From Chryseobacterium sp. G0162 (GTDB taxonomy: Bacteria > Bacteroidota > Bacteroidia > Flavobacteriales > Weeksellaceae), in the NCBI RefSeq assembly GCF_003815715.1, contig NZ_CP033922.1, forward strand, positions 1,811,001 to 1,875,000: 64,000 nt of DNA. Reading direction: 5' to 3'. The notes beneath the pieces are model-generated. The model made no database searches. It had not been told where the DNA came from and saw only the letters and a list, made by a program, of their open reading frames with translations. Positions 1 to 64,000 of this stretch are shown one piece after another; within the stretch, counting starts at the first letter, position 1, and the number at the start of each line of letters is the position of its first letter. A program made the position numbers and the translations under genes.

Positions 1-1548
1 ATAAATTTTAGTAATCGCTTTCAATACATCCGGAGATCCCTGAATAGCTGTTTTCTGTAGGAAGAAATGCAGACCACTTAATCCTCCCATTTCTTCTCCG
101 CCTCCTGCTCTACCAGGTCCGCCGTGCATTAATGTAGGAAGTGGTGAGCCATGACCAGTACTTTCTTTAGCATTGTCTCTGTTCAATACAAAGATTCTAC
201 CATGTTGAGAGGCCATTTTCCATGATGTTTCTGCAATAAAGTTTTCATCGTGGGAAACAATAGATCCAACTAAACTTCCTTTTCCTCTTTTTGCCAAAGC
301 AGCTGCTTCTTCAGCATCTTTATATGGCATTAATGTAGATACTGGCCCGAAAGCTTCTACATCATGAGAGATATTTTTCTCGAAAGGTTTATCATTCAGG
401 AATAACTTAGGACTCATAAATGCTCCGTTTTCATAGCTGGCGTCTACAAGTTCATGTTTTCCGTCATAGACAAGTTCTGTTTCTGATTTTAAAATATTTA
501 CTTTTCTTAAAACTTCTTCATATTGCTGTCTTCCCACCAAAGATCCCATTTTTGTTTCTCTGCTTAATGGGTTTCCGATCTTGGTTTGATCTAAAGCTTT
601 GGATAGAGCGTTCTGAACATCACCAATCAAATGCTCAGGAACAATGATTCTTCTGATCGCTGTACATTTCTGACCTGCTTTTGTGGTCATCTCGTTTCGA
701 ACTTCTTTGACAAATAAATCAAATTCCGGAGTTCCTGGTTTTGCTTCCAATCCAAGGATAGAACAATTCAAAGAATCTGCTTCCATATTGAAACGAACGG
801 CATTTCCTGCAACAGATGGAAGTGATTTCAGTTTTCTTCCCGTAGTAGCTGAACCTGTAAACAATACAGAATCTCCATCCTGAACATAATCAAGGATATT
901 TCCAGGTTCTCCACATACCAATTGTACTGCTCCTTCAGGTAATATTCCACTTTCAATCATATCCTGAAATACGGCATTCGTAAGATAAGATCCGAAGGGT
1001 GATGGCTTAACAATAGATGGTACCCCTGCTAACAATGATGTGGATAATTTTTCCAACATTCCCCAAACAGGAAAGTTATAAGCGTTGATCTGTACAGAAA
1101 CCCCTTCACTTGGTGTTAAAATATGAGTACCTAAAAACGTTCCGTTAGCTGAAATTTTCTGAGTATCACCGTCAACCCAGAATGAAGTGTTAGGCAGCAT
1201 TCTTTTTGCTAATCCTGAATAGGTAAAAAATGTTCCGAAACCTCCTTCAATATCCACCCATGAATCAACGTGAGTAGCTCCCGTTTTATAGGACAATTCG
1301 TAATATTTTTTCTTTCTTTCTAACAGGTAAAGGGCTACTTTTTTTAACATTTCCCCACGATCATAGAACGTCATGGAAGAAAGGTTTTTGTACCCTACAG
1401 TTCTACCGTAATCAAGAGCCTGTTCAAAGTTAAGACCTTCAGTATCGGAAACGGCTACCTGCTCTCCTGTTACAGCGTTGTATAAAGGGATTCCGGTACC
1501 GGCTCCTTCTACCCATTCACCGTATATATAGTTTTTTAGTTTTTCCAT
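1..1548 (-). CDS. paaZ: PaaZ, oxepin-CoA hydrolase / semialdehyde dehydrogenase (3' end outside window)
   Basis: This is the aldehyde dehydrogenase part of the ring-opening enzyme of aerobic phenylacetate degradation, which cleaves oxepin-CoA and oxidises the resulting semialdehyde. The 516 visible codons start at the ATG at 1548 (MEKLKNYIYGEW). The dehydrogenase catalytic pair is present: Glu256 in NMEADSLN and Cys295 in AGQKCTAIRR, the same positions as in E. coli PaaZ. The C-terminal MaoC-type hydratase domain, usual in PaaZ, would lie past the left edge, so its presence cannot be judged. It is the last visible gene of the paa cluster, separated from the upstream esterase by an octamer-repeat hairpin. 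The reading frame stays open to the window edge. Confidence 0.95.
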   Translation of the reverse strand, partial: MEKLKNYIYGEWVEGAGTGIPLYNAVTGEQVAVSDTEGLNFEQALDYGRTVGYKNLSSMTFYDRGEMLKKVALYLLERKKKYYELSYKTGATHVDSWVDIEGGFGTFFTYSGLAKRMLPNTSFWVDGDTQKISANGTFLGTHILTPSEGVSVQINAYNFPVWGMLEKLSTSLLAGVPSIVKPSPFGSYLTNAVFQDMIESGILPEGAVQLVCGEPGNILDYVQDGDSVLFTGSATTGRKLKSLPSVAGNAVRFNMEADSLNCSILGLEAKPGTPEFDLFVKEVRNEMTTKAGQKCTAIRRIIVPEHLIGDVQNALSKALDQTKIGNPLSRETKMGSLVGRQQYEEVLRKVNILKSETELVYDGKHELVDASYENGAFMSPKLFLNDKPFEKNISHDVEAFGPVSTLMPYKDAEEAAALAKRGKGSLVGSIVSHDENFIAETSWKMASQHGRIFVLNRDNAKESTGHGSPLPTLMHGGPGRAGGGEEMGGLSGLHFFLQKTAIQGSPDVLKAITKIY

Positions 1549-1561
1549 ATAGAATTTAATT

Positions 1562-1652
1562 TAACAATGTATCAATCTAATAGTTTACCAATAAATACTT
1601 ACTGTATCCGGCATGAAAAGAATTGTTACATTTTTACATTGGTATATTGTTA
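1562..1652. repeat. Intergenic inverted octamer array, TAACAATG family
   Basis: The left arm (1562-1593) reads as four consecutive 8-mers: TAACAATG, TATCAATC, TAATAGTT, TACCAATA. The right arm (1622-1652), on the opposite strand, reads TAACAATA, TACCAATG, TAAAAATG, TAACAAT. The arms are roughly complementary and separated by 28 bp, so a long imperfect hairpin can form between the esterase gene and paaZ. Confidence 0.75.
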
Positions 1653-1662
1653 CACTTATAGT

Positions 1663-2490
1663 TTATTTTGGCTCCTGATACGGAAACAATTTCACCAATC
1701 CTTCGTATAAACTTCTGTGAAGAATGGTTGCATGATTGTCTGTTTCCATCATTTTATATTCTAATGTCCAGTTTTTCTTTCCTGCTTTTTTCAAAACATC
1801 ATATAGCGTTTCTGCATCTTTTATCATCACAGGATGTTCTCCTTTTCCTACGGAAACATAAACGAATTTTTTAGTATCAGCAGATTTTGAAAGTAATTGA
1901 GGAGCCTGTTTAAGAAGACTTTCATCATCCCACCATAAACTCGGACTGATGATGAAATAGTTGTTGAACATTTCAGGTTTTTTCAATAAGATCTCTGTTG
2001 CTAAAAGCCCTCCTAGAGATTGTCCAAACAAATATTTTTCTGTTGTTTTAAACTGACTTTCAACATAAGGCTTCAATTCTTTTTCAAAAAAGGTGATAAA
2101 TTTATCAGAATGCCCTGTTGTAGGATAATCTTTCTGTAAATCTTTCAAATCCGTGTAAAAAGTAAAATCTCTTTTTCTATCTATATTCGCAATTCCTACC
2201 ACAATGGTTTCCGGCATAGAATACATTTGATTGAAGAACTGCACCAACCCTGAAACGTGGATAAAATCTTCATTCATACTTCCATCTAAAAGATAAATAA
2301 TTGGGTAGGCTTTTGATTTATCAAAGTTTTGAGGAAGATAGATGTTTAATGTTCTTTCTTCATTCAGTGTTTTAGACTTAAAAGTCCTCACTTCTCCTAT
2401 CGTAAGCGGTTTTGTAGTAACAGTCTGTGCTGAAACCGTATAATTAACCGCAAACATCATGCTGCATACAAGAGCAATTTTCTTAATCAT
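1663..2490 (-). CDS. Secreted alpha/beta-hydrolase esterase (esterase D / Fes-like family)
   Basis: A 275-aa exported hydrolase. An N-terminal signal peptide (MIKKIALVCS to about residue 21, cut near VSA-Q) precedes an alpha/beta-hydrolase fold of the putative-esterase type, also found in enterochelin esterases and S-formylglutathione hydrolase. The nucleophile elbow is GQSLGG with Ser158, and a C-terminal His lies in TDNHAT near residue 252. It sits 19 bp downstream of paaY and upstream of paaZ, so it is probably co-transcribed with the paa genes. The sequence gives no direct reason to link it to phenylacetate: it might release aromatic acids from esters, or be a passenger. The substrate is unknown. 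Confidence 0.8.
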   Translation of the reverse strand: MIKKIALVCSMMFAVNYTVSAQTVTTKPLTIGEVRTFKSKTLNEERTLNIYLPQNFDKSKAYPIIYLLDGSMNEDFIHVSGLVQFFNQMYSMPETIVVGIANIDRKRDFTFYTDLKDLQKDYPTTGHSDKFITFFEKELKPYVESQFKTTEKYLFGQSLGGLLATEILLKKPEMFNNYFIISPSLWWDDESLLKQAPQLLSKSADTKKFVYVSVGKGEHPVMIKDAETLYDVLKKAGKKNWTLEYKMMETDNHATILHRSLYEGLVKLFPYQEPK

Positions 2491-2509
2491 ATTTAATTTT
2501 GAATGGTTA

Positions 2510-3103
2510 TTATTTCACATCATCCCAGATACTATAATCAACAATCTTTGTTGGAATTTGCTGAACATATTCTGTAAATGGTTCACAAGGCAGAATCGCT
2601 TCTTTTCCTTCTCTTGCCAATTCCTGGTATAGTTTTGTTCCTTCTGTTTTCCAATGAATCATTTCATCAGAAACATCACGGATTATTTTTGCAGGGCTTC
2701 CTACAATCAGTTTTCTAGGCTCACATCTAAAGTTGGCAGGAACAAACGCTAAAGCACCAACAATACTTTCATCACCAATATAAGCTTTATCCATCACAAC
2801 GGAATTCATACCAATCAAACAATTTTTCCCTATATGTCCGGAGTGAATAATTGCCCCATGTCCAATGTGAGCTGATTCTTCTAAAATGGTTTCTATATTC
2901 GGAAAAACATGAAGCGTACAGTTCTCCTGAACGTTAGCTCCGTCTTTAATCATAATTTTTCCCCAGTCGCCACGAATCACTGCATTCGGACCAATATAGA
3001 CTTCTTCACCAATTTCCACATTCCCGATAATCACTGCCTGTGGATGAATATAGGCAGAAGGTTTTATAATGGGACGGATACCGTGATATGAGTAGATGTT
3101 CAT
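2510..3103 (-). CDS. paaY: PaaY-like gamma-carbonic-anhydrase-fold protein
   Basis: A 197-aa left-handed beta-helix protein with hexapeptide repeats from about residue 20 to 150 (IGNVEIGEEVYIGPNAVIRG and similar). It resembles PaaY, reported to be a thioesterase acting on dead-end CoA products of the phenylacetate pathway. Gamma-carbonic-anhydrase-type metal ligands are visible as His in TLHVF, GHGAIIH and IIHSGHIG. The start was set at 3103 (MNIYSYHG); the frame continues further upstream, but only through the repeat DNA between this gene and paaJ. Its place in the paa cluster supports the name; a general gamma-carbonic anhydrase is the alternative. Confidence 0.85.
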   Translation of the reverse strand: MNIYSYHGIRPIIKPSAYIHPQAVIIGNVEIGEEVYIGPNAVIRGDWGKIMIKDGANVQENCTLHVFPNIETILEESAHIGHGAIIHSGHIGKNCLIGMNSVVMDKAYIGDESIVGALAFVPANFRCEPRKLIVGSPAKIIRDVSDEMIHWKTEGTKLYQELAREGKEAILPCEPFTEYVQQIPTKIVDYSIWDDVK

Positions 3104-3110
3104 ATTTTTT

Positions 3111-3200
3111 AATTTGAGAATTTGAGAATGAGTTAATTTGAAAATTAATAATGCCACTAAACATTTTCAAATTCTCAAATTGTTTCATTTTCAAATTGAT
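3111..3200. repeat. Intergenic inverted octamer array, TTTGAAAA family
   Basis: The left arm (3113-3144) is TTTGAGAA, TTTGAGAA, TGAGTTAA, TTTGAAAA in strict 8-nt phase. The right arm (3164-3200) is the complementary-strand version (TTTTCAAA, TTCTCAAA, TTGTTTCA, TTTTCAAA, then a partial unit). It fills nearly all of the paaY-paaJ gap and abuts the paaJ stop codon. Confidence 0.8.
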
Positions 3201-4406
3201 TTATACTTTTTCAATCACCATTGCATACCCTTGCCCAACACCGATACAAAGGGTACACAATGCATATTTTTTATCCTGCTTCTGAAGTTCTATGGCTGCA
3301 GAACCGATGATTCTCGCTCCGGAAACACCCAGTGGGTGACCGATGGCAATAGCACCTCCATTTGGATTGATCCTTGCGTCATCATCTTGTAAACCTAAAC
3401 TTCTTGTTACCGCTAAAGCTTGCGCTGCAAAAGCTTCATTAAGTTCAATAATGTCCATATCCTCCAGAGACAAATTTAATCTCTTTAATAATTTTTGAGT
3501 AGCTTCTACAGGTCCTATTCCCATAATTCTTGGCTCAACACCTGCTACAGATGATCCTAAAATTTTAGCTTTCGGTTTTAAACCATATTTCTTAACTGCT
3601 TCTTCGCTGGCTAAGATCAGTGCTGCTGCTCCGTCATTCATTCCTGAAGCGTTTCCGGCAGTTACCGTTCCCTCTTTTCTGAAAGCCGGACGAAGTTTTC
3701 CTAATCCTTCCATAGAAGAGGTTGGTTTAATAAACTCATCTTTTTCAAAAACGATCGGATCTCCTTTTCTCTGTGGAATTTCAACTTTTACAATTTCTTC
3801 CGCCAGTCTTCCGCTTTCCTGTGCTTTGGTAGCTTTCTGCTGAGACCAAAGGGCAAATTTATCCTGATCTTCTCTATTGATCTGGTGCATGTCTGCAAGA
3901 TTTTCTGCAGTTTCGCCCATACCATCAACCCCATACATTTCTTTCATTTTCGGATTGATAAATCTCCATCCAAAAGTGGTATCATACATCTGACTGTCTC
4001 TTCCGAAAGCGGCACTTGGTTTAGACATTACATAAGGTGAACGTGTCATATGCTCTACTCCACCCGCAATGTAAATTTCGCCTTCACCAGCTGCAATAGA
4101 ACGGAAAGCATTGGCTACTGCCGACATTCCCGAAGCACAAAGTCTGTTTACGGTCTCTCCTCCAATTTTATAAGGAAGTCCAGCCAATAAAAGTCCCATT
4201 CTGGCTACGTTTCTGTTATCTTCACCAGCCTGATTAGCGCATCCGAAAATTACATCTTCAATTTCCTCTACAGGAACTTCAGGATTTCTTGCAACCACTT
4301 CCCTGATAACAATAGCTGCCAAATCATCGGCTCTTACTTCTGATAATCCTCCCTGTAATTTTGAAATAGGAGTTCTGACATAGTCTATGATGTATACGTT
4401 GTTCAT
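3201..4406 (-). CDS. paaJ: PaaJ/PcaF-type thiolase (3-oxoadipyl-CoA thiolase)
   Basis: A 401-aa thiolase that releases acetyl-CoA and succinyl-CoA from 3-oxoadipyl-CoA, and in the paa pathway also acts on 3-oxo-5,6-dehydrosuberyl-CoA. The catalytic triad is complete: Cys90 in NRLCASGMSA, His357 in GHPLGVSG and Cys387 in CTLCIGVGQG. The start was set at 4406 (MNNVYIIDYVRTP), where thiolase similarity begins; upstream in-frame codons fall in repeat DNA. The length is normal for the family. Octamer-repeat arrays flank it on both sides. Confidence 0.95.
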   Translation of the reverse strand: MNNVYIIDYVRTPISKLQGGLSEVRADDLAAIVIREVVARNPEVPVEEIEDVIFGCANQAGEDNRNVARMGLLLAGLPYKIGGETVNRLCASGMSAVANAFRSIAAGEGEIYIAGGVEHMTRSPYVMSKPSAAFGRDSQMYDTTFGWRFINPKMKEMYGVDGMGETAENLADMHQINREDQDKFALWSQQKATKAQESGRLAEEIVKVEIPQRKGDPIVFEKDEFIKPTSSMEGLGKLRPAFRKEGTVTAGNASGMNDGAAALILASEEAVKKYGLKPKAKILGSSVAGVEPRIMGIGPVEATQKLLKRLNLSLEDMDIIELNEAFAAQALAVTRSLGLQDDDARINPNGGAIAIGHPLGVSGARIIGSAAIELQKQDKKYALCTLCIGVGQGYAMVIEKV

Positions 4407-4412
4407 AATTTT

Positions 4413-4514
4413 AATTTGAAAATGAGTCAATTTGAGAATTTGAAAATGTCTGATAGTAAGATTTAAAGAATACAATAATTTTCAAATTACCTCATCTTCA
4501 AATTTTCAAATTCT
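4413..4514. repeat. Intergenic inverted octamer array, TTTGAAAA family
   Basis: The left arm (4415-4446) reads TTTGAAAA, TGAGTCAA, TTTGAGAA, TTTGAAAA. The right arm (4479-4514) reads TTTTCAAA, TTACCTCA, TCTTCAAA, TTTTCAAA and a partial unit. All are in exact 8-nt register, and the arms are approximate reverse complements around a 32-bp centre. It fills the paaJ-paaI gap up to the paaI stop codon. Confidence 0.8.
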
Positions 4515-4928
4515 TTATAATTCTGTTACTTTTTTCCCGATTTTATATACTGTTCCTACAAACTTAGCAATCAGCTCATTGTTTTGATTAGTGATCTTAA
4601 TATCATAAACTGCTGTTTTTCTGGTATCATTCACCAAAATACTTTCTGCTCTGAAAATATCACCTTCTTTTCCTGCCTTTGTAAAATTGATGATGCAGTT
4701 TAAAGCTACAGCTGCATCTCCTGTATTATTAGAAGAAAATGCCAGTGCAGAATCCGCAAAAGCAAACGTTACTCCTCCATGAACGGTTTTAAGTCCGTTA
4801 ATCATATCTTTTTTGATAGGCATTTCTATCAAGCAATAGTTTTCTTTAACCTCAATCATTTTGATATTCATCCACTGGGAAAAATAATCCTGATTGAACA
4901 TATAATCTGCTAACTGTCTTGGATTCAT
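4515..4928 (-). CDS. paaI: PaaI hotdog-fold acyl-CoA thioesterase
   Basis: A 137-aa PaaI-type thioesterase that hydrolyses (hydroxy)phenylacetyl-CoA, thought to rescue CoA trapped in pathway intermediates. The hotdog active-site region is clear: HGGVTFAFADSALAF, with the HGG motif and the catalytic Asp on the central helix near residue 60. The length is typical. It follows the unknown 104-aa gene by only 5 bp, so the two are almost certainly co-translated from one message. Confidence 0.92.
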   Translation of the reverse strand: MNPRQLADYMFNQDYFSQWMNIKMIEVKENYCLIEMPIKKDMINGLKTVHGGVTFAFADSALAFSSNNTGDAAVALNCIINFTKAGKEGDIFRAESILVNDTRKTAVYDIKITNQNNELIAKFVGTVYKIGKKVTEL

Positions 4929-4933
4929 TTCTA

Positions 4934-5248
4934 CTATTCGTTTATTATTTCTTCATACAATTCATCCGATAATTTATCGTAAACACGCATTGTTTTACCT
5001 AAAATGACCTGTTCATATGAAAGGTGGATATTGGTGTTTTCAGAGGTATTTTCTCCTTCATACATTGCGTTTAAATCAATTCCATTTTCATTAGCTAGTC
5101 TTTGAATTAACGTTCTGTATTTTTCATTAAACTTCCCCAGCAATTCAAGCCTGTCCTGACTATCCATGGAAGATGCTTCCTCGGTTAAATACTGCTTTTC
5201 AATGAGAAGCCTTGTTTCCAATTCAGCTCTGAATTCTTCTATATTCAT
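4934..5248 (-). CDS. Unknown 104-aa protein of the paa cluster
   Basis: I do not recognise this family. It is a soluble, acidic, probably mostly helical protein (MNIEEFRAELETRLLIEKQY at the N terminus, SYEQVILGKTMRVYDKLSDE near the C terminus) with no signal peptide, membrane segment or cysteines. It lies between paaH and paaI, 5 bp before paaI, behind an octamer hairpin. The tight coupling to paaI argues that it is a real gene with a role linked to the pathway, for example an accessory or regulatory subunit, but nothing in the sequence shows an activity. Confidence 0.75.
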   Translation of the reverse strand: MNIEEFRAELETRLLIEKQYLTEEASSMDSQDRLELLGKFNEKYRTLIQRLANENGIDLNAMYEGENTSENTNIHLSYEQVILGKTMRVYDKLSDELYEEIINE

Positions 5249-5254
5249 AATATT

Positions 5255-5337
5255 AATTTGAAAATTAAATAAATTTGAAAATTTGAAAATGAAAACCTGT
5301 TATAATCAATTTTCAAATTGGCACATTCTCAAATTAT
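5255..5337. repeat. Intergenic inverted octamer array, TTTGAAAA family
   Basis: The left arm holds TTTGAAAA units at 5257, 5274 and 5282, with a TTAAATAA unit and one 1-nt slip between the first two. The right arm (5310-5337) reads TTTTCAAA, TTGGCACA, TTCTCAAA, TTAT. It occupies the gap between paaH and the 104-aa gene and reaches the paaH stop codon. Confidence 0.75.
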
Positions 5338-6471
5338 CTAGTTCATTTTACGAAGCAAAGGACTTTGTCTGTACCTTTCTTCCTGATATTCGTTGTAAAG
5401 GTTCTGCAAGGTTTCAGAAATTTTTGAATACCCGATTTCCTGTCCCCAACCTAACAATCCTTTTGGATAATTGACTCCTTTCTGCATCGCCAGTTCAATG
5501 TCTTCATCATTGGCAACGCCTAATCTTTTTGCTTCTACAGCTTCATTGATGAGCATTGAAATGATTCTTAAAAAGATCTGCTGATAAAGGGCATCATCTT
5601 TTTGTGCTTCTTGTTTTACAGCTCCTTCATTATAATCATAAAACCCTTTTCCTGTTTTTCTGCCATGAAGTTTAGCTTCAGACATTCTCTGTTGAAGTAA
5701 AGAGGGCTTGTATTTAGGATCATAGAAATAATCTTTATAAACCGTTGTGGTTACAGCAAAGTTTACATCTACCCCAATAAGATCCATTAATTCAAATGGT
5801 CCCATTTTGAAGTTTCCTAAAGTCTTCATTGCTTCATCTACCTGTTCTGGTGTTGCAATGTTCTCTTCTACAATTCTTAATGCTTCACCATAGTATGGAC
5901 GAGCAATTCTGTTGACAATAAACCCTGGAATATCTTTAGCAATCACAGGCATTTTCCCCCATTCTTTCATGAGGTTGTATATTTTTTCCGCTAAAGTTTT
6001 TTCTGTTAATAAGGATGGAATTACTTCCACTAAAGGCATTAACGGAGCCGGATTGAAAAAGTGTATTCCGATGAAACGCTCCGGTTTCTTTAGTTCTGCA
6101 CCAAGAGAGGTGATAGAAATAGATGATGTATTGGAACCGATAATACAGTCTTCGGAAACATAGGTCTCCAATTCTGTAAAAACTCTGGTTTTGATATCTT
6201 TGTTTTCAATGATCGCTTCGATAACCAAATTGGAATCTTTTAGATCCTGTAAGGCTTCACCTTTTACGATATTGTTCCTGATCTCTGTGGCTTTTTCCTG
6301 AGAAATTTTTCCTTTTTCAGTTAATTTCTGAAGGGTTTTCTCTAAACCTATAAGTGCTTTATCTATTTGTGGAGTATTAACATCGAATAAAACGACCTTA
6401 CATCCTGCTGTTGCAGCTACCTGGGCAATTCCAACACCCATAGTTCCTGCCCCAATAATTCCAATATTCAT
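5338..6471 (-). CDS. paaH: PaaH, 3-hydroxyadipyl-CoA dehydrogenase
   Basis: A 377-aa NAD-dependent 3-hydroxyacyl-CoA dehydrogenase for the beta-oxidation-like part of the pathway (3-hydroxyadipyl-CoA to 3-oxoadipyl-CoA). The N terminus is the NAD fold with GAGTMGVG at residues 7-14. The catalytic His lies in IHFFNPAPLMPLVEV near residue 139, and the C-terminal helical domain contains GRKTGKGFYDYN. It is longer than the roughly 280-aa single-domain enzymes, having a second C-terminal dehydrogenase-type helical segment, but shorter than the 475-aa E. coli PaaH. Genes on both sides belong to the same pathway. Confidence 0.92.
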   Translation of the reverse strand: MNIGIIGAGTMGVGIAQVAATAGCKVVLFDVNTPQIDKALIGLEKTLQKLTEKGKISQEKATEIRNNIVKGEALQDLKDSNLVIEAIIENKDIKTRVFTELETYVSEDCIIGSNTSSISITSLGAELKKPERFIGIHFFNPAPLMPLVEVIPSLLTEKTLAEKIYNLMKEWGKMPVIAKDIPGFIVNRIARPYYGEALRIVEENIATPEQVDEAMKTLGNFKMGPFELMDLIGVDVNFAVTTTVYKDYFYDPKYKPSLLQQRMSEAKLHGRKTGKGFYDYNEGAVKQEAQKDDALYQQIFLRIISMLINEAVEAKRLGVANDEDIELAMQKGVNYPKGLLGWGQEIGYSKISETLQNLYNEYQEERYRQSPLLRKMN

Positions 6472-6480
6472 TTTTATCTG

Positions 6481-6560
6481 TACAATGTATTAATGTAAAA
6501 TGTATTCATGTAAACCAGTTTTAAAATCATTAATACATTTTACATGAATACATTAATACG
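6481..6560. repeat. Intergenic inverted octamer array, TATTAATG family
   Basis: The left arm contains TATTAATG, TAAAATG (7 nt), TATTCATG, TAAA. The right arm (6530-6560), read on the minus strand, gives TATTAATG, TATTCATG, TAAAATG, TATTAATG. It lies between paaG and paaH and shares the TAnnnATG pattern of the TAACAATG family. Confidence 0.75.
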
Positions 6561-6564
6561 AATT

Positions 6565-7365
6565 TTACCTTCCTTTATAATTAGGTTTTCTTTTCTCTAA
6601 GAAGGCATTTACCCCTTCTATGAAGTCTTCTGTTTCTGCTGCTTCCTGTTGCAGATCACCTTCAAGTTCCAACTGCTCCTTTAAAGTATTAGTATAAGAA
6701 TTAGCAAAGGCTTTTTTCGTTAACTTAAGTGCTGCTGTTGGCATGTTTGCCATTCTCTCAAGGATTTCCATTGATTTTGGACCAAATTCTTCTTCAGTGA
6801 AAACCTCAGCGACAAGACCGTGAGTTTTAGATTCTTCAGCAGATAATTTTTTACCGGTAAACGCTAAATAATTAGCCAACTGTCTACCTAAAAGTTTCGG
6901 TAAGAAATAAGTTCCTCCTGTATCAGGAATCAAACCGATATTTGAAAATGCCTGAGCGAAATAAGCCTTGTTGTTAGCCAATACAAAATCACAGATTAAA
7001 GCTAACATTGCACCAGCTCCTACTGCAGGTCCATTTACCAATGCAATAACCGGTTTTTTGCAACGGGTAACCTCCATTACCAATGGATTATAGTAGTCTA
7101 CCACAATTTTTCTGATGATATCCTGATCATGGTGCTCTTTTCCTGTCACGAATGCTTCATCCAGATTCTGACCAGAACAAAATGCTCTTCCTCTTCCGGA
7201 AATGGCAACGCATCTTACCGTTTCGTCTTCACTGCATTCCTTAACAAAATCTCTCAGATCAGCTAAAGCAGGCTTTGTAAGCGCATTCATCGTTTCAGGT
7301 TGATTGAGGTAGGCGATTTTAAGCTTCCCGTCAAAATGCGATTCAATATCGAGTTGTGTATACAT
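6565..7365 (-). CDS. paaG: PaaG, ring-1,2-epoxyphenylacetyl-CoA isomerase (enoyl-CoA hydratase family)
   Basis: A 266-aa crotonase-fold enzyme. In the paa pathway PaaG isomerises the ring epoxide to oxepin-CoA and later shifts double bonds. Visible crotonase features are the oxyanion-hole region SGRGRAFCSGQNLDEA near residues 60-75 and VNGPAVGAGAMLAL near residues 105-118, then FSNIGLIPDTGGT. The Asp in IPDTGG fits PaaG-type isomerases. The start was set at 7365 (MYTQLDIESH); an in-frame ATG 24 bp upstream would add eight residues. Only one crotonase is present here, so a separate PaaF hydratase must lie outside the window or its role be covered by this enzyme. Confidence 0.9.
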   Translation of the reverse strand: MYTQLDIESHFDGKLKIAYLNQPETMNALTKPALADLRDFVKECSEDETVRCVAISGRGRAFCSGQNLDEAFVTGKEHHDQDIIRKIVVDYYNPLVMEVTRCKKPVIALVNGPAVGAGAMLALICDFVLANNKAYFAQAFSNIGLIPDTGGTYFLPKLLGRQLANYLAFTGKKLSAEESKTHGLVAEVFTEEEFGPKSMEILERMANMPTAALKLTKKAFANSYTNTLKEQLELEGDLQQEAAETEDFIEGVNAFLEKRKPNYKGR

Positions 7366-7383
7366 AGTTTTGTATTTTATATT

Positions 7384-7443
7384 TAACAATGCACTAATTT
7401 AACAATATAAATCAATGTAACCGTCTAACAATTTAACAATCTA
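7384..7443. repeat. Intergenic octamer direct array, TAACAATG family
   Basis: A run of degenerate 8-mers in one orientation: TAACAATG, CACTAATT, TAACAATA, a 10-nt variant, TAACCGTC, TAACAATT, TAACAATC. No complementary right arm is visible in the remaining gap before paaD, so this looks like half of one of the inverted elements, or a single-armed form. Confidence 0.7.
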
Positions 7444-7517
7444 GTCTTATCATCGTTATGTTTTGCATAGTCCGTAAAATTTAGAATTAAACTTATACTT
7501 TGACTTATTGTTATCTA

Positions 7518-7982
7518 TTAATGACATTTAAAATAATCAAAAGGTTCCAGACAGTCTAAGCACTGATAAGAAGCCTTACACAAGGTAGACCCGAACCTGC
7601 TGATCTGTTTGGTGTGCTCAGAACCACAACGCGGACATTTTTTCGGTTTCCCGATGTGGTGTTCATCAGCTCCTTTTTCAGGAGGTGTAATTCCGAAAGC
7701 ACGGAGCTTTTCTCTCGCTTCATCTGTCAGCCAATCCGTTGTCCATATCGGAAACATTTTGGTGACTACTTTAGCTTCCCATCCGTTGTCCTTCATGATT
7801 TTCATGATATCTTCTTCGATAGTAAACATTGCCGGGCAGGCAGAATAGGTAGGAGTGATCGTTACTTCACAGGAGTTTTCTCCTGTGATTTGTGCCTCTC
7901 TTACAATTCCCAGCTCTACAATATTAATTACCGGAATTTCCGGATCGGGAACTAGTTCTAATATTTCTAAAGGATTTTTCAA
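7518..7982 (-). CDS. paaD: PaaD, phenylacetyl-CoA epoxidase maturation subunit
   Basis: A 154-aa DUF59/MIP18-type protein needed for assembly of the multicomponent phenylacetyl-CoA epoxidase, probably in metal or Fe-S insertion. The N-terminal DUF59 part (residues 1-90) contains TPTYSACPAM. The C-terminal zinc-ribbon-like part has CPRCG, then cysteines in TLCKASYQCLDC and FKCH. The ATG overlaps the stop of the upstream small membrane protein gene as ATGA, which indicates translational coupling. Confidence 0.93.
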   Translation of the reverse strand: MKNPLEILELVPDPEIPVINIVELGIVREAQITGENSCEVTITPTYSACPAMFTIEEDIMKIMKDNGWEAKVVTKMFPIWTTDWLTDEAREKLRAFGITPPEKGADEHHIGKPKKCPRCGSEHTKQISRFGSTLCKASYQCLDCLEPFDYFKCH

Positions 7983-8224
7983 TCTCTTATTATTTTTCTT
8001 CTAAACACTAATAAAACAACAATTAAAACAAGATCTGCAACAATCAATATTTTATTCTGTCTTATATCCTGACATAAATCTCTTTTGGTTATTTGTGAAA
8101 TACAGTCCCCGGGATTATTGGTTTCATACTTTAAACTAACTTGTGTGTTAATGATTCCAAAGTAAAATATGGGGATTAAAATAACCAAAATGATTATCAA
8201 TATTTTAAAATATTTTTCCTTCAA
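7979..8224 (-). CDS. Small two-helix membrane protein between paaC and paaD
   Basis: This is an 81-aa protein if it starts at the TTG at 8224, 11 nt after the paaC stop (translated MKEKYFKILIIILVILIPIF). The frame is open to 8296, but that extension lies inside paaC. Two hydrophobic helices (about residues 6-24 and 61-76) flank a polar loop with two cysteines (GDCISQ, RDLCQD). The stop overlaps the paaD start as ATGA. I do not recognise the family. The hydrophobic pattern, spacing and overlap favour a real gene; the non-ATG start is the weak point. Confidence 0.55.
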   Translation of the reverse strand: MKEKYFKILIIILVILIPIFYFGIINTQVSLKYETNNPGDCISQITKRDLCQDIRQNKILIVADLVLIVVLLVFRRKIIRD

Positions 8225-8234
8225 ACCACACTTT

Positions 8235-8984
8235 TTACCAAGTACAACCTGGATACGCTCTCTGCATATACTGAAGTTCACAAAGGATAAATCCAAAGTA
8301 TTCTGTATGATATCCGGTTCTTGATTTTGGCTGCATAAACGGATTGGTTGGATATTCTAATCCGAAAGTCTGGAAGTCTTTTTCTGTAATGGCAACAAAC
8401 TCTTTGTACAAGTCATCAACATTAGGAACGATATTCAACACAGCAAGATCATCTTCTCCTTCTGATTTAGCAAACAGACCTTTGGTATATTCCCAGATGT
8501 TTTCGATGGCTTTTTCCAAACGCTGACGGCTTTCTTCTGTTCCCTGCGCAAAAATCTTCATCCAGGATGCCGTATGAGTATAATGATATCTTACTTCTTT
8601 TAATGATTTTTGAGCAATCGCAGAAAGTTCTTCATTTGCAGAATCTGATAATGCCTCATACATCAATTTCTGGTATATCGAGAAAACATATACTTTAAGA
8701 ATCGTCTGTGCATAATCTTCATTAGGAAGCTCTGTCCAGTGTGCATTTAGATACTCGTGTTCATATCTTAAAAATGCAATATCATCCTCACTTTTACCGT
8801 TGTCAATCACTCTTGAAGCATACACATAAAAGTTATTAGCCTGACCAAGTTCATCCAACGCAATGTTTGTTAATGCAATATCTTCCTCCAAATAAGGACC
8901 TTCACCACACCATGCAGATAAACGCTGTCCCATAATGAAACTGTCGTCTGCTAGTTTTAATAAATAATTATATAATGGGTTCAT
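8235..8984 (-). CDS. paaC: PaaC, phenylacetyl-CoA epoxidase structural subunit
   Basis: A 249-aa ferritin-like helical-bundle subunit of the phenylacetyl-CoA 1,2-epoxidase (PaaABCDE). It pairs with the catalytic subunit PaaA and is regarded as structural. Family landmarks are LADDSFIMGQRLSAWCGEGP at the N terminus, DELGQANNFY and LKEVRYHYTHTASWMKIF in the middle, and LQYMQRAYPGCTW at the end. The length is standard. It is separated from paaB by a heptamer-repeat array and followed 10 nt later by the small membrane protein. Confidence 0.95.
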   Translation of the reverse strand: MNPLYNYLLKLADDSFIMGQRLSAWCGEGPYLEEDIALTNIALDELGQANNFYVYASRVIDNGKSEDDIAFLRYEHEYLNAHWTELPNEDYAQTILKVYVFSIYQKLMYEALSDSANEELSAIAQKSLKEVRYHYTHTASWMKIFAQGTEESRQRLEKAIENIWEYTKGLFAKSEGEDDLAVLNIVPNVDDLYKEFVAITEKDFQTFGLEYPTNPFMQPKSRTGYHTEYFGFILCELQYMQRAYPGCTW

Positions 8985-8991
8985 TATTTTA

Positions 8992-9050
8992 GCTTTTGGC
9001 TTTTGGCATCTAGCTTTTGGCGAATTGCCGGTAGCTAACAGCCAATAGCT
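8992..9050. repeat. Intergenic heptamer array, GCTTTTG/GCCAATA family
   Basis: Eight consecutive 7-mers, each starting with GC: GCTTTTG, GCTTTTG, GCATCTA, GCTTTTG, GCGAATT, GCCGGTA, GCTAACA, GCCAATA, followed by GCT. The first half is roughly complementary to the second (agct at both ends, GCCAAT/GGCTTTTG-type pairing). It lies between paaB and paaC. Confidence 0.75.
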
Positions 9051-9053
9051 GTT

Positions 9054-9335
9054 TTACATATTTTTTACGTCGTTTGGAATCTCGTAGAAAGTTGGATGAC
9101 GGTACAGTTTGTCATCAGCAGGATCAAAGAAAGCCTCTTTATCTACTCCTTCTGAAGTCACAATATATTTACTTGGAACTACCCAAACAGAAGTTCCTTC
9201 TTTTCTTCTGGTATAAACGTCTCTTGCATTCTGCAAAGCCATTTCTGCTGTTGGTGCTTGTACAATTCCAACATGTTTGTGAGATAATCCCGGTTTAGTC
9301 TGAATAAACACTTCCCACATATCTAAATTTGCCAT
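9054..9335 (-). CDS. paaB: PaaB, phenylacetyl-CoA epoxidase subunit
   Basis: A 93-aa small subunit of the phenylacetyl-CoA epoxidase, which bridges PaaAC heterodimers in the enterobacterial complex. Typical sequence: DMWEVFIQTKPGLSHKHVG at the N terminus, AEMALQNARDVYTRRKEG in the middle, and DKLYRHPTFYEIPNDVKNM at the C terminus. The length matches the family. Repeat arrays lie on both sides, a heptamer type downstream and an octamer type upstream. Confidence 0.96.
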   Translation of the reverse strand: MANLDMWEVFIQTKPGLSHKHVGIVQAPTAEMALQNARDVYTRRKEGTSVWVVPSKYIVTSEGVDKEAFFDPADDKLYRHPTFYEIPNDVKNM

Positions 9336-9339
9336 AATT

Positions 9340-9458
9340 AATTTGAAAATTTGAAAATTGGTTAATTTGAAAATTGATGAATCGTGTTCATTGAAAATTT
9401 GAGTATAAATAACGTGGTTAAAGTCATTTTCAAATTTTCAAATTAGCACATTTTCAAA
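9340..9458. repeat. Intergenic inverted octamer array, TTTGAAAA family
   Basis: The left arm (9342-9373) reads TTTGAAAA, TTTGAAAA, TTGGTTAA, TTTGAAAA. The right arm (9427-9458) reads TTTTCAAA, TTTTCAAA, TTAGCACA, TTTTCAAA and ends exactly at the base before the paaA stop codon. Both arms are four perfect-length 8-mers, with the odd unit in third place in each. The centre is 53 bp. Confidence 0.85.
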
Positions 9459-10397
9459 TTATATTACTTCTTTTTGTTGTTTCTCTGCAAAAGCAGCTGC
9501 CGCCTCTTTTACCCAAGAATTCTCTCTTTGCGCTTTTCTCTTAGTTTCAATACGCTTCTTATTACAAGGACCGTTTCCTTTTAATATTTCCATAAATTCA
9601 CCCCAAGGAAGCTCTCCAAAATCGTAATGCTGTCTTTCTTCATTCCATTTCAGGTCTTTATCAGGAATCGTTAGTCCTAAGAATTCAGCCTGAGAAACAG
9701 TCACATCAATAAATCTCTGACGAAGACTGTCGTTACTTTCTCTTTTTACCCTGTAGTTCATAGAGATCTTAGAGTTTGGCGAGCTGTCGTCATTAGGTCC
9801 AAACATCATTAGAGCCGGCCACCAGAAACGGTTTAATGAAGCCTGAGCCATTTCCTTCTGTTGTTTGGTACCACGGCAAAGCGCCATTAGAATCTCATAT
9901 CCTTGTCTTTGATGAAAAGACTCCTCTTTACAGATCTTTACCATCGCTCTTGAGTAAGGTCCATAAGAGTTCCCCATCAACATTACCTGGTTCATAATGG
10001 CTGCACCATCTACTAACCAGCCGATAGCACCGATATCTGCCCAGCTTAGCGTAGGATAATTGAAAATACTTGAATATTTTGCTTTTCCTTCCAGCATATC
10101 ATCATAAGTAGCATCTCTGTCTGCTCTGATACTTCCGTCTCCTAAAGTTTCTGTTGCAGAATAAAGGTATAAACCGTGTCCTGCCTCATCCTGAACCTTA
10201 GCCAGAAGTGCCATTTTTCTTCTCAAGGAAGGAGCCCTGGAAATCCAATTGGCTTCCGGTAACATTCCTACAATTTCAGAATGGGCATGCTGTGAAATCT
10301 GACGAACCAATAATTTCCTGTAATCATCAGGCATTACATCTTTTGGCTCTACTTTATTTTCTTCGTGAACGTATTCAACAAATTTTTCTAAGTCCAT
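9459..10397 (-). CDS. paaA: PaaA, phenylacetyl-CoA epoxidase catalytic di-iron subunit
   Basis: The 312-aa catalytic subunit that epoxidises the aromatic ring of phenylacetyl-CoA. Di-iron ligands are visible as Glu41 (HSEIVG), Glu71-x-x-His74 (QDEAGHG) and Glu159-x-x-His162 ([11 protein letters not shown]). The C terminus holds FGELPWGEF and a basic [13 protein letters not shown] segment, both usual in PaaA. It is full length. In transcription order it follows paaE and precedes paaB, whereas the enterobacterial order is paaABCDE; here the reductase gene comes first. Confidence 0.97.
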
Positions 10398-10410
10398 AAT
10401 TTTTTCAATT

Positions 10411-10477
10411 TAGCAATGTATCAGTCTAGCAATGTAACAATGATTGTTACACTGGTAAATTGTTACATGGTTACATT
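10411..10477. repeat. Intergenic inverted octamer array, TAACAATG family
   Basis: The left arm is TAGCAATG, TATCAGTC, TAGCAATG, TAACAATG (10411-10442). The right arm (10443-10477), read on the minus strand, gives TAACCATG, TAACAATT, TACCAGTG, TAACAAT. The arms meet almost without a loop: TGTAACAAT-g-ATTGTTACA is a perfect central palindrome. It lies between paaE and paaA. Confidence 0.85.
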
Positions 10478-10482
10478 AATGT

Positions 10483-11568
10483 TTAAACATCATAATTAAG
10501 CATCACCACATTCGTTGTCGGGTGACATTGACAGGTAAGAACGTAACCTCTGGCTACTTCGTCTTCGGTAAGTGCGTAGTTTTTCTCCATGAAAACTTCT
10601 CCTTCCAAAACTTCCGCTTTACACGTACAACATACTCCTCCTTTGCATGCAAAAGGCACAGGAAGATTGTCTTTCAATGCTTTATCTAAGATACTCTCTT
10701 TTTTGGAATTAAGGTGGAATGAATACTCATCATCATCAATAATTACCGTTACCATACTTTCAATATTGGCAATCGCTTTGAATTCATCACTCATTTCCTC
10801 CGTATTTTCTTCGTCAGGAGCTGTGAAATATTCAAATAAGACCTGGATAGCAGGTACTTTTTTATCTTTCTTTAAATAATCGGAGATGCCTTTAATCATT
10901 TCTGAAGGACCACAAATGAAGTAAGTTGCTTCCTTTACATCAATCTCTGTATATCTTTCAAACAGCTGATCTAATTTCTCAGGAGAAATTCTTCCTTCAA
11001 AAACAGGATCTTCATGTTTTTGACGACTTACTAAATAAATCACTTTAAGTCTTCCATTGAACTGTTCTACCAGTTTTTCTATTTCAGCTTTTCTCAAAAC
11101 ATGATCCATACTTCTGTTACTGTAAAACAGATAAGCATTACTGTTGGGTTCCTGATAAAGACTTTCTTTAATATTGGATAAAACCGGAGTGATCCCACTT
11201 CCTGCCGCTAATCCTATGTATGTTTTTACATTTGTAGGGTGATAAGAAGTATTAAAGCCACCCATTGGAGGCATTACTTCCAGCATTTCATCCATATGAA
11301 GATGCTCATTGAAGTATCCTGATACTTTTCCTCCTTCAAGCAATTTTACCAGAACTTCCAAAGTATTGCTTTTTTCGCTTGGGGCATTGCAGATAGAGTA
11401 AGAACGTCTCTCTTCATTTCCGTTGATTGTCATTCGGAAATTAAGGTACTGCCCTTGTTTGAACCTGAACTTGTCTTTCAGTTCTTCAGGAATCTCCACT
11501 GCAACACTTACAGCGTCTGAAGTATCCTTCTGAACCTTTACAGTTTTAAGTTTATAAAATGAATTCAT
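10483..11568 (-). CDS. paaE: PaaE, NAD(P)H reductase of the phenylacetyl-CoA epoxidase
   Basis: A 361-aa ferredoxin-NADP reductase-like protein with an appended plant-type [2Fe-2S] ferredoxin domain, which feeds electrons to PaaA. The FAD-binding part has RRSYSICN near residue 54. The NAD-binding part has GLAAGSGITPVLS and YFICGPSEM. The cluster cysteines sit in PFACKGGVCCTCKAEV and VLTCQC at the C terminus. Its ATG overlaps the paaK stop by one base (TAATG), so it is translationally coupled to paaK. Confidence 0.96.
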   Translation of the reverse strand: MNSFYKLKTVKVQKDTSDAVSVAVEIPEELKDKFRFKQGQYLNFRMTINGNEERRSYSICNAPSEKSNTLEVLVKLLEGGKVSGYFNEHLHMDEMLEVMPPMGGFNTSYHPTNVKTYIGLAAGSGITPVLSNIKESLYQEPNSNAYLFYSNRSMDHVLRKAEIEKLVEQFNGRLKVIYLVSRQKHEDPVFEGRISPEKLDQLFERYTEIDVKEATYFICGPSEMIKGISDYLKKDKKVPAIQVLFEYFTAPDEENTEEMSDEFKAIANIESMVTVIIDDDEYSFHLNSKKESILDKALKDNLPVPFACKGGVCCTCKAEVLEGEVFMEKNYALTEDEVARGYVLTCQCHPTTNVVMLNYDV

Positions 11569-12884
11569 TATTTTTTTAGTATTCTATTAATTTTTCCACC
11601 TTCGCACTTCGGCAAACTGTCCTGAGCATGAACTTTCACTTTTGTAGTGATGCCTACTCTCTTTTTGATTTCGTTTTCAATATTTCTTCCGAAGCTTCCG
11701 ACAAAATTAAAATAATCATCGGTATTGGCTTGTATTTTTTGTGTATTTACCAGTTCATCATCAATTTCAACATCAATATCCAAAGCAACACACATATGTT
11801 CTTTTTCAATGGGAGTTAAGTAATAGTTGGGAACCACTCCTTTTACGTGGGAAAATGCCTCTTCAATCTGACTTGGATATACATTTACTCCTCTTACAAT
11901 CAGCATATCATCTGCTCTGCCAACAATCGGTTTCATTTTCACCATAGTTCTTTTGGCATTTTCATCGTAATAGAGACTTGTAATATCATTCGTCCAATAA
12001 CGCAGAAGCGGCATCGCTTTTTTTGTTAAGGTTGTTATAACCAATACTCCCTCTTCTCCGAACGGGACAGGCTGTTTAGTAACAGGGTCCAGAATTTCAG
12101 GATAAAAATGGTCTTCCCAGATATAAGCTCCTCCTTTCTCTTCAAAATCTTCCATAGAAACTCCAGGACCAATGATTTCGCTCAAACCATAAATATTGGT
12201 GGCATGAACGCCTAATCTTTCTTCAATGTGGCCTCTGATAATCTCTGTCCACGGTTCTGATCCCAATACAGCATACTTAAGACTGATTTCATCAGCTGAA
12301 ATTCCTCTTTTAGCAAACTCATCCGCAATGGTAAGAGCATAGGATGGTGAACAGCAGATCACTTCCGGCTTAAAATCTATGATTAGATCTACCTGTCTGG
12401 CTGTCATTCCTCCTGAAATTGGAAGAACGCTCATTCCTAACATTTCTGCACCGTAATGAAGCCCTAAACCTCCGGTAAAAATCCCATAACCATACGCATT
12501 ATGTAACTGCATTCCCGGTCTTGCTCCTGCGGCATTTAATGACCTAGCTACCACTTCACTGAAAAGTTCCACATCTTCTTTAGTATATCCTACCACTGTA
12601 GGTTTTCCTGTAGTTCCGCTTGAACAGTGAATTCTCTGAAGTTCAGTTTTAGGAACCGTAAATAATCCGAATGGGTAGTTGTCTCTTAAATCCTGTTTGT
12701 AAGTAATTGGAAGTTTCGTGATATCTTCAATTGACCTTATATCCTGTGGAGATATCTGCAATTCATCAAACTTTCTTCTATAAAATTCCGATTTCTCGTT
12801 CAGATAACCCATGAGATTTACTAAGCGGTCGGATTGAAGCTGTCTCAACTGACCCAGCTCCAGATATTCAACTGAAAAATCCAT
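11568..12884 (-). CDS. paaK: PaaK, phenylacetate-CoA ligase
   Basis: A 438-aa AMP-forming ligase that activates phenylacetate to phenylacetyl-CoA, the first pathway step. The ATP-binding signature SSGTTGKP is at residues 88-95, followed by AYGYGIF, IYGLSEIIGPG and VGRADDMLIVRG, all typical of PaaK. The start was set at 12884 (MDFSVEYLE). An in-frame ATG at 12899 would put the start inside the operator-like palindrome and very close to the promoter, so it is less likely. It is the first gene of the catabolic operon. Confidence 0.95.
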   Translation of the reverse strand: MDFSVEYLELGQLRQLQSDRLVNLMGYLNEKSEFYRRKFDELQISPQDIRSIEDITKLPITYKQDLRDNYPFGLFTVPKTELQRIHCSSGTTGKPTVVGYTKEDVELFSEVVARSLNAAGARPGMQLHNAYGYGIFTGGLGLHYGAEMLGMSVLPISGGMTARQVDLIIDFKPEVICCSPSYALTIADEFAKRGISADEISLKYAVLGSEPWTEIIRGHIEERLGVHATNIYGLSEIIGPGVSMEDFEEKGGAYIWEDHFYPEILDPVTKQPVPFGEEGVLVITTLTKKAMPLLRYWTNDITSLYYDENAKRTMVKMKPIVGRADDMLIVRGVNVYPSQIEEAFSHVKGVVPNYYLTPIEKEHMCVALDIDVEIDDELVNTQKIQANTDDYFNFVGSFGRNIENEIKKRVGITTKVKVHAQDSLPKCEGGKINRILKK

Positions 12885-12892
12885 AAAACTAA

Positions 12893-12906
12893 CTAACATT
12901 TGTTAG
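12893..12906 (-). promoter_or_regulatory. Candidate TetR-type operator upstream of paaK
   Basis: A perfect 6-bp inverted repeat CTAACA-tt-TGTTAG, 9 bp before the paaK start and 3 bp downstream of the -7 element, that is at the expected transcription start. This position fits repression by the TetR-type protein encoded at 13665-14243. The link is inferred from position; no second copy was found near the regulator's own start. Confidence 0.5.
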
Positions 12907-12909
12907 GTG

Positions 12910-12939
12910 TAAATTTAAAAAGATTTTGGAAGCTGACAA
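12910..12939 (-). promoter_or_regulatory. paaK operon promoter (Bacteroidota type)
   Basis: On the minus strand, TTG (12939-12937) is followed by exactly 19 bp and TAAATTTA (12917-12910), one base off the TAnnTTTG element. The start of transcription would fall in the adjacent palindrome. Confidence 0.55.
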
Positions 12940-12973
12940 AATTTTTATGATTTTCGTCATATTTTGAATGATT

Positions 12974-13678
12974 CTAAATAATAAAATGAATGATTGTAGG
13001 AATTAAGTTATTGATAACATGTAAAGAAAGAGAATAAAAAAAGCCATATTTCAATCTTGCAAAACTATATAATAAAGCAGAAATAAAAACTGGTAGTATA
13101 ACCCATACATAAGTCAACAGAAAATTCGAATCTATTATATAATTTCCAATATGCATCATCGCAAATACTAAACTATAAGTATATATGATAAGAAAGGGAT
13201 TTCTTTTATAAAAAGTCTTCAGAGCATCAGCATAGCTTTTACTCACAAACCAAACAATAAAACCAATTATTACTGCAATAAGAACTCTTAGAAAGAAATA
13301 GTTTTCGATATCATATTGGTTCTCTACAGAAAAAAAATTATTAATGATATAAAAAGATAAAATACATGTTGAAAGAGAGAGATGAATTGGTGAAAAAATG
13401 AGTGGCAATCTAAATGCAATTTCTTCGATAATAGGAACCAATGAACAGGATAGTATAAGAATTTTGAGATCGGGTTGTGCAATACTTTTCTTTAAATGCG
13501 TTAAAAGAAAAAACTCATCGGCAAAAATAAATAATACTCTTAAGACAAAAACGACAAGAAATAAAAGTAATAACTTACTAATTGCTCTGCCAACACAATC
13601 ATCAGACTTATCATAATTAGGTTTATAGATAAATTTGATAAAATCTGTTATGATCGAAAAAATTTTATTGCTTTTCAT
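12974..13678 (-). CDS. CPBP-family intramembrane metalloprotease (CAAX protease-like)
   Basis: A 234-aa polytopic membrane protein with about six hydrophobic helices. The three CPBP (Abi/CAAX prenyl endopeptidase-like) motifs are present: EEIAFR (85-90), FAMMH (172-176) and HVINN (220-224). The start was set at 13678 (MKSNKIFSI), which overlaps the end of the regulator gene by 14 bp; an in-frame ATG at 13693 would add five residues. It is co-directional with the regulator and lies between it and the paaK promoter, so it is probably co-transcribed with the regulator. The substrate is unknown. Roles in prenyl-type processing, bacteriocin immunity or regulated proteolysis are all known for the family. 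Confidence 0.85.
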   Translation of the reverse strand: MKSNKIFSIITDFIKFIYKPNYDKSDDCVGRAISKLLLLFLVVFVLRVLFIFADEFFLLTHLKKSIAQPDLKILILSCSLVPIIEEIAFRLPLIFSPIHLSLSTCILSFYIINNFFSVENQYDIENYFFLRVLIAVIIGFIVWFVSKSYADALKTFYKRNPFLIIYTYSLVFAMMHIGNYIIDSNFLLTYVWVILPVFISALLYSFARLKYGFFYSLSLHVINNLIPTIIHFII

Positions 13679-14243
13679 TGCCCAACAGCCCATAAAGGAT
13701 CTTATCCCTTATTTCATCGGTAATTTCATCGGTAGAATCACTACTTCTTTTGAACCAGAAATAGGAATTGTTTAGGGTATGAAGAATGAATCTGGTGGTA
13801 AATGACGGCGATTTCAATTCCCAGTTTTCTGCCTGGTAGATTTCGGAAATTAACTTTTCCACTTCCTGTTGATAACTTTTTCTTAATTCTACAAATTCAG
13901 AAAGCCTTTCTTCCAGATGTCTCCATTCTATGGAATAAATATGGGTAACATCGCGGTTTTTAAGAACAACCGATAAATGTTTATCTAACAACAGATTCAG
14001 CTTTTCCCTTGGAGCAATATCCGTATTTTTTACTTCCTGAAGCTCATCGAAAAACTCCTGTGCAATACCAAAACAAACCCATTCCAGGATTTCTTCCTTC
14101 GAACGGATATGTGCATATAATGATGCGGCCTTGATATTTAGCTTCGTAGCCAGATCTCTTACCGAGCTGCCCATATACCCTTTCTCCTTGAAAAGTTCTA
14201 CGGCGACGTCTAATATTTTCCTTTGTTTTTCTTTAAGTTCCAT
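13665..14243 (-). CDS. TetR/AcrR-family regulator, probable repressor of the paa operon
   Basis: A 192-aa one-component regulator. The N-terminal TetR DNA-binding domain is clear (KEKQRKILDVAVELFKEKGY, then a helix-turn-helix at about 26-47 with SVRDLATKLNIKAASLYAHI). The C-terminal ligand domain is not assignable by eye. TetR-type repressors named PaaR, responding to phenylacetyl-CoA, control paa genes in Thermus and beta-proteobacteria, and the gene's position upstream of paaK suggests a similar role. The start was set at 14243 (MELKEKQ), 11 nt after a TACTTTTG promoter element; the longer frame runs through non-coding-looking sequence. Confidence 0.85.
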   Translation of the reverse strand: MELKEKQRKILDVAVELFKEKGYMGSSVRDLATKLNIKAASLYAHIRSKEEILEWVCFGIAQEFFDELQEVKNTDIAPREKLNLLLDKHLSVVLKNRDVTHIYSIEWRHLEERLSEFVELRKSYQQEVEKLISEIYQAENWELKSPSFTTRFILHTLNNSYFWFKRSSDSTDEITDEIRDKILYGLLGNEKQ

Positions 14244-14604
14244 CTGTAAAAATGCAAAAGTAGTTATTCTGAAATAAATTATGCCCTCCTGATACTCAAA
14301 TTCATATATTTTCAAACCCATCCTCCAGGCTTTCAAATTCAAGACTGACGGAATGTTCATTAATTTGAGAGGAAATTTTAGAGAATCGGAAATTTTGTCA
14401 AGTTAAATTATCGTTAAAAATACATAATCCGGAAATTTTGTCCTTTTTTTTTGTAAATTTAATAATTGAACAGTTTTTGCGATACAGTCATCGATTACAT
14501 GATTAAATAATTGATTGGCATTAAGAAACTGAGCCTGAAAATTTAGTTTCTTGATGTTTTTTAAAACTAAACTTTAAACGAATCATTACCAAAAATATAG
14601 AAAT
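14244..14604. other. Divergent intergenic region, tetR / clpB (361 bp)
   Basis: AT-rich non-coding DNA. It holds the tetR -7 element and two copies of CGGAAATTTTGTC at 14387-14399 and 14430-14442 (43 bp apart, same orientation), some 165-210 bp before clpB. I looked for a CIRCE-type inverted repeat for clpB and saw none, and no clear TAnnTTTG for clpB either. Confidence 0.5.
14255..14262 (-). promoter_or_regulatory. -7 element of the TetR regulator gene
   Basis: TACTTTTG on the minus strand matches TAnnTTTG exactly and lies 11 nt before the chosen ATG, giving a very short leader. No clear TTG is present at the usual -33 distance. Confidence 0.45.
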
Positions 14605-17199
14605 ATGAACTTAAACCAATATACTGTAAAATCACAGGAAGCCATCCAGGCAGCACAACAAGTTGCTATGGAATTGGGCAATCAAAGTATTGAACCTCAA
14701 CACCTCCTTGAAGGAATCTTTCAGGTGGATGAAAATATATCGCCTTTCTTATTAAAGAAATCTGAGGCAGATGCCAATTTAGTAAGAGAACGAAACCGTG
14801 AAAATTTAGAAAAGCTTCCCAAAGTACAGGGAGGGAATATCTATCTTTCACAATCAGCAAACAAAGTATTGCTGGATGCTCCCAACATTGCTAAAAAAAT
14901 GGGGGATGAATATGTAACCATTGAACATTTATGGTTATCTCTTATTGAAACCAGTTCCGAAGTTTCTCAAATGCTGAAAGACATGGGAGTAACTAAAAAA
15001 CTATTAGAAGGAGCTATTAAAGAATTAAGAAAAGGAAGCAAGGCTACTTCTGCAAGTTCAGAAGAGACTTATCAATCCTTAAATAAATATGCTAAAAACT
15101 TCAACGAGTTAGCTGCTGAAGGAAAACTGGATCCGGTAATCGGACGTGATGAAGAGATCAGAAGAGTATTACAGATCCTTTCCAGAAGGACAAAAAACAA
15201 TCCGATCCTAATCGGAGAGCCGGGTGTAGGTAAAACGGCTATCGCTGAAGGAATTGCTCATAGAATTATCAGTGGAGATGTTCCTGAAAACCTAATGGAT
15301 AAAACATTGTACTCACTAGATATGGGAGCTTTGATCGCCGGAGCAAAATATAAAGGTGAATTTGAAGAGCGTCTGAAATCTGTAGTGAATGAAGTAATCA
15401 AATCTGATGGACAGATTATTCTTTTCATTGACGAGATCCATACTTTAGTAGGAGCCGGAGGTGGTGAAGGAGCGATGGACGCTGCCAACATTTTGAAACC
15501 AGCCCTTGCAAGAGGTGAATTAAGAGCGATTGGAGCCACTACATTGAGTGAATACCAAAAGTATTTTGAAAAGGACAAGGCGTTGGAAAGACGTTTCCAG
15601 AAGGTTATGGTAGAAGAACCGGATACTGAATCTGCAATTTCTATTCTTCGTGGGATTAAAGATAAATATGAGGCTCACCACAAGGTAAGAATCAAAGATG
15701 AAGCGATTATTGCTGCGGTGGAAATGTCTCAAAGATATATTTCAGATCGATTTTTACCGGATAAAGCGATTGACCTTATTGATGAAGCATCTGCTAAGCT
15801 AAGAATGGAAATCAATTCAAAACCTGAAGAGCTGGATGTTTTAGACAGAAGACTCATGCAACTTGAAATCGAGTTAGCCGCTATTTCAAGAGAAGGTAAT
15901 CAGACTAAAATTGACCATTTAAAAGAAGATATTGCTAAAATTTCTGAGCAGAGAAATGAGATCAATGCCAAGTGGTTGAAAGAAAAACAAAAAAGTGAAG
16001 ATCTTACCCAGATCAAAAAAGATATTGAATCTCTGAAGTTAGAAGCAGAAAGAGCTTCCAGAGCTGGAGATTATGCCAAAGTAGCGGAAATACAATACGG
16101 AAAACTTCGTGAAAAAGAAGATGAGTTGGCAAAGCTTGAACTTGAAATGCAAAACCATCAAAATGAGCTTATCAAGGAGGAAGTAACCTCTGAAAACATA
16201 TCTGAAGTGATTGCAAAATGGACAGGTATTCCAGTCACCAAGTTATTGCAGTCTGAAAGAGACAAGTTATTGAATCTGGAAGCAGAACTTCACCACAGAG
16301 TTGTGGGACAAGATGAAGCTATTGAGGCTGTAGCAGATGCGATCAGAAGAAATAGAGCCGGATTGAGTGATGATAAAAAACCAATCGGATCCTTCTTATT
16401 CTTAGGAACAACCGGTGTTGGTAAGACTGAGCTTGCAAAAGCATTAGCTGAATTCTTATTTGATGATGAAAACAATATGACGAGAATTGATATGAGTGAA
16501 TATCAGGAACGTCACAGTGTTTCCAGATTGGTAGGAGCTCCTCCGGGATATGTAGGATATGATGAAGGTGGACAATTGACTGAAGCGGTAAGAAGAAGAC
16601 CTTATTCCGTAGTTCTTTTGGATGAGATTGAAAAAGCACATCCAGATGTTTTCAATACTTTGTTACAAGTTTTAGATGACGGCCGTTTGACTGATAATAA
16701 AGGTCGTGTTGTGAATTTTAAAAATTCAATCATCATTATGACCTCGAACTTAGGTTCACACCTGATTCAGGAGAATTTTGAAAAGATTACCGATGAAAAT
16801 GTAGACGAAGTTGTAGAAAAGACCAAAGAGGAAGTTTTTGATTTACTGAAACAGACCTTACGTCCGGAATTCCTGAACAGGATTGATGAGATTGTACTGT
16901 TCCAGCCTTTAAAAAAGAAAGAAATCGGAAAAATCGTTCAGTATCAGTTGAGAGGGTTCAATGATATGTTGGCAAAACGTAACATCATCATGACTTTCAC
17001 CCAGGACGCTGTGGATTATCTGATGGAAAAAGGATATGATCCGGTATTTGGAGCAAGACCTTTAAAAAGAGTCATCCAACAAGAGGTATTGAATAAACTG
17101 TCTAAAGAAATCCTGGCAGGAAATGTAAATGACGGTGACAGAATTACCCTGGATTATTTTGTAGAAACAGGGTTGGTGTTCAGACCTACTGAACAATAA
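14605..17199 (+). CDS. clpB: ClpB disaggregase (Hsp104-type AAA+ chaperone)
   Basis: An 864-aa full-length ClpB that extracts and refolds aggregated proteins together with DnaK/DnaJ/GrpE. Domains: Clp N-domain (1-145), first AAA+ module with Walker A GEPGVGKTA (204-212) and Walker B LFIDEIHTLVGAG, a coiled-coil middle domain (about 405-525, ending near SENISEVIAKWTGIPVTKL), and a second AAA+ module with GTTGVGKT (601-608) and DEIEKAHPDVF. The C-terminal D2-small domain has FGARPLKRVIQ. The middle domain and absence of the ClpP-binding loop separate it from ClpA/ClpC. It is monocistronic, with a strong terminator after it. Confidence 0.97.
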   Translation: MNLNQYTVKSQEAIQAAQQVAMELGNQSIEPQHLLEGIFQVDENISPFLLKKSEADANLVRERNRENLEKLPKVQGGNIYLSQSANKVLLDAPNIAKKMGDEYVTIEHLWLSLIETSSEVSQMLKDMGVTKKLLEGAIKELRKGSKATSASSEETYQSLNKYAKNFNELAAEGKLDPVIGRDEEIRRVLQILSRRTKNNPILIGEPGVGKTAIAEGIAHRIISGDVPENLMDKTLYSLDMGALIAGAKYKGEFEERLKSVVNEVIKSDGQIILFIDEIHTLVGAGGGEGAMDAANILKPALARGELRAIGATTLSEYQKYFEKDKALERRFQKVMVEEPDTESAISILRGIKDKYEAHHKVRIKDEAIIAAVEMSQRYISDRFLPDKAIDLIDEASAKLRMEINSKPEELDVLDRRLMQLEIELAAISREGNQTKIDHLKEDIAKISEQRNEINAKWLKEKQKSEDLTQIKKDIESLKLEAERASRAGDYAKVAEIQYGKLREKEDELAKLELEMQNHQNELIKEEVTSENISEVIAKWTGIPVTKLLQSERDKLLNLEAELHHRVVGQDEAIEAVADAIRRNRAGLSDDKKPIGSFLFLGTTGVGKTELAKALAEFLFDDENNMTRIDMSEYQERHSVSRLVGAPPGYVGYDEGGQLTEAVRRRPYSVVLLDEIEKAHPDVFNTLLQVLDDGRLTDNKGRVVNFKNSIIIMTSNLGSHLIQENFEKITDENVDEVVEKTKEEVFDLLKQTLRPEFLNRIDEIVLFQPLKKKEIGKIVQYQLRGFNDMLAKRNIIMTFTQDAVDYLMEKGYDPVFGARPLKRVIQQEVLNKLSKEILAGNVNDGDRITLDYFVETGLVFRPTEQ

Positions 17200-17242
17200 A
17201 AGAATAAAGTAGTTTTTTTCATATACATTAATTTTTGTAGAT

Positions 17243-17270
17243 AAGTGCTGTAGAGAAATCTGCGGCACTT
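17243..17270 (+). terminator. clpB terminator
   Basis: A 12-bp stem, including two G-U pairs, closed by a GAAA tetraloop and followed by ATTTTTTTAT. Confidence 0.8.
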
Positions 17271-17303
17271 ATTTTTTTATACTTTTAAAACAAAATTATA
17301 CTG

Positions 17304-18200
17304 ATGCCTGGAAAACTTTTTTTGATCTCTTTCTTTTTGATCTCACTTTTCACTAGAGCTCAAAATAAGGTTACTTCACCTTTCAATCTGCATGACTATG
17401 AGAATATGCTTAAGGAGTATCTTGACACCGTGAAGAAAGATACAGTGGATGTTGTCTTTGAAGATCACTTTTATTTTATAAAATCAAAAAAAGACAGTCT
17501 TATCCATCTTAAAATGGAAGAATTGAAAAAGAAAATGATTGCTGACGGAAAACCTCTTTCACAAATCACAGATAAATATCTACTATCAAGAACCTTATTC
17601 ATTATAGAAACCTATATTGATACGGCATATTTCAAGATCAGAAAAAAAGGATATACTTATTTCCTTAAAAATAATAACCAGCTTTGCATTACAACTGATA
17701 AGGGGATTAAGATTGATTACAACAGCTACGGAAATACAGAAATTGTTATTAATAAAAACAACACACTCAGAACCTGGAATAGCTACTATCCCAACAATGG
17801 ACAATTAAAAAGAACTGATACCTCAAAATTACCATCACAGGATGCAACTGGGACTTCAAAAGAATATGATATCAATGGAAAACTCATATTCATTGCAGAT
17901 TGGGATAAAGAGTTTAAGCTGACTAAAGAACAGGCTATAAAAATAAGCAGTAAACTCTTAAAAAAGCCTATGTTGGAACAGCTACGAGATGAATATAAAG
18001 AAGTAACAGATGGTATATTAGAACGTAACTTTGAAAAAGTTATCAAAAATGGTAAAATATCGACATTTAAGGTTAAAACTCCTGCCGGCATTGCAATATG
18101 GCATATTACATTTGGTACTTCATGGCGTATGATACAATACAACTTTGAAGATAAATCTCAAAAAATAACTGATTTATATACTTCCCGAGTTATCGAATAA
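17304..18200 (+). CDS. Exported protein of unknown function
   Basis: A 298-aa protein with a signal peptide (MPGKLFLISFFLISLFTRAQ, cut after about residue 19). I do not recognise a catalytic family. The middle part (about 110-200) has short repeats of the YFLKNNNQL / NGKLIFIADW kind that resemble the antitoxin/MORN-like beta-hairpins common in Bacteroidota exported proteins. The C terminus (TPAGIAIWHITFGTSWRMIQ) may be a small globular domain. It follows the clpB terminator, so it is a separate unit. No ribosome binding site stands out. Confidence 0.7.
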   Translation: MPGKLFLISFFLISLFTRAQNKVTSPFNLHDYENMLKEYLDTVKKDTVDVVFEDHFYFIKSKKDSLIHLKMEELKKKMIADGKPLSQITDKYLLSRTLFIIETYIDTAYFKIRKKGYTYFLKNNNQLCITTDKGIKIDYNSYGNTEIVINKNNTLRTWNSYYPNNGQLKRTDTSKLPSQDATGTSKEYDINGKLIFIADWDKEFKLTKEQAIKISSKLLKKPMLEQLRDEYKEVTDGILERNFEKVIKNGKISTFKVKTPAGIAIWHITFGTSWRMIQYNFEDKSQKITDLYTSRVIE

Positions 18201-18299
18201 ACTGGAAAATAGTAACACTTTTTTATAATTTATATCTTTTTAACGTGAAATATTATTAATTTTAGGCTTCAACAAATTAATAACTTAAACAAAATCAGC

Positions 18300-18452
18300 A
18301 TGAAAAAGTTAAAAAGACAAGAATTAAAGAAAATTTCCGGCGGTATGTTTGCTCCAATAGTTGAATGTGATGAAAACTGGAACTGCCCCAGCGGTCTTTG
18401 TTGTTCATCAGGAATGATTTGCAGGGATCCGAGAAAGCATCCTTGTATTTAG
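18300..18452 (+). CDS. Small GG-leader, six-cysteine peptide (bacteriocin-like precursor)
   Basis: A 50-aa ORF. The basic helical leader MKKLKRQELKKISGG ends in a Gly-Gly motif at 14-15, as in Bacteroidota natural-product/bacteriocin-like precursors cut by C39 peptidase transporters. The 35-residue core has six cysteines at 23, 29, 34, 35, 41 and 49 (C-x5-C-x4-CC-x5-C-x7-C), an order like that of knottin peptides. A near-perfect 10-bp terminator follows 3 bp after the stop, so it is a one-gene transcript. No C39 transporter or modification enzyme is nearby. The leader and the cysteine spacing make chance unlikely; toxin, signal or other function is not shown. Confidence 0.75.
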   Translation: MKKLKRQELKKISGGMFAPIVECDENWNCPSGLCCSSGMICRDPRKHPCI

Positions 18453-18455
18453 AAT

Positions 18456-18480
18456 AAAACGGAGAAAAATTCTCCGTTTT
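18456..18480 (+). terminator. Terminator of the six-cysteine peptide gene
   Basis: A perfect 10-bp stem AAAACGGAGA/TCTCCGTTTT with loop AAAAT, continuing into a T run. Confidence 0.9.
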
Positions 18481-18646
18481 TTTATGCATAATAACACGAT
18501 TTTATCTTTATCTTTTTTCTATTAGTACACAACCCGTAAAAATACGGTAAAAATAATAGTGTAATTCCCTATTCCCTACTCTATTTTCTAATACATTTTT
18601 TTACGAAATTTGCAGAAATACGGATATTCCATTATAAAACTAAGTT

Positions 18647-19165
18647 ATGAAAACAGAATCTACTAATGATCGACAGTCTCCTGATGCAGGAGGAATGTCT
18701 AATGATCTGATAAAGGCTCTTATTGAGAACTATCGTCAGAACCAAATGAATGCTATTAATGAAACTATGGGAATAACAGATGCCCATTGCATATGGTTTG
18801 ATCTTCCTAAGCTAAAAAATTTCATTAACCAATTAGAACATGAGGCCAGTAAAATAAATCCTGAATGTACCCAGGAAGATTTAGGAATCAGATTTTATTA
18901 TGCCGCCTACCCGAAAATCGAAAATTGGGATATGATGGAAAGTCATCCCGTTCCGCAGGAGTATTCTGAAAGACATACCCTTATAATGGTCCCTACATTG
19001 AAAAAAGAAAATGAAGACGGAGAAATTATACATTTTGACTTCAACTCATTACCAAATAATAACCTGAAAAACCTTACACTCAATGCACGTGGTCCAAAAC
19101 TCCAAGGTATAGGAGAAAATCAAGGAACCTTATCACCTCCAGCAAGCTCAATAGGAATGCTTTAG
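18647..19165 (+). CDS. Unknown soluble protein upstream of a histidine kinase cluster
   Basis: A 172-aa protein without signal peptide or membrane segment. I do not recognise the family. The N terminus is polar (NDRQSPDAGGMSNDLIKALI), the middle has FDLPKLKNFINQLEHEASK and IRFYYAAYPKIENW, and the tail is Pro/Gly/Ser-rich and probably disordered (from about 140 on). It ends 30 bp before the membrane protein gene and all four following genes run the same way, so it may be co-transcribed with the kinase and regulator and take part in the same signalling unit. Confidence 0.7.
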   Translation: MKTESTNDRQSPDAGGMSNDLIKALIENYRQNQMNAINETMGITDAHCIWFDLPKLKNFINQLEHEASKINPECTQEDLGIRFYYAAYPKIENWDMMESHPVPQEYSERHTLIMVPTLKKENEDGEIIHFDFNSLPNNNLKNLTLNARGPKLQGIGENQGTLSPPASSIGML

Positions 19166-19195
19166 TATTAATTAAAAAAGAACTTATTATAAACT

Positions 19196-19840
19196 ATGAC
19201 TGAATTCCAAAGGTTTTTCTCACAATTTATGTATACCGGAGAGGCTATCGCTGCTTTAGTATCCATTATTTATTTTAACCGTGAAAAAAAGCTGCATTGG
19301 AAACTTTTCGCTTTGTATCTTATTGCTATATTCCTATGTGAATCATCTGTGAAATGGGCAGAGGAGGAGCTTCGTATCGATAGGATTATTTTTTACAATT
19401 ATTTTGTAATGCCATTGCAGTTTATTTTCTTTTATTGGTTATATGCGATAAAATCTCTGAAGAAACCCAAACTATTCTATATCTTTTCTTTGCTATATTT
19501 TGCAGCGTTTATTCCACAACTTTCACTCTTTGTAGAAAGAAAAGTTGTGTATGCTCCCAATTACACTTTAGGATGTATATTTTTGATGGTTCTGGTCGTT
19601 ATGGAATATTATAAGCAGGTTAATTCAACAGAAATCCTAAAATTCAGTACCAACAGGATGTTTTATATTAATCTGGGTAATACTCTTTTTTATATAGGAA
19701 CACTCCCGTTTATGACCTTCATGTCTCTTCTTTGGGAATATAGAGATCTATGGGATCTATATTTTGCTTATTTTCAGGTTTCGGGAACTATCATGTATCT
19801 TTTATTTGCAAGTTCATTCATATGGGGAAAGCAGAATTAA
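19196..19840 (+). CDS. Polytopic membrane protein, possible sensor partner of the adjacent kinase
   Basis: A 214-aa protein with about six or seven hydrophobic helices (for example IAALVSIIYF, LFALYLIAIFLCE, YFVMPLQFIFFYWLYA, LGCIFLMVLVVME, ISGTIMYLLFASSF-like end) and short loops. I do not recognise a named family. Its 3' end overlaps the kinase gene start by 19 bp, which implies coupled translation. Since the kinase itself has only one membrane helix and no sensor domain, this protein is a natural candidate for the signal-sensing part; that is inference. Confidence 0.7.
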   Translation: MTEFQRFFSQFMYTGEAIAALVSIIYFNREKKLHWKLFALYLIAIFLCESSVKWAEEELRIDRIIFYNYFVMPLQFIFFYWLYAIKSLKKPKLFYIFSLLYFAAFIPQLSLFVERKVVYAPNYTLGCIFLMVLVVMEYYKQVNSTEILKFSTNRMFYINLGNTLFYIGTLPFMTFMSLLWEYRDLWDLYFAYFQVSGTIMYLLFASSFIWGKQN

Positions 19841-20607
19841 TAATTACGATCATCCTTTTCAATACATTCTTTGTAATGTTTGCCGTTGCTGTGGCCATCT
19901 ATATCAGAAATTACAGACAGCGTAAAAAAGAATATCTTAATGAAATAGAGATGAAAAATGAAATTCACCAAAGAGAACTCCTTTCTACTCAGCTCGAGAT
20001 CCAGCAAGCTACCATGCAGCAGATTGGAAGAGAATTGCATGACAATATTGGGCAAAAGCTGACATTGGTGAGCTTATATGTTCAGCAAATGCTTTATGAG
20101 AACAAAGTTCCTGAAGCCAATGAGAGAATTGACCAGGTTTCCCAGATCATCAATCAGTCATTGCAGGATCTGCGCAGCCTTTCAAAAACATTGACTGATG
20201 ATAATATCAGTCAAAAAGAAATTGTAACTTTAATTCAGGAAGAAGTTGATAATACCAATTCTTTGAAGAAATGCCTGATCAGTTTTGAACATAATTTTGA
20301 CTACCTGGATCTTGGCTTTGTTCATAAAAATCTATTGCTAAGAATCACTCAGGAATTTATCCAAAATAGTATAAAACACTCTCACTGCAAAAATATTTTC
20401 ATCAGCTTAAATACATCGGAAAACATACTTTGGGAACTTACCATTCGTGATGACGGAATCGGATTTGACCCAACCCGGACTCAATCTAATGGAATTGGTC
20501 TCACTAATATGAAAAACAGAGCTGAAATTATTGGAGCAGATTTCCGTCTAGAGAGCGAAAAGAATATAGGAACCCAACTTAATATTATCTTAAAGAAACA
20601 GCCATGA
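19822..20607 (+). CDS. Sensor histidine kinase, NarL/DesK (HisKA_3) type
   Basis: A 261-aa kinase. One N-terminal membrane helix (about 6-28) is followed by a coiled-coil (30-65), then the HisKA_3 dimerisation helix with phospho-acceptor His73 in GRELHDNIGQKL. The ATPase domain has the N box NSIKHSHCKN, DDGIGFD and GIGLTNMKNRAEIIGA. No extracytoplasmic sensor domain is present. The start at ATG 19822 overlaps the membrane protein gene; a longer frame exists but lies within that gene. It overlaps the regulator gene start as ATGA. Confidence 0.92.
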   Translation: MGKAELIITIILFNTFFVMFAVAVAIYIRNYRQRKKEYLNEIEMKNEIHQRELLSTQLEIQQATMQQIGRELHDNIGQKLTLVSLYVQQMLYENKVPEANERIDQVSQIINQSLQDLRSLSKTLTDDNISQKEIVTLIQEEVDNTNSLKKCLISFEHNFDYLDLGFVHKNLLLRITQEFIQNSIKHSHCKNIFISLNTSENILWELTIRDDGIGFDPTRTQSNGIGLTNMKNRAEIIGADFRLESEKNIGTQLNIILKKQP

Positions 20608-21242
20608 AAAAAACAATAGTAATTGTTGACGATCATATACTTATTGCTAAGGCCCTGGAAGGGATTATTGGTAACTTCAGTGAGTTCGAAGTTATCTATG
20701 TCTGTGAAAGCGGCAAAGACCTGATTCAAAAATTCGAAGAAGGAAATACAATTCCGGATATTATTCTTATGGATGTCAGCATGCCAATTATGGACGGTTT
20801 TGAAACTGCAGCCTGGGTCACCAAAAATCATCCAGATATTAAAATAATGGCACTCAGTATGCAGGGTGATGATAACAGTGTTATTAAAATGATTAAAAAT
20901 GGGGCAAAAGGATATCTTTTAAAAAATACCCATCCCAAAGATCTGGAAATAGCACTTACAAGATTAAATACAGACGGTTTCTTTTATCCTGAATGGGCCT
21001 CAAAGATTATTTTCTCCAATCTCAATAAAAATGACATTGAAACATCAGTAAAAATCTCTGAGCGGGAAAAAGAATTTTTAAAATACACTGTAACAGAGCT
21101 AAGTTATAAAGAAATAGCAGACAGAATGTGTTGTAGTCCGAGAACAGTAGAAAGTTATCGTGATCAGTTATGCGAAAAACTGGATTTAAAAACCCGTGTT
21201 GGCCTTGCTGTTTTTGCTATTAAAAACGGTTTTGCCAATTAA
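20604..21242 (+). CDS. LuxR/NarL-family response regulator
   Basis: A 212-aa two-domain regulator. The receiver domain (1-120) has acidic pocket Asp9/Asp10, phospho-acceptor Asp57 in ILMDVSMPIMDGF and the conserved Lys in YLLKNTHP. The LuxR-type helix-turn-helix (about 148-205) has ISEREKEFLKYTVTELSYKE and RMCCSPRTVESYRDQLCEKL. It is coupled to the upstream kinase by an ATGA overlap, which makes the pair a cognate two-component system. Targets are unknown. Confidence 0.94.
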   Translation: MKKTIVIVDDHILIAKALEGIIGNFSEFEVIYVCESGKDLIQKFEEGNTIPDIILMDVSMPIMDGFETAAWVTKNHPDIKIMALSMQGDDNSVIKMIKNGAKGYLLKNTHPKDLEIALTRLNTDGFFYPEWASKIIFSNLNKNDIETSVKISEREKEFLKYTVTELSYKEIADRMCCSPRTVESYRDQLCEKLDLKTRVGLAVFAIKNGFAN

Positions 21243-21267
21243 ATTATAAGGAAAGACTTACCACTTT

Positions 21268-21296
21268 AAAATCTATCTCGATTTGAGATAGATTTT
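21268..21296 (+). terminator. Terminator after the LuxR-type regulator
   Basis: A 12-bp perfect stem AAAATCTATCTC/GAGATAGATTTT with loop GATTT, followed by T residues. Confidence 0.85.
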
Positions 21297-21647
21297 TTTG
21301 TTCTGAACATATAATCATCCTGAAAAAACTCTAATAAAAAGAATCAATCAAAAAAATAATTTCTTCCCTTCTTCTAACATAGCCTTTCCGGGCCAGTTCA
21401 TTGTAAAAAAAATTCTATGAAAAACGAATAAAGCATAAAATTATTTTCTTTAAAAATACACTCAAATGTGAAATATAAAACAATTAATTAAAAATGATTA
21501 AAATTCAATACAAATTAAATTATATTACAATATACATAAAGAAAATAAATATTAAATAAGTATTTGTTAAATAATAGCTAAAATTATTTGCATATCAATT
21601 TTAAATAATATAATTTCACACCTTCAACCACATTATATTATAACGAT
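21297..21647. other. Intergenic region before the M43 protease gene (351 bp)
   Basis: Very AT-rich, non-coding on both strands, with many stop codons. Beyond general A/T tracts I see no repeat, RNA-like fold or convincing TAnnTTTG element. Confidence 0.5.
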
Positions 21648-22661
21648 ATGAAAAAATTCTTATTTGGAGCTTTAGCTCTAGGTTTTTTGTCAGCATGTAA
21701 CTCTGACAGCTTAACCAATCAAAACGAAGCGCCACTGGATCAGGGAAAACCTACTCCAAGCGCTGTTCAAAGAAGCTGTCCGTCAGAAGAACTAAGACAA
21801 GCAATGCTTCTGAAGAACCCTGCACTTAAGCAAAAAATGGCAGATATTGAGTTCAATACCGAAAAATTCTCTGAAAATCTTAAATTAGGAAAAGTGCTCG
21901 CAGATGGAACTGTTGAGATCCCGGTTGTATTTAATGTAATTTACAATACTTCTGCTCAAAATGTTTCCGATGCAAGAATCGCAGAACAAATTGCAGTATT
22001 GAATGCTGATTATGGGGCTACCAATTCCGACATTACTAAAATTCCTTCTGCCTTTCAACCTTCAGCAGCTGGTGATGTAAAAATCCGTTTTAAATTAGTA
22101 GCGACTAACCGTAAACAGAGCACAAAAACAGGCTGGAGATCTGATCTCGAACAGATGAAAAAAGCGAGCACCGGAGGCATTGATGCAACTGATGTGAATA
22201 AAAATATGAACATATGGGTTGTCAACTCAATCCTTGACGAAAATAGCCAGCCTGGAACTTTAGGTTATGCTTATTATCCCGAAAATGCAGGCCAATGGTA
22301 TGACGGTCTTGTAATAGGATATCAGTATATAGGAAAAACCGGTGCTTCTGCTCCATTCAACTTAGGAAGAACAGTAACGCATGAAGTAGGCCACTACTTA
22401 AACCTTCCACACCTTTGGGGATCGTCTAATGCAGGCTGCCAGACAGATTACTCTAATGATACTCCAACTTCGCCAGGTCCAAATTATGGAACTCCAACAT
22501 ATCCTCTGAACAGAGTTTGTGGAGGGGTAAGCCGTTCTCAGATGTTTATGAACTATATGGATTATGTGGATGATAAAGCAATGTTTATGTTCTCTGCCAA
22601 TCAAAAAACAAGAATGCAAGCTGTAGTATCTGCATCCGGACCAAGATCTGGATTAAGATAA
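21648..22661 (+). CDS. M43-family (cytophagalysin/pappalysin-like) zinc metalloprotease, lipoprotein
   Basis: A 337-aa predicted lipoprotein: the signal MKKFLFGALALGFLSAC ends at the lipobox Cys17. Zinc ligands lie in HEVGHYLNLPHLWG (His245, Glu246, His249, His255), and a Met-turn-like MNYMDYVDD lies near residue 305. The family usually has HExxHxxGxxH; here the Gly is Asn. Upstream, FNVIYNT and ARIAEQIAVLNADYG are typical of Bacteroidota M43 proteins. There is no C-terminal secretion domain, consistent with lipid anchoring. It is flanked by terminators, so it is monocistronic. Confidence 0.9.
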   Translation: MKKFLFGALALGFLSACNSDSLTNQNEAPLDQGKPTPSAVQRSCPSEELRQAMLLKNPALKQKMADIEFNTEKFSENLKLGKVLADGTVEIPVVFNVIYNTSAQNVSDARIAEQIAVLNADYGATNSDITKIPSAFQPSAAGDVKIRFKLVATNRKQSTKTGWRSDLEQMKKASTGGIDATDVNKNMNIWVVNSILDENSQPGTLGYAYYPENAGQWYDGLVIGYQYIGKTGASAPFNLGRTVTHEVGHYLNLPHLWGSSNAGCQTDYSNDTPTSPGPNYGTPTYPLNRVCGGVSRSQMFMNYMDYVDDKAMFMFSANQKTRMQAVVSASGPRSGLR

Positions 22662-22702
22662 TCAACAAAATCGATTGAAATATTATAAAATCATTAAAAT
22701 AG

Positions 22703-22725
22703 TCTATCTCAATTTTTGGGATAGA
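22703..22725 (+). terminator. Terminator of the M43 protease gene
   Basis: An 8-bp stem TCTATCTC/GGGATAGA (one G-U) followed by a run of Ts. Confidence 0.75.
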
Positions 22726-22772
22726 TTTTTTTTATATTTTTACGCGATTTAATTTCAGCACCCTTAACTAAG

Positions 22773-24158
22773 ATGAAAAAAATAGCACTAGCATCAGGAA
22801 TACTATTGCACCTAGCTTGTATGAAAGCACAGGATACCATCCAGAATCGAAACCTTCAGCAAGATATTTCGTTACTCAATAACAATTCAACGATAAAGGA
22901 ACCTACTCCATTTTTCAAGAAAGAATGGGTTAAAAAATCTGTGGCTCCTGCTATTCTTTTTACTGCAGCTGCAGCTACATGGGGAGAAAAAGAGAATATC
23001 CGTGAGGTAAGGAACCGATATCTTCCCAATTTCAAAGTTAAATATGATGATTATCTGCAATACGCTCCTGCTTTAGCGGTTTACGGTTTAAAACTGGGAG
23101 GTGTGAAAGGAAGAAATAGTATTGGAAGAGCCACATTATCTTACGGTGCCAGCTTAGTAATTATGGGAATACTGGTAAATTCTATCAAATATACTGCAAA
23201 AGTAGAGCGGCCGGATGGATCTAAAAATAACTCTTTCCCATCAGGACATGCAGCAATGGCTTTTACCAATGCCAGTTTTCTTCACAAAGAATATGGAATG
23301 GTAAATCCAGCCTATAGTATTGCAGGATATGGTTCTGCTACCATTACCGGGCTTGGGAGAAACTTAAATAACAGACACTGGGTTCCGGATATCCTAGCCG
23401 GTGCTGGGATTGGAATTATATCAACAGAACTTGGGTATTTCTTTATTGATAAAATTTATAAGAACAAAGGAGATAATTTAAGTCTCTTATCCAGAATAGA
23501 AGGAAACGATTATCCTTCTTTCCTTTCCCTAAAGATGGGGACAGCATTAGGGACGACCAACTTCCTGAAAGAATCGGAACTGGATGACAAAAAACAAGTT
23601 GGTTTTGAAGGTGGATTGGAAGGGGCTTATTTCTTTTCAAAAAAATGGGGTGTGGGAGCAGATATCACTTTCAGCAGCTTCCCTATTAAGTCTCAAAGAA
23701 TAACCTTTGATGATGGACAAGATTTTGGTGACCATGAAGTTAAAACACAATCTATGGGCTTCCTGGCCGCAGGGATTGGACCTTATTTTTCTCATGAATT
23801 CTCAGATAAATGGCAACTTATGTTAAAAATAACCGGTGGATATGCTGCTACTGCCAGTGGAAAAGTATTTGTAAAAGGAAACGATATAGACACTCCTAAT
23901 CACGAGCTTCAGATTGCCCGATACAAACCTAAACCAGCTTTCCGATGGAATACAGGTGCTTCTATGACTTATAAGTTCAACCCAGGACTTGGGCTTACTT
24001 TCTATACAGATTATAATCAGATCAACTCTACGATCCGTTATCACTTCAGTGATGAGATTAAGGAAAGCGCCGAGTTGGATCAGGAATTAAACAACCTGAT
24101 TACTAAAGAAAAAATCAATTATATTACATTAGGTTTACGATTAACGGCCTATTTTTAA
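22773..24158 (+). CDS. PAP2-family phosphatase fused to a C-terminal outer-membrane-type beta-barrel
   Basis: A 461-aa protein with an N-terminal signal (to about residue 19). The PAP2 phosphatase motifs are complete: K139-x6-R146-P147, PSGH (156-159), and R196-x5-H202-x3-D206. From about residue 240 to the end the sequence changes to alternating amphipathic strands (EGGLEGAYFFSKKWGVGADI, YKFNPGLGLTFYTDYNQI, YITLGLRLTAYF) ending in Phe, as in small outer-membrane barrels. It may dephosphorylate lipid pyrophosphates or lipid A in the periplasm or outer membrane; the substrate is not shown. A bidirectional terminator follows. Confidence 0.85.
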   Translation: MKKIALASGILLHLACMKAQDTIQNRNLQQDISLLNNNSTIKEPTPFFKKEWVKKSVAPAILFTAAAATWGEKENIREVRNRYLPNFKVKYDDYLQYAPALAVYGLKLGGVKGRNSIGRATLSYGASLVIMGILVNSIKYTAKVERPDGSKNNSFPSGHAAMAFTNASFLHKEYGMVNPAYSIAGYGSATITGLGRNLNNRHWVPDILAGAGIGIISTELGYFFIDKIYKNKGDNLSLLSRIEGNDYPSFLSLKMGTALGTTNFLKESELDDKKQVGFEGGLEGAYFFSKKWGVGADITFSSFPIKSQRITFDDGQDFGDHEVKTQSMGFLAAGIGPYFSHEFSDKWQLMLKITGGYAATASGKVFVKGNDIDTPNHELQIARYKPKPAFRWNTGASMTYKFNPGLGLTFYTDYNQINSTIRYHFSDEIKESAELDQELNNLITKEKINYITLGLRLTAYF

Positions 24159-24165
24159 AATAAAA

Positions 24166-24192
24166 AAAAGCCTTCAAAATATGAAGGCTTTT
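24166..24192. terminator. Bidirectional terminator between PAP2 and M1 peptidase genes
   Basis: Perfect 11-bp stem AAAAGCCTTCA/TGAAGGCTTTT, loop AAATA, A-rich on the left and T-rich on the right, between convergent genes. Confidence 0.9.
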
Positions 24193-24197
24193 ACTTT

Positions 24198-26063
24198 TTA
24201 TAAAGTTCTACTGTTATCTCCCGGTGTATAATCCATGAAAAGATCTCCGTCCAGCAATACAGATTTCACTTTTTTCTTAATAGGAATCACCAGATCGGTT
24301 AATTTTTGATCTTTTTCCCAAACAGAAGGTGAAAAATGTAATTTCTCTGTGGTCCCATCCTCGTAGGATAATACAGCATCAAACGGAATGGCAAATCCAC
24401 CTACATTCACCACATTCACTGTAAGCAAATCATTCATCTGTGAAGCTCCTGCTGCTTTTAAATCAATATAATTATTCGTGTAAAACCAATTTTGGAAGAA
24501 CCAGTTCAGATTTTTCCCGGAACCAGTATTCATAGAATTGAAATAATCCCATGGAACCGGATGTTTTCCGTTCCAGTTATTCATATAATGATGTAATGCT
24601 TTCTTGAATAGTTCATCTCCCAAATAATCCTTTAAGGCAAGATAAGATAGGGATGCTTTCACATACGAATTGTTTCCGTACCCGGAACCACTTACCTGTG
24701 TACTCATTGTAATGATCGGCTGGTCCTGTTCTGCTGAAGGATCATTGATCCATTTTTTGACCCGAAAGTTTTTGTAAAATTCTTTCGCTTTAGCTTCCCC
24801 ATTTTCATCAATTCCAATTAAATATTCTAAGGTAGTTGCCCACCCTTCGTCCATAAAGGCATATCTCGTTTCGTTAATTCCCATATAGAAAGGGAAATAA
24901 GTATGTGCAATTTCATGATCTGCTGTAAGCCTCGCATCCTGAAGGTCATCCGGAATACTGGTATCATTAATCATCATCGGATATTCCATATCTGCATATC
25001 CCTGAATAGCTGTCATTACATTATAAGGATATTCTACTCCCGGCCAGTTTTTGGAAAACCAATCCAGGTTATAACGCATCCAGTCTACATAATGTTCAAA
25101 ATCTTTTGCTCCTGCTTTATATCCTGCCTGAACGCTTGCTCTTTTGGTTTTAAGCTGAACACTGGCTGCATCCCACACATAATGGTTACTCAATGCAAAA
25201 CAGAAATCCGTAATATGATTGGCTTTAAACTTCCAGACATTCCATTTATTTTGCTGGGTGACTTTCCCTGACTTCATTTCCTGCTCAGTGGCAATATGCA
25301 TCAGTTTATCACTTTTCAATGAAGCTTTATATCGTTTTAAATATTCCGGCTGAAGAACGGCTTCGGGATTTAGGAAATCTCCGGTTGCCCACACCACATA
25401 ATTCTTTGGAGCGGTAATCGCAAAGCTATAATCATTAAAATCATTATAAAACTCCTGTCTGTCGGAATGCGGAAGCATGTCCCATCCGTTATAATCATCA
25501 TAAACAGAAATTCTTGGGAAAGAATATGCTACATAGAACGTCTCAGGATCAATCTGCCCTTCTCTACCACTTTGCACAGAAAGCGGATATTCCCATTCAA
25601 TTTTAACCTCAGCTTTTGATTTTGATTTTAAAACTGATTTCAATTTTACTTTTTCAACGGTTCCCCAATCCTCACTATTGATGTCATATTTTTCACCATT
25701 TACAATGAATGATTTGATCTTAAGTCCAGTGGATAAAAAATCTTTGGAGACCGATCCTGATCTTGGAGATTGTGGTTTATGCAGATTATTTACAAATCTT
25801 ATTGCCAATTCATTAAGGTTATCCGGGCTGTTATTGGTATAAACAATTGTTTCTTTTCCGGAAACAGTTTTTGTATTGGCATCTACTTTTACATCAACAT
25901 TATATATTCCTTTATTCTGCCAGTAGTTTTTGCCCGGTGCACCAGAAATATCACGGGTTCCTTTTTCATAAGCTCTTTTAATATTTCTCGGCATATACAA
26001 TTCCTGAGCAGAGAGTTGTAACAATGAAACTACAACCAACATTCCGGAAAAAAATCTCTTCAT
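24198..26063 (-). CDS. M1-family aminopeptidase, exported
   Basis: A 621-aa metallopeptidase with a signal peptide (MKRFFSGMLVVVSLLQLSAQ). Zinc site: HEIAH with His383, Glu384 and His387, and the third ligand Glu406 in MDEGWAT exactly 19 residues on. The substrate-binding GAMEN-like element is DMEYPMMIND. The N-terminal beta-domain has the usual M1 look (TVSGKETIVYTNNSPD). A related gene lies at 32608-34542. The C terminus lacks an obvious type-9 sorting domain. A promoter element TATTTTTG lies upstream. Confidence 0.92.
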   Translation of the reverse strand: MKRFFSGMLVVVSLLQLSAQELYMPRNIKRAYEKGTRDISGAPGKNYWQNKGIYNVDVKVDANTKTVSGKETIVYTNNSPDNLNELAIRFVNNLHKPQSPRSGSVSKDFLSTGLKIKSFIVNGEKYDINSEDWGTVEKVKLKSVLKSKSKAEVKIEWEYPLSVQSGREGQIDPETFYVAYSFPRISVYDDYNGWDMLPHSDRQEFYNDFNDYSFAITAPKNYVVWATGDFLNPEAVLQPEYLKRYKASLKSDKLMHIATEQEMKSGKVTQQNKWNVWKFKANHITDFCFALSNHYVWDAASVQLKTKRASVQAGYKAGAKDFEHYVDWMRYNLDWFSKNWPGVEYPYNVMTAIQGYADMEYPMMINDTSIPDDLQDARLTADHEIAHTYFPFYMGINETRYAFMDEGWATTLEYLIGIDENGEAKAKEFYKNFRVKKWINDPSAEQDQPIITMSTQVSGSGYGNNSYVKASLSYLALKDYLGDELFKKALHHYMNNWNGKHPVPWDYFNSMNTGSGKNLNWFFQNWFYTNNYIDLKAAGASQMNDLLTVNVVNVGGFAIPFDAVLSYEDGTTEKLHFSPSVWEKDQKLTDLVIPIKKKVKSVLLDGDLFMDYTPGDNSRTL

Positions 26064-26088
26064 AATAATCTCTTTTTTAGATAAGTAT

Positions 26089-26096
26089 CAAAAATA
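26089..26096 (-). promoter_or_regulatory. -7 element of the M1 peptidase gene
   Basis: TATTTTTG on the minus strand is an exact TAnnTTTG match about 25 bp before the ATG at 26063. A TTG lies further upstream, but at 15 bp, shorter than usual. Confidence 0.5.
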
Positions 26097-26171
26097 GCGA
26101 AAATGTAACACCAAGTGATAATTTCTTTTATAATAATGTTTTATGGTAATTAGTATTTTATTTAAAATATT

Positions 26172-28541
26172 CTAAAGTCTTTCCTGCTCAGATGTCTTTT
26201 TGATTGTTTTCGCATTCTTCACAGATTGATTTCCAAAATTGTACTTCAAAGTTAGAGTGAACCCTTGAGTGTCTGTGTAATCCAGAAAATAATTATCCTG
26301 ATTGGCATATCGGGTAACAACCTTCTGGCGGGTGGTTTTAAAAATATCATTTACTACAAATGCCGCTTCCAGTTTTTTATTGAAAAACTTCCTGTTCATC
26401 ACAAAATAGGCAGACCAATTACTTGAAATTGTGAATGGCCCTTGTATTCCCGGAGAGAAATATCGATGTCCCATTTCCATTTTCCAATCAGTACTTTTAT
26501 CCAGTATAAAGCTGGTAGAAATGTTAGACATCCAATTCCAGACTTTATTTTGATACAGCATTCCATCTACTCCATTGAAATAATTTTCATTGTGTTCAAG
26601 ATTTTCAGACATAATGACATTCCACCAAGGCTTTATCTGGAAATTTTTATATAAACTTAACCCAAATGCCTGTCCTTTTTCAATATTGGTGAAATTATAC
26701 ACCACATTGTTCGTTTCTGGTACCTGATATGAAATTTCCATAGAAGGATACAACTCTTTTCGGTAGTACAGATCAAGATGCCAGTCTTTCCAGGAATATG
26801 AAAGATTAAGATTATGAATAATAGTTGCCTTTAATTGAGGATCTCCCTGGAAGTATGAAAACAGATTATAATAAGATTTTGCAGGATTCAGCCATGAATA
26901 AGAAGGTCTGCTGATTCTTTTTCCATAAGAAAATCCAAATTCATGCTTATTTTCTGTAGTATATTGGGCATAAAAGGTTGGGAAAAAACTCCAGTAATTA
27001 TTTTTATTACGGTTATAAGGTTCAGAAACAATTCCTTCAAGATCTGTCATTTCTGCACGAAGACCTCCTTTAAAATTCCACTTTCCCATATTGTATGATA
27101 ATGAGGAATATAAAGCAAAATTATATTCTTTATAATTAAAATCACTGCTTTTTTCAGGCCTGAATTCCATCACTCCATTTTCATTATCCGAGAAATCAAG
27201 TTTGCTGTTTGTTTTTACAAAACTATACTTCGCGCCGGATTCCAGCTCCAACTTATCTCCTTTCCACTGATAATCCAATTGGGTAGAATACAGCTGAACA
27301 TCAGCCTTATTCTGCGTTACAAAATTCTCACCTCTTGGAGTCTGACCTGCAAAATCCAGGTGAGTCGTTACATTTTGGTACTTATCAGCATTGTTTCCTG
27401 TAAAATAATTAATCCAGGAGAGACTGCTTTTTTTATTCAGTTTTCGGTCTATCTGAAAGCTAACTGAACTATTATTGGAACTTGATTCATGATCGTTCAG
27501 AGTTCTATAATTTGATTCTACAATATCCTGATTGTTGTAGATTAATGTGGGTACATCATAAATTCCATAAGACTTTGGAGAAAAATACCCTGAATAGTTG
27601 AGGCTTAAGCTAGTCAAACTGTCCAACTCATATTCTACATTAAAATTCAGGGTATTCTGGTTAGTGTTTTTATCCTTCCTGTTCATCGTACTTATCCATG
27701 TGGTCTGGCTTTCGGGATAACGGACATAGTCAGATCCTTCACGGAAATAAGTACCCATCCCTTTATAATAGCTTGCCATAATGGAAAGTTTATCCTTCTT
27801 ATAATATTGAGACAGTCCAAAAACGGCCTTCGCATATTGTGTTTGAATATATTTTGAAGACAGAATTCCACGATAGCCCTCAATCTTGTTCTTTTTCATC
27901 ACAATATTCAGTACAGCGCTTCCTGAAGCTTCATATTTTGCTGGTGGATTGGTAATCACTTCTATAGATTTCACCTCATCTCCCTGTGTGTTTTCCAAGA
28001 GATTTTTAAGTTCATCACCTGTCAGTATTACTTTTTTATCATTAATGGTGACCAAAATTCCTGTACTTCCTTTTACCGTAAGCACATTATTATTGACAGT
28101 AACACTGGGTGTATTCTTTAAAATCTCCCATGCATTGAGTGATGAAATATTGCTATTTTCCACATTAAACTCCAGTCGATCTATTTTCCTTTTCACCAAT
28201 GGTTTCCGTTGGGTCATCACCACTCCTTCTATTTCCTGAGATTCCTTTCTGAGAATAATTTGTAAAGCGTCCGGATTTTCCAGGTCCAGATTTTTTTCAA
28301 ATAGAGAATATCCGTTGTTCTTCACGACCAATTTTACATTTTGCTCCTTGACACCCTCCAGAATAAAGCCTCCATTGCCATCAGTCTTTAACTCTTTGAT
28401 TAACTCATTTCTGGAATTGTACAGGTTGATATTTATTGCAGAAAGTTTTTCGTTTTCGGTATTCATTACCGTTCCTGCAATTTTTTGTTTTTGAGCCAGC
28501 ATCATTATGGGAAGACACAGAAAAAGAAGAGTTTTGTTCAT
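26172..28541 (-). CDS. TonB-dependent receptor, outer-membrane beta-barrel family
   Basis: A 789-aa outer-membrane receptor. After the signal peptide comes a carboxypeptidase-regulatory-like domain (about 20-100; QKIAGTVMNTENEKLSAINI), then a plug (about 105-210; AWEILKNTPSVTVNNNVLTV, ITNPPAKYEASGSAVLNIVM), then a barrel rich in aromatic strands to the end. This belongs to the class common in Bacteroidota without a SusD partner. Three GGTTAA repeats with 11-bp spacing lie 83-110 bp upstream, suggesting control by the neighbouring two-component system. The transported substrate is unknown. Confidence 0.9.
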   Translation of the reverse strand: MNKTLLFLCLPIMMLAQKQKIAGTVMNTENEKLSAININLYNSRNELIKELKTDGNGGFILEGVKEQNVKLVVKNNGYSLFEKNLDLENPDALQIILRKESQEIEGVVMTQRKPLVKRKIDRLEFNVENSNISSLNAWEILKNTPSVTVNNNVLTVKGSTGILVTINDKKVILTGDELKNLLENTQGDEVKSIEVITNPPAKYEASGSAVLNIVMKKNKIEGYRGILSSKYIQTQYAKAVFGLSQYYKKDKLSIMASYYKGMGTYFREGSDYVRYPESQTTWISTMNRKDKNTNQNTLNFNVEYELDSLTSLSLNYSGYFSPKSYGIYDVPTLIYNNQDIVESNYRTLNDHESSSNNSSVSFQIDRKLNKKSSLSWINYFTGNNADKYQNVTTHLDFAGQTPRGENFVTQNKADVQLYSTQLDYQWKGDKLELESGAKYSFVKTNSKLDFSDNENGVMEFRPEKSSDFNYKEYNFALYSSLSYNMGKWNFKGGLRAEMTDLEGIVSEPYNRNKNNYWSFFPTFYAQYTTENKHEFGFSYGKRISRPSYSWLNPAKSYYNLFSYFQGDPQLKATIIHNLNLSYSWKDWHLDLYYRKELYPSMEISYQVPETNNVVYNFTNIEKGQAFGLSLYKNFQIKPWWNVIMSENLEHNENYFNGVDGMLYQNKVWNWMSNISTSFILDKSTDWKMEMGHRYFSPGIQGPFTISSNWSAYFVMNRKFFNKKLEAAFVVNDIFKTTRQKVVTRYANQDNYFLDYTDTQGFTLTLKYNFGNQSVKNAKTIKKTSEQERL

Positions 28542-28623
28542 GATTACATTTTTAAGAATGATGTAAAACAGTACTACGGCTTGTTTTTACAGGACAAAAT
28601 TCCATATTGGTAGGGAGAATTTC

Positions 28624-28651
28624 GGTTAACGAAAGGTTAATGATGGGTTAA
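28624..28651 (+). promoter_or_regulatory. Three GGTTAA direct repeats, 11-bp period (candidate OmpR-type binding site)
   Basis: GGTTAA begins at 28624, 28635 and 28646, exactly one helical turn apart, about 85-110 bp upstream of the TonB receptor ATG. OmpR/PhoB-type regulators bind such direct repeats. The same spaced motif occurs upstream of the adjacent kinase gene. Confidence 0.6.
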
Positions 28652-28674
28652 CGTCTTTTTTGCTTTAAAATGAG

Positions 28675-28702
28675 AAAGCCTGAATCAGAAAATTCAGGCT
28701 TT
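28675..28702 (-). terminator. Terminator of the GLPGLI gene
   Basis: Perfect 11-bp stem AAAGCCTGAAT/ATTCAGGCTTT with a 6-nt loop, just downstream of the minus-strand GLPGLI gene. Confidence 0.85.
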
Positions 28703-28723
28703 TAAAATTAATAAGGGATATTT

Positions 28724-29557
28724 TTATGGATAAGGAATTGCTTTATCCAGCTCTATAGGATTATAGTATTTTTTAATATTAGCTTGTGTTTGTTTAGTTA
28801 AACCGGCAAATTCCTCTTTACTTTTGATCTGCTGCCCTTCAATCTTTACATTCCAATCCGGTTGAAACTCTGTTCTCATTCTAGCATAGGGATCATTATA
28901 AAATTCAAGGTTTAGTTTTATCCATTTCTTAAAATCAATAGTAATGGGATCTAATGAGTAATGTCTTTCGAGAAAACCTTTTGTATTATATGTTTTCGGA
29001 AGGTTAATATTTCGGGATAAAGAATAAATAAAATCTTTTTTATCATCTTCTGCATATAGAACAAGCCCCGGCAAGCCCCTGAATTTATAAGGGCCTTCAG
29101 GAATATTAACATCCGTTGTAAACCATACAGTCCAATTTCTCCCGCCAAATCTTGCTGTTGCCTTCTGCAAATTATAATTATTGATTTTCTTCGTTTCAGT
29201 CTCTATTTTCCATTGAATATTATCCTCTGTCTCAAAAACATAATAATAAGGCATCATTCTGATCTGGAAATAGTTTTTATTTTTATTGGAGTTTCTTTTT
29301 CTAATGATTGTTTGCTCAGATTGGCTGGTATGCTGAGATGACATTCCGCCATGAAGAATGTTAAGAGAATCATTCACTAGAAATTCAAATTCATAGAATT
29401 TTACTTCTTCAGGATTAATATCCAGCACCATTTCTTCTTTATCATAAGCTGCATCATTAGGATCCGGCCTGTATTGGAGTTCGTAGATGAATCGATGAGT
29501 CTGTGCATTTACCACACCTCCAATCAATACCATCAAAAGGATCATCTGTTTTTTCAT
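28724..29557 (-). CDS. GLPGLI family protein, exported
   Basis: A 277-aa secreted protein with a signal peptide ending at NAQ. The family's name motif is seen exactly in KFRGLPGLVLYAED near residue 175, and the N-terminal FIYELQYRPD and central NWTVWFTTDVNIPEGPYKF are typical. The function of the family is unknown; members often sit beside TonB receptors in Bacteroidota, as here. The start was set at 29557 (MKKQMILLMVL); the upstream extension is unlikely because it precedes a clean signal peptide. Two GGTTAA repeats lie 51-67 bp upstream. Confidence 0.9.
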   Translation of the reverse strand: MKKQMILLMVLIGGVVNAQTHRFIYELQYRPDPNDAAYDKEEMVLDINPEEVKFYEFEFLVNDSLNILHGGMSSQHTSQSEQTIIRKRNSNKNKNYFQIRMMPYYYVFETEDNIQWKIETETKKINNYNLQKATARFGGRNWTVWFTTDVNIPEGPYKFRGLPGLVLYAEDDKKDFIYSLSRNINLPKTYNTKGFLERHYSLDPITIDFKKWIKLNLEFYNDPYARMRTEFQPDWNVKIEGQQIKSKEEFAGLTKQTQANIKKYYNPIELDKAIPYP

Positions 29558-29607
29558 GGAATAGTCTGTTAATCCTTTAAAAATAAGAAAAACCATACAA
29601 ATTATAA

Positions 29608-29624
29608 GGTTAATGAAAGGTTAA
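29608..29624 (+). promoter_or_regulatory. Two GGTTAA direct repeats, 11-bp period, in the GLPGLI / kinase divergent region
   Basis: GGTTAA begins at 29608 and 29619. The site lies between the divergent GLPGLI gene and the kinase-regulator operon, 37 bp before the -7 element of the latter. It is the same motif and spacing as at 28624-28651, so the regulator probably controls its own operon, the GLPGLI gene and the TonB receptor. Confidence 0.6.
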
Positions 29625-29660
29625 TAATAAAAATTCAATTTCGGTGAGATGCGAAAGTTT

Positions 29661-29668
29661 TATCTTTG
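29661..29668 (+). promoter_or_regulatory. -7 element of the kinase-regulator operon
   Basis: TATCTTTG, an exact TAnnTTTG match, ends only 5 nt before the kinase ATG at 29674. Transcription would start at or next to the ATG, giving a leaderless message. No TTG is seen at -33, which fits activator dependence through the GGTTAA repeats. Confidence 0.55.
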
Positions 29669-29673
29669 TTTCG

Positions 29674-30993
29674 ATGATATCTAATAACAAAAACCTGATT
29701 TATATTTTTGCCACGTTATTCCTCTTCTTGTTGGGAATTCAGGTTTATTTCATGTATAAGACCTATCAGGTGAAAGAAAGGGAAATATACAGATCCATAG
29801 ATCAGGGTATTTCAGTCTATACCGATCAAGTAGTGAACAATCATTCTTCTAAGGATTCGAAAAGCGATTCTCTGCAAAAGAATATTATCAGATATTATCA
29901 CAAAAAGCTCAATAAAGAGGACTTTTTAAAATACTTAGTAGATAACAAAAAAAAATCCGGGAAAAATTTAACAACTTACATTAATGATCGCCGAAAAAAA
30001 GACGGATATATAATTTGTGTAAGAATTCAATATTCTTTGATCCTCCATCTTCCTGACAGCATCAAACTGATACAGCAGCCTGTTACTATTTACGAAACAA
30101 AAGATAAGGTGATAAAACCAAGCATTACCAGCGTTGGAACATGGAGAACCTCTTCCGTTCAAGAAACTACAGGAAAAGACCCGGTCAATGATGTGGATTC
30201 ATTCTATGTTAGTACCCAGACGGAGATTGAAATTGAAAATATACAAAGTCTTGTTTTCAAAGAAATCTTTCTATTAATCATCTGTTGTATTGCCCTTCTT
30301 GCGAGCGTCCTTGTTTTGTATATTTTCACCATCAAAAATCTCATCAAACAACAAAAACAGGTAAAAGTTCTCCACACTGTTGTGGATAACATTTCACATG
30401 AGTTTAAAACTCCAATTGCTACCTTAAAAATAGCATCCAAAACATTGAAAAAAGGTTGGAATCCTGATACTCTTCCATTGATTGACCGGCAGATCACAAG
30501 ATTGGAGAACCTCATGCTACAGCTTCATAAAGATGAAACGCCTGAGGAAATGACTGCGATACAGTCTGAAAACTGGGATTTCTTTATTCAGGATCTGGCT
30601 TTTACTTATCCACAAATAGATTTTAAGTTTGAAAACAAGATCTCAGGACAGCTTCCTTTTGATAAAAACCTTATGGAAACTGTTGTAAAAAATCTTTGTG
30701 AAAACAGTATAAAATATGGAGCTTCCGTTGTGACAGTTAATACCAGTAATTCTGCTCAGAGTCTAAAAATTGAGGTTTCCGATAATGGCCAAGGTATGGA
30801 GAGTAAAGAATTGAAGAACATTTTTGAAAAATTCTACAGAATACAAGCCAATAATATCCATAACAGTAAAGGACTTGGGCTTGGGCTCTATTTTGTAAAA
30901 GAAATTATTACCTCCTATCACGGAAAAGTTGATGTATCCAGTCAACCAGGTGTTGGAAGTACTTTTAAAATAACCATTCCATATGAAAACTAA
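29674..30993 (+). CDS. Sensor histidine kinase, OmpR-partner type (GLPGLI/TonB locus)
   Basis: A 439-aa membrane kinase. It has membrane helix 1 (about 8-28), a periplasmic region of about 165 residues with no recognised fold, and membrane helix 2 (about 200-222, LLIICCIALLASVLVLYIFT). The HisKA box is NISHEFKTPIATLKIA. The ATPase has NLCENSIKYGAS, SDNGQGMESKEL, FEKFYRIQ and GLGLGLYFVKEI. The start was set at 29674, next to a leaderless-type promoter. It overlaps the regulator gene by 11 bp. It is paralogous to the kinase at 36312-37565. Confidence 0.93.
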   Translation: MISNNKNLIYIFATLFLFLLGIQVYFMYKTYQVKEREIYRSIDQGISVYTDQVVNNHSSKDSKSDSLQKNIIRYYHKKLNKEDFLKYLVDNKKKSGKNLTTYINDRRKKDGYIICVRIQYSLILHLPDSIKLIQQPVTIYETKDKVIKPSITSVGTWRTSSVQETTGKDPVNDVDSFYVSTQTEIEIENIQSLVFKEIFLLIICCIALLASVLVLYIFTIKNLIKQQKQVKVLHTVVDNISHEFKTPIATLKIASKTLKKGWNPDTLPLIDRQITRLENLMLQLHKDETPEEMTAIQSENWDFFIQDLAFTYPQIDFKFENKISGQLPFDKNLMETVVKNLCENSIKYGASVVTVNTSNSAQSLKIEVSDNGQGMESKELKNIFEKFYRIQANNIHNSKGLGLGLYFVKEIITSYHGKVDVSSQPGVGSTFKITIPYEN

Positions 30994-31669
30994 AATCCTG
31001 CTGGCAGAAGATGATTCCGATTTCGGAACCATCCTTAAACAATATCTTGAACTGGAAGATTTTGATATCAGCTGGTATCAGAATCCTGAAGACATTATCC
31101 CCTTAATTTCTGCTGATTTTCCTTTTCAGATCGGAATTCTGGATGTGATGATGCCTAATATTGATGGTTTCTCCCTTGCAAAAATGATATTAAAAGAGAA
31201 AAATAACTTTCCTCTTTTATTTTTAACCGCAAAGAATCAGAAAATTGATCGTTTAACCGGATTAAAAATAGGGGCAGACGACTATATTTCCAAACCATGC
31301 GATCCTGAAGAACTGGTATTGAGAATAAAAAACATTCTGAAAAGAACATCTCCGCCACTTATAGAACCCCAGATTCAAATCGGAGACTACTCTTTAGATA
31401 CCCAGAAGCTTCTCTTAGCCCATCCTAACGGTAATGTGCGGATGACGGTTCGTGAACAAGAATTACTATTATATCTTTTGAAGCATAACCATTCTACTAT
31501 CACAAGGAACAATATCCTGGATAACCTATGGGAAACCAATGATTATTTTACAGGAAGAAGCCTTGATGTATTTATCAGTAGGTTACGAAAGTATTTCAGC
31601 AATGACCCGAACGTAAAAATCCAATCCCTGAGAGGAATTGGATTTGAAATTGATTTTCCAACCCGCTAA
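30983..31669 (+). CDS. OmpR-family response regulator (GLPGLI/TonB locus)
   Basis: A 228-aa regulator. The receiver domain has Asp10/Asp11, phospho-acceptor Asp54 in GILDVMMPNIDGF and Lys in YISKPCDPEE. The winged-helix domain (about 130-225) has MTVREQELLLYLLKHNHSTI and the recognition helix GRSLDVFISRLRKYF. That recognition helix is identical in its GRSLDVFISRLRK core to the regulator at 37578-38267, which explains why their predicted sites are alike (GGTTAA versus TTGTTAA, both with 11-bp period). Confidence 0.94.
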   Translation: MKTKILLAEDDSDFGTILKQYLELEDFDISWYQNPEDIIPLISADFPFQIGILDVMMPNIDGFSLAKMILKEKNNFPLLFLTAKNQKIDRLTGLKIGADDYISKPCDPEELVLRIKNILKRTSPPLIEPQIQIGDYSLDTQKLLLAHPNGNVRMTVREQELLLYLLKHNHSTITRNNILDNLWETNDYFTGRSLDVFISRLRKYFSNDPNVKIQSLRGIGFEIDFPTR

Positions 31670-31673
31670 TTTT

Positions 31674-32501
31674 TTAAAAAGAAAGTTTCACGATAACCGG
31701 AAAATGATCCGATGGATAAAGAAGGTTCTCTCTTCTGTCATTGATGTGACGGTGAGATCTTATCTTAAAGTCTTTTGTAAAAATATAATCGATTCTGTCT
31801 TTAGGTACTTCATTTACATTAAAAGCGGTAAAGGTTCCTGCAGGTCCATAATGTTTCGTTTCAGAATGATAAAAAGTATCCTCCATATTTTGGGAAAGAA
31901 TTTTAACAGGCTCCGTATCATCTGTAAGATTAAAATCTCCACTCACCGTTACCGGCAAATTCTTTGGATTAAGCTCCTTGATCTTTTTCAAAATCAATTC
32001 TGAAGACTTTACTCTGGCTACATTTCCAATATGATCGAAGTGAAGATTCATCGCAAGGAATTCTTTTTTCGATTTTTTATCCTTAAAAACAGCATAGGTA
32101 CAAATTCTGTTCAATGCAGCATCCCAGCCTTTTGAAGGTTTCTCAGGAGTTTCAGACAACCAGAACGTCCCTGATTTTATCACATCCAGTCTTTGGGTAT
32201 CATAAAAAATAGCAGAAAACTCTCCTTTTTCTTTACCATCATCTCTTCCTACTCCAATATAATCGTAATTCTTCAACCCATTTTTAATATCTTTCATCTG
32301 TTCAGGAAGTGCTTCCTGAACACCAAAATAATCGGGATGATAATAGGTTAAAAGATCCGTTACATCCTGTTTTCTTTCCGGCCATGCATTTTCTTTGTCT
32401 GAAGCTACATTTAATCTGATATTAAAACTCATTACGGTAAGGTCCTGCGAAAATCCTAGTGCAAAAAGCATCAAGAGTATCATTGAAAATCTGAAATTCA
32501 T
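31674..32501 (-). CDS. Endonuclease/exonuclease/phosphatase family protein, exported
   Basis: A 275-aa EEP-fold phosphodiesterase/nuclease with a signal peptide (MNFRFSMILLMLFALGFSQ). Motifs: MSFNIRLN near residue 24, a Glu in FGVQEALPEQ, LNLHFDHIG, SGDFNLTDD, DRIDYIFTK and a C-terminal SDHFPVIVKL. These make a complete metal and catalytic set. Such exported Bacteroidota proteins may act on nucleic acid, lipids or sugar phosphates; the substrate is open. The start at 32501 gives the clean signal peptide. It is convergent with the regulator gene, only 4 bp apart, with no hairpin between. Confidence 0.88.
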   Translation of the reverse strand: MNFRFSMILLMLFALGFSQDLTVMSFNIRLNVASDKENAWPERKQDVTDLLTYYHPDYFGVQEALPEQMKDIKNGLKNYDYIGVGRDDGKEKGEFSAIFYDTQRLDVIKSGTFWLSETPEKPSKGWDAALNRICTYAVFKDKKSKKEFLAMNLHFDHIGNVARVKSSELILKKIKELNPKNLPVTVSGDFNLTDDTEPVKILSQNMEDTFYHSETKHYGPAGTFTAFNVNEVPKDRIDYIFTKDFKIRSHRHINDRRENLLYPSDHFPVIVKLSF

Positions 32502-32531
32502 AATTATTTTATCAATTTGAGACAAAAATAA

Positions 32532-32554
32532 GACTTCTCTATGACAGAGAAGTC
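32532..32554 (-). terminator. Terminator of the second M1 peptidase gene
   Basis: Stem GACTTCTCT/AGAGAAGTC (9 bp), loop ATGAC, followed on the minus strand by TTATTTTTG. Confidence 0.75.
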
Positions 32555-32607
32555 CAATTTATATGATAATAATGTTAAATTATTTATTTTAAGAATAATG
32601 ATGAATA

Positions 32608-34542
32608 CTACAATACCAAACTGTTATTATTTAAATTAGTATCAGGTATTTTGGAATCCGGATCTAGCTTAACCCCGTTTATTTCCTTGTTAGAATCCAC
32701 CTTGAAAGTCCATTCGGTATTTCTCTTCCAGACTTCGATAGGTATTTTGACATTTTTTGTTGTTCCGTCTTTAAATACCAATTGAACCGTAGTAGGAACC
32801 GGTAATTGTCCAATATTTTCAATTGTAACCTGAACCCCTTTTTTAAAATCTCCATCAATATATTTAGCACTCTTCACTGCCTGATCAATTTTCCATTTAT
32901 TGAAAAACCACCCTCTCCAGAACCAGGTTAATTCTTCTCCTGAAACATTTTCCATACTATGAAAGAAATCCCATGGAGTAGGATGTTTAAACGCCCAGCG
33001 ATCTATATAAGTTCTGAAAGCTTTATCAAATTTTTCAGGCCCTAAAATTGATTCTCGTAAAATAGATAATCCGGCACCAGGCTTGTAATAGGCCAAAGCA
33101 GCAATACTTCTTTCTTTCATATTATCTGGTCCCACCATAACAGGTTCCAGGTTATCATTCATAAAAAAATTTCCTGCTTGCCCTAAATTCTTTTTCCTGT
33201 AATACTCCCCTTTATTAAAAGCTTCTGTGGAAATTTCGTTAATAAATGTATTAAACCCTTCATCCATCCATGCGAATAATCTCTCATTAGAACCTACGAT
33301 CATAGGAAACCAGTTGTGCCCAAACTCATGATCCGTAACTCCCCAAAGCTCCTCTCCTTTAGAATCCATGTGACAAAAAACAATTCCCGGATACTCCATT
33401 CCGCCTTCATTTCCGGCTACGTTGGTTGCAGCAGGATACGTATACCCATACCATTTCTTTGAGTAATGTTCTATAGCTGCTTTTGTATATTCTGTAGATC
33501 TTCCCCATGCTCTTTCTCCTGCGCTCTCCACAGGATAAGCAGAAATAGCCAATGATTTTTTACCATTCGGAAGATTAATTCTCGCCGCATCCAAAATGAA
33601 GCCGGCAGATGATGCCCACGCAAAATCACGGGCCTGTGTAATTTTAAACTTCCAGGTTTTTGTTCCTGAAGATTTGTTTTTACCGATTTCAGATTCCGGA
33701 CGTATCATTACAGTTTTATCACTGTTTCTTGCCTGGTTCCACCTGTTGATTTCTTCCTTACTGTAGACTTCATTTTCATTCAAAAGTTCTCCAGATGCTA
33801 CAACACAATGATTGGCTGGTACCGTAATATTTGCAGTAATATCTCCATATTCAAGATAAAATTCGGAAGCTCCTACGTAAGGAAGCGTATTCCATCCCAT
33901 AACATCATCATATACACACATTCTCGGATACCATTGTGCCATGGTAAATATTTTACCATTTTTGGTATCCTGTATTCCCATTCTGTCTGAACCATATTCA
34001 GGGGAAATAAAGGAATATTCGATAGCAATTTTTGCCACGCCACCCCTTGCTTTTAATTCTCCAGAAAGATCAATCTGCATCCTGGTATCCGTAATGGTAT
34101 ATTTTACCTCTTTACCATCAATTTTTACTGATTTAATGGTGTAACCACCCTCAAAAGCCTCTCCATGAGCTCCGTTTCTGCTTCCAGATAAAGGAACAAC
34201 CGCATTTCCACGGGAATCTTTTGCAAAGAGGTTCTGATCAAGCTGCAGCCAAAGAAAGCTAAGTTTATCAGGACTATTATTGGTATATTTAATTTCAGCG
34301 GTACCTGTAATCTCTTTTTTACTTTCATTCAAGCTGACATTTAAATGATAATCCGCTGAATTCTGCCAATAGGCATGTCCCGGTTGTCCGCTTGCAGAAC
34401 GGGTTTCCGTACCTGTCTGAGGATAGAAGAATGGCTTAAATGCTTCTACATAATCATATTTTGGGGTTTCCTGTGCTACTACAGATCCTGAGAAAAAGAA
34501 AACTGTAATAGCTGAAACAAGGGTTGGAAGTTTTAAATTCAT
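32608..34542 (-). CDS. M1-family peptidase, exported
   Basis: A 644-aa metallopeptidase with signal peptide ([20 protein letters not shown]...VVAQ). Zinc site HEFGH (His405, Glu406, His409) and Glu428 in MDEGFNT, with the correct 18-residue gap. The GAMEN-like motif is [10 protein letters not shown]. The C-terminal part ([20 protein letters not shown]) is a beta-domain shared with the M1 gene at 24198-26063; the two are clearly related but diverged. It probably trims peptides at the cell surface or in the periplasm. Confidence 0.92.
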
Positions 34543-34584
34543 TTGAAAAAATTATTACTAATGTAATGCATAGGTAAAAAAAAT

Positions 34585-34609
34585 GCCCGGAATTGTTACA
34601 AATCCGGGC
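34585..34609 (-). terminator. Terminator of the SDR gene
   Basis: GC-rich stem GCCCGGAATT/AATCCGGGC followed on the minus strand by a run of eight Ts. Confidence 0.85.
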
Positions 34610-34630
34610 TACTTTTTTAAATAAATTAAG

Positions 34631-35563
34631 TTAGTTTGATTTTTTTGCTTTAATCATGGCTTCCAATGCATCCCACATTTCGCCCGGGATTGCTTCAAGC
34701 ATATTAAACTCTCCTGCTCCCTGAAGCCATTCTCCACCATCAATAGTCACTACCTCACCATTCATATAAGCAGAATAATCTGATACAAGATATGCAGCAA
34801 GATTAGCTAACTCCTGATGTTCTCCTACTCTTCTTAACGGAACTTTTTTCTTCATATCAAATTTTTCCTGCAAATCTCCGGGAAGAAGTCTGTCCCATGC
34901 TCCTTTTGTAGGGAAAGGTCCCGGAGCAATCGCATTGAAACGAATTCCATATTTTGCCCACTCTACCGCCAGTGATCTTGTCATGGCCAAAACACCTGCT
35001 TTTGCGCACGCAGATGGCACAACATAGGCTGAACCTGTCCATGCATACGTTGTAACAATATTCAGAACAGTTCCAGGAGTCTTAGAGTCTATCCAATGTT
35101 TACCTATAGAAAGTGTACAGTTTTTTGTTCCTTTTAAAACAATATCTAAAATAGAGTCAAAAGCGGAATGAGTCAGTTTTTCTGTTGGAGAAATAAAATT
35201 TCCGGCGGCATTATTCAATAAAATATCAATTTTCCCGAATTCTTTCAGCGTTGCTTCTTTCATGGCTTCCACCTCATCCCAGTTTCTTACATCACAAGCT
35301 ACACAAAGAATTTTTCCGCCTGTTTGTTCACTATCATTTTTATTTTCGCTTTGGCGTTCGCGATTGCTTCGCAATTCTTCTTCCAGTTCTTTTGCTGTAG
35401 CCTGTAATTTCTCCAGATTTCTGGAGGTGATCACCACATTGGCTCCCAGTTCAAGAAAATATTTAGTCATTGCTTTTCCAAGACCGCTTCCACCTCCTGT
35501 TACAATCGCTACTTTATCTTTCAGTGCACCTTCGCGCAACATCGGTTGTGTATATAGACTCAT
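34631..35563 (-). CDS. SDR oxidoreductase, 2,4-dienoyl-CoA reductase (DECR)-like
   Basis: A 310-aa short-chain dehydrogenase. The nucleotide-binding motif is VTGGGSGLGKA (21-31), followed by NNAAGNF. The active site is the DECR type, Ser and Lys in VPSACAKAGV rather than the standard YxxxK, so it likely reduces 2,4-dienoyl-CoA in unsaturated fatty acid beta-oxidation. Residues about 63-80 (ELRSNRERQSENKNDSEQ) look like an in-frame insert after the ELEE helix: its Arg codons are CGA/CGC and its DNA holds a small hairpin, unlike the rest. It is monocistronic with its own terminator. Confidence 0.88.
   Translation of the reverse strand: MSLYTQPMLREGALKDKVAIVTGGGSGLGKAMTKYFLELGANVVITSRNLEKLQATAKELEEELRSNRERQSENKNDSEQTGGKILCVACDVRNWDEVEAMKEATLKEFGKIDILLNNAAGNFISPTEKLTHSAFDSILDIVLKGTKNCTLSIGKHWIDSKTPGTVLNIVTTYAWTGSAYVVPSACAKAGVLAMTRSLAVEWAKYGIRFNAIAPGPFPTKGAWDRLLPGDLQEKFDMKKKVPLRRVGEHQELANLAAYLVSDYSAYMNGEVVTIDGGEWLQGAGEFNMLEAIPGEMWDALEAMIKAKKSN
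35324..35377. repeat. In-frame palindromic insert within the SDR gene
   Basis: A segment of about 54 bp encoding ELRSNRERQSENKNDSEQ. It contains the hairpin ATTGC-ttc-GCAAT (35363-35375) and three CGA/CGC arginine codons in a gene that otherwise prefers AGA. It interrupts a surface region between helix and strand of the Rossmann fold. Confidence 0.5.
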
Positions 35564-35689
35564 AAAATATTTTTTCTTAAAAATAATAAATATTGAAATG
35601 CAATCCTTTAAAATAGGTCGATAAATAATGCTACAAATAATTATTCCTCATAATATTATTAAAAAAAATACATCAAATACTCCAAAAGA

Positions 35690-35720
35690 AAATAGTCTGG
35701 TAATAATTACCAAACTATTT
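35690..35720 (-). terminator. Terminator of the DUF1573 gene
   Basis: Long AT-rich stem AAATAGT-c-TGGTAA / TTACCA-a-ACTATTT with a single mismatch and a 3-nt loop. Confidence 0.75.
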
Positions 35721-35741
35721 TTATTGTTTCAAGACGATCTA

Positions 35742-36152
35742 TTAAGAAGCAACAACTCCTTTGAATGAAAGCGTTTTAGGCGTTTTACTCTCACTTGTAG
35801 TAACATTTACAGTTTTCATAAATGGACCTACTGCTGCCGCATTATAACTAGCTTCTACAAAACCTTTCTTTCCTGGCTGGATAGGCGTTTTTGTATAATC
35901 AGCGGTAGTACATCCGCATGAAGGGGCCACATTTTGTATAATGATTGGTTTTGAACTTGTATTGGTAAATTCAAATCTGATCAATTTTGGTTTTCCCTGA
36001 GGAATATTTCCTACATCTATAGATTCTGATTTCCATTTAATAGCATCTGCAACCATTTTTACAATGGATGGAGCGTCTGAAGTAAGAACGTTAGCATAAA
36101 AAGGAGAGAATGCCAACACAGCCAAAAGAGCGGTAATTTTTAGTTTTTTCAT
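35742..36152 (-). CDS. DUF1573 domain protein, exported
   Basis: A 136-aa secreted protein. A signal peptide (MKKLKITALLAVLAFSPFYA) is followed by one immunoglobulin-like DUF1573 domain with the hallmark APSCGCTTADYTK near residue 80 and PGKKGFVEASYNA. The family's role is unclear; the Cys-Gly-Cys motif hints at metal or thiol chemistry. It is divergent from a two-component operon with a shared regulatory region, so it may be a target of that system. Confidence 0.88.
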   Translation of the reverse strand: MKKLKITALLAVLAFSPFYANVLTSDAPSIVKMVADAIKWKSESIDVGNIPQGKPKLIRFEFTNTSSKPIIIQNVAPSCGCTTADYTKTPIQPGKKGFVEASYNAAAVGPFMKTVNVTTSESKTPKTLSFKGVVAS

Positions 36153-36199
36153 GAGTATAAATTTTATTATTTAAAAACGGATTATCTTTTTCGATGTAA

Positions 36200-36207
36200 C
36201 AAATGTA
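36200..36207 (-). promoter_or_regulatory. -7 element of the DUF1573 gene
   Basis: TACATTTG on the minus strand, an exact TAnnTTTG match, about 48 bp before the ATG. The left regulator box overlaps its -33 area. Confidence 0.5.
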
Positions 36208-36219
36208 AAACAGACTATG

Positions 36220-36266
36220 ATTACAACTTGTTAACCGCTGTCAAACATTTGTTAACAAGTTGTTAA
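36220..36266 (+). promoter_or_regulatory. TTGTTAA repeat cluster in the DUF1573 / kinase divergent region
   Basis: TTGTTAA begins at 36228, 36249 and 36260, that is 21 and 11 bp apart, all on the same helical face. The last copies also form the palindrome TTAACAA-g-TTGTTAA (36252-36266), and 36223-36235 is an exact inverted repeat of 36251-36263. This is a good candidate site for the OmpR-type regulator at 37578-38267. Confidence 0.55.
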
Positions 36267-36284
36267 TGGTAAAAGATAAATAGA

Positions 36285-36292
36285 TATTTTTG
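36285..36292 (+). promoter_or_regulatory. -7 element of the second kinase-regulator operon
   Basis: TATTTTTG, an exact TAnnTTTG match, with TTG at 36260-36262 (22-bp gap) inside the regulator box and the kinase ATG 20 bp downstream. Confidence 0.55.
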
Positions 36293-36311
36293 GATAATAT
36301 TGTTTCAGGAA

Positions 36312-37565
36312 ATGAAAATAAAAAAACTCAATATCATCATAACGCTGGGGTTCATCGCTATTATCGGAATTTTAATAGCTCAACTGATGTGGACCCGCCA
36401 AGCTTATAATCTTGAGGATAAAAAGTTTAACCAAAAGGTAAATATTGCCTTAATGGAAGTTGCGGAAAAATTATCCGGCGGAAAAACTTCCTATACGGAA
36501 AATCCTGTTCAGAATATCGCCAATGACTATTATGTAGTCAATATTAATAATGAATTTCATCCCATAGTTCTTGAATATTATCTCAAAACAGAATTCACCC
36601 GATTTCAAATCAATACAGATTATGTATATGCATTATATAACTGTCATAGTGATAAAATGGTGTACGGAAAATTTATGACTTCTCATCAGGAAAGCCCAAG
36701 TAACAAAGTGATTAATTTTCCCAAGCACAAAAACCTTACCTATTACTTTTCAATCCGGTTTCCTGATAAAACAACTTATCTGATCAGCTCATTAAGATTC
36801 TGGTATGTGCTCACTTTTGCCCTTATTATTATTCTTTTGGTCTATGTTTATTCTATTTATACCATCATTCAACAAAAGAAATTCTCAGAACTGCAAAGAG
36901 ATTTCATCAATAATATGACGCATGAGTTCAAAACACCTTTATCTTCCATACTTTTAGCATCCGAAGCTCTCAATAAGCAGGATCTGGTGCAGGAAAACTC
37001 TAAACTACAGACCTACACCTCTATTATTATCAATCAAAGCCACAAGCTTAATAATCATATTGAAAAAATACTGAATATTGCAAAGAACGATGCTTCCGGC
37101 TTGTCATTAAAGCCTCAAAAAATCGTCCTGCTTCCTTTTATTCAGGAAATTGCAGATACCATACAGCATAAAAATGCAGACCTCAGCATCGAGATAGATA
37201 TTGAAAACAGCACGTCAATCATGGCTGATGAATTTCACTTTACCAATATCATTTATAATATTTTAGACAACTCCATCAAGTATTGTGAAACAAACCCGGT
37301 TATTAACATTTCATCCTATAAAGATTCAAAAGGTTTATATTTAAAGTTTAAAGACAACGGATTGGGTATTCCTGCTAAAAATATTCCTCATATTTTTGAA
37401 AAATTTTATAGGGTACCTACCAAAAGAAGTGAGGAAGTAAACGGTTTTGGGCTGGGACTATTTTATGTAAAGAAAGTAGTGCAACAGCATCTCTGGAAAA
37501 TTTCTGTAGAGAATAATGAAGACAAAGGAATTACCACCACTCTCTTTTTTCCGTTTTCAATTTAA
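36312..37565 (+). CDS. Sensor histidine kinase, OmpR-partner type (DUF1573 locus)
   Basis: A 417-aa membrane kinase: helix 1 (about 6-24), a periplasmic region of about 130 residues without a recognised fold, and helix 2 (about 163-185, VLTFALIIILLVYVYSIYTI). The HisKA box is NNMTHEFKTPLSSILLA, and the ATPase has NILDNSIKYCET, KDNGLGIPAKN, FEKFYRVPTK and GFGLGLFYVKKV. The start at 36312 follows the promoter element by 20 bp; an upstream in-frame alternative at 36300 uses a non-ATG codon. The next gene is its partner regulator. Confidence 0.93.
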   Translation: MKIKKLNIIITLGFIAIIGILIAQLMWTRQAYNLEDKKFNQKVNIALMEVAEKLSGGKTSYTENPVQNIANDYYVVNINNEFHPIVLEYYLKTEFTRFQINTDYVYALYNCHSDKMVYGKFMTSHQESPSNKVINFPKHKNLTYYFSIRFPDKTTYLISSLRFWYVLTFALIIILLVYVYSIYTIIQQKKFSELQRDFINNMTHEFKTPLSSILLASEALNKQDLVQENSKLQTYTSIIINQSHKLNNHIEKILNIAKNDASGLSLKPQKIVLLPFIQEIADTIQHKNADLSIEIDIENSTSIMADEFHFTNIIYNILDNSIKYCETNPVINISSYKDSKGLYLKFKDNGLGIPAKNIPHIFEKFYRVPTKRSEEVNGFGLGLFYVKKVVQQHLWKISVENNEDKGITTTLFFPFSI

Positions 37566-37577
37566 TCATGTGTAAGT

Positions 37578-38267
37578 ATGGAGAAATCTAAAATTTTATA
37601 TGCCGAAGACGACAAAACAATAGCATTCCTGGTTGAAGACAGCTTAGAAAGTTATTATGATATCAGCTGCTATTCGGACGGAGAATCTGCATTGGAAGCA
37701 TTTAACAGTAAGGATTATGATATTTGTCTGCTGGATATTATGATGCCTGGCATGAACGGATTTGAAGTAGCCCAGCAGATTCGTAGTAAAAACTCTGAGA
37801 TCCCGATTATTTTTATTTCTGCAAAAGCTTTAAAGGAAGACAGAATCAAAGGGTTAAAAATAGGAGCCGATGATTATCTGGTAAAACCATTCAGTATTGA
37901 AGAACTGATGCTGAAAATAGAAGTTTTCCTGAAACGTACAAAGAAAACCAATCCCACTCCTGTAAAATACAAAGTCGGGAAATATGATTTTGACCCTAAA
38001 AACTACACCCTGCAAGGCATAGAAAACAACATCACTCTTACTCAAAGAGAGTCTGAACTTCTTCATTATTTTCTCAATCACAAAAATACCGTTGTGAAAA
38101 GACAGGATATCCTAAAGGCCATCTGGGGAGATGATGATTATTTCATGGGGAGAAGTCTGGACGTATTTATTTCCCGGTTGCGAAAAGTGCTAGCTGCGGA
38201 ACAGGATATTTTAATTGAAAATCTGCACGGAATAGGGTTCCGTTTTTCCGAAAAAAATAAATATTGA
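37578..38267 (+). CDS. OmpR-family response regulator (DUF1573 locus)
   Basis: A 229-aa regulator. Receiver with Asp11/Asp12, phospho-acceptor Asp53 in LLDIMMPGMNGF and Lys in YLVKPFSIEE. The winged-helix domain has LTQRESELLHYFLNHKNTVV and the recognition helix GRSLDVFISRLRKVL. It follows its kinase by 12 bp. It is paralogous to the regulator at 30983-31669; the DNA-recognition core is the same, while the receiver surfaces differ as expected for insulated pairs. Confidence 0.94.
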   Translation: MEKSKILYAEDDKTIAFLVEDSLESYYDISCYSDGESALEAFNSKDYDICLLDIMMPGMNGFEVAQQIRSKNSEIPIIFISAKALKEDRIKGLKIGADDYLVKPFSIEELMLKIEVFLKRTKKTNPTPVKYKVGKYDFDPKNYTLQGIENNITLTQRESELLHYFLNHKNTVVKRQDILKAIWGDDDYFMGRSLDVFISRLRKVLAAEQDILIENLHGIGFRFSEKNKY

Positions 38268-38337
38268 ACGAATTCTTATAAAGTAAAACAGCAAATGATG
38301 ATTTTAATTAATTTTAACCTTTGAAAATTTGTTATTA

Positions 38338-40635
38338 ATGAAAAATCACAGAGCCATTGTTTTTCTGTTTCTATTATTTTTAAGTCTTTACTTTAAAGCT
38401 CAAAAATTTGAAAGATTATATCAATATGTAAATCCACTCATCGGAACTGAAAAAATGGGGCATACCTATCCCGGAGCTACTGTTCCCTTTGGAGCCATAC
38501 AATTAAGTCCGGAAACTGACAGCATTTCCTATGAACTTAACGGAAAATACAATGGTGAAGTTTATAAATATTGCGCAGGCTATCGTTATGAAGACAAAAC
38601 CATTACAGGCTTTAGCTCTACTCATTTTAGTGGTACGGGGCATTCTGACCTTGGGGATTTTTTGATAATGCCTACTGTTGGGAAGCTTCAGCTTAATCCC
38701 GGAACGGCTACACATCCTGAAAATGGATACAGAAGCAGATTTTCACATCAGAACGAAAAGGCCGCTGCAGGATATTATCAGGTTAAGCTTGATGATTATA
38801 ATATCCTTGCAGAATTAACCGCTACTCCAAGGGTGGGAGTCCATCGTTATACTTTTCCCAAATCTGATCAGGCTCATATTATTTTAGATCTGATGGCGGG
38901 CATCTATAACTATGACGGAAAAAATGTCTGGACCTATGTCCGCAAAGAAGATGGTAACACCATTACAGGATATAGGCAAACCAATGGCTGGGCAAGAACA
39001 AGAACGGTTTATTTTGCGATGACATTTTCAAAACCTTTCAAATCCTACGGTCAGAAAAATTATGATGAAAAGCAGATTTACAAAGGATTTTGGAGAAAGT
39101 TCGATCAAACAAAAAACTTCCCGGAAATCGCTGGAAAAAATTTAAAAATGTATTTTGATTTTGACACGAATGAAGGTGAATCTATTGAGATCAAACTTGC
39201 AATTTCTCCTGTAAGCCAAGCTAATGCTTTGGAAAACCTTGAGAAGGAAGCCGGAAATTTAACGTTCGATCAGGTTAAGGCAAATGCGCAAAGAGATTGG
39301 GACAAGGAATTAAATAAAATTGTTATTGAAGGTTCTGAAACCCAAAAGACCAATTTTTATACTGCGATGTATCATACATTCATTAACCCCACAGTTTATA
39401 TGGATGTAAACGGAGAATACAAAGGATTGGATCAAAATATTCACAAAGCAGAAAATTTCATCAACTATACTACATTCTCTTTATGGGATACGTATCGGGC
39501 TCTTCATCCTTTCTTTAATATTATTCAACCTAAACGTAATAATGACATGGTGAGATCAATGATGGCTCATTATAATCAGTTTTCAATGAAAATGTTACCC
39601 ATATGGTCACATTATGCCAATGACAACTGGTGCATGAGTGGTTATCACAGCGTAAGTGTTGTTGCCGATGCTATTATCAAAGGAAATTATAATGGTGATG
39701 CTAAAGAAGCCCTGAAAGCATGTGTAGAAACAGCCAACAAAAGAGACTATGAAGGGATTGGTCAATATATTGATCTAGGATATATTCCTGCTGAAAAAAA
39801 CGGAACTTCAGTTTCAAATACTCTGGAATATACTTATGATGACTGGGCCATTGCTCAGTTGGCTAAACATTTAGGAGAAACAGAAATCTATAATCAATTC
39901 ATCAAACGTTCTCAAAATTGGAAGAATAATTTTGACAAAACCATCGGATTTATGCGTCCGCGCCTTGCTGATGGAAGTTTTAAAAAAGATTTCGATGTTT
40001 TAAGTACCCACGGACAGGGATTCATTGAAGGGAACTCATGGAACTATAGCTTTTTTGTTCCGCAAAATCCAGATGAGCTGATAACAATGATGGGCGGAAA
40101 AAAGAAATTTGCATCAAAGCTGGATGAACTGTTTTCAATGCACCTACCCGATGAATTTTTCGCAGATACTGAAGATATTACCAGAGAAGGGATTATCGGT
40201 GGATATGTTCACGGAAACGAACCGGCACATCATGTTGCTTATCTCTATAACTGGGCAGGACAGCCTTGGAAAACCCAATCACAGATCCGTCATATTCTTG
40301 AAATGCAATATAAAGCAACACCGGACGGATTAGGAGGAAATGATGATACAGGACAAATGAGCGCGTGGTATATTCTAAGTTCATTAGGTTTTTATCCTGT
40401 AGCTCCCGGTTCAGACAACTATTCAATAGGAAGTCCGGCCATTGACAATGCTGTTTTAAATTTAGAAAACGGAAAAACTTTTGAAATTGAAGCCATCAAT
40501 CAAAGCCCACAAAATGTATATGTACAAAAGGTTCTTTTAAATGGAAAAGAGGTTAAAAATTTCACATTAAAGCATTCTGAGATTATGAATGGAGGAAAAC
40601 TTACTTTTTATATGGGCAATAAGGCTAAAAAATAG
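38338..40635 (+). CDS. GH92-family alpha-1,2-mannosidase, exported
   Basis: A 765-aa exported glycosidase with a signal peptide (MKNHRAIVFLFLLFLSLYFKAQ). GH92 landmarks: VNPLIGTEKMGHTYPGATVP at the start of the N-terminal beta-sandwich, then in the (alpha/alpha)6 part TTFSLWDTYRALHPFF, and GGNDDTGQMSAWYILSSLGF with the acidic catalytic region, followed by GSPAIDNAVL. It acts on mannose-rich N-glycans in known members and needs calcium. The start was set at the ATG 38338; the frame opens three codons earlier with TTG. It is an orphan here, without SusC/SusD partners. Confidence 0.93.
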   Translation: MKNHRAIVFLFLLFLSLYFKAQKFERLYQYVNPLIGTEKMGHTYPGATVPFGAIQLSPETDSISYELNGKYNGEVYKYCAGYRYEDKTITGFSSTHFSGTGHSDLGDFLIMPTVGKLQLNPGTATHPENGYRSRFSHQNEKAAAGYYQVKLDDYNILAELTATPRVGVHRYTFPKSDQAHIILDLMAGIYNYDGKNVWTYVRKEDGNTITGYRQTNGWARTRTVYFAMTFSKPFKSYGQKNYDEKQIYKGFWRKFDQTKNFPEIAGKNLKMYFDFDTNEGESIEIKLAISPVSQANALENLEKEAGNLTFDQVKANAQRDWDKELNKIVIEGSETQKTNFYTAMYHTFINPTVYMDVNGEYKGLDQNIHKAENFINYTTFSLWDTYRALHPFFNIIQPKRNNDMVRSMMAHYNQFSMKMLPIWSHYANDNWCMSGYHSVSVVADAIIKGNYNGDAKEALKACVETANKRDYEGIGQYIDLGYIPAEKNGTSVSNTLEYTYDDWAIAQLAKHLGETEIYNQFIKRSQNWKNNFDKTIGFMRPRLADGSFKKDFDVLSTHGQGFIEGNSWNYSFFVPQNPDELITMMGGKKKFASKLDELFSMHLPDEFFADTEDITREGIIGGYVHGNEPAHHVAYLYNWAGQPWKTQSQIRHILEMQYKATPDGLGGNDDTGQMSAWYILSSLGFYPVAPGSDNYSIGSPAIDNAVLNLENGKTFEIEAINQSPQNVYVQKVLLNGKEVKNFTLKHSEIMNGGKLTFYMGNKAKK

Positions 40636-40638
40636 GTT

Positions 40639-40691
40639 TTGGCTAAAGCCAATGGAATTTTTGAAATAAAAAAGCGGGCTAAAGCCCGCTT
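40639..40691. repeat. Paired GGCTAAAGCC hairpins between convergent genes
   Basis: Two perfect hairpins with the same core and AA loop: TTGGCT-AA-AGCCAA (40639-40652) and AAGCGGGCT-AA-AGCCCGCTT (40672-40691). They are 19 bp apart, between the GH92 and dihydroorotase genes. The shared GGCTAAAGCC core suggests a REP-like dispersed element that may also end transcription from both sides. Confidence 0.65.
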
Positions 40692-40717
40692 CTATTGAAT
40701 TGTTATAATAACTTTTA

Positions 40718-42055
40718 TTATTCTTTCACCTCGAAAAGTAGTCTCTCCCCAAATTTCTCTTCAGCAATTTTTCCATTATCATAAACCAGGTTTCCATTGA
40801 CAAAAGTGTGGGTAACTTTAGAGTGAAAGTTCATTCCTTCAAGAGGACTCCATCCACATTTGTATAATAAGTTATCTTTGGATACCGTCCAGTCTTCATT
40901 TAAATCTACCAAAACAAGATCTGCCTTATATCCTTCTTTTACAAAACCTCTCTTTTCTACTCTGAAAAGAATTGCAGGATTGTGGCTCATTTTTTCAACA
41001 ATTTTCTCTAGGGAGATTTTACCGTTTTTATAGTTTTCCAGCATCACGACTAATGAATGCTGAACCAATGGTGCTCCCGACGGGCATTTTGTATACACAT
41101 TATCCTTTTCTTCTGCGGTATGAGGTGCGTGGTCCGTTGCAATCACATCAATTCTGTCATCCAGCAATGCTTCCCAAAGAGCATCTTTATCCTTTTGTGT
41201 TTTTACAGCCGGATTCCACTTGATGAGACCTCCTTTTGTTTCGTAGTCCTCATTCGTAAAGGTAAGGTGGTGAACACATACCTCAGCAGTAATCTTTTTA
41301 TCTTTTAGTGGAATATCATTTCTGAATAGCTCCATTTCCTTAGCCGTAGAAAGGTGAAAGACATGAAGTCTTGCTCCTGTTTTCTGAGCCAGTTCAATTG
41401 CTTTTGAAGAGGATTTATAGCAAGCCTCTTCACTTCTGATCAAGTGATGGAACTTCACCGGAATATCTTCTCCATATTCATCCATATATTGTTGAGTATT
41501 GGCTCTGATAGTGGCCTCATCTTCACAGTGAACAGCGATCAGCATGGTTGTATTACTGAAAATATTTTCCAATGTTTCTGGATTATCAACCAGCATATTT
41601 CCAGTAGATGACCCTAAAAATAATTTGATACCCGGAACATTTCTCGGATTTGTTTTTAAAACTTCCTCAAGGTTATCATTTGTTCCTCCCATCATAAAAC
41701 CATAGTTGGCATATGCTTTCTGAGAAGCTATTTCATATTTATCCGCTAATAAATCCTGAGTAACAGCGTTGGGAACTGTATTAGGCTGATCGATAAAACT
41801 GGTCACTCCTCCGGCAATAGCAGCTCTTGATTCCGTTTCAATATCTCCTTTGTGAGTTAAACCAGGATCACGGAAATGTACCTGATCATCAATCACACCA
41901 GGAAGAAGATATTTTCCTGAGCCATCAATAATCTGATCTGCATCTTCAGAAATACCGGAAGCTATTTTAGAAATCAAGTCATTTTCTATTAAGATATCGC
42001 TTTCAAAGATTCTTCCTTCATTGACAATATTTACATTTTTGATTAGGGTCTTCAT
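40718..42055 (-). CDS. pyrC: Dihydroorotase
   Basis: A 445-aa amidohydrolase for pyrimidine synthesis (carbamoyl-aspartate to dihydroorotate). Family features: LPGVIDDQVHFRDPG (51-65), GGVTSFIDQPNTVP, HCEDEATI, LHVFHLSTAKE and ATDHAPHTAEEKD. In the first metal motif, usually HxHxR, the first His is replaced by Gln (Gln58-Val-His60-Phe-Arg62). I recall this form as usual in Bacteroidota dihydroorotases, though I cannot check it here. Enzymes of the inactive DHOase class lose more ligands than this one. It is monocistronic. Confidence 0.9.
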   Translation of the reverse strand: MKTLIKNVNIVNEGRIFESDILIENDLISKIASGISEDADQIIDGSGKYLLPGVIDDQVHFRDPGLTHKGDIETESRAAIAGGVTSFIDQPNTVPNAVTQDLLADKYEIASQKAYANYGFMMGGTNDNLEEVLKTNPRNVPGIKLFLGSSTGNMLVDNPETLENIFSNTTMLIAVHCEDEATIRANTQQYMDEYGEDIPVKFHHLIRSEEACYKSSSKAIELAQKTGARLHVFHLSTAKEMELFRNDIPLKDKKITAEVCVHHLTFTNEDYETKGGLIKWNPAVKTQKDKDALWEALLDDRIDVIATDHAPHTAEEKDNVYTKCPSGAPLVQHSLVVMLENYKNGKISLEKIVEKMSHNPAILFRVEKRGFVKEGYKADLVLVDLNEDWTVSKDNLLYKCGWSPLEGMNFHSKVTHTFVNGNLVYDNGKIAEEKFGERLLFEVKE

Positions 42056-42236
42056 TTTACTTTTTAGAAATTAGATTAGAAATGAGAGGTTAAAAATGGG
42101 TAAGTTAACAATGAAGTCTTATGAATACATACAATCATGAATTGATAACATCCTGCTTTTAACTTCTCTAAAAAGCAAAATTAAGGTTTATGAATGAATT
42201 TTTATATCACTCGTAATAAATCAATTTCTAAATATT

Positions 42237-42244
42237 TACATTTG
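42237..42244 (+). promoter_or_regulatory. -7 element of the flippase gene
   Basis: TACATTTG, an exact TAnnTTTG match, ends 16 nt before the TTG start codon and supports that start. No TTG at the usual upstream distance. Confidence 0.5.
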
Positions 42245-42260
42245 CATAAAATTTTTCGAA

Positions 42261-43688
42261 TTGTATAAGAAATTATTAGGGCAGACAATTATTTATGGAG
42301 TGGGGGCTATCGCGCCAAGAATTATTTTATTCATCCTTAATCCACTGTTGATCTATAAAATTCCCAATGAAGGTTTTGCAATTTTCACACAGCTTTATGC
42401 GTGGATTTCATTTGTGAACATTATCCTTTCATTTGGTTTTGAAACAGCCTATTTCCGATTCTCTGCGGAAGATGATAATGAGAAAAAAACCTTCAATACT
42501 TCATTCTGGTTTTTATTTTCAACCTCTACCCTATTCCTGGCATTATGCTATTTATTCAATCAACCTATTGCCGATTATTTAGGATATCATGATAATCCTC
42601 AATATATTAAATGGTTTGCATTAATTGCTTTTTTTGACAATCTATTGGTGATTCCTTTTGCATGGCTGCGTTTCCACAATAAGCCTATTAAATACTCAGC
42701 AGTGAGAATCTTTCAGTCCATATTTCAGGCAGTTTTTACAGCAGCTCTATTCTTTTGGATTCCAGAAAGTGTATCAAAAGGTTTTGGTCTAAATCAAAAT
42801 GTAGATTATCCTTTCTTCAGTAATCTGGCAGGAAGTGCTTTAGGTTTCCTCTTGTTACTTCCTATTATATTAAAAGTAAGATTCCAATTCATCACCTCTT
42901 TATTTAAGCGTATGATCAAGTATTCATTTCCATTGATGCTGGCAGGTCTTGCTTTTATGGTGAATGAAAACTTTGATAAATCTATACAGAGAAATCATAT
43001 TTCAGATGAGGAAGCCGGTGCTTATGGAGGCTGTTATAAACTAGCCGTCCTGATGACTTTATTTGTTACAGCTTACCGAATGGGTATTGAGCCATTCTTT
43101 TTTAAGCAAATGGATAAAGGGGATGCTAAAAAGACCTATGCTAAAGTAGCAGAATACTTTGCTTTTTTTGCCTGTGCTGTAGCTCTGGGAATCATCGCCA
43201 ATATTTCATGGTTAAAGAGTGTTTTTATTCCTAATAAATCTTATTGGATTGCAATAGACATTATCCCAATTATTGTAGTAGCTAACCTTTGCTTCGGAAT
43301 ATATTATAACTTTTCCACCTGGTATAAAGTAACGGACAGAACGAGTGTTGGAACCGTAATTTCATGGATTGGAGCAGGTATTAATATTGTTTTAAACTAC
43401 TTAGCCTTATCCTACTACCACAGTATGATTGGTTCTGCTTGGGCTACATTCGGGGCATATGCAATTATGATGATTGTATCATACTTGCTGGGACAAAAAT
43501 ATTACCCAATTCCTTATAGAATGAAGAAGATGAGTTTCTTCTTACTATTACTTGGAGTTTTCAGTTTTATCATTGTAAAATATCTTAACTATAATATTTT
43601 AACAAGTAATTTATTATTCTTAATCTTCTTAGGAATTTTGATCTATTCTGAGAAAAATATGATTTTATCAAGAATCAGGAAGAATTAA
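42261..43688 (+). CDS. Oligosaccharide/polysaccharide flippase (MOP superfamily)
   Basis: A 475-aa membrane protein with about 12 to 14 helices, of the Wzx/MATE-like polysaccharide biosynthesis type. It begins MYKKLLGQTIIYGVGAIAPR with an amphipathic helix typical of the family, translated from a TTG codon; no ATG lies nearby and the -7 element fits this start. It probably moves lipid-linked sugar precursors across the inner membrane for surface polysaccharide. A sugar nucleotidyltransferase gene follows 147 bp later, consistent with envelope synthesis. Confidence 0.88.
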   Translation: MYKKLLGQTIIYGVGAIAPRIILFILNPLLIYKIPNEGFAIFTQLYAWISFVNIILSFGFETAYFRFSAEDDNEKKTFNTSFWFLFSTSTLFLALCYLFNQPIADYLGYHDNPQYIKWFALIAFFDNLLVIPFAWLRFHNKPIKYSAVRIFQSIFQAVFTAALFFWIPESVSKGFGLNQNVDYPFFSNLAGSALGFLLLLPIILKVRFQFITSLFKRMIKYSFPLMLAGLAFMVNENFDKSIQRNHISDEEAGAYGGCYKLAVLMTLFVTAYRMGIEPFFFKQMDKGDAKKTYAKVAEYFAFFACAVALGIIANISWLKSVFIPNKSYWIAIDIIPIIVVANLCFGIYYNFSTWYKVTDRTSVGTVISWIGAGINIVLNYLALSYYHSMIGSAWATFGAYAIMMIVSYLLGQKYYPIPYRMKKMSFFLLLLGVFSFIIVKYLNYNILTSNLLFLIFLGILIYSEKNMILSRIRKN

Positions 43689-43835
43689 ACTTTGGTCTCT
43701 CTTTTGATAACTATTAAGCTTTAAAAACTAAACAATGCGTTAAATGTGATAAATATTACTTTTTAAAAATGTTTTAATCATTACATTTAGCCCAAAATAC
43801 ATTACATTTAAACAAAAAACATCGTTATATCATCT

Positions 43836-44852
43836 ATGAAAATTATTGTTCCAATGGCTGGACGTGGTTCCAGATTACGTCCACATACATTAACCGTTCC
43901 AAAACCACTTATTCCTATCGCAGGGAAACCTATCGTACAGAGATTAGTGGAAGATATTGCTAAGGTTGCAGGAGAAAAAATTGAAGAGGTAGCTTTTATC
44001 ATCGGAGACTTTGGTCCTGAGATCGAAAGATCACTTCTTCAGATTACCGAAAAACTAGGAGCAAAAGGAAGTTTATATTATCAAAATGATCCACTTGGAA
44101 CAGCCCATGCGATTAAATGTGCAGAACAGTCAATGACAGGAGATGTTGTTATTGCTTTCGCTGATACTCTTTTCCGTGCAGACTTCCAGCTGGATAAAAA
44201 TTCTGACGGAGTAATATGGGTAAAAAGTGTAGAAGATCCATCTGCTTTTGGAGTTGTAAAATTAGATAACTATGGTTTCATTACAGACTTCGTAGAAAAA
44301 CCACAGACATTTGTCTCTGACCTTGCCATCATTGGAATTTACTACTTCAATAGTGCCGAAAAGCTAATGGATGAAATCAACTATATCATGGACAATGATA
44401 TTAAAAACGGTGGAGAATACCAGCTGACGATGGCCTTGGAGAACCTTAGAGCTAAGGGCGCTAAATTCACTTTGGGTAAAGTAAATGACTGGATGGACTG
44501 CGGTAACAAAAATGCTACAGTAGAAACCAACAGCAAAATCCTTGAATATGAAAAAGAGGAAATGAGCCATTATCCTGCTTCTGCAGTCATTGAGAATTCA
44601 TTGATCATTCAGCCATGCTTTATTGGGGAAAATGTAAAAATATCCAACTCTAAAGTAGGTCCTGGAGTTTCATTAGGAAATAACACCATTATTGTCAATT
44701 CCAATATTGAAAACTCTCTCATTCAGGAAAACACAAGAATCAACCACGGAAATCTTTCCAATTCTATGATTGGTAATTCTGCTCAGTATTTTGGAGTGGC
44801 AAGAGAAATTTCTCTGGGAGATTATTCAGTATTAGATTTTCTTTCCAAGTAA
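43836..44852 (+). CDS. Sugar-1-phosphate nucleotidyltransferase with left-handed beta-helix tail
   Basis: A 338-aa protein. The N-terminal Rossmann-like transferase has the signature GRGSRLRPHT...PKPLIPIAGKP, FADTLF for metal binding and NGGEYQLTMAL. The C-terminal part (about 240-320) has hexapeptide repeats (IENSLIIQPCFIGENVKI, VGPGVSLGNNTIIV, IENSLIQENTRI), as in RmlA-long or GlmU-like enzymes. It makes a nucleotide sugar for cell-surface glycans; whether the sugar is glucose, N-acetylglucosamine or mannose cannot be read here. Alternative family names are GCD1 or GalU-like. Confidence 0.88.
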   Translation: MKIIVPMAGRGSRLRPHTLTVPKPLIPIAGKPIVQRLVEDIAKVAGEKIEEVAFIIGDFGPEIERSLLQITEKLGAKGSLYYQNDPLGTAHAIKCAEQSMTGDVVIAFADTLFRADFQLDKNSDGVIWVKSVEDPSAFGVVKLDNYGFITDFVEKPQTFVSDLAIIGIYYFNSAEKLMDEINYIMDNDIKNGGEYQLTMALENLRAKGAKFTLGKVNDWMDCGNKNATVETNSKILEYEKEEMSHYPASAVIENSLIIQPCFIGENVKISNSKVGPGVSLGNNTIIVNSNIENSLIQENTRINHGNLSNSMIGNSAQYFGVAREISLGDYSVLDFLSK

Positions 44853-44889
44853 ATAAGATTAGAAATTCTTTAACTTAAATAAGATAAAA

Positions 44890-44921
44890 CCAAACCACAC
44901 AAAATGTTTTGTGTGGTTTGG
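44890..44921. terminator. 15-bp perfect hairpin after the nucleotidyltransferase gene
   Basis: CCAAACCACACAAAA / TTTTGTGTGGTTTGG with a 2-nt TG loop. There is no immediate T run; CGTTAATATT follows. It may stop transcription or act as an RNA processing site before the DUF4292 operon. Confidence 0.6.
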
Positions 44922-44964
44922 CGTTAATATTGCACCGTATTTTTTTAATTGAAAAGATAAATAC

Positions 44965-45810
44965 ATGAAAAATTGGATCCCGTTTTTTTTATTGCTTCTT
45001 GCTTTATCATCCTGTAAAACCCGTAATGCTGTAAAAAGTGGCACAGGTACTCCCCAAGACAGTATCAAAACAACAGAAGATAACAGAAATCCAAAAGATG
45101 TAAACCAACCGGTAAGGGATAAATTCTCCTTTTACGAACATGTACTAATCCCACTAAAATTCGAGCAGATCAAAATTGACAGTAAGGTACGGGTAGAAAC
45201 CGGCAGCTTTATTCCAACACTGGATGCAACCATTTATATTGAAAATGATAAAAAAGTTTGGATGAACCTGAGAGCCCTTTTCCTTAATGTGGCCAGAGGT
45301 ATAGCTACTCCGGAAGGAATAAAAGGGCAGGATAAGACAAGCAAAACATATATTGATTCCGATTTTGATTATCTTAATAATCTACTGAACGTTAACTTCA
45401 TTGATTATGAAGCTCTCGAAAGAATCCTGTTGGGAAGAACCTTTATAAAGATTAATGATTCTCAGTTTACACTCACTCAAAATGCACAGGGATACAAAAT
45501 GGTTTCTAATGTCAACCAGAAAATTGTAAGTGATGAAAAACAGAGAGAGTACAAAATTGCATTGCAATATGATACCAATTATGATTTACTGACTGTCAAC
45601 TTAAAAGATGTCTTATCTCCGGATGAGTTAGAAATATCTTACAGTAATTGGAATGAATACAATGGAATCCGCTTGCCGCAAAATGTTAAAATAATTATAA
45701 AAGGCTCAAAATCTAGTCAAATTTTACTGGAAAACACGAAATTTGACTTTTCGAGGATGGAAACACCTTATTCTGTACCATCCAGTTATAAGAAAATTGA
45801 GATTAAATGA
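44965..45810 (+). CDS. DUF4292 lipoprotein
   Basis: A 281-aa predicted lipoprotein, signal MKNWIPFFLLLLALSSC with lipobox Cys17. The rest matches the DUF4292 (LolA/LppX-like fold) pattern: FEQIKIDSKVRVETG, IYIENDKKVWMNLRA, and a C-terminal ISYSNWNEYNGIRLPQNVKI. The LolA-like fold suggests binding of lipid or lipoprotein at the envelope. Its stop overlaps the start of the EnvC-like gene as ATGA, a pairing that suggests work in a common cell-wall or outer-membrane process. Confidence 0.87.
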   Translation: MKNWIPFFLLLLALSSCKTRNAVKSGTGTPQDSIKTTEDNRNPKDVNQPVRDKFSFYEHVLIPLKFEQIKIDSKVRVETGSFIPTLDATIYIENDKKVWMNLRALFLNVARGIATPEGIKGQDKTSKTYIDSDFDYLNNLLNVNFIDYEALERILLGRTFIKINDSQFTLTQNAQGYKMVSNVNQKIVSDEKQREYKIALQYDTNYDLLTVNLKDVLSPDELEISYSNWNEYNGIRLPQNVKIIIKGSKSSQILLENTKFDFSRMETPYSVPSSYKKIEIK

Positions 45811-47369
45811 TTAAAAAATTTAGCTTTTTAATAGGTGTTCTTATGTTCGGGCTGCACCAGGGGCAGCAGAAAAAAGAACAGTTACAAAAACAGAATGCCG
45901 AACTTAAAAAACAAATTGCACAAATAAATACAGATTTAGCTAAAACAAGGAGCGAATCTAAACTTTCCATAGCCTATCTTACCAGCGTTAATCAAAAGTT
46001 AGTCTTAAGAGAAAAAGTCTACAATAACACTCAAAAAGAAAAGAGATTTATTGAAGATGATATCTATCTGAAGCAGCTTGAGATCAACCGTCAGAATAAA
46101 GAACTGGCTGTTCTGAGAAAGAACTATGCTGAAGTTTTGGTAAATGCTTATAAAAATAAAGGGGTACAGAATAAAGTAACCTTCATCCTTTCAGCTAAAA
46201 ACATGGGCGAGGCTATCCGAAGAGTACAATATTTAAAGCAGTATTCAGACTATCAGGATAAAAAAGCAGCTGAAATTACTGATGCTGCCAATCAGATCAA
46301 AAAAACCATTACACAAAGACAGAACTCTGTAAAAGAAAAAGAAAACCTTCTGGTAAATCAACAGAAGGATTTAGCTACGATTAATACGGAAAGAGCCCAA
46401 AAAGAGCAACTGGTAGCTGATTTTAAAAAGAATGAATCGAAGCTTACTGCTGAACTGAAACAAAAACAGGTTCAATCCAAGGCTCTTGAAGGGCAGATCA
46501 GAGCAATTATTGCTGAAGAGATCAGAATTGCGAAAGCTGAAGAAGAAGCAAGAAGAAAAGCAGAAGCCGAAAAAATACGTTTAGCAAAACTTGCCGCTGA
46601 AAGAGAAAAAGCAAGAATCGAAGCGGAAGCGAAAGCAAGAGCTGAAGCGTTAGAAAGAGAAAGAAGAATTGCTGAAGCCGAAGCAAAAAGAGCAGCCGAA
46701 TTAGCAGCAAAAAGAGCGGAGGAGGAAAGAAAGCGTAATGAAGAAGCTGCAAAAGCAGAAGCCAATTCAAGAGATGAAGCAAGAAAATTAGCCGCGAAAA
46801 AAGCTTCAGATGAAGCAGCAGCTAATGCAAAAGCAGCAGCAGATAAGTTAGCCGCAGCAAGAGCAGCAGAAGCAGCACTAGCCAAGAAAAAAGAAGAAGA
46901 GAAAAAAGCGGCAGAGTCTAAAGCAATGACAAGTTACGGAGTGACTACTTCCACAGGAAGCAGTTTTGCGGAAAACAGAGGAAGATTAGGATATCCTGCA
47001 GACAGAGCCGGGCAAATTACTCACCGTTTCGGAAGACAGCCACACCCTGTTTTCAAAAATATTACAGAAGAAAATAATGGGATTAAACTTTCCGTACCTT
47101 CAGGTACTCGTGCAAAGTCTGTATATCCGGGATCTGTCTCTTCAGTACTTGCGAACAATGACGGTACAAAAACCGTAATCATTAAACACGGAAGTTATTT
47201 TACTATATATTCCAACTTAGGAAGTGTAAGTGTTTCCAAAGGACAGCAGGTTTCTGCAGGAACTCCAGTAGGAACTGTAGCTCAGGATTTTGATGGTGCC
47301 TATACCCTTGATTTCCAAGTATGGAATGGAAGTACACCAGTTGATCCACTAGGTTGGATTTCATATTAA
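45807..47369 (+). CDS. EnvC-like murein hydrolase activator (degenerate LytM domain)
   Basis: A 520-aa protein with signal peptide (MIKKFSFLIGVLMFGLHQG). A coiled coil (about 20-235) is followed by an Ala/Lys/Glu-rich helix (about 236-375, AEEEARRKAEAEKIRLAKLA and similar). The C-terminal LytM/M23 domain (about 395-520) starts at GQITHRFGRQPHPVF. Zinc ligands of active M23 peptidases are missing: the HxxxD region reads NNGIKLSVPSG and the HxH region reads YTLDFQVW. This matches EnvC-type proteins that activate amidases rather than cutting murein. The long TolA-like helix is unusually extended. Confidence 0.9.
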   Translation: MIKKFSFLIGVLMFGLHQGQQKKEQLQKQNAELKKQIAQINTDLAKTRSESKLSIAYLTSVNQKLVLREKVYNNTQKEKRFIEDDIYLKQLEINRQNKELAVLRKNYAEVLVNAYKNKGVQNKVTFILSAKNMGEAIRRVQYLKQYSDYQDKKAAEITDAANQIKKTITQRQNSVKEKENLLVNQQKDLATINTERAQKEQLVADFKKNESKLTAELKQKQVQSKALEGQIRAIIAEEIRIAKAEEEARRKAEAEKIRLAKLAAEREKARIEAEAKARAEALERERRIAEAEAKRAAELAAKRAEEERKRNEEAAKAEANSRDEARKLAAKKASDEAAANAKAAADKLAAARAAEAALAKKKEEEKKAAESKAMTSYGVTTSTGSSFAENRGRLGYPADRAGQITHRFGRQPHPVFKNITEENNGIKLSVPSGTRAKSVYPGSVSSVLANNDGTKTVIIKHGSYFTIYSNLGSVSVSKGQQVSAGTPVGTVAQDFDGAYTLDFQVWNGSTPVDPLGWISY

Positions 47370-47400
47370 AAAAAGTGTAACTTTGTAAAAATTTTAAGAG

Positions 47401-47613
47401 ATGAATACACTAACAATACTTGCCTTATCTTGGCAACATATCCTTATCGTAGCAATACTTTTAGTGCTGCTTTTTGGAGGAAAGAAAATTCCGGAACTAA
47501 TGAGAGGAGTTGGTTCAGGTATCAAAGAATTTAAAGATGCGGTAAAAGAAGAAGACAAACCAGGTTCTGAAAATAAGTCGTCTTCTACAAACAATAATTC
47601 TTCAAGTAACTAA
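47401..47613 (+). CDS. tatA: TatA/E twin-arginine translocase subunit
   Basis: A 70-aa Tat component. One N-terminal membrane helix (about 9-25, SWQHILIVAILLVLLFGGKK) and the family's FGGKKIPELMRGVGSGIKEF amphipathic helix with the Phe-Gly hinge are present, followed by a polar acidic tail. The length is short but normal. It sits between the EnvC-like gene and DUF4254; the Tat partner TatC is not in the window. Confidence 0.93.
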   Translation: MNTLTILALSWQHILIVAILLVLLFGGKKIPELMRGVGSGIKEFKDAVKEEDKPGSENKSSSTNNNSSSN

Positions 47614-47628
47614 AATTCCTTAGAATTA

Positions 47629-48243
47629 ATGAAATTTACTGAGACTGCATGGAAAGTCTTCAATCAATCTATTGAAGACTATCACGTGTCTGATGACGTT
47701 AACACTCTAATTAATAACCCGTTTGAAAAAGATAGTTTGGAACGGATTTTGTATGCAAAGAACTGGATTGATACCGTTCAATGGCATCTGGAAGATATTA
47801 TTAGAGATGAAAATATTGATCCGGCTGAAGCTCTTCAATTAAAGAGAACAATAGACGCCTCCAATCAGAAAAGAACTGATCTGGTTGAGTATATTGACAG
47901 CTGGTTCCTTAATAAGTTTGAAAATATAACTCCTAAACCTGAGGCAAAGATAAATACGGAGACTCCCGCTTGGGCAGTAGACAGATTATCAATTCTTGCA
48001 TTAAAGGTTTATCATATGTCATTAGAAGCCAATAGAGAATCCGCTTCTGAAGAACACAGAAATAATTGCCAGGCTAAACTGGATGTTCTGCTTACTCAGA
48101 GGGAAGATCTATCTACTTCTATAAATCAGTTGCTTGCTGATATTGAGAACGGTAACGTTAAGATGAAAGTATACAAACAAATGAAAATGTATAACGATGA
48201 AAGTCTTAACCCAATCCTTTATCAAAAAGGGCAACAGAAATGA
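47629..48243 (+). CDS. DUF4254 family protein
   Basis: A 204-aa soluble, highly helical protein (FTETAWKVFNQSIEDYH, ERILYAKNWIDTVQWHLEDI, DPAEALQLKRTIDASNQKRT). The pattern, with WID-x-VQWHLED and DASNQKRTD, matches DUF4254, a Bacteroidota family often next to heptosyltransferase or envelope genes. Its function is unknown. It is coupled to the next lipoprotein gene by an ATGA overlap. Confidence 0.87.
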   Translation: MKFTETAWKVFNQSIEDYHVSDDVNTLINNPFEKDSLERILYAKNWIDTVQWHLEDIIRDENIDPAEALQLKRTIDASNQKRTDLVEYIDSWFLNKFENITPKPEAKINTETPAWAVDRLSILALKVYHMSLEANRESASEEHRNNCQAKLDVLLTQREDLSTSINQLLADIENGNVKMKVYKQMKMYNDESLNPILYQKGQQK

Positions 48244-48698
48244 AAAGACTAGTTTTTTTTGGAGTACTAATACTATTAACATCTTCCTGCGCAACGGAAA
48301 AGCTTAACCTTTCTCCGCTGTCAAATAATTTTTATAGCGATACAAAAGGATCTGATTCTGATAGAGGCTCAAAGAAGAGTTTTAATATCAATATCAAGGA
48401 AAACGTAAACGCTTCTGAGATTTCAAATATCATCTCCACTTTTCCTAAGTTTAAAAACAATGGGCTGAATGATGAGGTTACAAGTTTGAAATACAGCCTT
48501 CAGAATTATTTATATGCTATTGACGCCAATAATTCAGCTGGTAAAAGCAGAGCGCTAAAAAGCTTCGAAAAATCATACAAAAAAATTCAAAAGCAAAGAC
48601 AAAGTCTTGACAAGGATGATGATGAAGTTCTTAACAGATATTTGGTTCGTTTAAAAACCAATATTTCTGTCATTGAAGATACTTTACCAGGAAGTTAA
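48240..48698 (+). CDS. Small lipoprotein of unknown function
   Basis: A 152-aa predicted lipoprotein: MKRLVFFGVLILLTSSC with lipobox Cys17. The mature part is Ser/Asn/Lys-rich (SNNFYSDTKGSDSDRG), then helical (about 60-150). I do not recognise a family. It overlaps DUF4254 by 4 bp and precedes ribA by 18 bp, so it belongs to the same transcript. Confidence 0.75.
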   Translation: MKRLVFFGVLILLTSSCATEKLNLSPLSNNFYSDTKGSDSDRGSKKSFNINIKENVNASEISNIISTFPKFKNNGLNDEVTSLKYSLQNYLYAIDANNSAGKSRALKSFEKSYKKIQKQRQSLDKDDDEVLNRYLVRLKTNISVIEDTLPGS

Positions 48699-48716
48699 AA
48701 ACTAATTGAACTATCA

Positions 48717-49313
48717 ATGATTAAAATTCAGGCGGAAGCCAATGTTCCTACAGAGCACGGCAATTTCCGAATGATTGCTTTCTCCGAAAACGAAAATGAC
48801 TGGATGCCTCACATGGCAATCATCGCAGACAATACAGATTTTTCAAAACCTGTAAATGTCCGTTTCCATTCAGAATGTATTACCGGGGAAGTTTTCCATT
48901 CAAAAAAATGTGAATGTGGGCAGCAGTTGGATGCTGCAATGAAATACATCCACGAAAACGGAGGTATTATTATTTATCTTCGTCAGGAAGGCCGTAATAT
49001 TGGGATCATCAATAAATTAAAGGCATATTCATTACAGGAAAAAGGACTTGATACGGTACAGGCCAATCTTGAACTGGGACTTCCTGCTGATGACAGGAAC
49101 TTTGGTGTAGCTATTGAAATCCTTAATCTGTTGGATGTAAAAGATGTCAATCTTTTGACCAATAACCCTGAAAAGGTAAAATATGTGGTAGATAGTAATG
49201 TACATCTTAATTCAAGGATACCATTACAGATTCCGGCCAATGAGATAAGTAAAGGCTATTTACAAACGAAAAAAGATTTCTTTGGACATCTACTCGATGA
49301 CAATGATAACTAG
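48717..49313 (+). CDS. ribA: GTP cyclohydrolase II
   Basis: A 198-aa enzyme that converts GTP to the first riboflavin intermediate. The zinc site lies in HSECITGEVFHSKKCECGQQ (Cys residues of the CxnCxC set), with the catalytic RQEGRNIGIINKLKAYSLQ and LTNNPEKV. It is a stand-alone RibA without the DHBP synthase (RibB) domain often fused in Bacteria; other riboflavin genes are not present here. A terminator follows directly. Confidence 0.94.
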   Translation: MIKIQAEANVPTEHGNFRMIAFSENENDWMPHMAIIADNTDFSKPVNVRFHSECITGEVFHSKKCECGQQLDAAMKYIHENGGIIIYLRQEGRNIGIINKLKAYSLQEKGLDTVQANLELGLPADDRNFGVAIEILNLLDVKDVNLLTNNPEKVKYVVDSNVHLNSRIPLQIPANEISKGYLQTKKDFFGHLLDDNDN

Positions 49314-49320
49314 ATAAAAA

Positions 49321-49350
49321 AAGCTTCAGAATAAATTCTGAAGTTTTTTT
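49321..49350. terminator. ribA terminator
   Basis: Stem CTTCAGAA/TTCTGAAG with loop TAAA and flanking A/T runs. Confidence 0.85.
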
Positions 49351-49574
49351 ATTATGTTCTGACACCTCATCACTTCTCAATTCCACTATCAACTTTCACT
49401 ATAAAGCTATCAGAATTCATTAAATTCCCTTCTATTTCAATCCATATTTATTAGACCTTATCATTGTTTATAAGACAGCTTTATTAGTCCTAAACGATCA
49501 ATGAGTTCACCATTATCCATTGTTAATGACTCATTGCTTATCCAGTCTCTCCTATTCATATCATATAAAAAATC
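49351..49574. other. Intergenic region between convergent ribA and a lipoprotein gene
   Basis: About 225 bp without an ORF, a repeat or a clear promoter; the full gap between the genes is 326 bp, with a terminator at each end. I see nothing else in it. Confidence 0.5.
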
Positions 49575-49577
49575 AAA

Positions 49578-49607
49578 AGCCCCGGAAGATAACTCCCGAA
49601 GCTTTTT
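49578..49607 (-). terminator. Terminator of the minus-strand lipoprotein gene
   Basis: Stem with two mismatches: AAGC..CGG pairs with CCG..GCTT around a GAGTTATC-type loop, followed on the minus strand by TTTTGATTTTTT. Confidence 0.65.
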
Positions 49608-49639
49608 TAATTATAAAAAACTGAAAAGATATTTCTTAA

Positions 49640-50188
49640 TTAGTGTGCATTGATGGTTTTAACCTTAGATTCATCAATGTTATAATACTTAACTACAGCA
49701 TTATAGTCTCCAAAATCAACACTGTTGCTTACTTTTGCAGTCTTTTTCGCAGGATCTGCAGGTACAAGTACAATTCTGAAAGTTTGATTTGCCAAATAAT
49801 TATTTACTTCTGCCTGAGACATCGTTCCAAGATTAAAGTTAGCGTCATCAATTCTAATCTGAACGGTTTTATTATCAAAGACAAAGTTATAATCAAATTT
49901 TCTTGGTGAGATAGAAGTGGATGCATCTACATATACCGTCTTTGGAATCTGCTGCCAAGCATTTCCTGCTTTTCTATACACCAATACTACATCAGTTGTT
50001 AAAATATCGATATCTGCATTCAATACGTACTTATCTGCTACAAATGTACCAGTTAAGTCTTTCATGATTGGAAATGTATCATTATCTTTTCCAGGATTTA
50101 CCACAACCGGATCATCATTGCTATTATCACAACTATATGTTAAAAATCCGACACCGGCTAATAATATAAGTGGAAGAATTTTTTTCAT
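49640..50188 (-). CDS. Lipoprotein of unknown function
   Basis: A 182-aa predicted lipoprotein (MKKILPLILLAGVGFLTYSC, lipobox Cys20) with a short Asn/Asp linker (DNSNDDPVV) and a beta-rich domain (YVLNADIDILTTDVVLVYRK, FDYNFVFDNKTVQIRIDDAN). I do not recognise the family; similar short lipoproteins are frequent in Chryseobacterium. It is divergent from the GH3 gene and has its own terminator. Confidence 0.72.
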   Translation of the reverse strand: MKKILPLILLAGVGFLTYSCDNSNDDPVVVNPGKDNDTFPIMKDLTGTFVADKYVLNADIDILTTDVVLVYRKAGNAWQQIPKTVYVDASTSISPRKFDYNFVFDNKTVQIRIDDANFNLGTMSQAEVNNYLANQTFRIVLVPADPAKKTAKVSNSVDFGDYNAVVKYYNIDESKVKTINAH

Positions 50189-50254
50189 TTCTATAAATGT
50201 TTAGTTATTATTTATATTGCGTATTCAAATCATATACCAAAAATTTCAAAATCT

Positions 50255-50287
50255 TTGTTTTTGTCAATTTTTTTAATTGTATTTTTG
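50255..50287 (+). promoter_or_regulatory. Promoter of the GH3 gene
   Basis: TTG at 50255-50257 or 50261-50263 and TATTTTTG at 50280-50287 (gaps of 22 or 16 bp), 17 bp before the chosen ATG at 50305. Confidence 0.55.
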
Positions 50288-50304
50288 TTCTTATTCAAAA
50301 AGTC

Positions 50305-52008
50305 ATGAGGAAATTATTATATACTTCACTCTTTATTGCAGCATTCATTAGTCCTAGGATTAATGCCCAGTATCAGCCAAAAAACACGTCGAAAGAAGAT
50401 ATAAAAAAGGCTCAGAAATGGGTTGAAAAAACGTATAAAAATCTTTCACAGGATGAAAAACTAGGGCAGCTTTTTATTGTTGCTCTTTATACAAATAAAG
50501 GAGAAGACTATATTAATCAAGTAAGAAATATTGTTTCTAACGATAAGATCGGAGGTTTGATCCTGATGCAGGATGATGCAGCAAGAGAAATCAACCTGGT
50601 CAACGAGTTCCAGCAAAAATCCAAAATTCCTTTAATGATTGGAATGGATGCTGAATGGGGTTTATTCCAAAGAATTGCAACAGCACATAAATTTCCTTGG
50701 GCAATGACTTTAGGTGCTATTCAGGATAAGAATCTAGTGTATCAAATGTCTGCTAAAATTGCAGAAGATTGCCACAGAATGGGAATCAACTGGGATTTTG
50801 CTCCGGTAGTGGATGTAAACACCAATCCGAACAATCCTATTATCGGTAACAGAAGTTTCGGCTCTGAGGTGGATAATGTAATTAACTCTGCTCTATCCTA
50901 CTCTAATGGACTTCAGGATAACAATATTTTAGCAGCAATCAAACATTTCCCTGGTCACGGGGATACTAGTACAGATTCACATCTTGATCTTCCTGTGGTT
51001 TCCCACAATTTAGATAGATTGAATTCAATAGAAATTGCTCCATTTAAAGCTTTAATGGATAAAGGAATTGGTGGCGTTATGGTAGCTCACTTATATGTTC
51101 CTAGCTTAGAATCTGGAAAAGGTATTCCTGCTTCTATTTCTAAAAATATCATCACAGGATTATTAAAGGATAAACTTGGCTATAAAGGTTTAATTATCAC
51201 AGATGCCTTAAATATGGGCGCCGTTGCCAACAAGTACAAACCGGGAGAGTTGGATGCTATGGCATTCAAAGCTGGAAATGACATCATGCTTTTCTCTCAG
51301 GGGGTTTCTGAAGGGAAAAAACTGATTCAGAAGGCCATTGATAGCAAAGAAATCTCTCAATCCAGAGTAGAAGAAAGTGTAAAGAAAATTTTATTAACAA
51401 AATATTTCTTAGGACTTACACAATACGCTCCAAAAAATCCGGACAACATCGATGCTGACCTGAATAATGATTCTCACAAGATTTTGGTTCAGAATCTTTA
51501 TTCTAACGCATTAACTTTATTAAAAGATGAGAAAAAGCTACTACCTCTATCAGGAAAACAAGTGTATTATGTTCCGTTAGAGGAAGCTCCTTATCAGACA
51601 TTTGCTAATAGAATTGGGTCTAATATTATTCTTAAAAAAGCAAATGAGATCAGTACAATTCCAACTGGTTCTACAGTAATTGTTGGTTTCCACAAGGATA
51701 ATTCAACAGCTTATAAACCATATAAAATATCTTCAGAATCTAAAAAAGTTCTTGCTGACCTTACTAAAAATCAGAATGTACTTCTGAATGTATTCGGAAG
51801 CGCCTATGCTTTGAAAGACATTGATCTATCAAAAGTTTCAACAGTTCTGGTATCTTATGAGAATAATGATGATTCTATGAATGCTACAGCAGATGCTTTA
51901 AATGGGAAAACAAAAATCTGGGGCAGACTTCCTGTATTGGTTAACGATCAGCTAAAAGCAGGAATGGGGATTGATCTGAATCCTATTTCCCCAATGAACA
52001 CAAAATAA
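50305..52008 (+). CDS. GH3 beta-N-acetylhexosaminidase (NagZ type), exported
   Basis: A 567-aa glycosidase. Signal peptide MRKLLYTSLFIAAFISPRINAQ, then the GH3 TIM barrel with NagZ motif KHFPGHGDTSTDSHLDLP carrying the His/Asp acid-base dyad, and the nucleophile Asp in GLIITDALNMGAV. The C-terminal domain (about 380-567) is the GH3 beta/alpha sandwich. It likely removes N-acetylglucosamine from murein fragments or other glycans in the periplasm. The start was taken at 50305 because the promoter and signal peptide fit; the upstream frame from 50197 contains the promoter. Confidence 0.9.
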   Translation: MRKLLYTSLFIAAFISPRINAQYQPKNTSKEDIKKAQKWVEKTYKNLSQDEKLGQLFIVALYTNKGEDYINQVRNIVSNDKIGGLILMQDDAAREINLVNEFQQKSKIPLMIGMDAEWGLFQRIATAHKFPWAMTLGAIQDKNLVYQMSAKIAEDCHRMGINWDFAPVVDVNTNPNNPIIGNRSFGSEVDNVINSALSYSNGLQDNNILAAIKHFPGHGDTSTDSHLDLPVVSHNLDRLNSIEIAPFKALMDKGIGGVMVAHLYVPSLESGKGIPASISKNIITGLLKDKLGYKGLIITDALNMGAVANKYKPGELDAMAFKAGNDIMLFSQGVSEGKKLIQKAIDSKEISQSRVEESVKKILLTKYFLGLTQYAPKNPDNIDADLNNDSHKILVQNLYSNALTLLKDEKKLLPLSGKQVYYVPLEEAPYQTFANRIGSNIILKKANEISTIPTGSTVIVGFHKDNSTAYKPYKISSESKKVLADLTKNQNVLLNVFGSAYALKDIDLSKVSTVLVSYENNDDSMNATADALNGKTKIWGRLPVLVNDQLKAGMGIDLNPISPMNTK

Positions 52009-52034
52009 AACAACATCAAAACAACAATAATCTA

Positions 52035-53183
52035 ATGAAAATAGGCATACTTTGCTATCCAACCTATGGTGGAAGCGGAATTGTAGCAACAGAACTGGGA
52101 ATGTCCCTTGCCAATAAAGGATATGAAGTACACTTCATCAGCTCTGCTCTTCCTGCAAGATTAGACATCACTAATCCGAATATTTTCTTTCACAGGGTAA
52201 ATGTTCAGACCTATCCGCTTTTCCAATATCAGCCTTATGATATTGCATTAAGTTCTATGATCTACAGAGTTGTGAATCTCTATAAACTGGATCTACTCCA
52301 TGCTCATTATGCCATTCCTTATGCGTATGCAGCATTTACAGCTAAGCAGATGCTACAGGAAGATAATAATGATATTCCTCTAGTGACCACTCTTCACGGT
52401 ACGGATATTACTCTTGTAGGTCAGCATCCAAGTTATAAACATGCAGTAGAATTTTCCATCAACCAGTCAGATGCCATTACTTCGGTGTCTGAAAGCCTGA
52501 AAAAGGATACCCTTCAGTTTTTCAATATCAAAAAAGAAATCCAGGTGATTACTAACTTTATTGATAATTCTGAATTTGACGACTGTACGGAATGTCAAAG
52601 AACTCAGTTTGCGAATCCTGATGAGAAAATTCTGATCCACGTATCGAATCTTCGTCCGGTAAAACGTGTGGATGAAGTATTGCAAATCTTTAAAAACGTT
52701 GAGAAGAAGGTAAAATCTAAACTTATTATCATTGGTGAAGGCCCGGATATGGAAAAGGTGAACCAATTCCTTGAAGAAAATCCTGATCTTATCTCAAAAA
52801 TCCGTCTTTTAGGAAAAGTAAATGACCTTTATAAGATCCTGCAGCTTTCTGACGTATTTTTACTTCCATCAGAGCAGGAAAGCTTCGGTTTGGCAGCATT
52901 GGAAGCAATGGCCGCTTATACTCCGGTTATCAGCTCGAATGCAGGTGGAATTCCTGAGGTAAATATTCAGGGAGAAACCGGATATTTAGCAGAGATCGGA
53001 AATGTAGAAGCGATGAGCAACTACACCATTAAGCTGTTAAGCAATGAAGAACTTTTAACCAAAATGAAAGAAAATGCGAAAGAACAAGCTATAAAATTCG
53101 ATTTGAAAAATATTCTTCCTATCTATGAGAAAATGTATAGAACGACTATAGAAAATTTTAAAAAGGAGTTGACGAAAGTATAA
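52035..53183 (+). CDS. bshA: BshA, N-acetyl-alpha-D-glucosaminyl L-malate synthase
   Basis: A 382-aa GT4-family glycosyltransferase, the first step of bacillithiol synthesis (UDP-GlcNAc plus L-malate). Typical BshA sequence: KIGILCYPTYGGSGIVATEL at the N terminus, HAHYAIPYA, TLHGTDITLVG, SNLRPVKRVDEV, and the sugar-nucleotide-binding ESFGLAALEAMA. The length is normal. This suggests the organism uses bacillithiol as a low-mass thiol, as is known for many Bacteroidota. It follows the GH3 gene by 26 bp. Confidence 0.95.
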   Translation: MKIGILCYPTYGGSGIVATELGMSLANKGYEVHFISSALPARLDITNPNIFFHRVNVQTYPLFQYQPYDIALSSMIYRVVNLYKLDLLHAHYAIPYAYAAFTAKQMLQEDNNDIPLVTTLHGTDITLVGQHPSYKHAVEFSINQSDAITSVSESLKKDTLQFFNIKKEIQVITNFIDNSEFDDCTECQRTQFANPDEKILIHVSNLRPVKRVDEVLQIFKNVEKKVKSKLIIIGEGPDMEKVNQFLEENPDLISKIRLLGKVNDLYKILQLSDVFLLPSEQESFGLAALEAMAAYTPVISSNAGGIPEVNIQGETGYLAEIGNVEAMSNYTIKLLSNEELLTKMKENAKEQAIKFDLKNILPIYEKMYRTTIENFKKELTKV

Positions 53184-53210
53184 TATTTCTATTATATTTA
53201 TCGTCACACT

Positions 53211-54470
53211 ATGACGGAAAAATTACTTCAATATCTTTGGAACTATAAGGTTTTCAAATATTTTGACTTCAAGGATATTGAAGGAAATTCCGTTGAAATT
53301 ATCCAATTCGGGAAATGGAACAAAGATGCCGGCCCGGATTTTCTCGATTCTAAAATCAAAATCAATAATGTAGTTCTTGCCGGAAATATAGAACTGCATG
53401 TTCGTTCCTCGGACTGGATTTTCCACAATCATTCTCAAGACCCCAATTACCAGAACATTATTCTTCATGTAGTTTTTCAACACGATACTGAGATTAGTGA
53501 GCTTACCCATCAGAAAGTTCCTACCCTTGAACTGAAACATTATATTGATGAAGGTATAATATGGAAGTACGAAAGATTAGTCAATGGTAATCAATTTATT
53601 GCCTGTGAAAATATTTTTAATAAAGATAAAATTCCAGTCCACTTTCATGAAGGAAATATTCTGAAAAAACTGGAGGAAAAATCTATTGAACTTGAGCAAA
53701 GTTTAATTTTTTATAAAAATAATTTTGAAGCGGTTTTATTCCACAGCCTTGCTTATTCTTTCGGATTAAAAGTAAATGCTCATATTTTCAGGCAGATTGC
53801 AGAAAGTATTGATTACAGTATTATTAATAAGATCCGTCAGAATCCACTGCAACTTGAAGCTTTATTATTCGGAATTTCGGGCTGGCTTACGACTCCAGAA
53901 GACGGACAAATGAAAATATGGAAGCGGGAATTCGAATTTATTAAAGCAAAGTTTACCCTTCCAAACCTCCTGTTTCATCCTAAATTTTTGAGACTACGAC
54001 CTCCTAATTTTCCTACCATCCGTCTGTCTCAGCTGGCAGATCTTTACCAGCATCAGAATTTATTTTCAAAAGTAATGGATGCAGAAAGTACTGAAGAACT
54101 CTATGATCTATTTAAATCAGTAAAAGCTTCTGAGTATTGGGATTGTCATTTCAATTTCGGAACGATCTCAAAAGTACAGCCTAAAACTTTAAGTAAGGAT
54201 TTTATTAACCTCATCATTCTAAATACTATTCTTCCTTTAAAGTATACTTATCATAAATACCATAGTGAAGAAATTGCGGATAAGATGATAGAATTCTATC
54301 AAAATATTCCAGCTGAAAAGAACTCAGTAGTCCAAAGCTGGAAAAACCTTGGTGTGTCAGCTACCAATGCTCTGGAAAGCCAGAGCCTGATTTATCACTA
54401 CAAAAACTCATGTGAAGAAAAAAATTGCTTAACTTGCAGTATTGGATTTAAACTTTTAAAAGAATCTTGA
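53211..54470 (+). CDS. DUF2851 family protein
   Basis: A 419-aa soluble protein matching DUF2851: LLQYLWNYKVFKYFDF, GKWNKDAGPDFLDSKIKINN, GNIELHVRSSDWIFHNHSQD, and a C-terminal cysteine set CEEKNCLTC. Function is unknown; the acidic AGPDF and GNIELHV motifs recall a nuclease-like fold, but I would not assign an activity. It lies in a tight run with the PspC and GNAT genes (gaps of 1-3 bp). Confidence 0.87.
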   Translation: MTEKLLQYLWNYKVFKYFDFKDIEGNSVEIIQFGKWNKDAGPDFLDSKIKINNVVLAGNIELHVRSSDWIFHNHSQDPNYQNIILHVVFQHDTEISELTHQKVPTLELKHYIDEGIIWKYERLVNGNQFIACENIFNKDKIPVHFHEGNILKKLEEKSIELEQSLIFYKNNFEAVLFHSLAYSFGLKVNAHIFRQIAESIDYSIINKIRQNPLQLEALLFGISGWLTTPEDGQMKIWKREFEFIKAKFTLPNLLFHPKFLRLRPPNFPTIRLSQLADLYQHQNLFSKVMDAESTEELYDLFKSVKASEYWDCHFNFGTISKVQPKTLSKDFINLIILNTILPLKYTYHKYHSEEIADKMIEFYQNIPAEKNSVVQSWKNLGVSATNALESQSLIYHYKNSCEEKNCLTCSIGFKLLKES

Positions 54471-54471
54471 A

Positions 54472-54693
54472 ATGCTGAGTAATATCCGTCATAAAATGGA
54501 AAGAGAATGGTTTGGTGTACTGACAAGAATGGGTGCCAAACTTGGAATTCCCGTATCCAAATTAAGGATCTTTTTCATCTACTCTACTTTTGCTACCGCC
54601 GGTTTTTTCTTTCTGATTTATCTGGGCTTGGCATTTACTTTGTGGATTAAAGATATTTTTATCACCAGAAGACCAAGTGTCTTTGATTTATAA
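54472..54693 (+). CDS. PspC-domain small membrane protein
   Basis: A 73-aa protein with a PspC-like pattern: a short amphipathic N-terminal part with WFGVLTRMGAKLGIPVSKLR followed by one hydrophobic helix (about 39-60, FFIYSTFATAGFFFLIYLGLA). PspC proteins take part in envelope stress responses in enterobacteria; the role here is unknown. It starts 1 bp after DUF2851. Confidence 0.85.
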   Translation: MLSNIRHKMEREWFGVLTRMGAKLGIPVSKLRIFFIYSTFATAGFFFLIYLGLAFTLWIKDIFITRRPSVFDL

Positions 54694-54695
54694 TT

Positions 54696-55208
54696 ATGGA
54701 ATTTTTACCAATTACTACTGCTGAAGATCATAGAGTTCAGGGAATCTATTCTTCTTATACCAGCACTTTTCCTGTAGACGAACAAAGAGATAAAAAACAG
54801 TTTCTGGATTTATTTTCAAATCCTAAAGTCAGTTTTATGTCTATAGTACATGAATCAGAGGCCATAGGGTATCTCATCTTATGGGAGCTGAGTTCTTTTG
54901 TTTTTGTAGAACATTTTGAAGTGTTTGAGGCTTTCAGAAGCAAGAAACTAGGATCTCATATTATGCAGCACTTACTGGAAAACTATCCAAGAATTATCCT
55001 GGAAATTGAGCCTGAAGATCTGAATGAAGATGCTAAAAGACGTTATTCTTTCTATCAGAGAAATAGTTTCGGACTCATTGATACTACTTATGTACAACCA
55101 AGTTATGGAGAAGGGAAACAATCTCTAAACCTATGGCTTCTGGCCAATTATTCTCCTGAAAATGTGGAAGAGCTTAAAAATGAAATTTGCGATATTGTTT
55201 ATCCTTAA
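54696..55208 (+). CDS. GNAT-family N-acetyltransferase
   Basis: A 170-aa acetyltransferase-fold protein. The acetyl-CoA-binding region is EAFRSKKLGSHIMQHLL (about 87-103, a variant of the Q/RxxGxG/A loop), preceded by FVFVEHFEVF and followed by RRYSFYQRNSFGLIDTTYVQ. The substrate is unknown. It is the last gene of the run, with a strong terminator after it. Confidence 0.83.
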   Translation: MEFLPITTAEDHRVQGIYSSYTSTFPVDEQRDKKQFLDLFSNPKVSFMSIVHESEAIGYLILWELSSFVFVEHFEVFEAFRSKKLGSHIMQHLLENYPRIILEIEPEDLNEDAKRRYSFYQRNSFGLIDTTYVQPSYGEGKQSLNLWLLANYSPENVEELKNEICDIVYP

Positions 55209-55212
55209 TATA

Positions 55213-55237
55213 AAACGCCGGAGTATTTCCGGCGTTT
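55213..55237 (+). terminator. Terminator after the GNAT gene
   Basis: Perfect 10-bp stem AAACGCCGGA/TCCGGCGTTT, loop GTATT, followed by ATTTTTTATT. Confidence 0.92.
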
Positions 55238-55307
55238 ATTTTTTATTGAGGAGATTGCACAAATTTCCACAGATGTTTGCGCTTTACTTTTCTGCTAAAA
55301 TTAGTAT

Positions 55308-56042
55308 CTAATTTACTTCATACTCCAGTTTTATGGTAATACTGGCTTCTTTTTCTTTGGAAGAGGTATTAAATGTTCCTCCATATGAATAATCTTCGTT
55401 TGAATTGGGAGCTGTGATCTGAATGACACCCATTGTCGCTTTTTTAAGATTGCCCAAACTACTTCCCGAATTTTCTGCAATTTTTTCAGCCCGTTCTTTA
55501 GCATCTTTTGTAGCACTGGCAATCATTTCCTGCTTTACCGTAGCTAGTTTGGTGTAAAAATAAGACGGTGAAGAAGAAGTGAATTCAATTCCACGGTTGA
55601 TAATTTCAGTAATATTTCTGGAAAGATTTTCAATTTTACCGACTTCCTTACTTTCAATAGAGACATTTTGAGATAGGTTGTAACCGGAAAATTCTCCTTG
55701 TACATAATTTCCATTGGAATCATTATAACTCCTGAACTGTTTTTGAATGTCCACAGAGGAAAATACAATCTCATTCTGTTTTATTCCCTTTGAAATCAAA
55801 TAATCATTGATGACTTTTCTATCCTGCGCCAACTGATCATAAGCTGATTTCAGATCAGAATTATTTTTAGAAAAACTTCCTGACCAAGTAATCAGGTCAG
55901 AAGTAAACTGTTTGGATCCTAATCCTGTTACGGAGATCGTATTTTCAGATTTATTCCTGTTTTTGATTGCATTTCCCAAAAATCCCAGGCCAAGAACAAA
56001 TCCTAAAGCGCCTATTGCAACTGCAATAATATTTTTATTCAT
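55308..56042 (-). CDS. SIMPL-domain protein (DUF541), membrane-anchored
   Basis: A 244-aa protein with an N-terminal hydrophobic helix (about 4-24, IIAVAIGALGFVLGLGFLGN) and a SIMPL/DUF541 domain: ISVTGLGSKQFTSDLITWSG, then ATKDAKERAEKIAENSGSSL near the C terminus. The family forms periplasmic ring assemblies in some bacteria; the role is unclear. It is a single gene on the minus strand. Confidence 0.88.
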   Translation of the reverse strand: MNKNIIAVAIGALGFVLGLGFLGNAIKNRNKSENTISVTGLGSKQFTSDLITWSGSFSKNNSDLKSAYDQLAQDRKVINDYLISKGIKQNEIVFSSVDIQKQFRSYNDSNGNYVQGEFSGYNLSQNVSIESKEVGKIENLSRNITEIINRGIEFTSSSPSYFYTKLATVKQEMIASATKDAKERAEKIAENSGSSLGNLKKATMGVIQITAPNSNEDYSYGGTFNTSSKEKEASITIKLEYEVN

Positions 56043-56132
56043 AAAATATGTGAATTTGATTTGATTATGAGTTTATTGCATCAATTTCCATTCCAATATT
56101 TTAAGATTTATTTAACATTAAAAAAAATTGAG

Positions 56133-56960
56133 TTATCGATGACTATTCTTTAGTCTTTCAATGAAAAGTGGGATCACCTCTTCCATTCTCAACATAACAC
56201 CGGACAAATTTCGGGCTTTTACATACGTACGAACCTGAGGCTTGGCTACAAATGAAAATTCTATAAACTCCGAAATTTTATCAGCAGGTATTCCAGCCTT
56301 AACAAAATAATCGTCCTCTACCCTGCTCCGAACCCAGGCAATATGTTCCTGGAGGTCATCATATCTATATTGTCTTTTCTGTTTTCTGGCTTTTCCACTG
56401 ATTAGGTCGTACACTCCCTGTACATTGAGGTTTCCTAATAATATAGGTAAAAGAACACTTTTCACTTCTGCCGGCTTTTCCCGCATCTTTCCAACGGGCT
56501 GCGGAAGTCCCACGGATTGTTTCACCTGCTCTCCTTTATCTACTTTAGCGACAACTCTTGAATCCTGCTCGAGATCACCTGATAGTTTTTTTATAATTTT
56601 TACCTCGCCAACATCTTTGGGTATCTGGAAAAGTGTTATCAGTAATTGAGCATTAATTCCATCTGTAAGAACTCTTCTGGAAACTCTCGTGAAATCTTCT
56701 TTTACAAACCTCAATTCGTCATTAGGATTAGCTTCAATAGAAAACATTCCCTCTGAATTGGAATATACTTTTTTATCTGTAGACATATTGACAATAGTTA
56801 CTGCATTTAAATTTCCTCCGTTGTCATCAATAATCCGCCCCGTTACGGTCTGCTGGGAAAACAAAAGATTACTGCACAATATGACAAGGAAAAGAAAACT
56901 TTTTTTCCAATATACACTTACAATATTTTTTAGGTTATGATCCAATTGTTCTTTTATCAT
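56133..56960 (-). CDS. Exported carboxypeptidase-regulatory-domain protein (paralog 3 of 3)
   Basis: A 275-aa protein with signal-like segment (KKSFLFLVILCSNLLFSQQ) after a 19-residue N-terminal extension. The N-terminal beta-sandwich of the carboxypeptidase D regulatory type (about 40-110) reads TVTGRIIDDNGGNLNAVTIV, NSEGMFSIEANPNDELRFVK. The C-terminal 120 residues are helical and shared in outline with the two genes upstream. I do not know the function. It is the last gene of the tandem, 17 bp after its neighbour. Confidence 0.8.
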   Translation of the reverse strand: MIKEQLDHNLKNIVSVYWKKSFLFLVILCSNLLFSQQTVTGRIIDDNGGNLNAVTIVNMSTDKKVYSNSEGMFSIEANPNDELRFVKEDFTRVSRRVLTDGINAQLLITLFQIPKDVGEVKIIKKLSGDLEQDSRVVAKVDKGEQVKQSVGLPQPVGKMREKPAEVKSVLLPILLGNLNVQGVYDLISGKARKQKRQYRYDDLQEHIAWVRSRVEDDYFVKAGIPADKISEFIEFSFVAKPQVRTYVKARNLSGVMLRMEEVIPLFIERLKNSHR

Positions 56961-56977
56961 TTAAAAATACCAATATT

Positions 56978-57787
56978 TTATTTGGCATCAAGCTTATTCA
57001 ACTTACGATATTCTACAAAGGCAGTTTTTAATTCAAATGCCAATACCTCCTTATTGAAATCTTTTCTGAATTTTTTGGAAAGTTCTCTCGTATTTTCCGC
57101 ATAAATGAGAAATGCATCAATCTGCTCATCTTCCATCCCATATTTTCTCAGGAAATCTAAATTAACGTCATTTTTAAGTTGTACCATGAAATCCTGAAAT
57201 TCCAGATAGTTTGCCTTTGTAATTTTAGGTTTTGTTGCATTCGTAAACAGATTTATTGCTTTACCAATAATACCTAAGACATCTACTTGCCCTGCTTTAA
57301 AATCATGTCCGGTAAAGGTTTTGGAAATAGATTTATCAGGCAAGGGCTCTGCTAAAGGACTTTTCATATATTTTGACATATCCGATTTTAAAGACCTTAA
57401 TTTTTGAGACTCATTAAGGCGCTTACTATCCTTTTCCAGGTTTCCTGTAGGCTTGAAAGCAATTTGTACTTCCGGAATTTGAATCTCCGCTTTTGAGAGC
57501 ACCATTAGCACAGGAGTATTGAAATCTTCTTTTAAGACCTTCTTACTGGCACGATAATATCCTTCTTTTACAGATCTTATTTCATCATTTTCATCGGCAT
57601 CTATTACAAATTTCCCTGAAGAATCGCTCAGTACAGAAATATTTTTCGAAACATTAATGATTAATACCGGATTAATATTGTTATGAGTGTTATCAGTAAC
57701 AAATCCCGTTACTTTTTGCTGTGAGAACAATATTCCTGATAGGAGAGAAAGGATAACACACAGACTGGTTTTGAATATGTTTTCCAT
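56978..57787 (-). CDS. Exported carboxypeptidase-regulatory-domain protein (paralog 2 of 3)
   Basis: A 269-aa protein with signal peptide (MENIFKTSLCVILSLLSGILFSQQ). The regulatory beta-sandwich has KVTGFVTDNTHNNINPVLI and DSSGKFVIDADENDEIRSVK. The helical C-terminal half contains IPEVQIAFKPTGNLEKDSKR, close in pattern to the other two. Function unknown. The start lies 3 bp after the stop of paralog 1. Confidence 0.8.
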   Translation of the reverse strand: MENIFKTSLCVILSLLSGILFSQQKVTGFVTDNTHNNINPVLIINVSKNISVLSDSSGKFVIDADENDEIRSVKEGYYRASKKVLKEDFNTPVLMVLSKAEIQIPEVQIAFKPTGNLEKDSKRLNESQKLRSLKSDMSKYMKSPLAEPLPDKSISKTFTGHDFKAGQVDVLGIIGKAINLFTNATKPKITKANYLEFQDFMVQLKNDVNLDFLRKYGMEDEQIDAFLIYAENTRELSKKFRKDFNKEVLAFELKTAFVEYRKLNKLDAK

Positions 57788-57790
57788 AGA

Positions 57791-58537
57791 TTATCTTTGA
57801 GGCTGTGGAGCGCGATAAGAAGAAATTCTTGTCAGAACAAAACGTTGGAACCTGTTCAGGTCAGCATCACTGCAAAATCCATATTTGAGGATTTTTTTCC
57901 TTTCAAAACCACCTGCTAAAACATAAGAAATGAAATGATTAATCAATGGTTTTTCTATTTTAAGATTGGTGAAATAATTATCTCCAAGACTTGCATGAAT
58001 ATAATTCATTAAATCAATATCATCCCATTTGTCATTAACTTTCCCAATGAAAAATCCTTCTCCTTTCGGTTGTACAAATTCCCCAGGTTTTGCAGCAAGG
58101 ATTCTCGGATCTGATTTTTGTGCAATATAGCGGCTCATCTCTATCTCCAGCTTTTGAACTTTTTTAGGTTTATTGTAACTTCTTGAATCTATTTTTAAAT
58201 TCCCGGTAAGCCCCTGCTTAACCTCCACTTCAGGAATCTGAATGGTTGATCGAATAAGGCTGATGTTCATCGGAGACTGTACATTTTCCTGAGAAACATT
58301 TTTCACAACTCTGTCATATCCGGCTTTTATAAATCGTAATTCATCACCTGGTCTCCCGGAAATCATGAAATGACCATCTTCGTTTGAGAATGCCATTTCA
58401 TCAGTTCTGATATTTACGACAGTGACATCTTTCATTTCTGCACCGCTCTCAGAAACCACCTTTCCAAAAATATAGCTTTGAGCATTGGAATGTATGAAGA
58501 AAATCAGAGATAGAAAAAGGAGTAGTTTGAATTTCAC
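57791..58537 (-). CDS. Exported carboxypeptidase-regulatory-domain protein (paralog 1 of 3)
   Basis: A 248-aa protein with signal peptide (MKFKLLLFLSLIFFIHSNAQ). The domain reads IFGKVVSESGAEMKDVTVVN, NEDGHFMISGRPGDELRFIK, then IPEVEVKQGLTGNLKIDSRS. It is the first gene of the three-gene unit, with promoter element TAGCTTTG about 19 bp upstream of its ATG. These domains also form the N-terminal part of TonB receptors; here they stand alone with a helical tail, so a binding or scaffold role is possible. Confidence 0.8.
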   Translation of the reverse strand: MKFKLLLFLSLIFFIHSNAQSYIFGKVVSESGAEMKDVTVVNIRTDEMAFSNEDGHFMISGRPGDELRFIKAGYDRVVKNVSQENVQSPMNISLIRSTIQIPEVEVKQGLTGNLKIDSRSYNKPKKVQKLEIEMSRYIAQKSDPRILAAKPGEFVQPKGEGFFIGKVNDKWDDIDLMNYIHASLGDNYFTNLKIEKPLINHFISYVLAGGFERKKILKYGFCSDADLNRFQRFVLTRISSYRAPQPQR

Positions 58538-58555
58538 GGATTATTTTTTATAGAG

Positions 58556-58563
58556 CAAAGCTA
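58556..58563 (-). promoter_or_regulatory. -7 element of the three-paralog operon
   Basis: TAGCTTTG on the minus strand, an exact TAnnTTTG match, about 19 bp before the ATG at 58537. No TTG is seen at the usual distance. Confidence 0.45.
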
Positions 58564-58719
58564 AAATTATTTTTGTATTGAAACATAAGTTTAACCACCG
58601 TTAACGCCTTTTAGTATTTCTTGCTGCCTTTTGGTCGCGAAACTGTTAAATAGGCAGATTGAATTGTTAAATTTTCTTTTAAATTTTAGCTAACTTGCAG
58701 TCTCAATTCTCCTTCAACA

Positions 58720-61700
58720 ATGCAAAATTCTTATACAGTTATCAATGCTTCAGCCGGATCCGGGAAAACATATGCCCTGGTTCAGCGACTTCTGATGATC
58801 TGTCTCCGCTATCCTAATCAACAGCAATCGATCAGGAATATTCTCGCTTTGACCTTTACCAATAAGGCTGCCAATGAGATGAAGGAAAGAATTTTGTCCT
58901 GGCTTGGAAATTTTGCTGCCAGCGATTATGCAGGGAATGCTGATCTTAAAAACATTCAGAAAGCTTTTGAAGAGCAGGGATTAAAAATTACTATTGATGA
59001 TTTGCATCATCGTTCAAAAAGGCTACTGGATCATATTCTTCATAACTATTCCACTTTGAATATCGGAACGATTGACCGCTTCAACTCAAGGTTGGTAAGA
59101 AGCTTTTCCTATGAATTGGGATTGGCAAAAAATTTCAACCTGGAAATTGAAGCAGAACCATTTCTCATTGAAGCGGTTGATAAAATGTTGGATCAGATTG
59201 GAGAGAATGATACGATCTCTCATTCTTTTATGGATTATGTGGATTACAGCCTTGAGAATAATGAAAGGATTAATCTTAACAAGAACCTTTATGATTCGGC
59301 AAAAGAGTTTGTAAAGGATATTCACTATGAGCATCTGAAAAGCAATCAGAGTTTTGATGATACGAATTATGAAGACATTAAAAATGCACTTCGTAAAGAG
59401 ATTGTCCTTAATAAGAAACAGGCTGCAGAGCTTGCTACCAATTCTATTGAGTTATTTAAATCAAGAAATATTGAGATTGAAGATTTTGCACAGGGAAAAA
59501 ACGGAATTGGAGGCTTCTTTACCAAGGTTATTGATTTTTACCAACAGAAAAGAGCTGGGTTTCCTTTTCCTACTACAGCGGAAGAATCGGTCATCAATAA
59601 TTACAGAAAAGGAGCCTCTTCAAAGTCCAAACACAAAGAATCTGAAATTTTTGAGATTCTGGACCGGCTTATTGAAAACAGGATGAAGCTAATTCTTCTG
59701 TACATTGAAACCCAGAAGAAGGAAAAGATTTTATCTGCGCTGCTTCCTTTAAAAGTCAATAAGGATATTCAGGATGAACTTAAAAAGATTGAGGAAGAGA
59801 ATGATCTTGTTCTTCTTTCAAAATTTAATATCCTTATCAATGAAAATCTTAAAAACGAGCCGTCGGCCTTTATCTATGAAAAAGTAGGGGCACAATTTCA
59901 GCATTATTTCTTTGATGAGTTTCAGGATACGTCAGAATTACAATGGCAAAACTTTGTTCCACTAAGAGATCATAGTGTTTCCACCGAATATACTTCTTTT
60001 ACTCTGGTAGGAGATCCTAAACAGAGTATCTACAGATTCCGTGGCGGAGAAAGTAAGTTGATGCTGGATATTATCAATAAAAAGGAGTTTTCCCCCAAGG
60101 AAGCGGATCTTCTTGTTCTTAAAGACAACTGGAGAAGTGCCAGAAATATTGTACACTTTAATAATGAGCTCTATCAGTACCATTCTCTGGAACTGGAAGA
60201 GGAGCATCAAAATATTTTCGGGACGGATGCCGAACAAACACCAAAATCGAAGATTGACGGGCGGGTAAAAGTAAATCTGATCGAAAATCTTACCAACGAA
60301 GAGTTTTATGATGATACCTCAGAGAGCATGCGGAAAGATATTCAGGAATGTCTGGATAATGGATTTAAGTTCTCAGATATTACAATTCTATGCCGAGGAA
60401 ATTTTGATATTTTCAGCTATTCTCAAAAACTGGGAAGCTTAAAAGTAACCTATCATGGTGAGGAAACCAATATTAAAACCATTTCTGATAAAGGTCTTAC
60501 CCTGGAGCTTTCTAATACTTTGAAAGCGGTCATTGAGTTTTTAAGATGGGAAATCAATCCGAAAAATAAGCCTTGTCTTATTATGATGATGTATTATCTG
60601 AATACATTAGGAAAAATTCACATGGCAGATTTCACGCTTGAAATGAAGGAAATTCTGGATATTGAAGGTCATGAGGAAATACTTCAGTTTATCCAGCAGA
60701 AATATTCGCTACAGTTGAAGCAGGATCATTTTCCAAGATTCAATTTGTACAATTTTATTGAGTATTACATCAATGAGTTTTCAGTAGAAAATAAGGAAAC
60801 AGACTTCCTGTTGAACTTTTTGGAAATGCTTTTCAACTTTACTCAAAATGCGGGGGCAAGTACCAAAGAGTTTTTAAAATACTGGGATGAAGAAGCATCT
60901 TCTTATACCATTCAGGCTTCGGAAAATATTGATGCCATTCAGATTATGACGATCCATAAATCTAAAGGGCTGGAGTTCCCTATTGTTTTCATTCCTATGA
61001 TGAATAAAAACCGGGATAGTGAATTTACCAATTGGTTTGAAACGAATGAGAGTGATGCTTTAAAGTCAGTGAACATTAACCAGTTCAGTAAAAACCTGGA
61101 AGTTTATGATGAGGAAATTCAAAAATTCAATAAAAAGAATTCGTATAAAAATTTGATTGACAGGTTGTGTTTACAGTATGTAGCAACCACTAGACCTGTT
61201 GAGCAGTTATTTTTCTATCTTCAAAAAGCTAATAAAACTTCGAATAATCTCGAATTGTTAGAATTTATTCAGACCAAGAACACTGAAAATTCAGATTCAT
61301 TTGATCTGTATGAAGTAAAACCTGAAATGCTTAAAAAGTATTCTAAGACAAAGACATCTTCTTTTAAAACTCAGAATATTCAGAATCTGAAAAATGTAAA
61401 TGAAAAAAGTACTTCCATCAAAATTGCTACTCCGTCAAAAAATTATCAGGTACGAAACGAGAAAGTAAGGATCGGGCTTTTTGTACATGAACTTTTATCT
61501 AAGATCAATACTAAAAAAGATATTACGAAAGTATTGGATGGCTATGCTCTGGAAGGCCAGATTACCCTAGAAGAGAAGAACGAAATACAGATCACTTTAC
61601 AGGAAATTGTAAAAACATATTCTGAATTCTTTGATGAAAAGTGGGAAGTTATCAATGAAAAAGATATCATGATCTCTGAAAATGGGGAAAGCCATATTTC

Positions 61701-61860
61701 AAGACCTGACCGTATTCTCAAAAGTGAAGAAGGCTATATCATTGTGGATTTTAAAACCGGTGAAGAGAAAGGCAAGGATGAAGAACAGGTACAGGGATAC
61801 AAAAATATTCTTGAAAGGTTGGGTAAAAAAGTTCTGAAAACACAGATCATTTATCTGTAA
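58720..61860 (+). CDS. AddA/RecB-like UvrD-family helicase-nuclease
   Basis: A 1046-aa superfamily 1 helicase with a C-terminal nuclease. Walker A is INASAGSGKTYALVQ (8-22), then LTFTNKAANEMKERI, the DExx-type FDEFQDTSELQW, VGDPKQSIYRFRGGE and TIHKSKGLEFPIVFIP. The C-terminal PD-(D/E)XK nuclease has SRPDRILKSEEGYIIVDFKT and EEQVQGYKNI. This fits AddA, the double-strand-break resection subunit. The partner AddB is not in the window, so it must be encoded elsewhere or missing. It is a single gene with weak signals on both sides. Confidence 0.9.
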   Translation: MQNSYTVINASAGSGKTYALVQRLLMICLRYPNQQQSIRNILALTFTNKAANEMKERILSWLGNFAASDYAGNADLKNIQKAFEEQGLKITIDDLHHRSKRLLDHILHNYSTLNIGTIDRFNSRLVRSFSYELGLAKNFNLEIEAEPFLIEAVDKMLDQIGENDTISHSFMDYVDYSLENNERINLNKNLYDSAKEFVKDIHYEHLKSNQSFDDTNYEDIKNALRKEIVLNKKQAAELATNSIELFKSRNIEIEDFAQGKNGIGGFFTKVIDFYQQKRAGFPFPTTAEESVINNYRKGASSKSKHKESEIFEILDRLIENRMKLILLYIETQKKEKILSALLPLKVNKDIQDELKKIEEENDLVLLSKFNILINENLKNEPSAFIYEKVGAQFQHYFFDEFQDTSELQWQNFVPLRDHSVSTEYTSFTLVGDPKQSIYRFRGGESKLMLDIINKKEFSPKEADLLVLKDNWRSARNIVHFNNELYQYHSLELEEEHQNIFGTDAEQTPKSKIDGRVKVNLIENLTNEEFYDDTSESMRKDIQECLDNGFKFSDITILCRGNFDIFSYSQKLGSLKVTYHGEETNIKTISDKGLTLELSNTLKAVIEFLRWEINPKNKPCLIMMMYYLNTLGKIHMADFTLEMKEILDIEGHEEILQFIQQKYSLQLKQDHFPRFNLYNFIEYYINEFSVENKETDFLLNFLEMLFNFTQNAGASTKEFLKYWDEEASSYTIQASENIDAIQIMTIHKSKGLEFPIVFIPMMNKNRDSEFTNWFETNESDALKSVNINQFSKNLEVYDEEIQKFNKKNSYKNLIDRLCLQYVATTRPVEQLFFYLQKANKTSNNLELLEFIQTKNTENSDSFDLYEVKPEMLKKYSKTKTSSFKTQNIQNLKNVNEKSTSIKIATPSKNYQVRNEKVRIGLFVHELLSKINTKKDITKVLDGYALEGQITLEEKNEIQITLQEIVKTYSEFFDEKWEVINEKDIMISENGESHISRPDRILKSEEGYIIVDFKTGEEKGKDEEQVQGYKNILERLGKKVLKTQIIYL

Positions 61861-62034
61861 ATTTACTTCTATTTCAAATATCTCTTTGAATTACAATAAA
61901 ATATCATTAAAAATATACGTTAAAATATCCGGAACAATAGATTAAGCTGTATCTTTCACCCTATAAAAAAACTGCTGGAAAATGTAAAATAATCTTTACC
62001 CTTAAAAACTAACACAAGTATTAATGATATAACC

Positions 62035-62259
62035 ATGAAAATTTATTTTATCTCATTTTTAATAAGCGTCATTATGATGGCCTTATCCGGAATTGTCATA
62101 TTTAATATTCTAGATTATATTGATCCTCCTGTAACCAAGGATGGTCTTAGGTATATGCCTACAGAAAGTATAGTAAAATCTTTTTTTTCTAGTCTTATAA
62201 TAGGAGCTATAGCTTTTATTACAGCTATCAGAATACAGAGATTAAGGCAGAAAAAATAA
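62035..62259 (+). CDS. Small two-helix membrane protein
   Basis: A 74-aa protein with two hydrophobic helices (about 3-25, IYFISFLISVIMMALSGIVI, and 46-64, SFFSSLIIGAIAFITAIRI) and a basic C terminus (RIQRLRQKK). I do not recognise a family. The next small membrane gene starts 33 bp later and may share the transcript. Confidence 0.6.
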   Translation: MKIYFISFLISVIMMALSGIVIFNILDYIDPPVTKDGLRYMPTESIVKSFFSSLIIGAIAFITAIRIQRLRQKK

Positions 62260-62292
62260 GCCTCTATAAATCAGAAACAGCACAAAAGGCTT

Positions 62293-62676
62293 ATGTTAAA
62301 AAATTGTATCATTAAAAACTGGAAGATTGTATTCAATATTCAATGGATAAGCCTCAGTATTTTCATTGCTTTAGCTGCTATTTATTATTGGGATAAGGCA
62401 GCTCATGTTTATTTTAACAGAAGTCTTGAAACCATTAATTTCCAAAGTATATTCTCTTTAATTATGACCTGGCTCTTCGCTTTCTTTGCAGTCATTACGT
62501 TCGTATATCCTTTACTCTTACTGGTACAGATCTTTTCGATCCGACATGAAAAAGGGAATGGTAAAAAATTGATTCTATTATCTCTTTTATATCTGCTGAG
62601 TATTGCTTCCCTGTTTTCATTATATAGTATCAACAGTAGTCATGCAATAAAAGCTACTTGCCTTTCATTATACTAA
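62293..62676 (+). CDS. Small three-helix membrane protein
   Basis: A 127-aa protein with three hydrophobic helices (about 16-34, 51-80 and 95-116; for example LIMTWLFAFFAVITFVYPLL and LILLSLLYLLSIASLFSLYS). No family recognised. A strong terminator follows 6 bp after the stop, which supports a real, short two-gene unit with the gene before it. Confidence 0.6.
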   Translation: MLKNCIIKNWKIVFNIQWISLSIFIALAAIYYWDKAAHVYFNRSLETINFQSIFSLIMTWLFAFFAVITFVYPLLLLVQIFSIRHEKGNGKKLILLSLLYLLSIASLFSLYSINSSHAIKATCLSLY

Positions 62677-62682
62677 AAAATA

Positions 62683-62712
62683 AAAACCGCTATCATAAAG
62701 AATAGCGGTTTT
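62683..62712. terminator. Bidirectional terminator between the membrane protein and ferritin genes
   Basis: Perfect 11-bp stem AAAACCGCTAT/ATAGCGGTTTT with an 8-nt loop, between convergent genes. Confidence 0.9.
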
Positions 62713-62736
62713 ATATTGTTAAAAACTTTTCGGGAT

Positions 62737-63246
62737 TTAAGCAGTTGTATTAGGAGTAAATACTCTCTGTGATAATTCCTGATCAAAAAGATATAAAGCA
62801 GATGGATTATCACATACCATTTTGATTTTTGTTACATACTGAGAAGCACTCGCTTCTTCTTCTACCTGTTCGTTAATGAACCACTGTAGGAATGATGTTG
62901 TCGCAAAATCACCCTCTTCATTGGCATTTTTTACAATATTGAAAATACTTTTAGTTACAATTTTCTCATGTGCCAACGCCTTTTCAAAAATATCTGTTGC
63001 GTTTTCGAACTCATGTGGAGGTTTTGGAATCTCTCCGATGATAATTTCTCCCCCAACGTCATTCAGATAATCAAACATTTTATCGGCATGCATTAATTCT
63101 TCTTTGCTTTGTACTCTGAAGTAATTTGCAATTCCATCCAGGTCCTTTCCTGAAAACCATGCAGACATTGAAAGATAATATTGAGCGGCGTATTGTTCGT
63201 GAGCAATTTGTTCGTTAATTAATTTTGCAATTTTTTCGCTAACCAT
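62737..63246 (-). CDS. ftnA: Ferritin (FtnA type)
   Basis: A 169-aa non-haem ferritin. All ferroxidase ligands sit at the positions of E. coli FtnA: Glu17, Glu50, His53, Glu94, Gln127 and Glu130. It oxidises and stores iron in a 24-subunit shell. The start was set at 63246 (MVSEKIAKLINEQ); the longer frame to 63294 would include the promoter. A near-ideal promoter lies just upstream. Confidence 0.96.
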   Translation of the reverse strand: MVSEKIAKLINEQIAHEQYAAQYYLSMSAWFSGKDLDGIANYFRVQSKEELMHADKMFDYLNDVGGEIIIGEIPKPPHEFENATDIFEKALAHEKIVTKSIFNIVKNANEEGDFATTSFLQWFINEQVEEEASASQYVTKIKMVCDNPSALYLFDQELSQRVFTPNTTA

Positions 63247-63264
63247 AAGTATTAAATTTATAGT

Positions 63265-63294
63265 CAAAAATAGGGAATAAAAGCCCGAAATCAA
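63265..63294 (-). promoter_or_regulatory. Ferritin promoter (Bacteroidota type)
   Basis: On the minus strand, TTG (63294-63292), exactly 19 bp, then TATTTTTG (63272-63265), 18 bp before the ATG. It is the best promoter match in the window. Confidence 0.75.
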
Positions 63295-63318
63295 AAGTTT
63301 TACAGAAAATTAATACAA

Positions 63319-63344
63319 AAAGGATGGAAAAAATTCCATCCTTT
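63319..63344 (-). terminator. Terminator of the Spy-like gene
   Basis: Perfect 11-bp stem AAAGGATGGAA/TTCCATCCTTT, loop AAAA, followed on the minus strand by TTTGTATTAA. Confidence 0.85.
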
Positions 63345-63373
63345 ACACATTAAAAAATTAAAATTATAAACGG

Positions 63374-63820
63374 TTATTTTACATCAGGAGTAGCTGTATT
63401 CATCGGCTTTTTCATCATCTTTCTATCCTTCATTGCCATTCTTTTCTGCTCCATTTTAGCTTTTCTGTCAGCCTGCCATTTATCATATTGTTCAGGAGTT
63501 AGGATCTTCTTCATATCAGCATCCATTTGTGTTCTTTTGGCCTTCATTTCCTCCATTTTAGCCTGTCTTGCCTCTTTATTTTTTGCAAAATCGGCTTTCA
63601 TTTCTGCTTTTCTTTTTTCATGTAATGCTTTTACCTGCGTTACCTGTGAAGCATTAAGGTTAAGATCTTTTTGCATCTGTGCAAGATGCTCCTGTTCTTT
63701 TTGTTGCATTTTCTGCTGCATTTCTGCTCTTTTTGCTTCCCTGTCCTGTGGAGTTGTCTGTTGTGCCATTGCAAAACTACCCATTCCGATAAATGCTATT
63801 GCTAAAACTAATTTTTTCAT
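63374..63820 (-). CDS. Spy/DUF4890-like periplasmic protein
   Basis: A 148-aa exported protein with signal peptide (MKKLVLAIAFIGMGSFAMAQ). The mature part is nearly all charged helix, rich in Lys, Met, Gln and Glu, with a Spy/CpxP-type LTPEQYDKWQADRKAK near residue 107. This matches the small DUF4890-type proteins of Bacteroidota. A chaperone-like or metal-stress role is possible by analogy with Spy; the Met-rich tail (QKRMAMKDRKMMKKPM) could bind copper. That is inference. Confidence 0.8.
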   Translation of the reverse strand: MKKLVLAIAFIGMGSFAMAQQTTPQDREAKRAEMQQKMQQKEQEHLAQMQKDLNLNASQVTQVKALHEKRKAEMKADFAKNKEARQAKMEEMKAKRTQMDADMKKILTPEQYDKWQADRKAKMEQKRMAMKDRKMMKKPMNTATPDVK

Positions 63821-64000
63821 CTTTTTAAAATTTAATTAATTGTTATTATACCTTTTTGATTCACTATTAAACCATAAGTTAAATTAACATATTCATAAAT
63901 AATGTTAAATTTTAACTAAAATAAATTAATAATAATGCAAAAAAAAAGGACAGATTATAAAAACCTGCCCTTCACACCACTTAAATATAATATATGAAAA
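63821..64000. other. Right-edge intergenic DNA with a possible terminator
   Basis: AT-rich. An imperfect hairpin (about 63947-63977, GGACAGATT pairing with AACCTGCCC-type sequence) could end a gene beyond the right edge. No promoter with confidence. Confidence 0.35.

Follow-up and report, generated by a model that had tools for sequence, protein, structure and literature searches.

The window analysed here is a stretch of 64,000 nucleotides from Chryseobacterium sp. G0162 (RefSeq assembly GCF_003815715.1, contig NZ_CP033922.1, positions 1,811,001 to 1,875,000) which carries an operon for phenylacetate degradation (paa). There are twelve junctions from paaZ to paaE, ten of which are longer than 20 bp. 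Nine of these ten gaps hold a degenerate tandem array, whose unit is 8 nt long in eight cases and 7 nt in the ninth. The preliminary description of this DNA stated that the gaps of this size were nine and that all held an array; the nine arrays are there, but the tenth gap, between paaD and paaC (7983-8234, 252 bp), has no 7- or 8-nt array: it consists mostly of a small ORF and its best lag is 12. By eye, the arrays form inverted arms in eight of the nine spacers, as had been described. The 14 other co-directional gaps of the window contain nothing similar, which had also been noticed, while the hairpin at 40639, then cited as an exception, sits between convergent genes and resembles an ordinary terminator.

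All nine spacers are on the minus strand. Octamers of the TAACAATG type make up the paaE-paaA spacer (10398..10482, inverted arms, lag-8 score 18, above threshold), the est-paaZ spacer (1549..1662, degenerate inverted arms, score 21) and the paaD-paaG spacer (7366..7517, score 15, at threshold), whose array is essentially one-sided and lies in the 3' part. Octamers of the AATTTGAA type form inverted arms in the paaA-paaB spacer (9336..9458, lag-8 score 31), where the array overlaps the stop codon of paaA, in the paaH-orfX spacer (5249..5337, score 21) and in the paaI-paaF spacer (4407..4514, score 17); they are accompanied by AATTTGAG octamers in the arms of the paaF-paaY spacer (3104..3200, score 22). 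The inverted arms of the paaG-paaH spacer (6472..6564, lag-8 score 15, at threshold) consist of TGTATTA/ATGTAAAA octamers, and those of the paaB-paaC spacer (8985..9053, lag-7 score 20) of GCTTTTG-type heptamers. A search of positions 1-12000 with the covariance models of Rfam 15 returned three matches at E<=1, none of which reached its own gathering score.

The octamer phase withstands comparison with shuffled gaps. The single-segment lag-8 self-match has a p value of at most 0.02 in all eight octamer gaps (200 shuffles; 0.02 for paaG-paaH), with the values of two gaps taken on merged stretches (884-1662 and 7366-7613) in which the gene caller had fused neighbouring sequence; the paaD-paaG gap, merged in this way, gives a p of 0.0. 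With a stricter two-segment score, seven of the nine paa gaps lie above the 99% shuffle threshold, and 6472-6564 and 7366-7517 are exactly at it.

The same periodicity-only, two-segment score with its 99% shuffle threshold was used for the whole genome. A score combining arrays with inverted repeats was dropped because terminator-like palindromes swamped it (control lags gave nearly as many hits, 68 vs 83). Over the 889 gaps of the genome, lag-7 arrays number 26 for 8.6 expected and lag-8 arrays 20 for 7.2 expected. Lags 4, 5, 6, 9, 10 and 12 show no excess over expectation in these gaps, and lag 11 is also raised (16 vs 6.7). Arrays are enriched in paa (7/9, against 21 of 329 co-directional gaps of 60-150 nt; Fisher p=4e-7), in a comparison made after the paa cluster had drawn attention. 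The link to paa holds as an enrichment, but the architecture is found genome-wide and is not exclusive to this operon.

None of the nine paa spacers of the window contains an ORF for an IVP protein (PF05635, also called S23p). The same gaps were compared in 40 related species, where they are mostly filled by one of several unrelated hairpin cassettes; the cassettes are exchanged between species at the same gap, and the architecture is kept through the swaps. This swapping is partly an exchange of orthologous alleles rather than new insertion. In the paaG-paaH gap of relatives, AATTTGAA arms enclose an IVP ORF, and TAACAATG arms do so in the paaI-paaF gap of 7 of 39 loci. One locus, L148, retains a truncated IVP ORF, about half of it, between its arms.

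The spacers that lack the ORF resemble elements that have it. Of 13 paa cassettes without the ORF that were compared, 12 match an IVP-bearing element with a score of at least 63, against medians of about 25-33.5; the AGATAAT cassette has a weaker one (54). The top match of the paaE-paaA spacer is the paaI-paaF gap of locus L137 (90, median 28), that of the paaB-paaC spacer is locus L189 (63, median 25), and the paaG-paaH spacer resembles L159, an IVP element of the same genome (77, median 31). The top scores are 131 for paaA-paaB (median 31), 94 for paaH-orfX (median 31), 92 for paaI-paaF (median 32) and 149 for paaF-paaY (median 33.5).

The IVP genes themselves are associated with such arms. 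Four scanned proteins match the PF05635 profile at 59-129 bits (cut-off 33.8), and all eight PF05635 genes of this genome lie, by eye, between arms, L160 weakly. Among 74 scored IVP flanks from Bacteroidota and cyanobacteria, the best lag is 7, 14 or 8 in 72 (7 or 14 in 67, 8 in five), compared to 245 of 704 control genes, which all come from this genome while the IVP set is drawn from many. The arms have a median length of 4.86 units. The period clusters on the IVP tree and is coupled to IVP lineage. In one subfamily the word is coupled to lineage too: TAACAATG-type words occur in 68 of its 80 loci and in none of 54 heptamer IVPs. The best lag is 8 in 74 of 80 named IVP loci, which are not independent, because most of them lie in three host gaps; their inverted-repeat score (median 35, against 29 for mismatched partners) barely discriminates because the loci share a word. 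IVPs that are 85-90% identical occur in carA-carB and in paaI-paaF, as a near-identical pair with similar arms at unrelated loci. A PDB sequence search with one IVP found 2gsc as its sole match (one entry, five chains), an S23p protein described as a homopentamer (PMC4990558). PADLOC gave no hit for the two IVPs queried.

The left-arm words are distinct in 49 of 51 IVP elements, the period still being 7 or 8, which bears out the earlier impression that the architecture rather than the sequence is conserved. The notion that the period, not being a multiple of 3, serves to place stops in all frames found no support: 33 of the 51 words contain a stop triplet for 29.7 expected (p 0.14). Units are more alike within an element than between elements, as would be expected if the arrays had arisen neutrally within AT-rich gaps, by strand slippage and hairpin-templated copying; the degenerate repeats and their variable unit number also fit. 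Such plain slippage is nevertheless very unlikely to be the explanation, since periods 7 and 8 are prominent among lags 4-12 (lag 11 alone is also raised), the arrays are tied to a single protein family and the same words recur at unrelated loci.

The hairpins could instead be maintained by the host: selection would keep an insulating or mRNA-stabilising stem between cistrons, slippage would supply the units and the IVP genes would be passengers that landed in arrays. In favour of this, 12 of 13 allele groups have consensus stems with 95-99% pairing (the thirteenth yielded no structure), the architecture survives cassette swaps, and species seldom lack a stem altogether in any given gap (the paaA-paaB gap is bare in 2 of 41). 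Covariation adds little: each group has 0-3 changes on both sides of a pair, which does not clearly exceed the number in slid controls, and the stems are nevertheless kept. Selection on a stem leaves unexplained the 7/8 periodicity of nearly all IVP flanks against about a third of control genes, why the period tracks the IVP lineage and why an IVP and its word turn up together in a second operon; besides, 308 of the 329 comparable gaps of the genome manage without an array. Host maintenance is an unlikely explanation.

RNA folding was discarded as a discriminator. When the spacers are folded, as had been suggested, z falls below -3 in four of nine (-4.3 for paaG-paaH, 6472-6564, and -4.2 for paaF-paaY, 3104-3200), but it does so in 29% of 150 control gaps too. 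The est-paaZ spacer (1549-1662) has arms and no folding excess (z -0.16), and the paaD-paaG spacer (7366-7517) shows no excess either.

A third alternative is a retroelement of the diversity-generating type, in which IVP would be a relative of Avd and a reverse transcriptase acting in trans would copy the hairpin. IVP and Avd are regarded as homologous in the consulted part of a published account (PMC10053308), and one of four IVPs scanned has a sub-threshold hit to the bAvd profile (28.6 bits, cut-off 40); the other three have none. The genomes of the genus speak against it: of 59 genomes, with 457 PF05635 matches, 27 contain IVP genes without any PF00078 match, hence a reverse transcriptase of this family is not required for IVP presence, and their mean number of IVP genes (8.1) is similar to that of the 32 genomes which have one (7.4, p=0.24). 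This scenario appears highly improbable.

The paa spacers are probably non-autonomous short forms of a mobile hairpin element which is related to the intervening sequences (IVS) of rRNA and resides between cistrons. Of the three origins first proposed (mRNA hairpins tuning expression, a mobile mini-element or slippage), the mobile mini-element is the best supported, by the cassette swaps, by the IVP-bearing counterparts and by the occurrence of IVP with arms at unrelated loci. In its full form, the element would have one small ORF for a four-helix-bundle IVP/S23p protein between two arms in inverted orientation, with some five 7- or 8-nt units in tandem per arm. The paa copies of the window lack this ORF. 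Copies would settle between co-transcribed genes, and the transcribed stem would probably be cut by RNase III or serve as an RNA insulator, by analogy with IVS stems in 23S rRNA, so that the host mRNA would be split at a place where a break is harmless. An effect of the spacer hairpins on mRNA is plausible; it would probably be the splitting or insulating of polycistronic mRNA. The distribution of the sequences suggests that the copies move; cleavage of the stems by RNase III and an action of IVP on the arms are likewise inferred. The element is called IVS-like, and not IVS, because each of the nine copies is located between protein-coding genes of the paa locus and not in rRNA.

The orientation of the elements limits this model. 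According to a crude gene caller, both neighbours are sense in 135 of 158 elements, 11 have an antisense neighbour and 12 are uncalled on one side, in a set whose genus rows include orthologous copies. By record annotation, 3 of 10 cyanobacterial plasmid IVP loci are antisense to host genes, a count that follows the annotation because the crude caller misjudged L230, which is all-sense. Strict sense-only insertion is contradicted by these elements, and the mRNA-splitting model, as stated, does not apply to IVP genes that are antisense to host genes.

Several known repeats share part of this architecture. REP elements, linked to a small family of proteins (the RAYT transposase), are short palindromes dispersed among intergenic regions, and the STRR repeats of cyanobacteria are tandem heptamers. 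The elements described here differ from both in having arms made of 7-8-nt arrays, whose word changes from one element to the next, and IVP as the linked protein. The S23p/IVP ORF is not found in the loop of every rRNA IVS. Unlike the elements described here, which lie between protein-coding genes, have many words per genome and, in most paa copies, lack the ORF, the rRNA IVS sits in 16S/23S rRNA. In the consulted part of its description, the Coxiella IVS has terminal inverted repeats that form a 28-bp stem, an S23p/IVP-family ORF which is prone to decay in the loop, tandem heptamers in variable number upstream of this ORF, and excision by RNase III; like the present elements, rRNA IVS are sporadically distributed (PMC4990558). 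Tandem heptamers beside the S23p ORF are also found in the IVP flanks studied here.

The TAACTGA arrays of Beggiatoaceae, cyanobacteria and Bacteroidetes are likewise intergenic 7-nt tandem repeats, patchy over the same phyla; the part of the source consulted describes them as direct repeats before start codons, without a link to IVP (PMC4679880). One IVP locus, L223, has the TAACTGA word in inverted arms. The P6b stem of the Nostoc trnL intron is made of one of two 7-nt motifs (Class I and Class II heptamers), which have been replaced wholesale and repeatedly between lineages while the fold was preserved; it differs in lying within a group I intron of a tRNA gene, and the part of the article consulted mentions no IVP ORF (PMC4476775). 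A literature search that covered few subscription journals and no preprints found no publication that connects operon-borne PF05635 genes with arms of 7-8-nt units.

A wider and tentative reading, which is doubtful as a whole, would unite these observations. IVS-like elements would be a large, mostly unrecognised class of mobile operon RNA hairpins, of which the rRNA IVS, the heptamer arrays of cyanobacteria and Beggiatoaceae and the Nostoc trnL stem would be special cases. Each subunit of the IVP homopentamer would read a single 7- or 8-nt unit of an arm, much as TRAP rings do; the pentamer would also hold both arms and direct their copying, which would account for the uniform word within an element and for ORF-less copies being mobilised in trans.

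For the S23p/IVP family, an orphan so far, the arms provide a concrete candidate nucleic-acid partner, and the role of the protein becomes directly testable because the flanks of each IVP gene reveal the candidate repeat of its protein. The elements also suggest a possible source of rRNA intervening sequences and offer a single origin for repeats of 7-8 nt that had been described independently from Bacteroidota, cyanobacteria and Beggiatoaceae. One little-understood, ring-shaped protein may be what several enigmatic families of short repeats in bacteria have in common.

The NCBIfam matches support the identities of the paa genes, most clearly those of PaaA, B, C, D and the thiolase. An array had been described in every gap longer than 20 bp from paaZ to paaE; nine of the ten gaps do carry a 7- or 8-nt array, but paaD–paaC has none. 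The octamer register is distinct from shuffled sequence in the eight octamer gaps (p ≤ 0.02, single-segment lag-8 score), the ninth array is 7-periodic, and 7/9 pass a stricter two-segment periodicity score. A small minus-strand ORF (window 7979–8296, 105 aa, TTG start, hydrophobic stretches) lies between paaC and paaD and overlaps both.

The genome is a single contig of 5.28 Mb. It was sampled as 100 systematic 20-kb stretches which, minus window overlaps, gave 889 gaps. Lags (periods of self-match) 7 and 8 are in excess in this sample (26 gaps vs 8.6 expected and 20 vs 7.2, respectively), and lags 4, 5, 6, 9, 10 and 12 show no excess. Lag 11 is also raised in these gaps (16 vs 6.7 expected; own-genome loci L012–L111). 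Arrays occur in 21/329 co-directional gaps of 60–150 nt, in 5/153 convergent or divergent gaps and, in agreement with the preliminary description, in 0/14 other co-directional gaps of the window. The paa gaps are enriched (p = 4e-7). Here and below, word and score thresholds were set once the pattern had been seen. The architecture is therefore genome-wide yet concentrated in paa, so that the proposed link to this operon holds as an enrichment but is not exclusive. The convergent gap at window 40636–40717 contains a terminator-like, GC-rich hairpin next to a GGCTAAAGCC palindrome, which recurs in other gaps of the sample (L029, L085).

The paa operon was compared in 40 of the 145 PaaA-bearing relatives, mostly those with the closest PaaA. 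One of several unrelated hairpin cassettes fills most gaps, from stop codon to start codon. At paaE–paaA, an automatic word classifier assigned 20 of the 41 loci (window included) to TAACAATG, 15 to AATTTGAA and 6 to TGTATTA; the other gaps are likewise mixed, less cleanly (13/41 loci are unclassified at paaH–orfX, and 15/41 at paaI–paaF exceed 700 nt and were left out of the classification). Mapped onto a tree built from the flanking genes of 39 species, each of seven gaps requires at least 10–20 state changes. Since same-type alleles at one gap often appear near-identical by eye between species, recombination of orthologous DNA may explain much of this swapping, and separate insertions would be fewer than the changes. 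The paaA–paaB gap is bare in 2/41 loci (14 and 22 nt), with an apparent remnant of arm sequence. Other inserts (about 255–280 and 620 nt), with small ORFs that do not encode IVP, the 23S rRNA-intervening-sequence protein, were seen at paaH–orfX (L129, L139, L140, L143, L152) and paaA–paaB (L136, L147). A second, REP-like palindrome (CATGCTGAGC..GAAGCATC) lies inside the loop of several TAACAATG hairpins, as if elements were nested (L117, L120, L126 and other relatives at paaA–paaB and paaH–orfX; own genome, L050:5200–5321).

At paaG–paaH, 11/41 loci have a 348–430-nt gap with AATTTGAA arms (L152, 354 nt, is not counted because its gap begins inside paaG by alignment), and at paaI–paaF 7/39 have a 455–492-nt gap with TAACAATG arms. 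These long gaps hold 15 ORFs of more than 270 nt (158 elements minus 143 in an earlier set), the remainder being shorter or interrupted. The protein from paaG–paaH of locus L119 belongs to PF05635, the IVP (S23p) family (82.5 bits for a cut-off of 33.8), and the paaI–paaF IVPs are up to 90% identical to carA–carB IVPs. At locus L148 only part of a paaI–paaF-type ORF is left between TAACAATG arms, which fits a decay towards the ORF-less form.

The association also holds when starting from PF05635. All eight PF05635 genes of the genome lie between arms (by eye, seven clear and L160 weak). The family is present in 58/59 genomes of the genus and 48/60 of the class, and the named relatives matched by the IVP query include many Chryseobacterium. 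Among the best-scoring PF05635 matches, plus ten loci from cyanobacterial plasmids, 74 of 77 were scorable; the best flank lag is 7 in 56, 14 in 11, 8 in 5 and another value in 2, compared to lags 7, 14 or 8 in 245/704 control genes, all from the own genome. The median upstream–downstream inverted-repeat score is 27.5 for IVPs, whereas control genes reach 16 and mismatched IVP flanks 15. The arms have a median length of 4.86 units on either side, and 49 of the 51 words read from left arms are distinct. Left arms contain little C (6.7%) and right arms little G (7.5%), a bias that is reversed, by eye, in the TAACAATG family. Host gaps recognised by eye include groES–groEL, carA–carB, fadJ–fadA and sufB–sufC; on a Nostoc plasmid, ribonucleotide reductase genes flank an IVP that runs antisense to them. 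Record annotation also places IVPs between cas6 and cas4 in CRISPR operons of Pseudanabaena and Anabaena plasmids (L226, L230).

Arms and IVP are coupled. A tree of 70 non-redundant IVPs (few columns, many unresolved forks) requires 5 changes of period, compared to 9.4–9.5 with shuffled labels (0/500 as low). In one octamer IVP subfamily, lag 8 is best in 74/80 named loci from several genera, and at least two TAACAATG-type words are present in 68/80, vs 0/54 for heptamer IVPs. This unit of IVP and arms occurs at unrelated loci, mainly paaI–paaF, carA–carB and a CoA-transferase subunit pair (gene names recognised from protein sequences). Over 41 host contexts, for which the 95% background level is 47, median arm similarity falls from 75.5 for IVP pairs at least 70% identical (6 pairs, 4 above 47) to 41 at 55–70% (29 pairs) and 31 below 55% (634 pairs), which suggests that the arms travel with the IVP, then quickly diverge. 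Thirteen ORF-less paa cassettes were chosen to span the word families, leaving out the two weakest window spacers (1549–1662 and 7366–7517); 12/13 have an IVP-bearing match of 63–149 vs medians of 25–33, and that of the AGATAAT cassette is 54. The elements thus probably move, and no insertion in the act was caught in the compared loci.

The working model is the rRNA intervening sequence (IVS). According to PMC4990558, the Coxiella IVS has a 28-bp terminal stem and a variable number of tandem GACAGAT heptamers upstream of a decaying S23p ORF, and is excised by RNase III; S23p from Xanthomonas is a toroidal homopentamer, and the mobility of rRNA IVSs is cited there as earlier hypotheses. PDB entry 2gsc contains 5 chains. 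Classical IVSs are defined by their location in rRNA, whereas the paa elements lie between protein-coding genes; they are therefore named IVS-like. Folding does not set the paa spacers apart in this genome: z is below −3 in 4/9, compared to 29% of control gaps. Changes on both sides of stem pairs are few. By analogy with the rRNA IVS, RNase III may cut the stems, an imperfect intercistronic stem of 20–30 bp being a natural candidate site. The IVP would act on the arms, and one may speculate that one unit is read per subunit, given that an arm has five units and the ring five subunits. The intercistronic gap would offer a low-cost cut site, as do the tolerated helices of 23S rRNA.
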